Virus record (IMG/VR): IMGVR_UViG_3300031997_000081
Location: 1-20,739 of that record
DNA from: a virus
Length of the DNA stretch: 20,739 bases
Reading direction: 5' to 3' (one strand)
The notes under the pieces were generated by a model. The model was not told the DNA's origin. It worked only from the letters and a program-made list of their open reading frames with translations, and did not search any database. Shown here piece after piece: positions 1-20,739 of this stretch. Numbering within the stretch: the first letter of the stretch is position 1; each line of letters opens with the position of its first letter. The translations under genes were made by a program, and so were the position numbers.

Positions 1-178
1 ATGCGGCTTGTTTGAAGTTGTTGCTTTCTTGGTTTGGATGTTTATCAATCACATCAGAAATAAACTTCTTTCGTAGATCGATTGGTAGTTGGGTGAATTT
101 GGAGAAGTCGTTGGTTGTGTGAGCATTAATGAAATCATCTGCTGTGAATGTTCCATATTTGATTGTATCGAAGATCAT
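1..178 (-). CDS. Unknown phage protein, N-terminal part only (runs off the left edge)
   Basis: An open frame begins with ATG at 178 and continues without a stop to base 1, so at least 59 residues are present and the C-terminus is missing. The start follows GAGGAAAATAT, a good Shine-Dalgarno at normal distance, and sits 9 bases after the stop of the gene at 188-379, so the two are likely co-transcribed. The protein begins MIFDTIKYG and contains TNDFSKFTQLPIDLRKKF. It looks soluble and I do not recognise a family. It lacks the EDTFRR and GWT motifs of the three genes upstream of it. Confidence 0.6.
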   Translation of the reverse strand, partial: MIFDTIKYGTFTADDFINAHTTNDFSKFTQLPIDLRKKFISDVIDKHPNQESNNFKQAA

Positions 179-187
179 ATATTTTCC

Positions 188-379
188 TCAGCAGTTGGGA
201 TTTCGGTCGATGTCGTCCTGTAGTCCATCCACATATTCTTTATATGTCCATCCAAGCCGTCGAAGAAGTTTTATATCTGCGCCCATATTGCTTCTTCTTT
301 TTCGAGCAGCCATGAGTTTACTATAGACTTCATTAAAGTCCAATCTTTTCAATCTTCTAAATGTATCTTCTTGAGTCAT
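188..379 (-). CDS. Small EDTFRR/GWT-motif protein, paralogue 3 of a tandem trio
   Basis: This 63-residue basic protein starts MTQEDTFRRLKR and carries GWTYKEYVDGL near its C-terminus (about residues 43-53). The same two blocks occur in the genes at 521-709 and 693-893, with a variable middle of about 25-30 residues, so the three are tandem paralogues. Function is unknown. The short helical, charged make-up would suit a small partner-binding protein, but that is a guess. The 140-base gap upstream holds a structured RNA element (396-449) that ends about 15 bases before the start codon. No strong Shine-Dalgarno is visible (TTTTTAGAAATTATA precedes ATG), so the element may matter for expression. 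Confidence 0.7.
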   Translation of the reverse strand: MTQEDTFRRLKRLDFNEVYSKLMAARKRRSNMGADIKLLRRLGWTYKEYVDGLQDDIDRNPNC

Positions 380-395
380 TATAATTTCTAAAAAT

Positions 396-449
396 AGCAG
401 TCGCGAATGAAAGAGGGGCTTTTCTTTACAATCGTATCATTCCACTGCC
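396..449 (-). ncRNA. Structured RNA element F, solitary copy of the 2301-2819 array motif
   Basis: Read on the minus strand, GGCAGT (444-449) pairs with ACTGCT (396-401), with one G.U at the outer end. A single G faces GCG as an internal loop, and GAATGA then pairs with TCATTC as a second helix. The 3' side continues ATTTTTAG, a short U tract. A UGCC-GAGA-GGCA hairpin with a GNRA-type loop lies just upstream (478-489). The layout matches the five tandem copies at 2301-2819, including the GCG bulge. It sits between the stop of the gene at 521-709 and the start of the gene at 188-379, so it may be a leader element, a terminator or a processed small RNA. Confidence 0.6.
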
Positions 450-520
450 AGTGTTTTGGTTCTTACGGACTATAGGATGCCTCTCGGCAGACGCCCTTAC
501 ACCACAACTACAAGAAGTGG

Positions 521-709
521 CTACCGGCCGTCACACCTTTTCAATTCTTTCTCAAACTCCTCATAAGTCCATCCATGTTCCTCTAAGCAAGCAACCATTT
601 TTTCATGCATGCTATTTCCTGGGAAACGATGGAACGATTTTTGGCAAGCTTCATAAAATGTGATACGCTTTAGCCTGCGAAATGTATCTTCTTCAGTCGA
701 GGTTTGCAT
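521..709 (-). CDS. Small EDTFRR/GWT-motif protein, paralogue 2
   Basis: This 62-residue protein starts MQTSTEEDTFRRLKR and has HGWTYEEFEKELKR at its C-terminal end. It shares both conserved blocks with its neighbours at 188-379 and 693-893, while the middle (FHRFPGNSMHEKMVACLEE) differs. The start at 709 overlaps the end of the preceding gene by 17 bases. The only other in-frame start options are weaker, and GGGA precedes the chosen ATG. It appears to be in one operon with the DUF1289 gene upstream. Function unknown. Confidence 0.7.
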   Translation of the reverse strand: MQTSTEEDTFRRLKRITFYEACQKSFHRFPGNSMHEKMVACLEEHGWTYEEFEKELKRCDGR

Positions 710-893
710 AAGGTCCCATCCGTTCTCTTGCTTCCATTACGAATTCAAACCATGTCCAACCATGTAATTTCATAAACGGAATTCGTAATGATTGATCACG
801 ACTTATTTCGTCGCGCCACCATTGTCCATGAATCCGCAACATCTCATCAAAGCCCGGTCTTGCTAACCTCCTAAAGGTATCATCCTCGGTCAT
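693..893 (-). CDS. Small EDTFRR/GWT-motif protein, paralogue 1
   Basis: This 66-residue protein starts MTEDDTFRRLARPGFDEM and contains LHGWTWFEFVMEAR near the C-terminus. It is the first of three tandem paralogues in transcription order. Its ATG overlaps the TGA of the DUF1289 gene (ATGA), which implies translational coupling. The conserved aromatic-rich GWT block and the charged N-terminal block suggest one small helical fold kept through duplication, with a rapidly changing centre. No function can be assigned from the sequence. Confidence 0.7.
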   Translation of the reverse strand: MTEDDTFRRLARPGFDEMLRIHGQWWRDEISRDQSLRIPFMKLHGWTWFEFVMEARERMGPYANLD

Positions 894-1066
894 ATTTCAA
901 ACGCCCGTTGTTTTGTATTGGTTATGACTTCTAATTTTTCCTGATTAGTCATTTCCGACCACCGTGCTATTTCTTCAATCGTTCTGAAACATCCAACGCA
1001 ATATCCCAGCCGAATACTCATATGGCAGATATTTATACACGGGCTTGGAATTTCATTCGGAGGCAT
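890..1066 (-). CDS. DUF1289 family protein, Cys-rich
   Basis: The 58-residue product contains PSPCINICHM, then GYCVGCFRTIEEIARW and a final segment SEMTNQEKLEVI. This is the DUF1289 pattern: SPC-x3-C, later C-x2-C-x-R-T-x2-E-I, then W. The four cysteines probably bind a metal or an iron-sulphur cluster; this is inference for the whole family, whose biochemical role is not established. I prefer the ATG at 1066 to an ATG three codons upstream, because it shares its A with the TGA of the previous gene (TGATG), a coupling used throughout the window. Downstream it overlaps the first EDTFRR gene by ATGA. Confidence 0.8.
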   Translation of the reverse strand: MPPNEIPSPCINICHMSIRLGYCVGCFRTIEEIARWSEMTNQEKLEVITNTKQRAFEI

Positions 1067-1275
1067 CAATACCATCCAAGAATGTGAATTGTGGTCGTCC
1101 GTTTGCCATAATCAACAAGCATTCGTTGACGGATAGTTTCCCTGAGTTCAGTCGCATCAAGTGTATTGATATCACCGATGTAGGGAACCTTGACAACGGT
1201 AAACGAACCATCATCGAAGTGTACTTCTGTACGGATCTTACCTTCGCCAAACATCTTCTTGATGAAATCAAACAT
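1066..1275 (-). CDS. Unknown small phage protein
   Basis: This 69-residue protein starts MFDFIKKMFGEGKIRTEV and has a beta-rich centre (DDGSFTVVKVPYIGDI) followed by a likely helix (ATELRETIRQRMLVDYG). I do not recognise it. AGAAAGAAGC provides a ribosome-binding site just before the ATG. It starts 15 bases after the tRNA-Leu 3' end, so it is probably released from the same transcript by tRNA processing. Its stop is coupled to the DUF1289 start by TGATG. Confidence 0.65.
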   Translation of the reverse strand: MFDFIKKMFGEGKIRTEVHFDDGSFTVVKVPYIGDINTLDATELRETIRQRMLVDYGKRTTTIHILGWY

Positions 1276-1289
1276 AGCTTCTTTCTAAG

Positions 1290-1376
1290 TGGTGCGGGCC
1301 CCGGGACTCGAACCCGGATGGATTTCTCCGAGAGATTTTAAGTCTCTTGCGTCTGACCAGATTTCGCCAGGCCCGC
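1290..1376 (-). tRNA. tRNA-Leu (anticodon UAA), CCA encoded
   Basis: On the minus strand a 7-bp acceptor stem forms between GCGGGCC (1370-1376) and GGCCCGC (1294-1300), followed by A and an encoded CCA. The anticodon stem AGAGA/TCTCT encloses loop CTTAAAA, giving anticodon UAA. The variable arm is long with a GGA/TCC stem, as expected for leucine. The T arm CCGGG-TTCGAGT-CCCGG is canonical. UAA reads leucine codons UUA and UUG, which are frequent in AT-rich phage genes. Confidence 0.95.
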
Positions 1377-1412
1377 CTTCTCTGCTAATTCGATAATACG
1401 CTTGGTTTCCAT
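1338..1412 (-). pseudogene. Possible gene remnant running into tRNA-Leu
   Basis: A frame starts with ATG at 1412 and reads METKRIIELAEKAG before crossing the 5' end of tRNA-Leu and stopping inside it after 24 codons. The first 15 residues look like a genuine helical phage protein start; the remainder is tRNA sequence read as protein. It could be a small gene truncated when the tRNA arrived, or chance. There is only a weak ribosome-binding site (GTAAGAT). Confidence 0.25.
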
Positions 1413-1415
1413 ATC

Positions 1416-1589
1416 TTACAAAGTCACATTCGGTAGGCCATGCTCGGCATTGATTTTCTTGCAGAGCTCAATAACCTCACCCTTCGTGCTGTGGCGAGTC
1501 CGAATACCCTCGAACATCATGTAATGCTCACACTCGCATCCTGGATGCTGAATGTAACAATAATATGCCGACGGATATTTTTGAATCAT
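1416..1589 (-). CDS. Small unknown protein, 57 residues, Cys/His-containing
   Basis: ATG at 1589 follows AGGAATAGAG, a good Shine-Dalgarno. The product begins MIQKYPSAYYCYIQ, has HPGCECEHYMMFEG in the middle and ends NAEHGLPNVTL. The cluster C-x-H-P-x-C-x-C-x2-H could bind a metal, but spacing does not match a family I can name. It lies between tRNA-Leu and the SleB-like gene, just downstream of a terminator-like hairpin (1597-1630), and is likely transcribed from further upstream by read-through. Confidence 0.6.
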   Translation of the reverse strand: MIQKYPSAYYCYIQHPGCECEHYMMFEGIRTRHSTKGEVIELCKKINAEHGLPNVTL

Positions 1590-1596
1590 CTCTATT

Positions 1597-1630
1597 CCTA
1601 AAAGATGGTAGGACTTACCAATTGCCTACC
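1597..1630 (-). terminator. Terminator-like hairpin after the SleB-type gene
   Basis: On the minus strand GGTAGG (1625-1630) pairs with CCTACC (1607-1612) around a 12-base loop, followed by ATCTTTTAGG. It lies 30 bases past the stop of the hydrolase gene. The GGTAG stem and the CTTTTAGG tail resemble the outer stem and tail of the structured RNA family at 2301-2819, but the long internal part and the GCG bulge are missing. Confidence 0.5.
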
Positions 1631-1659
1631 ACCTGCGGTTTACTGCCTTCACACGGTCA

Positions 1660-2247
1660 TTACATTTTACGATCATTCTGGGCAACGGTCAAGCTGGCCT
1701 GCTTCTTCTTTTGAGGCTTATAGAATTTGTGCCCGTAGATTACAGCAGTCAATCTAAATTCCTTTGACCATTCTGGATACTCATATCCAAGGGCTTCCAT
1801 CGCCTCGGGCGCAAGATAATGTGTAGCACCCTTGGTCGGATCCGGAACCTTCTTCCTCATTACCGCTTGAGCAACTTCCACAGCCTTGGGCCAAGCTTCA
1901 GCATCAATGATATTTTTATGCTTAGGTTCAATGTACAGACTCAGCGCAGCAGTCTTGAGCGCAGGGTTGTCATTAAAGATGCTGTATTGTTTGGGGGCAA
2001 GAACTACGTCGCAAACCGTGCGGTCTACAGCACGATTCACAGCAGTGTAGGCCACTGCCACCTGGCCAATTTGAGGCTCCCCTCGAGCTTCGCCGTAGAT
2101 CATAGTGGCGAGGCATTTTTCATCCTTTAGATTGTATTCTTCCACAATCGTAGGCTCACCAAAAATGATCTTACCCGTGATAGGTGGTGTCATTGCTGGT
2201 GCTAGTATTGCTGGGGAAATGGCAAGTGATAGGAGTAAACATCTCAT
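1660..2247 (-). CDS. Secreted cell wall hydrolase, SleB/Hydrolase_2 family
   Basis: The 195-residue protein has an N-terminal signal segment (MRCLLLSLAISPAILAPA). A Hydrolase_2 (SleB) domain follows at about residues 43-185, with MIYGEARGE (probable catalytic Glu53), GQVAVAYTAVNR, TVCDVVLAPKQYS and KGATHYLAP. Family members cleave peptidoglycan glycan strands, so this is a candidate phage lysis or wall-remodelling enzyme acting in the periplasm. It lacks the separate peptidoglycan-binding domain of spore SleB. The gene has its own strong promoter (2254-2282), whose -10 box ends 6 bases before the ATG, so the mRNA should be leaderless. A five-copy RNA array lies directly upstream of that promoter. 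Confidence 0.88.
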   Translation of the reverse strand: MRCLLLSLAISPAILAPAMTPPITGKIIFGEPTIVEEYNLKDEKCLATMIYGEARGEPQIGQVAVAYTAVNRAVDRTVCDVVLAPKQYSIFNDNPALKTAALSLYIEPKHKNIIDAEAWPKAVEVAQAVMRKKVPDPTKGATHYLAPEAMEALGYEYPEWSKEFRLTAVIYGHKFYKPQKKKQASLTVAQNDRKM

Positions 2248-2253
2248 AGTCCT

Positions 2254-2282
2254 ATTATGCTACAATAGGATATAGATGTCAA
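2254..2282 (-). promoter_or_regulatory. Sigma-70 promoter giving a leaderless mRNA for the SleB-like gene
   Basis: On the minus strand TTGACA (2277-2282) and CATAAT (2254-2259) are separated by exactly 17 bases. Only six bases (AGGACT) lie between the -10 box and the ATG at 2247, which puts the predicted transcription start on the A of the start codon. AGGA cannot act as a Shine-Dalgarno if transcription starts there. Confidence 0.8.
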
Positions 2283-2300
2283 CAGGATAAAGATAAAAAT

Positions 2301-2358
2301 GGTAGTCGCGAAAGAAGTGTAGTTGCCACAAGGTGACCCGTAATAACCTTCCACTACC
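2301..2358 (-). ncRNA. Structured RNA element A, promoter-proximal copy of a five-copy array
   Basis: Minus strand: GGTAGT (2353-2358) pairs with ACTACC (2301-2306). One G faces GCG, then GAAGG pairs with CTTTC; the G.U in that helix would be A.C on the plus strand. The 3' side runs into ATTTTTATCTTTAT, a U-rich tail that ends just before the SleB promoter. An inner hairpin GTTGCC-ACAA-GGTGAC pairs better as plus-strand RNA, the one feature against a minus-strand product. A short, weak hairpin may precede it (to about 2380). Confidence 0.65.
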
Positions 2359-2380
2359 TGTGTGAATATTTCCCCACCTT

Positions 2381-2466
2381 GATAATCGCGAAGAGTAGAG
2401 CGGCGCATGAACTTAATCAGCAGGGATTCTCTTCCATTACCAGTTATACTCCATACGGAGTATAAC
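2381..2466 (-). ncRNA. Structured RNA element B with a 10-bp upstream hairpin
   Basis: Minus strand: a perfect hairpin GTTATACTCC/GGAGTATAAC (2443-2466, loop GTAT) is followed immediately by GGTAAT (2436-2441), which pairs with ATTATC (2381-2386). The G/GCG internal loop and a 6-bp helix GAAGAG/CTCTTC come next. Compared with elements A and C, one stem pair is A-U instead of G-C and another is G.U, so pairing is kept while sequence changes. This copy has no U tract at its 3' end and runs straight into element A. Confidence 0.7.
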
Positions 2467-2475
2467 CTAAAAGTT

Positions 2476-2580
2476 GGTAGTCGCGAATAGATGGAAGTCT
2501 CAAGTGTAGACCGATATTATATTCCACTACCAGTGTATATTTGAACGCCAGTCCACTACTCTGAATCATCAGACATACAC
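2476..2580 (-). ncRNA. Structured RNA element C
   Basis: Minus strand: an outer hairpin GTGTAT/ATACAC (2533-2538 with 2575-2580) is followed by GGTAGT (2526-2531) paired with ACTACC (2476-2481). The G/GCG internal loop, a GAATA/TATTC helix and an inner GTCT/AGAC hairpin (2497-2511) complete it. The 3' tail is AACTTTTAGG. The hairpin loop itself contains a TCTGA/TCAGA stem. Confidence 0.68.
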
Positions 2581-2593
2581 CTTTCTAAAAGTT

Positions 2594-2700
2594 GGCAATC
2601 ACAGAGCAGTGGCTGGGTTCGGTCCGGCACCTTCCTACCGGGATAACCCGGGACACCTTTCCCTGGACATACTCCCACTGCCTGTACCCGGAGCAGGTAC
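2594..2700 (-). ncRNA. Structured RNA element D, GC-rich variant
   Basis: Minus strand: a GTACC/GGTAC hairpin (2684-2700) precedes GGCAGT (2677-2682), which pairs with ATTGCC (2594-2599) through one G.U. The internal loop is G/GTG rather than G/GCG and the second helix GGAG/CTCT is weaker. The interior is longer and much richer in G+C than in the other copies, with a CCGGG-TTAT-CCCGG hairpin (2638-2651). The tail is AACTTTTAG. The T-A to C-G change in the first stem relative to A, B, C and E is compensatory. Confidence 0.62.
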
Positions 2701-2710
2701 CTTAAAAGTT

Positions 2711-2819
2711 GATAGTCGCGAAATCAGTGATGTCTCGGCCGCGGTATCCAACCCAAACTTAGTACGGGCCTCGCACCTACAACATATAATCTCCACTACC
2801 CGTGCCTGGATGAGGGCAC
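2711..2819 (-). ncRNA. Structured RNA element E, first copy in transcription order
   Basis: Minus strand: a GTGCC/GGCAC hairpin (2802-2819) precedes GGTAGT (2795-2800), paired with ACTATC (2711-2716) through one G.U. After the G/GCG loop, GAGAT pairs with ATTTC, again through one G.U. The tail is AACTTTTAAGG. Both wobble pairs would be A.C mismatches on the plus strand. A weak promoter match lies about 20 bases upstream (2838-2866). Confidence 0.66.
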
Positions 2820-2837
2820 CTTTTTCCTAATGAACAG

Positions 2838-2866
2838 ATTCTGCCGCATACCATCGTGAGATACAA
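2838..2866 (-). promoter_or_regulatory. Weak candidate promoter for the RNA array
   Basis: TTGTAT (2861-2866) and CAGAAT (2838-2843) are 17 bases apart on the minus strand, 3/6 and 4/6 matches to consensus. The predicted start near 2831 would fall just before the first hairpin of element E. No better promoter is visible between the array and the gene at 2913. The remaining bases up to 2912 show nothing else I can support. Confidence 0.3.
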
Positions 2867-2912
2867 CATCTTAGTAGAGCGATCTGGAATAGCCCTGTTC
2901 CTCGGCCAGCGA

Positions 2913-3116
2913 TTAGGAAATCTTTGAATTCGTCATCTTTGCTTTTAATTCCTCCAGATAGATAATACGGCCTTCGTACCATTTAACGTGCCCAGGCTGC
3001 GCGAGCTGACGCTCACCCATCAAAAGACTAACCTTGCAATCATTGATTTCATCACTGAGTGCTCTGAAAATGGTCTCAGCCTCCTCATCCGTAACAATGA
3101 AATTAAAATGAATCAC
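2913..3116 (-). CDS. Unknown small protein, GTG start
   Basis: The 67-residue product starts MIHFNFIVTDEEAETIFRAL, continues with a probable second helix and ends with a helical KWYEGRIIYLEELKAKM segment. The GTG at 3116 overlaps the TGA of the upstream gene (GTGA), which fixes the start. The beta strand plus DEEA-led helix at the N-terminus resembles the motif in the 8552-11061 cluster but sits at the other end of the protein, so I do not place it in that family. Function unknown. It is the last gene before the RNA array. Confidence 0.65.
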   Translation of the reverse strand: MIHFNFIVTDEEAETIFRALSDEINDCKVSLLMGERQLAQPGHVKWYEGRIIYLEELKAKMTNSKIS

Positions 3117-3496
3117 TCTACCGGATCCTTAAAGTGTTTGATGTTATAAACCAGCACACCGGCCATGTTGGAGACTGATTGCAGTATACACGCTTCTTCG
3201 GGCTTGTGTGCTTGGAGATAGATGTAGGCAGTATTCAAGTCACGGTAGATGCTCATCATCTCATTTGACAAATAATTCCATTCCTCCTGCGTGTTACCCT
3301 CGGAAACTTTGCTCCGGATAGCAAATGTACGCTCTCGAATGTCCCCAAAGAAACCGGCCTCTTGAGCTCGCCCTGCATTACTGAGCATCACCATGTATGC
3401 ATAGACACCGGAGCCTACTTCAGTGATCATGCTTTCCATGCCGCGGATGATAGTGAGCTTACCGCGCTTAAATGCCATGTAGTCGTCGTGGTTCAT
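3113..3496 (-). CDS. Unknown helical protein
   Basis: I start this 127-residue protein at the ATG at 3496 (MNHDDYMAFKRGK), which follows the upstream TAA by one base (TAATATG). The longer frame reaching 3553 would overlap the upstream gene and gives an unlikely N-terminus. The sequence is mostly helical, without signal or membrane segments, and includes VYAYMVMLSNAGRAQEAGFF and an acidic LSNEMMSIYRDLNTAYIYL stretch. No family recognised. It is coupled to both neighbours. Confidence 0.65.
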   Translation of the reverse strand: MNHDDYMAFKRGKLTIIRGMESMITEVGSGVYAYMVMLSNAGRAQEAGFFGDIRERTFAIRSKVSEGNTQEEWNYLSNEMMSIYRDLNTAYIYLQAHKPEEACILQSVSNMAGVLVYNIKHFKDPVE

Positions 3497-3497
3497 A

Positions 3498-3743
3498 TTA
3501 GACAATCGAAAATGTAAGTTTCTTCTTCCCCATGAATTGAGCAAGGTGATCATTCACCCTCTCGCAGGCCCATTCGGCCTCCTCAACATCCTTGTAGGCA
3601 CCATTCAATGTGCCTCTCACCCATTCGCTGTAGCGATAGAGAATGCCCTTCCATCCGCCGTTATTGTTGGAATAGCACATATAGGTAATGTGCGTGGGTG
3701 TCTGCCACAGGTCAACTTCTTTGCACTTTAGGTTCATGCTCAT
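3498..3743 (-). CDS. Unknown small protein with aromatic-rich centre
   Basis: The 81-residue product begins MSMNLKCKEVDLWQTP and contains CYSNNNGGWKGILYRYSEWV, followed by a helix EEAEWACERVNDHLAQF. AAGGAACAGTTTT precedes the ATG at 3743. I see no named domain. It leads a three-gene coupled set (3743 to 2913) and is divergent from the plus-strand HNH gene. Confidence 0.62.
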   Translation of the reverse strand: MSMNLKCKEVDLWQTPTHITYMCYSNNNGGWKGILYRYSEWVRGTLNGAYKDVEEAEWACERVNDHLAQFMGKKKLTFSIV

Positions 3744-3811
3744 AAAACTGTTCCTTTCTATTTTGCATCAGCAATGTAAGTAGGCCGATGCTTACTCGAG
3801 ATAAGTATAGC

Positions 3812-4537
3812 ATGTCAGAGAGAAAATGGTCAAATGGTGCAAGCAGAAATAATGGTAAACTCGGCGGGGAAATTATGCGTCAACGACGTATTTCCGAATA
3901 TGAAGCAAATCCTAAAATGTGCAAAGGATGTCAGACTGTTTTAGTTTTCGGTAAGCATCATAATACATTCTGTTCTCAATCGTGTTCTGGCAGGTATTTT
4001 GGGAAAATAAAATCCGATAACACCGTACCGAAACCTCGCACTTATCCTAAAAAGGATAGATCCCTTCGACCACCTTATTCCACTCTATATTCGTGTGTCT
4101 GTAAACACTGTGGATATAGCTGGCAGAATAGATACTCAAAGAAGTATTGTGTAGATCATGAGGATTTATACAGCCATAATGGACGAGCACTATTTTGGTT
4201 TACATTCGGAATATCATCTTATCCAGACCTGTTTGATGGAGAACTTATTAGGCAGCACGGTATGCGTAGTAAAGAAAATCCAAATGGTGTCACAAGAGAT
4301 CACAGAGTAAGTGTAAATGAGGCAATAAGAAACGGATATGATCCGTATTATATTACTCATCCACTAAACTGTGAGCTTATGTTGTTTGATGAAAACAACA
4401 AAAAGAATGTTACCAGCTCGATAACATATGAAGATCTTGTTAGGCAAGTAAAAGAATATGATAGGATGGTAGGCCCTGAAGGAGTCGAACCTTCGCCTGA
4501 CGGTTATGAGCCGACTGCTATTACCACATTAGCTTAG
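3812..4537 (+). CDS. HNH homing endonuclease-like protein with two zinc-finger-like motifs
   Basis: This is a plus-strand gene among minus-strand ones and is AT-rich, as expected of a mobile endonuclease gene. From MSERKWSNG it shows C-x2-C...C-x3-C (MCKGCQ...FCSQSC), then C-x2-C...C-x2-H (CKHCGY...YCVDH). A C-terminal HNH-type block follows, TRDHRVSVNEAIRNGY, with PLNCELM and ENNKKN. An ATG at 3788 is also in frame; I prefer 3812 because the extra eight residues look unlike protein. The last 23 or so codons, VGPEGVEPSPDGYEP and beyond, are tRNA-CAU read in antisense. The true C-terminus is therefore probably near RQVKEYDR, and a native stop seems to be missing. Confidence 0.75.
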   Translation: MSERKWSNGASRNNGKLGGEIMRQRRISEYEANPKMCKGCQTVLVFGKHHNTFCSQSCSGRYFGKIKSDNTVPKPRTYPKKDRSLRPPYSTLYSCVCKHCGYSWQNRYSKKYCVDHEDLYSHNGRALFWFTFGISSYPDLFDGELIRQHGMRSKENPNGVTRDHRVSVNEAIRNGYDPYYITHPLNCELMLFDENNKKNVTSSITYEDLVRQVKEYDRMVGPEGVEPSPDGYEPTAITTLA

Positions 4538-4542
4538 GGCCC
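4467..4542 (-). tRNA. tRNA with CAU anticodon (Met or lysidine-modified Ile2)
   Basis: Minus strand: acceptor GGGCCCT pairs with AGGGCCT (first pair G.U), followed by A and an encoded CCA. The D stem is GCTA/TAGC, anticodon loop CTCATAA gives CAU, and the T arm is GAAGG-TTCGACT-CCTTC. The anticodon stem has one U.U. Pairs 4-69, 5-68 and 6-67 are all C-G, a feature associated with tRNA-Ile2 recognition by TilS, so AUA-reading isoleucine is as likely as elongator methionine. An 8-bp stem outside the acceptor (4460-4467 with 4546-4553) extends the helix. Confidence 0.92.
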
Positions 4543-4562
4543 ACTATCCTATCACACTCTCT

Positions 4563-4760
4563 TCACGCACTACAGAAGATTGCCCAGCAGTCGTATTCCG
4601 ACGAGAAGAAGGCACCGCCCTCAATAAGTGCCTCGTTGAAATAGATGTGTTCATTATCCTCGCAGAAGAGCAAGATGTCGTGTTCAGCATTACATTCAAT
4701 CTCAATGTTCTCATCGTGGAACACCTTCAGAATGGCGGCAATTTGTTTTCCGTTTGACAT
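4563..4760 (-). CDS. Unknown small acidic protein
   Basis: The 65-residue protein begins MSNGKQIAAILKVFHDENI. It continues with alternating hydrophobic strands, IEIECNAEHDILLFCEDNEH and YFNEALIEGGAFF, and ends DCWAIFCSA. AAGGTATTGAT precedes the ATG, which follows the upstream stop by one base. The repeated E/D-rich strand pattern suggests a small alpha/beta fold. I do not recognise it. It is the last protein gene of the 5424-4563 operon, before tRNA-CAU. Confidence 0.65.
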   Translation of the reverse strand: MSNGKQIAAILKVFHDENIEIECNAEHDILLFCEDNEHIYFNEALIEGGAFFSSEYDCWAIFCSA

Positions 4761-4761
4761 A

Positions 4762-5001
4762 TCAATACCTTAGGGTGAGTCCATGTTTATCTGCCAAAAT
4801 CTGTGCAGCTGGAATATTATCAGCATCCCTTAGCAACACAATGAAATCAGACACATTGTTCCATTCGGCATTGGTAAATCCTTCTACCGGTTGAAACTTT
4901 TGTGCCAACTTCAGTACATCAAGTTCATCGCGAAGAATACCATCCAACCTATCTTGTAATAGAGCGGAAGCAAAGAGTTTGACTTCTTCGAAGAGTCTCA
5001 T
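4762..5001 (-). CDS. Unknown small helical protein
   Basis: The start at 5001 (MRLFEEVKLFASALL) overlaps the upstream TGA as ATGA. The longer frame to 5055 would give a Cys- and Pro-rich N-terminus from the wrong frame of the previous gene. The 79-residue protein is helical, with QDRLDGILRDELDVLKLAQ and a C-terminal DADNIPAAQILADKHG segment. No family recognised. Confidence 0.65.
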   Translation of the reverse strand: MRLFEEVKLFASALLQDRLDGILRDELDVLKLAQKFQPVEGFTNAEWNNVSDFIVLLRDADNIPAAQILADKHGLTLRY

Positions 5002-5225
5002 TTTGCCTTCGTCGCACGCTTCATTCCGCGGGCTTCCTCTTGGGCAACATACCAATAAAGCAACTTGGATTGAACTTGGTCGGCAACGCTTCCATATTCG
5101 GGATCATGCCTGAAGCGCAACTTGGTATCTGCCCAAGTCTTACGCTTTAGGAAAGCCTGGACTGCCGCACGATGCTCCTTGTTGGAAGGATCAAATGCGA
5201 TAGTGACCGGATTCTTGAGTAGCAT
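4998..5225 (-). CDS. Unknown conserved-looking small protein
   Basis: The 75-residue basic product begins MLLKNPVTIAFDPSNKEHR. It has AVQAFLKRKTWADTKLRF, then PEYGSVADQVQSKLLYWYV and a basic tail GMKRATKAK. The regular pattern suggests a well-kept fold, but I cannot name it. ACAAGGAACTAAA provides the ribosome-binding site. The gene starts 14 bases after the tRNA-Arg CCA end, in the same transcript. Confidence 0.7.
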   Translation of the reverse strand: MLLKNPVTIAFDPSNKEHRAAVQAFLKRKTWADTKLRFRHDPEYGSVADQVQSKLLYWYVAQEEARGMKRATKAK

Positions 5226-5239
5226 TTTAGTTCCTTGTT

Positions 5240-5316
5240 TGGTGCGACCGGAGGGATTCGAACCCCCGACCGATCGGGTAGAAGCCGATTGCTCTAATCC
5301 ACTGAGCTACGGTCGC
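5240..5316 (-). tRNA. tRNA-Arg (anticodon UCU), CCA encoded
   Basis: Minus strand: a perfect 7-bp acceptor GCGACCG/CGGTCGC, A73 and an encoded CCA. The D arm GTAGCTCAGTGG is canonical. The anticodon stem ATCGG/CCGAT encloses CTTCTAC, giving UCU at 5280-5282. The T arm is GGGGG-TTCGAAT-CCCTC with one irregular pair. UCU reads AGA and AGG, codons that are rare in many Gram-negative hosts and common in AT-rich phages. Confidence 0.95.
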
Positions 5317-5322
5317 AATTGT

Positions 5323-5424
5323 TTAGCTGAAGACGCCCGAGAGGATCTGAATGTAAGGAATCCACAAATGAATGCGAGTGGATTCATTGATCAGAAGATA
5401 GTCGAATCTGTCCTTGAGTGTCAT
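5323..5424 (-). CDS. Tiny protein (33 residues) at the head of the tRNA-Arg operon
   Basis: ATG at 5424 has an ideal ribosome-binding site, AAGGAGCTAATT, and a near-consensus promoter (5445-5473) about 20 bases upstream. The product begins MTLKDRFDYLLINES and ends RIHLWIPYIQILSGVFS, with a hydrophobic C-terminal half that may be a short membrane or amphipathic helix. It stops 6 bases before the tRNA-Arg 5' end. Signals argue that it is translated; the function is unknown. It could also serve as a leader that delivers ribosomes ahead of the tRNA. Confidence 0.6.
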   Translation of the reverse strand: MTLKDRFDYLLINESTRIHLWIPYIQILSGVFS

Positions 5425-5444
5425 AATTAGCTCCTTAGTGTCTT

Positions 5445-5473
5445 ATTGTAGCAGCATTTAGCTACCAGGTCAA
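5445..5473 (-). promoter_or_regulatory. Sigma-70 promoter for the tRNA-Arg operon
   Basis: TTGACC (5468-5473) and TACAAT (5445-5450) are 17 bases apart on the minus strand, with a normal leader to the ATG at 5424. A small dyad GTAGC/GCTAC (5448-5452 and 5461-5465) covers the spacer and part of the -10 box and might be an operator. Confidence 0.75.
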
Positions 5474-5484
5474 CCTATTTAGTT

Positions 5485-5595
5485 ATGCCAAAATCAAGAA
5501 TACGTAAAGAATACTCAAAGGACGAGACTTACAAAGCGATTAGGCGCATTCTAGAGAAAAGGGCACAGAAGCAGAGATCGAGATTTGAGCTCTGA
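5485..5595 (+). CDS. Possible small basic protein (36 residues)
   Basis: This plus-strand frame starts MPKSRIRKEYSKDETYKAI and ends with RRILEKRAQKQRSRFEL. It is very basic and helical, and the composition is protein-like rather than random, fitting a small nucleic-acid-binding protein. There is no clear Shine-Dalgarno (AGGT lies too far upstream) and no clear plus-strand promoter, so expression is uncertain. A bidirectional hairpin follows (5632-5652). Confidence 0.42.
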   Translation: MPKSRIRKEYSKDETYKAIRRILEKRAQKQRSRFEL

Positions 5596-5631
5596 TTTTA
5601 CCTCAAAAGGCGTTGTAAGTTGTTGATTTAT

Positions 5632-5652
5632 ATAGGGTAGAATTTACCCTAT
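5632..5652. terminator. Hairpin between convergent genes
   Basis: ATAGGGTA (5632-5639) pairs perfectly with TACCCTAT (5645-5652) around GAATT. It lies between the stop of the plus-strand small gene at 5595 and the stop of the minus-strand gene at 5680, so it can serve both. No strong U tract follows in either direction. Confidence 0.45.
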
Positions 5653-5679
5653 CATCATCCTAAGGGGTAGGTAGTGAGA

Positions 5680-5883
5680 CTACAGATCACCACGCATATA
5701 ACAGCCAAAACGATTGTTCAATTCGTCATTAGCCTCGTACCATTCGTTTGACATGAATTCGGAAAGCTCGATAGCTTCAGACGCTTGAATAAAGGCGCCG
5801 ACTTCGTTTTCGGGAATGGAATACCAATGGCCGTTAGCATCCTTCTTCAGGACATTTTGGCGTGTTGCAAGTGTTGTGTTCAT
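5680..5883 (-). CDS. Unknown small acidic protein, predicted leaderless
   Basis: The 67-residue protein begins MNTTLATRQNVLKKDANGHWY, then SIPENEVGAFIQASEAIEL and a C-terminal FMSNEWYEANDELNNRFG. It is acidic and soluble, with no recognised domain. No Shine-Dalgarno precedes the ATG. A -10-like box TAAAAT ends six bases before it, so it joins the group of predicted leaderless genes. Confidence 0.65.
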   Translation of the reverse strand: MNTTLATRQNVLKKDANGHWYSIPENEVGAFIQASEAIELSEFMSNEWYEANDELNNRFGCYMRGDL

Positions 5884-5889
5884 GTTTGT

Positions 5890-5918
5890 ATTTTAGTTGA
5901 ATCAGTTAGGTTGAGCAA
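5890..5918 (-). promoter_or_regulatory. Candidate promoter giving a leaderless mRNA (gene 5680-5883)
   Basis: TTGCTC (5913-5918) and TAAAAT (5890-5895) are 17 bases apart; the -35 box matches only in its TTG. Six bases separate the -10 box from the ATG at 5883. Confidence 0.5.
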
Positions 5919-5923
5919 TAGGG

Positions 5924-6145
5924 TTAGGGCTTACGATGGAACTTATTCCAGCGCACATAGCCAATCTTCTCACCGTTCTGTTTGATGGTGATCGGAATCC
6001 CAATTGCCCATGCAGCAGCAAAGATGGCAAGGAAACAACCAAACATCACCAGAAAATAGAAGCCGAAGAAGATGATGAATGCCACTGCCAATAGACAGAA
6101 GAGCAATATCCCGGCCAATTTCAGCAGCGTTGAAAACCAAATCAT
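5924..6145 (-). CDS. Small membrane protein with two transmembrane segments
   Basis: The 73-residue protein has a hydrophobic stretch from about residue 6 to 52 that divides into two helices (LLKLAGILLFCLLAVAFIIF and FYFLVMFGCFLAIFAAAWAI). A basic tail KQNGEKIGYVRWNKFHRKP follows and probably faces the cytoplasm. Holins can look like this, but many small phage membrane proteins do, and there is no endolysin next door. Its ATG shares a base with the TAA of the upstream gene (TAATG), so the two are coupled. Confidence 0.75.
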   Translation of the reverse strand: MIWFSTLLKLAGILLFCLLAVAFIIFFGFYFLVMFGCFLAIFAAAWAIGIPITIKQNGEKIGYVRWNKFHRKP

Positions 6146-6477
6146 TATCGTGCCTTTGTGGGAATAGCCAATGCCGCATCAAAGTCGCGGATGACAAAGG
6201 CCTTGTTGAGGAAATCAATCGCATTGGCTTCGCTTTCGAATACAGGGTTTGCCCTATGAGGCAACGCTCTATATTGTGTCATGTAGGAAATTTGAATGAA
6301 TTTGGGCCCGTAGACATTGACCACACCATCCAGAACTCCAGTGCCGGCAGCGACATCAGCAAAGAGTACCGAATAATGATTACCAGCCTTGTTGACATCA
6401 CCGCCGTAGGGGGTCGTAAGGCGATTGTCCCGAATGAAATCGGCAATCCGTTGGGCAAGTTCTTGTCGTGTGCTCAT
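6145..6477 (-). CDS. Unknown soluble protein
   Basis: The 110-residue product begins MSTRQELAQRIADFIRDNR and has a beta-rich middle (HYSVLFADVAAGTGVLDGVV) and a C-terminal helix with EANAIDFLNKAFVIRDFDA. I do not recognise a family. It has the cleanest promoter in the window (6498-6526) and a normal leader with AGGAG, unlike the leaderless group. It is coupled to the membrane protein downstream. Confidence 0.7.
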   Translation of the reverse strand: MSTRQELAQRIADFIRDNRLTTPYGGDVNKAGNHYSVLFADVAAGTGVLDGVVNVYGPKFIQISYMTQYRALPHRANPVFESEANAIDFLNKAFVIRDFDAALAIPTKAR

Positions 6478-6497
6478 TTCGTCTCCTTTGAGCCACT

Positions 6498-6526
6498 ATT
6501 ATAACAGCGGCACGACCACGTGTCAA
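6498..6526 (-). promoter_or_regulatory. Consensus sigma-70 promoter (TTGACA-17-TATAAT)
   Basis: TTGACA (6521-6526) and TATAAT (6498-6503) are both perfect, with a 17-base spacer. The leader contains AGGAG before the ATG at 6477. The -35 box begins directly after the U-rich tail of the structured element at 6538-6640. Confidence 0.9.
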
Positions 6527-6537
6527 CTAAAAGATTT

Positions 6538-6640
6538 GGTAGAGTATCTCCTGAGGTGCTCGACTTTCACGCGCATTATACGCCATTAGCGTAGGAGATC
6601 AGTGCTTTGGATATCTTACCGCTTGTAACGATACCCTACC
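6538..6640 (-). ncRNA. Large structured 3' element G, related terminator-like RNA
   Basis: Minus strand: GGTAGGGTATC (6630-6640) pairs over 11 positions with GATACTCTACC (6538-6548), including one G.U that would be A.C on the plus strand. Inside lie a TCTCCT/AGGAGA helix and an ACGC-TAATG-GCGT hairpin, a plausible branched fold. The tail is AAATCTTTTAG. It begins 6 bases after the stop of the gene at 6646-7044. The GGTAG stem and CTTTTAG tail recall the array elements, but the GCG loop is absent. It may be a terminator with an unusually long loop, or a stable RNA. Confidence 0.55.
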
Positions 6641-6645
6641 AGTCT

Positions 6646-7044
6646 TCAATGTAAAGTGCCCTTATTACCTGGATTGCCCTCAAACGAGTCATCCAGTGTA
6701 TCATCGGCATCGTTTATGAGTTCACTGAAGCGTTCATTGATGCGTTGATATAAGGCATCCATAGCCTTCTTATCTTCGCGTTCATTGCGAAGCATCATCC
6801 GAATAATGTTGCGAGCATGTTCGGGTTCCAGGTCCTGAATGAGTTTCATCTCGCCTTGTTCAGTGGTCCAAACTTCATCACGGTATTCTTTACCATCCAG
6901 GGCGGTATACATCTTGTGTTCCATCCACTGGACCAGGTAAGTATTGTCCTTGGTTTGAGCAACAGTAATGGCCCACTTATCTTCGGCCATTAGTGGGTTG
7001 ACAATGGCCTCGGCTTCTTCAATTGTTTTTACTTCAATCTTCAT
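6646..7044 (-). CDS. Unknown protein with acidic C-terminus
   Basis: The 132-residue protein starts MKIEVKTIEEAEAIVNPLM, has a beta segment with a WMEHKMYTALDGKEY turn, a long charged helix (EHARNIIRMMLRNEREDKKA) and an acidic tail (NDADDTLDDSFEGN). GAGG lies at normal distance from the ATG. It follows the acidic gene at 7057-7257 by 12 bases in one operon. No family recognised. Confidence 0.68.
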   Translation of the reverse strand: MKIEVKTIEEAEAIVNPLMAEDKWAITVAQTKDNTYLVQWMEHKMYTALDGKEYRDEVWTTEQGEMKLIQDLEPEHARNIIRMMLRNEREDKKAMDALYQRINERFSELINDADDTLDDSFEGNPGNKGTLH

Positions 7045-7056
7045 TGGGGCCTCGGC

Positions 7057-7257
7057 TTATCTCTCATCTTTCATACGATCGCGGATTGCATCAGCATAAT
7101 CAATCCAACGATCTGTAATAAGATGGCCACCGGCATCATAAAGACCTCCGGGCGAACAATTACCATCACCGTCGTAATAGTCATCCTCGAAGTCTTCAAA
7201 GTCCGAGTCTTCAAAAGTGGGATCGTCTGAAACTGAGATTGGATTTAGTGTAGTCAT
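7057..7257 (-). CDS. Highly acidic small protein, predicted leaderless
   Basis: The 66-residue product has an Asp/Glu-rich N-terminal half (DPTFEDSDFEDFEDDYYDGD), then a GGLYDAGGHLITDRWIDYAD segment and a basic end. Strong negative charge in a small phage protein raises DNA mimicry as a possibility, but nothing else supports it. The ATG has no Shine-Dalgarno and lies five bases after a perfect -10 box, so the message is probably leaderless. Confidence 0.65.
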   Translation of the reverse strand: MTTLNPISVSDDPTFEDSDFEDFEDDYYDGDGNCSPGGLYDAGGHLITDRWIDYADAIRDRMKDER

Positions 7258-7262
7258 GATTG

Positions 7263-7291
7263 ATTATATGTTGTGAGTGATTTAGTGTCAA
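7263..7291 (-). promoter_or_regulatory. Sigma-70 promoter giving a leaderless mRNA (gene 7057-7257)
   Basis: TTGACA (7286-7291) and TATAAT (7263-7268) are perfect, with 17 bases between. Only CAATC separates the -10 box from the ATG at 7257. Confidence 0.85.
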
Positions 7292-7322
7292 CAAGATAAA
7301 TGATGATATGAAGATCGACCAA

Positions 7323-7358
7323 GACCAATGTTGACCATGGTTCTATGGCAACAATGTC
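7323..7358. other. Imperfect stem-loop in a 200-base gap
   Basis: GAC-C-AATGTTG-A-CCAT pairs with ATGG-CAACAATGTC, with two bulges and one mismatch. It lies between two genes, upstream of a promoter, and might end transcription from the gene at 7460. The rest of the 7292-7449 gap holds a 15-base dyad AAATTGT-A-ACAATTT (7417-7431), operator-like, and no gene I can support. Confidence 0.35.
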
Positions 7359-7449
7359 ATCCTATGAGGTGATTGATTTCAATTTGAGAAGGTTGGTAAG
7401 CGCATACTTTGGATGAAAATTGTAACAATTTGTAAGTAGGAAGAAACTC

Positions 7450-7471
7450 TGATGAATCCTTATTCGTCAGA
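7450..7471. terminator. Hairpin overlapping the stop of the zinc-motif gene
   Basis: CTGATGAAT and ATTCGTCAG form a 9-bp stem around CCTT. The stem covers the TAA of the gene at 7460-7969, and GAGTTTCTTCC follows on the minus strand. One pair is G.U on plus and A.C on minus, so the strand it serves is not certain. Confidence 0.4.
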
Positions 7472-7969
7472 AAGTTTCACGGTTTTCAATTTTGTCGGAA
7501 TCCGACCCTTTTCAATATCCTTTTCATCCTGCTCGCGGCTGTGTTTATCACACAGGGTCCTGATCCACCCGCCACTACGACGCTCACCGGGAGACCCACA
7601 GACCTCGCAAGTTTGCGATGCCATTGCTTCGGCAAATGTTATATAGTTTTCTACTTCTTGCGATCCGCCATCAACGTAGAATCTAAGACCTCCAAATTTT
7701 TCCTTGACTTGCACTATGGTAGGAAGCTTTTCTAATTCATCAGCAACGGCCTTCTCCAAATCCAATAGCGACTGATTGAATTTAGCACTTGGATTTTCTA
7801 TCGCATATTTTAGGCGCGACTTGGCTACTCCAACCTTGTAGGATATTAGCCCGCAAAGAGTGTCAAAAATATTGTACCAGCCTTCACTGATACTCAGTTC
7901 AAAGTCTCCCGATTTTTGGAATAGCTCAGGCCATCGTTTGGCCAAATCTTCAAATTGTTGTTCAGTCAT
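7460..7969 (-). CDS. Phage protein with C-terminal zinc motif, predicted leaderless
   Basis: The 169-residue protein has a helical N-terminus (MTEQQFEDLAKRWPELF), then a segment VQVKEKFGGLRFYVDGG. It ends with a probable zinc ribbon: C-x2-C at TCEVCGSPG and C-x2-H at GGWIRTLCDKH. The KEKFGGLRFY plus CxxC...CxxH layout is one I associate with widespread phage and prophage proteins of unknown function. The ATG is five bases from a TACAAT box with no Shine-Dalgarno between, so it is another likely leaderless gene. Confidence 0.75.
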   Translation of the reverse strand: MTEQQFEDLAKRWPELFQKSGDFELSISEGWYNIFDTLCGLISYKVGVAKSRLKYAIENPSAKFNQSLLDLEKAVADELEKLPTIVQVKEKFGGLRFYVDGGSQEVENYITFAEAMASQTCEVCGSPGERRSGGWIRTLCDKHSREQDEKDIEKGRIPTKLKTVKLSDE

Positions 7970-7974
7970 AGTTT

Positions 7975-8003
7975 ATTGTATGATGTTGTATGTTATAGGT
8001 CTA
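7975..8003 (-). promoter_or_regulatory. Candidate promoter giving a leaderless mRNA (gene 7460-7969)
   Basis: TAGACC (7998-8003, 4/6) and TACAAT (7975-7980, 5/6) have a 17-base spacer. AAACT alone lies between the -10 box and the ATG at 7969. Confidence 0.6.
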
Positions 8004-8055
8004 TAGACAAGATTTTGGTACAAGATTCCTATGCAGGAATGCTATTTAGATTTCC

Positions 8056-8090
8056 AAATCTGAGATAGAAATCTGAGATGGAAAATCTCA
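8056..8090. repeat. Short tandem repeat of about 13 bases
   Basis: AAATCTGAGATAG (8056-8068) is followed directly by AAATCTGAGATGG (8069-8081) and a decayed third unit. The third unit and the end of the second form a GAGAT-TTTCC-ATCTC hairpin on the minus strand, overlapping the stop of the next gene, which may terminate it. A second hairpin, ATTCCT-GCAT-AGGAAT, is near 8025-8040. Confidence 0.55.
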
Positions 8091-8555
8091 AATATAACGT
8101 GGACACAAGGAATTATATAAGGTTGTGTTTTTATCTACAGGAAACACTGTTTCCGCATTAGTAGGATACTCAAGTCCTCCTAACGGTTTCATTTCACGAG
8201 TAGGTTTTTGCTCTTTGAAATAATAGTCTACGACTGGGGCAGTCAATCCAGATTTACAATCTATCAATAGTGATTTTACAACACTTTGAATGATCTGTTC
8301 TTTTCCATTTATCATCATTTTTGTAGGAAAATCATAGGAAAATAATAGATCGGCTGTGTTGTATTTCTTATCTTCAACACCACTAATTGTTATTAGACTA
8401 TTAGCATCAATGAAAGCTTTTATGCCAGGTATTTTAGATCCGGATATTGATTGCCAACTTATCTCTTTCCTTTTTACCATTGCATCGCCGCCGGCAACGG
8501 CCAGAGAGAAAATAATAGATGATATTAGTGTAACAATAAGAAATATTTTTATCAC
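8088..8555 (-). CDS. Secreted protein, surface-adhesin-E-like
   Basis: I start at GTG 8555 (MIKIFLIVTLISSIIFSLAVA), which overlaps the upstream TGA as GTGA and gives a clean signal peptide. The TTG at 8570 would place charged residues before it. The 155-residue product has a beta-rich mature part: ISGVEDKKYNTADLLFSYDF, then KSLLIDCKSG and VDYYFKEQKP, with cysteines in DCK and near the C-terminus (SLCPRYI). This resembles small secreted surface-adhesin-E-type domains with a conserved internal DC. That assignment is tentative. It would act in the periplasm, perhaps to alter the host surface. Confidence 0.65.
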   Translation of the reverse strand: MIKIFLIVTLISSIIFSLAVAGGDAMVKRKEISWQSISGSKIPGIKAFIDANSLITISGVEDKKYNTADLLFSYDFPTKMMINGKEQIIQSVVKSLLIDCKSGLTAPVVDYYFKEQKPTREMKPLGGLEYPTNAETVFPVDKNTTLYNSLCPRYI

Positions 8556-8770
8556 GTCGGTAATCTCCAATACGGTTCAACCTTTGCCCCTTGGTACTTC
8601 AATGCGACCATCATTGCCTGTTCCTTATCTAATGATAACAGATAGACAATAAATTCATTTTGTGAGTATTTAACCCACCCATGTTCGTGATAATTCAGTT
8701 GTTCGTATAAGAAAACCTCAAAGTCATTGGAATTATCATATGGTATGAAAACAGCCGATAATTCTTTCAC
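8552..8770 (-). CDS. Small predicted ferredoxin-like-fold paralogue (cluster member)
   Basis: The 72-residue protein starts at GTG 8770 (MKELSAVFIPYD), then a helix FEVFLYEQLNYH, a strand and FIVYLLSLDKEQAMMVAL. The order beta, alpha, beta, beta, alpha and the signature strand plus D/PEEA helix match the neighbours up to 11061. The predicted beta-alpha-beta-beta-alpha-beta fold is inference. The ribosome-binding site is weak. Coupled to the secreted protein downstream. Confidence 0.6.
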   Translation of the reverse strand: MKELSAVFIPYDNSNDFEVFLYEQLNYHEHGWVKYSQNEFIVYLLSLDKEQAMMVALKYQGAKVEPYWRLPT

Positions 8771-8791
8771 TTATGTTAGAAACCTACATCG

Positions 8792-9007
8792 TTATGCCGT
8801 ATTTACCTCTTTTTTACTAATGTGTGGTTTGATCAGAATATCAGGAAAGATGATCTTTAGTACGAGCAAATCTTCAGGAAGCAAATCGGAAATATATTTT
8901 GTCAAGTTATCGGAACAAGATAATCTATATCTAATTCCTCTTGAAAAGAGATGGTGTCCAACGTCAAGTGGATACATTGACCACGGTTCGGTAATTTCGT
9001 ATTTCAA
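8792..9007 (-). CDS. Small predicted ferredoxin-like-fold paralogue, TTG start
   Basis: The TTG at 9007 overlaps the upstream TGA as TTGA and gives MKYEITEPWSMYPLD, a first strand as in the neighbours. A TTG at 9019 is the alternative. The signature segment is YISDLLPEDLLVLKIIF, followed by a short strand ILIKPHI. About 71 residues. Function unknown. Confidence 0.55.
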   Translation of the reverse strand: MKYEITEPWSMYPLDVGHHLFSRGIRYRLSCSDNLTKYISDLLPEDLLVLKIIFPDILIKPHISKKEVNTA

Positions 9008-9309
9008 TCTAATATCCAAGAAAAATAACTGCGAACTTTATTCTGCAGCTTTAGAGAAGAACGATTCTGGATGATATCGACACCATCAACAGATAATTTG
9101 ATTGCTGATAATTCGTGTTCGTCTATCAATACTTTATAGGTCTTTTGGAGTTTACCAGATATACCGCTTGGATCAATGTATCCATATTTTTTTAATTCTT
9201 CGGAGAAATCAGCGCCTAAGGTATAGGTAATACCCTGTTCGTCTAAATATTCGCCTAATGGGCGTCCAAAGGGAACAAAGGCTTGGACAAGTGTATAATA
9301 TTGTTTCAT
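9004..9309 (-). CDS. Predicted ferredoxin-like-fold paralogue, long variant
   Basis: The 101-residue protein starts MKQYYTLVQAFVPFGRPLG at an ATGA overlap with the upstream gene. A helix (LGEYLDEQGI), an extended middle with a KKYGYIDPSGISG insertion, and the signature KTYKVLIDEHELSAIKL follow. The insertion makes it longer than its relatives. Function unknown. Confidence 0.62.
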   Translation of the reverse strand: MKQYYTLVQAFVPFGRPLGEYLDEQGITYTLGADFSEELKKYGYIDPSGISGKLQKTYKVLIDEHELSAIKLSVDGVDIIQNRSSLKLQNKVRSYFSWILD

Positions 9310-9605
9310 TCGTCAAAGGGAATAGTTGCGTGGTGAACTTCCATGATCATATATCCATTACCATTGTCGGCCTCGTAAATCATTTTGGTTTTACCATTTT
9401 GTACCTTATCGATATTTGTTGCTATGGTATGATCGATATCGCATCCAAGCAAAACTAACATCGTAGATTCTTCTTCGGTAACATCGGCCACATACAGATG
9501 GGAATGTGCCATAACAGGATCAAATTCTATATGACGAAACTGATCGAATTGCTCCTGGGAATGATTCATTGTTCTCCAGCGGCTAAGATCGAAGACAGTT
9601 ATCAC
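9306..9605 (-). CDS. Predicted cluster paralogue, GTG start
   Basis: The GTG at 9605 shares its G with the upstream TAG (TAGTG). The product begins MITVFDLSRWRTMNHSQEQF, has HLYVADVTEEESTMLVL in the middle and ends YMIMEVHHATIPFDE. The strand plus TEEES-led helix matches the cluster signature, but here it is followed by about 50 further residues. An internal ATG at residue 13 is possible. 99 residues from GTG. Confidence 0.55.
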   Translation of the reverse strand: MITVFDLSRWRTMNHSQEQFDQFRHIEFDPVMAHSHLYVADVTEEESTMLVLLGCDIDHTIATNIDKVQNGKTKMIYEADNGNGYMIMEVHHATIPFDE

Positions 9606-9841
9606 TATTGTGGACCCATTTTTAGTATATCGAAGGTGATTTCAACATATTCCCAATTCCATTTTGCGTTTGGTGTGTAATCTCTCGGATTACCTTTACG
9701 CAATACAAATCCAAGCCACACAACTATTGTTGGATCAGTTTTCATTCGTACAGGCATCCAGGCAAATTTCTTATGCCATTTCGTTCGCTTCTCGAACCGA
9801 TCCCGGAGCCTCTGCTCTTCAGTTAATATGGTAAATCTCAT
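9605..9841 (-). CDS. Unknown basic small protein
   Basis: The 78-residue product starts MRFTILTEEQRLRDRFEKR and is strongly basic (KRTKWHKKFAWMPVRMKTD). It ends with WNWEYVEITFDILKMGPQ. It sits in the paralogue run with an ATGA overlap at its start but lacks the strand plus EEA-helix signature, so it is probably unrelated. Aromatic and basic residues could suit nucleic acid or membrane contact. Function unknown. Confidence 0.62.
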   Translation of the reverse strand: MRFTILTEEQRLRDRFEKRTKWHKKFAWMPVRMKTDPTIVVWLGFVLRKGNPRDYTPNAKWNWEYVEITFDILKMGPQ

Positions 9842-10167
9842 GGCGTTGGCGGTTGCCCCATTGGAACATGAACCGTAACCTTGATAGTATTCTTGTCGTG
9901 GAGTTCCTTCTCCTCGGCAAGCTCTTCCTCTGTGCGTTCACGGCGGATCTTGACAAACTTCATGCCAAGGCGGAAAGTAAGAGCAGCCTCTGGATCCATC
10001 TCAATGATCATTTGGCGATCAAGATACGGATCATTGGCATCCTCCGGTTTGTGGTCCACCGGACGCACTTCCTCGAGGATGTTATATTCAGATTCATCCA
10101 GACGGCTAAGAACTTCACGGAACTTACGCTCATCTTTGGGGTCAAATGTCATTACATATTTCGTCAT
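9838..10167 (-). CDS. Predicted ferredoxin-like-fold paralogue with charged tail
   Basis: From ATG 10167 the 109-residue product reads MTKYVMTFDPKDERKF (strand, helix), has a second strand YNILEEVRPV and the signature MIIEMDPEAALTFRLGM with strand KFVKIRR. It then adds a charged helix and tail (EELAEEKELHDKNTIKVTV). A TTG at 10179 would add four residues. This is the clearest beta-alpha-beta-beta-alpha-beta pattern of the cluster. Its G+C is a little higher than its neighbours'. Confidence 0.65.
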   Translation of the reverse strand: MTKYVMTFDPKDERKFREVLSRLDESEYNILEEVRPVDHKPEDANDPYLDRQMIIEMDPEAALTFRLGMKFVKIRRERTEEELAEEKELHDKNTIKVTVHVPMGQPPTP

Positions 10168-10200
10168 AGGGTTACTCAAGTTGATAGATTTAGTTTAGCA

Positions 10201-10446
10201 CTAATCGGCCATAAGATCAACTCGCTCGTTATAGGAATCAAGCTTCATCAATCCAATCATATTAACCGACAATCTCATTGACATTGCTTCACCGTGTGTC
10301 AATCTTATGCTATATGTTATGCTTGGTTGATTAGGTCCCAAATCAATGCTAGTCAATGTATTCTTAATTCTATTAAATGATAGATAATTAGAAAATCTCT
10401 CCTGATCTTCTGTTCTTATGCGAATAAAATACATGGATGATTTCAT
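10201..10446 (-). CDS. Predicted ferredoxin-like-fold paralogue
   Basis: The 81-residue protein begins MKSSMYFIRIRTEDQERF (strand then helix). It has a second strand NTLTSIDL and signature ITYSIRLTHGEAMSMRLS, then a final strand near LMKLDSY. Its start overlaps the upstream stop (ATGA). Length, order of elements and the GEA-led helix match the other members although sequence identity is low. Function unknown. Confidence 0.62.
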   Translation of the reverse strand: MKSSMYFIRIRTEDQERFSNYLSFNRIKNTLTSIDLGPNQPSITYSIRLTHGEAMSMRLSVNMIGLMKLDSYNERVDLMAD

Positions 10447-10679
10447 TGTGATTTATATTCTTCCAAAGAACCGTGTGGAAATTTTAGAAAAGCCGCCAAT
10501 TTATCTTCATCATCTTTAATTTCAAATAATATCTTATAGTTGACTATATATTGAAAATGTTCATTATTTACGCCATAGATACTAATTACCTTACATGGGG
10601 TAAATCCATATTCCAGAATAATTTCTTTGGCTACTTCTAAAGGAGCCCATGCTTCACATGTAATTGCTAAGGTTCTCAT
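10443..10679 (-). CDS. Predicted ferredoxin-like-fold paralogue
   Basis: The 78-residue product begins MRTLAITCEAWAPLEVAKEI (strand, helix), continues CKVISIYGVNNEHFQYIV and has signature YKILFEIKDDEDKLAAFL with a short tail. ATGA overlap at both ends. Function unknown; assigned to the cluster on element order and motif only. Confidence 0.6.
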   Translation of the reverse strand: MRTLAITCEAWAPLEVAKEIILEYGFTPCKVISIYGVNNEHFQYIVNYKILFEIKDDEDKLAAFLKFPHGSLEEYKSQ

Positions 10680-10891
10680 TTCTGTTTATAATCTGTCTGG
10701 AAATCCAACTTGTGCCTAAGCTTCACAGATAATGCCTGCTCTGGAGACACAATGACACCAAATCTAATAACCGTTTGTTTGGTAATCCAATCATAGTGTT
10801 CTTCATATCCAGGGAAGATTTTTTGCTCACGCAGCCACTCAAGTTCGGCTGCTTGATTTTCCTTGTTGACATGATAGATTAGAGTAATCAT
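10676..10891 (-). CDS. Predicted ferredoxin-like-fold paralogue
   Basis: The 71-residue product begins MITLIYHVNKENQAAELEWL (strand, helix), then EEHYDWITKQT and signature VIRFGVIVSPEQALSVKL before a short charged end. The ATG shares a base with the upstream TAA (TAATG). This compact member lacks a clear final strand. Function unknown. Confidence 0.62.
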   Translation of the reverse strand: MITLIYHVNKENQAAELEWLREQKIFPGYEEHYDWITKQTVIRFGVIVSPEQALSVKLRHKLDFQTDYKQK

Positions 10892-11061
10892 TACCGTTTC
10901 CAGACATTTTTAGATCCAAATTTCAATTTTAGAAAAACTAAGTCTTCTTCGGGTACCTCAAGTATAACGAGAACCTTTCCACTACCGGGTGTAAAATGTG
11001 TTCCTATGATCTTAAGACTTTTATCCGACAGAAAAGTCGGATAATCATTCCTATCAATCAT
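10891..11061 (-). CDS. Predicted cluster paralogue, start uncertain
   Basis: From ATG 11061 the product is 56 residues, starting MIDRNDYPTFLSDKSLKIIG and carrying the signature VLVILEVPEEDLVFLKL. If translation began at TTG 11079, inside the carboxypeptidase gene, a first strand LIAINLMID would be gained and the fold would match the neighbours better. No good Shine-Dalgarno decides between them. It follows the carboxypeptidase stop by 4 bases. Confidence 0.55.
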   Translation of the reverse strand: MIDRNDYPTFLSDKSLKIIGTHFTPGSGKVLVILEVPEEDLVFLKLKFGSKNVWKR

Positions 11062-11065
11062 CAAG

Positions 11066-11854
11066 TTAATTGCTATCAAGGCCTTTAACCAACCTTTCCA
11101 TATCCGGAATGCGAGTCTTTGAATTCTTGCTTCCAAGCAATATGAGTATTCGTTGTCCGGCATTTGTATTTAGGATCATAACAAGGCATCCACCTGCCGG
11201 TTTTGTATAACCAGTCTTGGATAATGAAATGTCAAGTGTATTTGTCAGTGGATTGGTGTTCTTTACCTTGATAGATTTACCATTTGTATGAATTTCAATA
11301 AATGGCATACTGGATACATGTGTAATAACAGGATCTTGGGCTGCTACAATCATTAGTTTGAGAAGATCGTTAGCGGTGCTCGTATTCTCGGCTGAGAGCC
11401 CGGTAGGTTCCGAATAATGTGTACTGAACATTCCGAGTTCATTCGCACGGGCATTCATTTTATCGATACAATCTGGGAGATTAGTACATAATACCTGAGC
11501 TGCAAGATTATCGGACTTCACCAGCGCCAACATCAATAGATCTCTGCGTGTTAGTGTTTTTACCTTCTTTGGAATACTACTTTGAACTTCGCGCTTGGTA
11601 GGAATCTCGAGATCATCTTCGAGATTTTGTTCAGATGCGAGTAATCCAACCATTAGTTTACTAATAGAAGCAATAGGGAGTATTGCGTCCATATCGTGTT
11701 CTTTGAGCACCACGCCTGCCGAATCAGCAATGATATAACTCTTCGCACTAAATTCCGGAATAGGATATTTTTTCTTTTGCGGTTGTTTGACTCGTGCATC
11801 GGCAGTGCCTACCATGGCAAGTGTCAGAGCAAGAGTTGTAAGGAGAAATCTCAT
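11066..11854 (-). CDS. D-alanyl-D-alanine carboxypeptidase (PBP5/peptidase S11 family), secreted
   Basis: The 262-residue protein has a signal peptide (MRFLLTTLALTLAMVGTADA) and all three active-site motifs of low-molecular-weight penicillin-binding proteins: S63-I-S-K66 in PIASISKLM, S114-D-N, and K213-T-G in SKTGYTKPAGG. EPTGLS is a further family hallmark. It stops soon after the transpeptidase-fold domain, so the PBP5 C-terminal domain and membrane anchor are absent. In the periplasm it should trim the terminal D-Ala of stem peptides or cut D,D-cross-links. It has a strong promoter with only five bases between -10 box and ATG, a predicted leaderless message like that of the SleB-type gene. 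A phage enzyme of this kind could remodel the wall for lysis, infection exclusion or survival. Confidence 0.93.
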   Translation of the reverse strand: MRFLLTTLALTLAMVGTADARVKQPQKKKYPIPEFSAKSYIIADSAGVVLKEHDMDAILPIASISKLMVGLLASEQNLEDDLEIPTKREVQSSIPKKVKTLTRRDLLMLALVKSDNLAAQVLCTNLPDCIDKMNARANELGMFSTHYSEPTGLSAENTSTANDLLKLMIVAAQDPVITHVSSMPFIEIHTNGKSIKVKNTNPLTNTLDISLSKTGYTKPAGGCLVMILNTNAGQRILILLGSKNSKTRIPDMERLVKGLDSN

Positions 11855-11859
11855 ATTTT

Positions 11860-11888
11860 ATTATACTAAAATATGATAGATTTGTCAA
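11860..11888 (-). promoter_or_regulatory. Consensus sigma-70 promoter giving a leaderless mRNA (carboxypeptidase)
   Basis: TTGACA (11883-11888) and TATAAT (11860-11865) are perfect, 17 bases apart. AAAAT is all that separates the -10 box from the ATG at 11854. The spacer contains the stop codon of the upstream gene. Confidence 0.88.
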
Positions 11889-12183
11889 ACGGCTTAATGA
11901 ACAACGAATCCTTTAAATGGAATTCATCGTTTAGGCCAAGATTTCTTGTTATATCTGTGTCCCAGGTAGCAAGAATATTAGTTGATACAATATAGAAAAC
12001 GGTAAGAGATTCAGAATCAAATATATACTCAATCGTCCTATCCACTATTAGATATGGTGAGACCTCAGTCGGTCGTTGTATTAGGGTCCATATTTTTCCG
12101 GTGCATGAATAACGATCGAGTATTCTAAATTCCTCAATAGTGACTAGTGAATTATTCTTTAGGATAAGACTAATTTCTTTCAC
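11866..12183 (-). CDS. Unknown beta-rich protein, GTG start
   Basis: The 105-residue product begins MKEISLILKNNSLVTIEEF, contains long hydrophobic strands (TIEYIFDSESLTVFYIV) and ends FIKPFDKSIIF. No signal peptide is evident. GTG at 12183 is the only reasonable start and has a distant AGGA. Its stop lies inside the carboxypeptidase promoter. No family recognised. Confidence 0.6.
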   Translation of the reverse strand: MKEISLILKNNSLVTIEEFRILDRYSCTGKIWTLIQRPTEVSPYLIVDRTIEYIFDSESLTVFYIVSTNILATWDTDITRNLGLNDEFHLKDSLFIKPFDKSIIF

Positions 12184-12193
12184 TTCGCATCAT

Positions 12194-12577
12194 TTATCCT
12201 GTTATAAGACCTTGTTCTGACGATTGCCATAGTGGGCCGACAGAAACCCTGCCGTAGGTCTTTACTGGTGCTGTAAGTGTAGTTCCATCATCGAGCCTGA
12301 AACTAATATGACCGGCGCGATTATTATCGTACAGAAAATTATCTGTCACCATGACCATAAAGGTTCCCATAGTATTATCTACGAGTATCATATCTCTTGT
12401 GGTAAATTTTACACTTGCAGGATGTTCTGGATACCAATTGACGGAGATAATCCTGTCAAGGTCTGACCCAGTGACTTTGAAGTAGCTCGGAACGCCATTG
12501 GTAATTACGATGCCAACTATCCCCGAGCCATTGAATGGTGAACCTGGTAACGAAAGTATTGATGCGATAGTTGTCAT
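12194..12577 (-). CDS. Ig/TIG-like beta-sandwich protein, possibly structural
   Basis: From ATG 12577 (a TTG one codon earlier is possible) the 127-residue protein is rich in strands: GIVGIVITNGVPSYFKVTG, DRIISVNWYPEHPASVKF, GTFMVMVTDNFLYDNNRAG and TAPVKTYGRVSVGPLW. VNWYP, strand spacing and the Gly/Asn turns suggest an IPT/TIG or Ig-like fold, as used on phage capsids and tails. This is inference from pattern. It has no signal peptide, in keeping with a virion part. A Shine-Dalgarno is not obvious. Confidence 0.55.
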   Translation of the reverse strand: MTTIASILSLPGSPFNGSGIVGIVITNGVPSYFKVTGSDLDRIISVNWYPEHPASVKFTTRDMILVDNTMGTFMVMVTDNFLYDNNRAGHISFRLDDGTTLTAPVKTYGRVSVGPLWQSSEQGLITG

Positions 12578-12600
12578 CAACTATTTATCGCAAAAGGAAT

Positions 12601-12876
12601 CTATCTCCTATACTTGTCTTTTAGTTCATCCGAGATATACGAGATACGCATTTTTCCAGCAAGTGCTGGGTTCTGGAGTTTGATGAGCGAAGCAGTCACG
12701 GAATTGATTTTTCCAGAGACTCGTTTATAGTTCCAGTGAAGACCGTCATCGTCTTCTTCATATTCATCGTCGCACTTGATAAGCCTAAAATCATCACCAA
12801 GCGCAGTGAGTTTACGGAGCTCTTTGTAATATTCATCTAATGTGAATAGAAATTCAACTAAGACAAATTCTTTCAT
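12601..12876 (-). CDS. Unknown small protein, distant cluster paralogue
   Basis: The 91-residue protein starts MKEFVLVEFLFTLDEYYKEL (strand, helix). It has an acidic loop CDDEYEEDDDGLHWNY and a strand-helix pair RVSGKINSVTASLIKLQ. The element order matches the family at 8552-11061, with a weak signature. ATGA overlap with the secreted protein upstream. Function unknown. Confidence 0.55.
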   Translation of the reverse strand: MKEFVLVEFLFTLDEYYKELRKLTALGDDFRLIKCDDEYEEDDDGLHWNYKRVSGKINSVTASLIKLQNPALAGKMRISYISDELKDKYRR

Positions 12877-13385
12877 AGTTGTGTTTTACATGCTGAATTG
12901 AACTCAGCGAACTTGAAGTCTTTGAGGTCAAACACAACAACATATTTGGAGAAATCATTTCCTTCCCACGAAAATTTGATTGTCTTTCCTTGTTTCATAG
13001 CAGCAATAAGAGAGGGTTGATCCACGGTATTAGAATAGAGTAATGAACCTTCGTGATACCATTTTTCATTCAATCCAGCGGTATTATCCACCGTAATATT
13101 TATTTCGTGCATTGGATTTACCATTAGCGGTCCGTTCCAAAACACAGCAATTATAGGAGAAGCATTTTCCTTGCTCTTTGTAGAGCAAACAAACCGAAGC
13201 CCGGCGGCAAAGTGGTAACCACTTTGCCGTGTCCTGGACATTATTCCACGGGCATACACATGATAGATATATCCGACGGTTTCTTTATTGGTATTAGATA
13301 CCGTAGATAAGGACCATGCTGAACTTTGCCCCAATGAGGGAAATGAAGACATCGCAATAAGCATACCAGCAATAAAAGTTTTCAT
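12873..13385 (-). CDS. Secreted protein, possibly IalB/TagO-like
   Basis: The 170-residue protein has a clear signal peptide (MKTFIAGMLIAMSSFPSLGQ) and a beta-rich mature part: GLRFVCSTKS, IAVFWNGPLMVN, INITVDNTAG, a helix SLIAAMKQGKTIKFSW and FDLKDFKFAEFNSAC. Two cysteines at the two ends of the domain, a GKTIKFSW strand and a closing FDL...C helix resemble periplasmic IalB- or TagO-type domains. This is pattern recognition, not a firm match. AGGA precedes the start, and a promoter overlaps that of the divergent plus-strand gene. Confidence 0.6.
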   Translation of the reverse strand: MKTFIAGMLIAMSSFPSLGQSSAWSLSTVSNTNKETVGYIYHVYARGIMSRTRQSGYHFAAGLRFVCSTKSKENASPIIAVFWNGPLMVNPMHEINITVDNTAGLNEKWYHEGSLLYSNTVDQPSLIAAMKQGKTIKFSWEGNDFSKYVVVFDLKDFKFAEFNSACKTQL

Positions 13386-13386
13386 A

Positions 13387-13415
13387 TTGGTTCCTAAGGT
13401 ATTATAGTGTATAAT
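13387..13415 (+). promoter_or_regulatory. Plus-strand promoter for the glycosyltransferase-like gene
   Basis: TTGGTT (13387-13392) and a perfect TATAAT (13410-13415) are 17 bases apart. The leader to ATG 13469 would be about 45 bases. Confidence 0.55.
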
Positions 13416-13434
13416 TTATTACAAAATATGTCAA
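13406..13434 (-). promoter_or_regulatory. Minus-strand promoter for the secreted protein gene
   Basis: TTGACA (13429-13434) lies 17 bases from TACACT (13406-13411). A perfect TATAAT (13401-13406) is also present but at a 22-base spacing. The site overlaps the divergent plus-strand promoter by ten bases, so the two should exclude each other. Confidence 0.55.
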
Positions 13435-13468
13435 TGGAATCAGGTAAATAACATAGCATTTAACATTT

Positions 13469-14527
13469 ATGTCACAGAATATTTATATCCTCACAGATTC
13501 AAAAACTAAACCGCTTGCTGATCGTATTGGCAAGCAAATATCAGTGAATGGAATATTTGAATCTGAAGGGTTGGAACTAAATGAAACCGTATTATTCAAT
13601 ATGGCCAAAGAATGCCCGACCGAATATTTCTATGTCGTATTATCTTCAAAGGAAATAATCTTTTCCGAATCTGCGTTTAACTTTAAACCTCCACACTGGG
13701 ATAATGTTTATTTACATATGTGGAATAATGATCCAGTGGTAAGACTCTTTAATACCAAATTGGTAAAAAATAATCCATCTGCCTATACAGACAAAAAATT
13801 AATAGCAGGGGAGATAAAATTAAAGAAGATAATCAAACCTATGTTTGAATATCCTTTATTCGATATTATATTTCTAAGCTATGATGAATTCGCAGCAGAT
13901 GAGAATTTTAAGAAATTAAAAACACGATTCCCGCGAGCTAAAAGAATAAATGGTGTAAAGGGTATTCGCGAAGCACATAAAGCCGCAGCAAAAATAGCTT
14001 CGACATCCATGTTTTATGTTGTTGATGCTGATGCTGAAATTAATCCTGCCTTTACTTTTAATTCACAACTCGAATACATTAACATCAATACGGTGTATAT
14101 TTGGCACTCAAAGAATCCAGTAAATAATTTAGAATATGGATATGGTGGAGTAAAATTATTCCCCACTCATGCTGTACTTTCATATACAGGTTCGGCCGTT
14201 GATTTCACTACCAGTGTGACTGATAATGTTAAGGTAATACCGGAAGTAGCAAATATCACCTGTTTTGATACTGATCCATTCTCAGCATGGAGAAGCGCAT
14301 TTAGAGAATGCGTTAAGTTATCAACAGGTATCATAAATGGACAACTTAGCCAAGAAACTAAGGAGAGACTTGATATCTGGTGTACGGTCGGAAATGGGGA
14401 ATTTGGGGATTTTTCCATTGCTGGAGCCATTGAAGGTACAGCATTTGGCACCGCACATATAGGTCAACCGGATATGCTCCGGTTGATTAATGATTTTGAG
14501 TGGTTAGAAAAGAAGTTTAATTCTTAA
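13469..14527 (+). CDS. Glycosyltransferase-like protein with duplicated module
   Basis: This 352-residue protein is one of few plus-strand genes. The second half has a GT-A-type core: FDIIFLSYDE, NGVKGIREAHKAAAKIA, MFYVVDADAEI (DxD at residues 186-188, the usual metal and nucleotide-sugar site), VYIWHSKNP and YGYGGVKLFP. The first 120 residues repeat the layout (NIYILTD, a helix LFNMAKECP, YFYVVLSSKEIIF, DNVYLHMWN) but lack DxD, so it looks like an ancient duplication with one active copy. The substrate could be DNA, a virion protein or host glycan; the sequence does not tell. The gene is AT-rich, has its own promoter and converges on 14524. Confidence 0.7.
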   Translation: MSQNIYILTDSKTKPLADRIGKQISVNGIFESEGLELNETVLFNMAKECPTEYFYVVLSSKEIIFSESAFNFKPPHWDNVYLHMWNNDPVVRLFNTKLVKNNPSAYTDKKLIAGEIKLKKIIKPMFEYPLFDIIFLSYDEFAADENFKKLKTRFPRAKRINGVKGIREAHKAAAKIASTSMFYVVDADAEINPAFTFNSQLEYININTVYIWHSKNPVNNLEYGYGGVKLFPTHAVLSYTGSAVDFTTSVTDNVKVIPEVANITCFDTDPFSAWRSAFRECVKLSTGIINGQLSQETKERLDIWCTVGNGEFGDFSIAGAIEGTAFGTAHIGQPDMLRLINDFEWLEKKFNS

Positions 14528-14859
14528 CAGAAAGTTCCGAGGATTTTTTCAACTGCCTCGTTAATATCCTTTTCAAGTACATCAGTGTTAATAAATATCT
14601 TAACATCTCTCATCTTCTTAAATGAATCTTCCATAACATCCCAAGAAACATTTTTATTCATTGGAATTGGGTGCGTTATTTCGTTTCCCTTAAGTTCAAC
14701 AACATTCCCATCATAATACTGAACTAGAATTTGTTCAACATACTTGGCGGGTATTTCTTTAGCGTCAATCTCTTTTACAATACGATCGAAGACAGAAGGT
14801 TTAGCAATTCTACTAATCGCTTTGTCAAGATTGAAACTTGTTGTCGTCTTTTTAGTCAT
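14524..14859 (-). CDS. Unknown protein
   Basis: The 111-residue product begins MTKKTTTSFNLDKAISRIA. It has a helix DRIVKEIDAKEIPAKYVEQI, strands NVVELKGNEI, and an end KIFINTDVLEKDINEAVEKIL. GGGAG lies seven bases before the ATG. It overlaps the convergent glycosyltransferase-like gene by four bases at the stop codons. The T4-late-like box TATAAATA is upstream (14882-14889). No family recognised. Confidence 0.62.
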   Translation of the reverse strand: MTKKTTTSFNLDKAISRIAKPSVFDRIVKEIDAKEIPAKYVEQILVQYYDGNVVELKGNEITHPIPMNKNVSWDVMEDSFKKMRDVKIFINTDVLEKDINEAVEKILGTFC

Positions 14860-14881
14860 TAGACATCTCCCGGCTACCTTC

Positions 14882-14889
14882 TATTTATA
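14882..14889 (-). promoter_or_regulatory. T4-late-like -10 box
   Basis: TATAAATA, the T4 late promoter core, lies 22 bases before the ATG at 14859, with no -35 box. One 8-base match may be chance; the other genes here do not show it. Confidence 0.25.
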
Positions 14890-14892
14890 TGA

Positions 14893-14920
14893 AAAATGGC
14901 TGGGTTTAACCAGCCATTTT
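14893..14920. terminator. Intrinsic terminator after the charged AT-hook-like gene
   Basis: AAAATGGCTGG (14893-14903) pairs with CCAGCCATTTT (14910-14920), 11 bp around a 6-base loop, and the A/T ends supply U tracts on both strands. It lies 14 bases past the stop at 14935. Confidence 0.85.
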
Positions 14921-14934
14921 ATGGTAGTACGGGT

Positions 14935-15660
14935 TTAGGCTGATGCCCTAGCTGCATCGCGCTTCAACTTTGCGGCAACCTTAGCATCGAGAATAGTTTC
15001 AACCTTCTCAACCTTAGTTTCTGCTGCCTTACGTTGGTCGCGTTCTTTTCGCTTTGCCTTACGTTCTTCAAGCTTTTCGGCCTTTAGTTCATCTGGCGTT
15101 GTTGGACGGCCGCGACCTGGTTTCAATTCAGGTGCGAGTGCATATGCTTCTTCGCGTTTAGCAGATGCGTCAGCTTCTAACAATTCAGCTTGGGTGATAA
15201 GACCCTTTGCGACACCTACAGGATCTCTCATTGCCGATGCCACGGTTTCTTCTACCGTTGTTAGAGAATCGCGAGCCTGTTTAGCTTTGTATTCTGCTAC
15301 CTTGCCATCGATAGTAGCATTGATAAGTTCCAATGGTACTGCTTGACCTGGTAGTGGAAGCATCTTGATGTTTGATACAGGTTCCTTACGCAAAAATCCA
15401 CGTTGGTGAAGAGCTGTTAGGCAATTCAATCCATCGGGGAATGTTCTACGATTCAGCACTTCATAGAAATCATTAGTTTCTACTGCTTCTCTACTATTTA
15501 GACATTGAATGAGGTAATCATGATAGCTGTCTGGAAGGCGTTCTGTTTCGACAATCAAGCAACTTGAATCATCATTTGGAAGCTTTCTAAATACAACGGC
15601 TACACGAACTCCGGTGTTGGCGAGTTGCCCCGCATGTTTTTTCAATCCTTCGATTGCCAT
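14935..15660 (-). CDS. Unknown protein with charged coiled-coil tail and AT-hook-like motif
   Basis: The 241-residue protein has a globular N-terminus (MAIEGLKKHAGQLANTGVRV, AVVFRKLPNDDSSCLIVETE, FPDGLNCLTALHQRGFL), about residues 1-100. A long charged helical region follows, rich in Ala, Lys and Glu. PGRGRPTT near residue 181 looks like an AT hook, and KLEERKAKRKERDQRKA is strongly basic. DNA or RNA binding is plausible, but a scaffold-like role cannot be excluded. It has a good ribosome-binding site (AAGGAG) and is followed by a strong terminator. It forms an operon with the Ala-rich gene upstream. Confidence 0.68.
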   Translation of the reverse strand: MAIEGLKKHAGQLANTGVRVAVVFRKLPNDDSSCLIVETERLPDSYHDYLIQCLNSREAVETNDFYEVLNRRTFPDGLNCLTALHQRGFLRKEPVSNIKMLPLPGQAVPLELINATIDGKVAEYKAKQARDSLTTVEETVASAMRDPVGVAKGLITQAELLEADASAKREEAYALAPELKPGRGRPTTPDELKAEKLEERKAKRKERDQRKAAETKVEKVETILDAKVAAKLKRDAARASA

Positions 15661-15671
15661 ATTTTCTCCTT

Positions 15672-15689
15672 AAAGGGCCGAAGCCCCTT
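15672..15689 (-). terminator. Stable UUCG hairpin between two co-oriented genes
   Basis: Minus strand AAGGGGC-TTCG-GCCCTTT, with a C(UUCG)G tetraloop and one G.U. It lies 2 bases after the upstream stop and directly before the AAGGAG of the next gene. It lacks a long U tract, so it may partly terminate or protect the upstream message. Confidence 0.6.
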
Positions 15690-15691
15690 GA

Positions 15692-15991
15692 TTATGCTGC
15701 GGGTGTTTCTGCTGTGGCTGGTGCAGCGGCCTTTGCTTCTTCTTCTTTCTTCTGTGTGCTTTCAACATAAGCTAAGAATCCCGATAGCTTGTTGTAAGCG
15801 TCGCCTACCTGTGAAAGTTCGCCGGCTTGGAATGCGCCGCGACGTGAAGCCAAATCAACAATACGAGCAAGGAGTTGAAGATCAGCAATAGTAAGCTGAA
15901 CTGGTTCCATTGTTGTGGTTGTTGGTGCCTCTGGCGCTGCGGTAACTGCTGCTGGTGCTGCTGATGCAGCCTTTGTCTTCTTTGTTGCCAT
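15692..15991 (-). CDS. Small Ala-rich phage protein with conserved helical core
   Basis: The start at 15991 (MATKKTKAASAAP) has GGAG at ideal distance; a start at 16027 would add 12 residues without a good site. Of 99 residues, the first 30 and last 20 are Ala/Pro/Thr-rich and probably disordered. The centre LTIADLQLLARIVDLASRRG, then GAFQAGELSQVGDAYNKL, is a pattern I associate with phage proteins of unknown role, including T4-like ones. High expression is plausible given the strong translation signal. It may be virion-associated, but nothing here proves it. Confidence 0.7.
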   Translation of the reverse strand: MATKKTKAASAAPAAVTAAPEAPTTTTMEPVQLTIADLQLLARIVDLASRRGAFQAGELSQVGDAYNKLSGFLAYVESTQKKEEEAKAAAPATAETPAA

Positions 15992-16017
15992 TTTTATCTC
16001 CATGTATGGTTGGTTAG

Positions 16018-16032
16018 AGAGAATCATTCTCT
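16018..16032. other. Operator-like dyad upstream of the Ala-rich gene
   Basis: AGAGAAT-C-ATTCTCT is a perfect 7-bp inverted repeat with one central base, about 27 bases before the ATG at 15991. It could be a repressor site or a leader hairpin with too small a loop to fold. No consensus promoter is visible nearby. Confidence 0.4.
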
Positions 16033-16122
16033 GCTATGATTACTTATCATCTATACCAAAATATTCTGATTTTATTGGACGAAAACCGGTTCTTTTTGAT
16101 ATTGTATAGGGTTATATCGTGA

Positions 16123-16149
16123 AGAAAGGGGCTCTTAGAGCCCCTTTCT
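16123..16149. terminator. Strong bidirectional hairpin after the HNH gene
   Basis: AGAAAGGGGCTC (16123-16134) pairs perfectly with GAGCCCCTTTCT (16138-16149) around TTA. It lies 21 bases past the HNH stop at 16170. The U content of the flank is modest on the minus strand. Confidence 0.75.
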
Positions 16150-16169
16150 ATGCTGCTTTAACGCAGGTT

Positions 16170-16763
16170 TTACTTCTTACTATGACCATCAACGCCAGGT
16201 TGTGGCATCACCTTGATAAGATGTTCCGGCCAATCGATGTAAAAAGCCCACTCTGCATCACGAAGATGTATCGGCAAAGTCTTTCTCTTTGCTAAGATTT
16301 CGTAATACGTTGGCCTCTTTGGCATCTTCTTTGGAACGATCTTCGCATCATTACCCTTCTGGCTGTTACATTCCTTACAGGATGCACAGACGTTGGTCCA
16401 GGTAGTCTTACCACCAGATGACCGGGGTACGACGTGGTCAAGCGTCAATTCAGACAGCTTAACCTTGCCGTGTTGCTCCTTACATCTCCAGGTTGTTTGA
16501 AGTTGGCAAGTGAAATCATCACGAAGGTAGACGTTGGAACGACTATATTTCAGGTGCTTACTCCACTTGACCTGTTCCGTAGCAATGATGATTGAAGGGA
16601 CTTTCATCTCCAGATGTTGTGATCTGATAGTCCAGTGCTCGTATTCTTTCAGGATACGAACCTTCTCAAGAAACACAAGACGCATGGCCACTTGCCATGT
16701 TACCACAGAAAGCGGTACATGAGATAGTGGGGTGCCGTCAGCGTTTAGAAGTAAGGTATCCAT
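16170..16763 (-). CDS. HNH endonuclease, bacterial/phage free-standing type
   Basis: The 197-residue protein has the N-terminal block of this HNH family (LLLNADGTPLSHVPLSVVTW, MRLVFLEKVRILKEY, MKVPSIII), then NVYLRDDFTCQ. The nuclease core is LTLDHVVPRSSGGKTTWTN (D109-H110), then CASCKECNSQKGN (N133). The usual CxxC before LTLDH is altered: TCQLQTTWRCKEQHG spreads the cysteines, so the first zinc half-site may differ. The N-terminal extension is like host-genome HNH proteins rather than simple homing endonucleases. GGTGA precedes the ATG. It could act in recombination, DNA degradation or packaging. Confidence 0.88.
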   Translation of the reverse strand: MDTLLLNADGTPLSHVPLSVVTWQVAMRLVFLEKVRILKEYEHWTIRSQHLEMKVPSIIIATEQVKWSKHLKYSRSNVYLRDDFTCQLQTTWRCKEQHGKVKLSELTLDHVVPRSSGGKTTWTNVCASCKECNSQKGNDAKIVPKKMPKRPTYYEILAKRKTLPIHLRDAEWAFYIDWPEHLIKVMPQPGVDGHSKK

Positions 16764-16785
16764 AATTCACCATATTGTTGTATGC

Positions 16786-16800
16786 AGCCCGTCTTGGGCT
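16786..16800 (-). other. Short hairpin before the HNH gene
   Basis: AGCCC-AAGAC-GGGCT on the minus strand, just after the stop of the gene at 16805 and about 25 bases before the HNH start. No U tract follows. It may attenuate read-through into the HNH gene. Confidence 0.35.
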
Positions 16801-16804
16801 AGTG

Positions 16805-17104
16805 CTAGTTTACTTGAGACAGGCTCATGTCGTCAACTGATGTAAACCAATCTGCAAATTTTAGGTATTTTTGAAATTCGTCGGGAATTCCTTTGAGGCG
16901 CATTATGGTTGCATCCTCATCATTTACAAAATCTACACGAATAATATCATTCCATGCTGTTTTACCGCCGCCGTCTCCGGAAACTATAGCATATTTGATT
17001 TCGTTATTTCCTATCCTATCTGCCCAATCTTCAAAGAACATTCGAAGAACGTGTTTGTTATTTGGCGTAGCAATAAAATGTAAATATATGGAAGATCGAT
17101 ACAT
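16805..17104 (-). CDS. Predicted ferredoxin-like-fold protein with start codon in a hairpin
   Basis: From ATG 17104 the 99-residue product begins MYRSSIYLHFIATPNNKH (strand), then helix VLRMFFEDWADRIG, strand IKYAIVSGDGGG and the cluster signature IIRVDFVNDEDATIMRLKG. This matches the order and motif of the 8552-11061 family about 6 kb away. The ribosome-binding site AAAGGG and the ATG lie in a perfect 9-bp hairpin (17099-17122), which should restrict initiation unless opened by ribosomes finishing the upstream gene. Function unknown. Confidence 0.65.
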   Translation of the reverse strand: MYRSSIYLHFIATPNNKHVLRMFFEDWADRIGNNEIKYAIVSGDGGGKTAWNDIIRVDFVNDEDATIMRLKGIPDEFQKYLKFADWFTSVDDMSLSQVN

Positions 17105-17122
17105 CAAGGCCCTTTGATGTAT
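17099..17122 (-). promoter_or_regulatory. Hairpin masking the start codon of gene 16805-17104
   Basis: Minus strand ATACATCAA pairs with TTGATGTAT over nine perfect base pairs around AGGGCC. The ATG is in the 3' arm and part of the Shine-Dalgarno in the loop. The hairpin begins at the base after the upstream TAA, so a terminating ribosome would melt it. Confidence 0.65.
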
Positions 17123-17398
17123 TTATCCTTCATTTGATAGTGTTAATAACTTTAGGTTTATTGCCCGAATTGCGGCTAACGCATCACTCTTATATGCTTC
17201 CCGCTGTCGCACGTCGTTGTCGTCTGTACCTGCCCATAGTTCTTCAAAAATGCGGTCAAGCGGACCTTCCATCTTATGAAGAGTCTCTAAAGGAAGAGCT
17301 ATTTCCTTCGCAGCCGATTCACCCATTCTATTACGGGCAATAGTTTTGGCAATGTATTCTATAAAATTATCATCTGTGGGAATAAAATATGTAGTCAT
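17123..17398 (-). CDS. Unknown helical protein
   Basis: The 91-residue product begins MTTYFIPTDDNFIEYIAKTI. Helices follow (AAKEIALPLETLHKMEGPLD, RIFEELWAGTDDND) and it ends ALAAIRAINLKLLTLSNEG. The ATG overlaps the stop of a small membrane/secreted protein gene (ATGA) and has no Shine-Dalgarno of its own, so it depends on coupling. No family recognised. Confidence 0.62.
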   Translation of the reverse strand: MTTYFIPTDDNFIEYIAKTIARNRMGESAAKEIALPLETLHKMEGPLDRIFEELWAGTDDNDVRQREAYKSDALAAIRAINLKLLTLSNEG

Positions 17399-17535
17399 TT
17401 TTTAGGAGTATGATCGACTAACCATTTAGTGATATTAATCGACACCACTGAAGCATTTCCAACAACAAAGGATGAAACTTCGTTCCAATTGAAAACTACA
17501 TACAGAAAAATAATAGCAAAGATAAACGTTTTCAT
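17395..17535 (-). CDS. Small exported or membrane peptide (46 residues)
   Basis: AAAGGAAAAT precedes the ATG at 17535. The product begins MKTFIFAIIFLYVVFNW, a signal- or membrane-type hydrophobic segment with an N-terminal Lys. A polar part follows (NEVSSFVVGNASVVS) and a basic end (DHTPKK). Its TGA overlaps the next ATG. It resembles small phage proteins that insert in the inner membrane; a role in lysis timing or exclusion cannot be read from sequence. Confidence 0.6.
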   Translation of the reverse strand: MKTFIFAIIFLYVVFNWNEVSSFVVGNASVVSINITKWLVDHTPKK

Positions 17536-17543
17536 ATTTTCCT

Positions 17544-18107
17544 TTAGCAACTACAAGACAAGAATGTACCACGATCATCATCCTCAATCTTTGTTCGTTT
17601 GATAATTTCGTATTTGTCCCAAAATTCATCCGGAATTGAATATCCTTCGAATGTACCGCCTCTAACAAGATAATCACCCGATGATAGATAATCATCAGCA
17701 CCTTGCATGATTTCATCGTATGTAGAATCAATTCCTTCGGCGAAATCAGTGATCCACTTTTCTTCAGCTGGGTTACCTTTTAGCTTCATAAAGGTAGGTT
17801 CCATAGAAGCTAATGCTTCTTCCTTTTCAAATGCAGAATGTGTCCACTCGTGCCTAAGGCTAGTAATGGTATTTGGAAGGAGAAACATGTAAAACATCTC
17901 TCCTTGTTTGACCTTTTTACGAAGGAATGGATCAACAATGCCAATAATCTCAGCATTGGTACCAACGGTATAGGCATCACCCGTAAATCCAATACGGGCA
18001 CCCACATCCAAATCTTCCCCTGCGGTTACGGGAGCCACAGCGATATGAATCGCATCTCTATGTTGTGGTTCGGTGATTAGACTACCGAGTTTTGGAATCT
18101 TATCCAT
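17544..18107 (-). CDS. Conserved phage protein of unknown function, ends in CSC
   Basis: The 187-residue protein contains AIHIAVAPVTAGEDLDVGAR, IGIVDPFLRKKVKQGEMFYM, LLPNTITSLRHEWTHSAF and a C-terminal part with DYLVRGGTFEGYSIPDEFW, ending GTFLSCSC. I associate this arrangement with a family found in phages and some environmental bacteria, without known function. The N-terminal part resembles a small beta-barrel. LRHEWTH looks like a metal site but is not a full HExxH. AGAGAA is a weak ribosome-binding site. Confidence 0.7.
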   Translation of the reverse strand: MDKIPKLGSLITEPQHRDAIHIAVAPVTAGEDLDVGARIGFTGDAYTVGTNAEIIGIVDPFLRKKVKQGEMFYMFLLPNTITSLRHEWTHSAFEKEEALASMEPTFMKLKGNPAEEKWITDFAEGIDSTYDEIMQGADDYLSSGDYLVRGGTFEGYSIPDEFWDKYEIIKRTKIEDDDRGTFLSCSC

Positions 18108-18122
18108 TGTTTTCTCTATATG

Positions 18123-18227
18123 TTAATAATCAGCGCTCTGTATTACGCTTGCAAAGCACGGATTTTCCGCCTTTTTACCGCAAGCAACCAACATTGCCGC
18201 AGTCAGTACACACAGAGCAAGGCGCAT
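18123..18227 (-). CDS. Small lipoprotein (34 residues)
   Basis: ATG at 18227 follows AGGAAATAAC. The product begins MRLALCVLTAAMLVACGKK, a lipoprotein signal with lipobox L-V-A-C (Cys16), leaving an 19-residue mature peptide (CGKKAENPCFASV and a short end). Its small size and lipid anchor are like Rz1-type spanins, which sit on the outer membrane; however, no Rz partner overlaps it and it is not proline-rich. It starts one base after the vWA/metallopeptidase stop, in the same operon. Confidence 0.65.
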   Translation of the reverse strand: MRLALCVLTAAMLVACGKKAENPCFASVIQSADY

Positions 18228-18228
18228 G

Positions 18229-19434
18229 TTATTTCCTATTTTGTGGCGAATGACTATCCGGTTCATACCAGGCAGTCATACCAAACGGTGCCACCAAACG
18301 ATGGGCAGTATCGCCGTGAATCAGGAACAATGTGTCGCAATAGAGTTCATCACCCCAGCTACCACACGGATATCCGTCCGTCATCATAATGAATCGTTCC
18401 GGTTGAATGTCGTTGTCCTTCATGTACTTCCAATTGCACATGAAATCAGTGCCGCCGCCACCCTTGATGTCATATTCGTCAATCTCATCCAGGTTCTCTG
18501 GAGTGAACATCTGTTCATTGTAGACACGGGTGTCAAAGCACCAAACACGAAGTTTGAAATCCATGAATTGCTGCATGATGCCTTTGACTTCACTGAGCAA
18601 ATCGCGCAGCATCTCTTCAGACATGGAGCCAGAGCAGTCAATTGCAACGGCTGCTTCAACACGGACATCTTCCTTAGTGCCGGGCAGATAGATACCACTG
18701 GATTGACTCTTGCGCGAACAACGGCTCCACGTGAAGTCATTGCGAAGCATCGATTGGATCTTCATGTTGAGGATCTCACGCCAATCCATCTGCGGTTCGG
18801 TCAAATCCTTCAACATACGCCTCACACCGAGAGGTGTAGCACCAGCACCTGCTGCCTTAGCAGCCTGCATCACAGCATTGCGAATTTCGTCAGCAAGAAC
18901 ACGACGCTCTTCAGCAGTCATCGGTTCACCCTTGCCATCACCCGGTTCAAGGTGGATGTCAAATTCGGGAAAATTCGCATTCGGGTCCTTAAGCAACAGC
19001 TCATAGACCTCTTCAGCAAACATACCCTTGTATTTGGAATCAAAGCATGCCTGAACACCCGAGGTCTTCGGATCCGGCAGCTTACCAACATTGTGCTCGT
19101 GGAGTTCCCAATTGATAACAAAATCAGCAGCAGCATTCCACATCTTCGGCTTGCGGCTACCACGACGACTCATGTGGTCGTAAACGCAGTGTTCAACTTC
19201 ATGAGCAACCAGGAAGATAGTTTCGGCCTTGGTCAATTTGCCAATGAAATTACGGTTGTAATAGAAATAACGACCATCGGTTGCAGCAGTCGGGCACCAA
19301 CCATCGGGATCATCAGTGGCATCCTTGAGGATGAGACGAGTGGCCAGCGTACCCCAAAACGGTTGCTGAAGCAGCAACGAAATACGTGCGCGGGTAAGTT
19401 GTTCAAGAACCGATTCGTGTGTAGGTTTAGCCAT
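18229..19434 (-). CDS. Metallopeptidase-like/von Willebrand A protein (DUF2201 type)
   Basis: The 401-residue protein joins an N-terminal metallopeptidase-like domain, with HEVEH at residues 78-82 and NAAADFVINWEL after it, to a C-terminal vWA domain. The vWA domain has a complete metal site: D266-C-S-G-S270, T329 in GGGGTDF and D353 in MMTDGYP. This is the DUF2201 layout, whose members are usually encoded with MoxR-type AAA+ ATPases, as here (20014-20739). Such pairs are thought to be chaperone-like machines acting on protein complexes or metal centres; the phage target is unknown. It has a near-consensus promoter with a normal leader. The first HExxH pair of ligands is intact, so activity is possible. 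Confidence 0.9.
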   Translation of the reverse strand: MAKPTHESVLEQLTRARISLLLQQPFWGTLATRLILKDATDDPDGWCPTAATDGRYFYYNRNFIGKLTKAETIFLVAHEVEHCVYDHMSRRGSRKPKMWNAAADFVINWELHEHNVGKLPDPKTSGVQACFDSKYKGMFAEEVYELLLKDPNANFPEFDIHLEPGDGKGEPMTAEERRVLADEIRNAVMQAAKAAGAGATPLGVRRMLKDLTEPQMDWREILNMKIQSMLRNDFTWSRCSRKSQSSGIYLPGTKEDVRVEAAVAIDCSGSMSEEMLRDLLSEVKGIMQQFMDFKLRVWCFDTRVYNEQMFTPENLDEIDEYDIKGGGGTDFMCNWKYMKDNDIQPERFIMMTDGYPCGSWGDELYCDTLFLIHGDTAHRLVAPFGMTAWYEPDSHSPQNRK

Positions 19435-19460
19435 TTGGTAATTCCCGATTAGATGTTGCT

Positions 19461-19489
19461 ATTATAGTAGAGAGTTGCAGATAGGTCAA
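19461..19489 (-). promoter_or_regulatory. Sigma-70 promoter for the vWA/lipoprotein operon
   Basis: TTGACC (19484-19489) and TATAAT (19461-19466) are 17 bases apart. About 26 bases lie between the -10 box and ATG 19434, with GGGAA as a weak Shine-Dalgarno. Confidence 0.85.
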
Positions 19490-19495
19490 TGGAGG

Positions 19496-19528
19496 TATAA
19501 ATAAAAAGGAAGGGGCAAAAGCCCCTCC
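19496..19528 (-). terminator. Intrinsic terminator after the DUF1737 gene
   Basis: Minus strand GGAGGGGC-TTTT-GCCCCTTCC (one bulged T) followed by TTTTTATTTAT. It separates the ATPase/DUF1737 operon from the vWA promoter. Confidence 0.9.
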
Positions 19529-19559
19529 AAATGGTTCCCCAACCGACCTTCTTTATTAT

Positions 19560-19763
19560 TTAGCCCCATGCGCCGCGAGTGTCTTCCTCCGTTTTCTTGA
19601 CTAATGCCTGGGCATACCATTGATTATAATCTATGGTTACCTGGTAATTCATACCACCGTGTAATTCCCATCCCTTTGAAAGGTATGCATCAACGGATTT
19701 AGAGAATGAATCGGAATTCGTTCCACTTACCACAGCATATTCAGTGACGATCATATTTGTCAT
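19560..19763 (-). CDS. DUF1737-family small protein
   Basis: The 67-residue product contains VTEYAVVSGTNSDSFSKSVD, then AYLSKGWELHGGMNY and a final YAQALVKK. EYxVV-G, F...VxxxLxxGWxxxGG and QALVK are the DUF1737 hallmarks. The family is a small alpha/beta domain with no assigned role, common in phages and bacteria. The ATG overlaps the preceding stop (ATGA). Last gene of the ATPase operon, followed by a terminator. Confidence 0.85.
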   Translation of the reverse strand: MTNMIVTEYAVVSGTNSDSFSKSVDAYLSKGWELHGGMNYQVTIDYNQWYAQALVKKTEEDTRGAWG

Positions 19764-20002
19764 TTCAGTGTCCTTATAAACCTAAGAGCATCTTCAATGT
19801 TGCCCTCAAATATCTTCTCCATCATGGAATCTCTGATTTCAAATTTACTTGCGTGCGCTTCAATATCACCATAGGAATTGATTTGTCCAATCCTGCTATG
19901 CCTTGGATGATTGAGGATGCTCTCTAACTTGGACGCGGTTCTGTGGTCGAAGCGTTCCATTTGCTTCGCACCACAGAAGGTCTTTAGTGTGTACCTTGAC
20001 AC
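19760..20002 (-). CDS. Unknown small protein, GTG start
   Basis: The 80-residue product starts at GTG 20002 (MSRYTLKTFCGAKQMERFD) with an ideal GGAGG four bases upstream. It contains SKLESILNHPRHSRIGQINS and an acidic helix MMEKIFEGNIEDALRFIRTL. No family recognised. It lies between the ATPase and DUF1737 genes with tight coupling and may work with either. Confidence 0.65.
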   Translation of the reverse strand: MSRYTLKTFCGAKQMERFDHRTASKLESILNHPRHSRIGQINSYGDIEAHASKFEIRDSMMEKIFEGNIEDALRFIRTLK

Positions 20003-20013
20003 AGAGCCTCCGT

Positions 20014-20739
20014 TTAATCTTCCAGGATGTATTTGCCGAACTTGTCGTGGAAGCCCTTGAAGGTCTTCAGTTGGCGGTGGTTGATAGGCAGAGCATAGTC
20101 GCGCAGCGCAGTCTTCGCACCCAGGACGATCATTTCCGTTTGGAAGTTATCCATCATGTAAGTGAAGAAGTGATCCACGCATTCGTGCCACGTATCCATG
20201 CCAAAACCGTCTTCCTTGGCCTTGGCTTTGCCGACCCACTCTTGCAGAGTGTAGCACATGGAAATCGTCAGCGAATACATCGCGCTCAGATCCTTGACAT
20301 TCAAGTCCTTGACCTTGCCCATCAGCACATCTTCCGACTTCGGCATACGCGCCGCAACCTTACGGTGTGCGCTGAATTCCGTTGCCAAACCTTCGCCAAC
20401 CGTGCCAGCAACCAGCGCGGTATTCATCGATTCCGGCATGTCGTCGCTGATCAGCTGCGACACGAACACCCACGAACGCGGTGTCGCAAACGCCTTGTCA
20501 GACGATTTCGGATCGAAGTTGAACAACTTCTGTTTGTGGTGCGACAAGAAACCAACGACGTCCGGATGAACGCGGTTGTTGATCGCCCACTTCTGCCAGT
20601 CTTCAAAGTTCGCACCCATCTCAATGTGAACCAGACGGTTTGCCAGCGGGCTGGGCATACGGTAAGTCACACCCTTGTCGCTTTCGCGGTTACCAGCGCA
20701 AGCCATTGACACACCCTTCGGGAGGTGATATTCACCAAC
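20014..20739 (-). CDS. MoxR/AAA_5-type ATPase, C-terminal part (5' end outside the window)
   Basis: The frame is open to the window edge, so the Walker A and B region lies beyond it. What is visible begins GEYHLPKGVSMACAGNRESD, the strand ending in the sensor-1 Asn, then MPSPLANRLVHIEM with the expected arginine finger. It continues through a helical lid (DWQKWAINNRVHPDVVGFL, FATPRSWVFVSQLISDD). This is the MoxR/AAA_5 pattern. In-frame GTG and ATG codons near 20712-20706 fall inside the ATPase core and are not starts. With the metallopeptidase/vWA protein it forms a classic MoxR-vWA pair. G+C is clearly higher than in the central part of the window. Confidence 0.85.
   Translation of the reverse strand, partial: VGEYHLPKGVSMACAGNRESDKGVTYRMPSPLANRLVHIEMGANFEDWQKWAINNRVHPDVVGFLSHHKQKLFNFDPKSSDKAFATPRSWVFVSQLISDDMPESMNTALVAGTVGEGLATEFSAHRKVAARMPKSEDVLMGKVKDLNVKDLSAMYSLTISMCYTLQEWVGKAKAKEDGFGMDTWHECVDHFFTYMMDNFQTEMIVLGAKTALRDYALPINHRQLKTFKGFHDKFGKYILED

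Follow-up and report, generated by a model that had tools for sequence, protein, structure and literature searches.

We report a family of structured phage RNAs, apparently undescribed, whose members stand in tandem as double hairpins beside tRNA genes. In the window, by which we mean the complete IMG/VR record of 20,739 bases analyzed here, five copies follow one another on the minus strand ahead of an endolysin gene, and a sixth lies at 387-537. That these elements constitute a real RNA family we regard as virtually certain, because letters change between copies while pairing stays. Each unit comprises two hairpins one nucleotide apart, AAGGU..P1..AC-n-P2; P2 opens with six pairs, beyond which two 3′ bulges enclose a single pair and another helix follows, and the tail is A/U-rich. 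The features to which we refer below are:

2823..2920, minus strand: RNA Y, a conserved stretch immediately ahead of unit E, which UUUCCUAAU/AUUAGGAAA closes; an orthologue is present in L197
2702..2822, minus strand: unit E, with leader AAG, P1 at 2819-2802 (GUGCC/GGCAC), linker G at 2801, P2 at 2800-2711 and tail AACUUUUAA
2585..2703, minus strand: unit D, with P1 at 2700-2684, linker A at 2683, P2 at 2682-2594 (GUG bulge motif) and tail AACUUUUAG
2663..2713, minus strand: 51-base patch differing from L006 (14 of 17 differences), with pairing kept in both versions
2467..2583, minus strand: unit C, with P1 at 2580-2533 (long loop), linker U at 2532, P2 at 2531-2476 and tail AACUUUUAG
2372..2469, minus strand: unit B, with P1 at 2466-2443 (ten pairs), linker U at 2442 and P2 at 2441-2381, without a U tail
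2292..2380, minus strand: unit A, with P1 at 2377-2360 (GUG/CAC), linker A at 2359, P2 at 2358-2301 and tail AUUUUUAUC
2254..2282, minus strand: predicted sigma-70-like promoter of the endolysin gene, TTGACA-17-CATAAT, directly after unit A
1660..2247, minus strand: endolysin gene, a SleB-type cell wall hydrolase (PF07486), the syntenic neighbor of the array
387..537, minus strand: sixth copy, of type 2, with P2 at 449-396 as in the other units, behind a larger conserved upstream domain

A preliminary description of this DNA had placed five elements on the minus strand, with 3′ arms at 2301, 2381, 2476, 2594 and 2711, and all five stand there, the main hairpins of A to E spanning 2301-2358, 2381-2441, 2476-2531, 2594-2682 and 2711-2800 (minus strand). 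The stem GGYARU/AYURYC and the upstream hairpin that it reported are both present, the latter with three pairs in copy A. An A(A/U)YUUUU tail is indeed usual, although copy B (AAGGTGGGG) lacks a U tail. Where an internal loop of G against GCG had been seen, the motif is there but is better read as one covarying pair between two one-base bulges, both on the 3′ strand; in 31 copies this pair is G-C (19), A-U (7) or G.U (5). It had also found no credible protein gene here, and we agree: the sole listed open frame over the array (plus strand, 2609-2830) is a chance one, rejected because two indels in the related contig L006 shift its frame.

Every type 1 copy has P1, which starts with GGU and ends with AC exactly one nucleotide ahead of P2. 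All type 1 copies (n = 31) align gap-free with this one-nucleotide linker, which is mostly A or U, with G and C also occurring, and units are 75-150 nt long. For most units, folding of the single sequence gives back P1, the linker and P2, and the A/U-rich joints between units are unpaired in the predicted folds; folding of the whole array is only modestly better than that of shuffles (z = -1.8). The idea that leader AAAAG and tail CUUUU form a closing helix, judged by eye, was discarded, as it fails where copies have other tails.

Covariation was assessed in gap-free alignments (A4, A8 and A9) from which the variable interiors had been trimmed. Fourteen of the 17 pairs in P1 and P2 vary on both sides, which bears out the earlier observation that the stem sequence changes while pairing holds. 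In P2, 10 of 11 pairs show both-sided change and 95% of cells are paired, a level reached by 0 of 500 shuffles, and slid registers drop to 25-60%. For P1, the 5′ arm was picked by its RAGGU motif, independently of pairing; pairs one to four then hold in 30, 30, 30 and 28 of 30 copies (in shuffles, pairs three and four hold in about 16), and pair three occurs as six pair types. This motif-based test is the cleaner one, since the P1 arms in A8 were partly picked by hand, in five copies without the motif. A tree-based null, in which parsimony counts were redistributed on a FastTree tree as a rough stand-in for R-scape, was applied to 903 column pairs; P2 pairs took the first six places, and the top seven non-adjacent column pairs were all P2 pairs or their next stacked pair. 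Two P2 pairs beat all 90,300 null scores, and support for single pairs is uneven because the remaining P2 pairs have E-values of 0.09 to 1.3. The excess of G.U cells (47) over A.C cells (13) argues that the minus strand is the RNA strand.

A covariance model (R3) built without any copy from the window or L006 nevertheless ranked every window copy above all other matches in the 20.7 kb, with E-values of 2.9e-11 for C, 1.4e-9 for A, 3.5e-9 for the type 2 copy (387-453), 5.1e-7 for D, 1.2e-6 for E and 0.013 for B, the next match in the window standing at 0.14. Comparison with Rfam, which the preliminary description had recommended, gave the array no family at gathering cut-offs, and relaxing the limit to E 10 added only a chance snoRNA match (E 0.32); the GOLLD and ROOL models had no match at gathering cut-offs in the window or in 12 related loci. 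With overwhelming covariation once homologues were added, and with no Rfam family, the proposal of an undescribed structured RNA family in tandem array is supported. We found no named phage record describing it, and no paper in a search of the open-licence literature that took in at most a minority of the Rfam-like candidate lists in supplements, and neither the array nor the type 2 element has similarity in named phage records.

The window and L006 have 8.2 kb in common and are otherwise near-identical, with 17 differences, 14 of them within the 51 bases where unit E ends and unit D starts. Pairing is preserved in each version, as GGCAAU/AUUGCC in L006 and as GGCAGU/AUUGCC with G.U pairs in the window, and the bulge-motif pair in the patch is A-U in the former and G.U in the latter. 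The patch may reflect recombination, rapid change or an assembly effect.

Relatives, found through a DNA pattern and the neighboring endolysin, number about a dozen contigs, including L197 (369 kb), with one to six or seven copies each, and the phages concerned are a little-known group of giant (jumbo) phages. By the similarities of its genes the window, at 20.7 kb, is a fragment from a large phage: the protein encoded at 18229-19434 is 50% identical to a PA5oct-like Pseudomonas phage protein and 44% to a Sinorhizobium phage Phosso protein, and an ATPase fragment (20014-20712) is 52% identical to PA5oct. At most loci the order is tRNA-Arg, tRNA-Met, units, sigma-70-like promoter, endolysin and tRNA-Leu; the three tRNAs flank the array at nearly all loci, and the units are co-directional with tRNAs and genes at every one. 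In five relatives the first unit begins 5-19 nt past the CCA end of tRNA-Met. In the window, the minus strand bears the array, the three tRNAs and nearly every gene around the array, a gene with HNH-like similarity (3788-4537) being the plus-strand exception nearby. The array lies 10 bases ahead of the endolysin promoter and far from the nearest strong upstream promoter-like site, both of them predictions.

Copy number forms a natural series. One unit stands near the endolysin in L008, L009, L021 and L023, two in L004/L020 and in L016, three in L007 and in L011, and five in L014, and L197 has six clear units and one that is degenerate by eye. Unit order differs among phages. Because copy number varies and because a protein gene of roughly 1 kb (in L014) or another RNA (elsewhere) may stand between units, we conclude that the units are independent modules. 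Searches of the 210 kb and 369 kb contigs with R1 and R2 found no credible copy outside two loci, to which the family is thus confined. The same searches gave no match in PA5oct, Phosso, Atu_ph07, SCTP-2 or HK022 (R1 can miss copies with long interiors), and none of 16 bacterial relatives of the endolysin that were tested, at most 39% identical, has a copy. A looser DNA pattern picked out 44 viral stretches; those beyond the known family contigs were treated as chance, since the model places them weakly and mostly without P1.

The interiors of the units had been described as free. Copies within a phage do differ widely, but loops are retained between orthologous copies of different phages. Unit C has an orthologue in L197, copy H5, with conserved loops: the two have TCAGAGTAGTGGACTG and GTCTACACTTGAGAC in common, with 16 identical bases in the P1 loop and 15 in the P2 interior, in spite of different stems. 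Copies may originate by duplication and then become fixed as distinct subfamilies.

We tentatively propose, as the leading reading but with something short of even confidence, that the units are small RNAs acting in trans, which are transcribed together and are alike in chassis but have loops specific to each copy. A conserved chassis combined with conserved copy-specific loops favors separate small RNAs with a common partner and individual targets. A polycistronic transcript from an upstream promoter would carry the units, often as a trailer of tRNA-Met, and cuts in the A/U-rich joints would release or expose them as separate small RNAs. Transcription together with the tRNA/RNA island is suggested by the absence of any interrupting minus-strand terminator-like site and by the position of the units 5-19 nt behind tRNA-Met. 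The constant chassis, that is the junction and the bulged base of P2, would bind one common partner, probably a protein, and the copy-specific loops would give each paralogue its own target. We found no phage Hfq homologue, and the NusG family was likewise without matches. The identification of the units as Y RNAs bound by Ro60 was set aside: Ro60/TROVE (PF05731) has no match among the proteins of four phage records, in a search in which one control rang. The common partner would then be a host protein or an unrecognized phage protein. On the other hand, the conserved loops could serve a contact within the unit instead of a target. In copy C, AGUG and CACU, which lie in its two loops and are both invariant between unit C and its L197 orthologue, could pair with each other. 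A role in cis fits as well, the units being always on the coding strand and upstream of the endolysin. It is also conceivable, although unlikely, that the island is a repertoire of exchangeable RNA effectors, in which a tandem-duplicated chassis with one partner would direct copy-specific loops against host or phage targets and be released with tRNA-Met. If the units do act in trans, phages would have in them a tandem family of small RNAs built on one scaffold.

The main rival to the small-RNA reading, rather improbable in our judgment, is action in cis on RNA polymerase after the manner of put. The put RNA attaches to the zinc-binding domain of beta-prime and promotes read-through. Likewise, each nascent double hairpin would bind host RNA polymerase at its exit channel, rendering the enzyme resistant to pausing and termination on its way through the tRNA/RNA island, a long untranslated stretch, and through the lysis genes. 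In HK022 put, two hairpins lie one nucleotide apart, the junction and the base of stem II are conserved, stem II has bulges on its 3′ strand, and the junction nucleotide G35 pairs with A9 and is essential, any change at this position being inactive in vitro (PMC9378689). The units share this topology of single-nucleotide gap, conserved junction, conserved base of stem II and 3′-strand bulges in stem II, and P1 covaries at exactly that register. They have an invariant G ahead of P1 and a linker that is usually A, which may be compared with the G35-A9 pair, and the island is free of terminators. No bacterial-type beta-prime family match was found in four phage records, in a search in which each of the 14 controls rang, and it is therefore likely that the host polymerase serves these phages. 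The units and put are alike in that stem II is interrupted by unpaired bases and that both are carried in transcripts of phages apparently served by host RNA polymerase.

Several observations weigh against a put-like role. HK022 has no R1 or R2 match, and its put sequence is without the GG/CGCGA motif. All four nucleotides occur at the linker, whereas put requires G35 in vitro. The bulges differ as well, being two single bulged bases around one pair in the units and G42.U65/G43.A64/C44.A63 in put. Put elements are single copies near early promoters, in contrast to the units, which follow tRNAs in arrays and lie immediately ahead of what is predicted to be a fresh promoter, and conserved copy-specific loops would not be expected of such elements. 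Membership in HK022 put was rejected, as the linker is not restricted to G and there is no sequence or profile match. These failed tests lower the likelihood that the units are put, but not that they may work like it; if they do act on RNA polymerase, they would constitute a second, unrelated put-like class.

We consider it doubtful that the units are cis-acting RNA processing or stability elements, which would shield the 3′ ends of tRNA-Met or upstream transcripts or steer cuts between the RNAs of the island. The first units do lie 5-19 nt past the CCA end of tRNA-Met in five relatives, and the joints are A/U-rich and unpaired in the predicted folds, but a general site of this kind would be expected elsewhere too, and none was found in 210-369 kb. 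The elaborate covarying bulge motif and the copy-specific loops also exceed the needs of a simple shield.

It is very unlikely that all elements of the island (RNA Y, RNA X and the units) are parts of a single large, ornate RNA like GOLLD or ROOL. GOLLD and ROOL lie near phage tRNA islands, and one GOLLD is downstream of a Met-tRNA (PMC12286853). The units have a similar location, further conserved RNAs share their island, and in each case we are dealing with phage noncoding RNAs whose function is without explanation. Each GOLLD or ROOL, however, is one RNA that has a fixed architecture and a length of about 500-800 nt or more, whereas the units are modules of 75-150 nt in variable number and order; single-unit phages exist, and in L014 a 1 kb gene separates units. 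Membership was rejected, as no Rfam model matches and there is no single fixed architecture. That the units are a stack of odd transcription terminators, as the preliminary description had considered, is scarcely credible: most copies are indeed a hairpin followed by a short U-rich tail, but a scan of the array (2292-2822) found no minus-strand terminator-like site, tails such as AAGGUGGGG, GGUGGGCGA and ACUAAUUCC lack U runs, and the stems are bulged.

Two further systems invite comparison. T4 stable RNAs C and D (species 1 and 2 RNA) are small and encoded with tRNAs, and their function is unclear; they are two unrelated single-copy RNAs, whereas the units are a paralogous array, and the relation was compared via Rfam only. 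ToxI, of type III toxin-antitoxin systems, consists of short near-identical tandem repeats ahead of the ToxN gene. Both ToxI and the units are tandem repeats of a small folded RNA, but the ToxI repeats are near identical and the units diverged. A search for ToxN near the units (PF13958) gave no match, with its controls also silent, and defense-system models had no match in ten neighbors. Unexplained RNAs near phage tRNAs are a known kind (GOLLD/ROOL, PMC12286853), and what is new is a tandem paralogous double-hairpin family. Several structured RNAs in phage tRNA islands remain unexplained; the function of this one is testable because its covariation is strong, its chassis simple and defined, and its copy number a natural series from one to six or seven.

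The type 2 element stands further downstream in several phages, between small paralogous genes or ahead of varying genes. Ahead of the P2 chassis it has a conserved GGGCGUCUGC-hairpin-GCAUCCUAUAACCCGUAARAACCAAA, and it occurs at L014:5777-5904, L019:8245-8366 and L197:4978-5110 (-) besides 387-537 (-) in the window. Three tandem paralogous small proteins, encoded in the window at 188-379, 521-709 and 693-893 (-), have a common (E)DTFRRL start and no Pfam or PADLOC match. In RNA Y, found only in the window phage and L197, GCCGAGGAACAGG.CUAUUCCAG and GUAUCUCACG are kept in L197. RNA X, likely a three-way junction of about 60-75 nt with the form AAGAAUGCU-ACCAC..GUGGAGCCA..UUCUU, has no Rfam match; it lies between tRNA-Met and the array or within the array, only in this phage group, at L011:5594-5655 (+), at L197:8225-8297 (-) and also in L007, L019, L022 and L015. 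A group I intron at L004:1549-1759 (-) (RF00028, 50.4 bits, at the cut-off) looks to be situated in the tRNA-Met gene, in the anticodon loop region, and at L008:4712-5344 (+) a tRNA 5′ half is followed by a homing-endonuclease-like open frame and then by an intact tRNA-Met.
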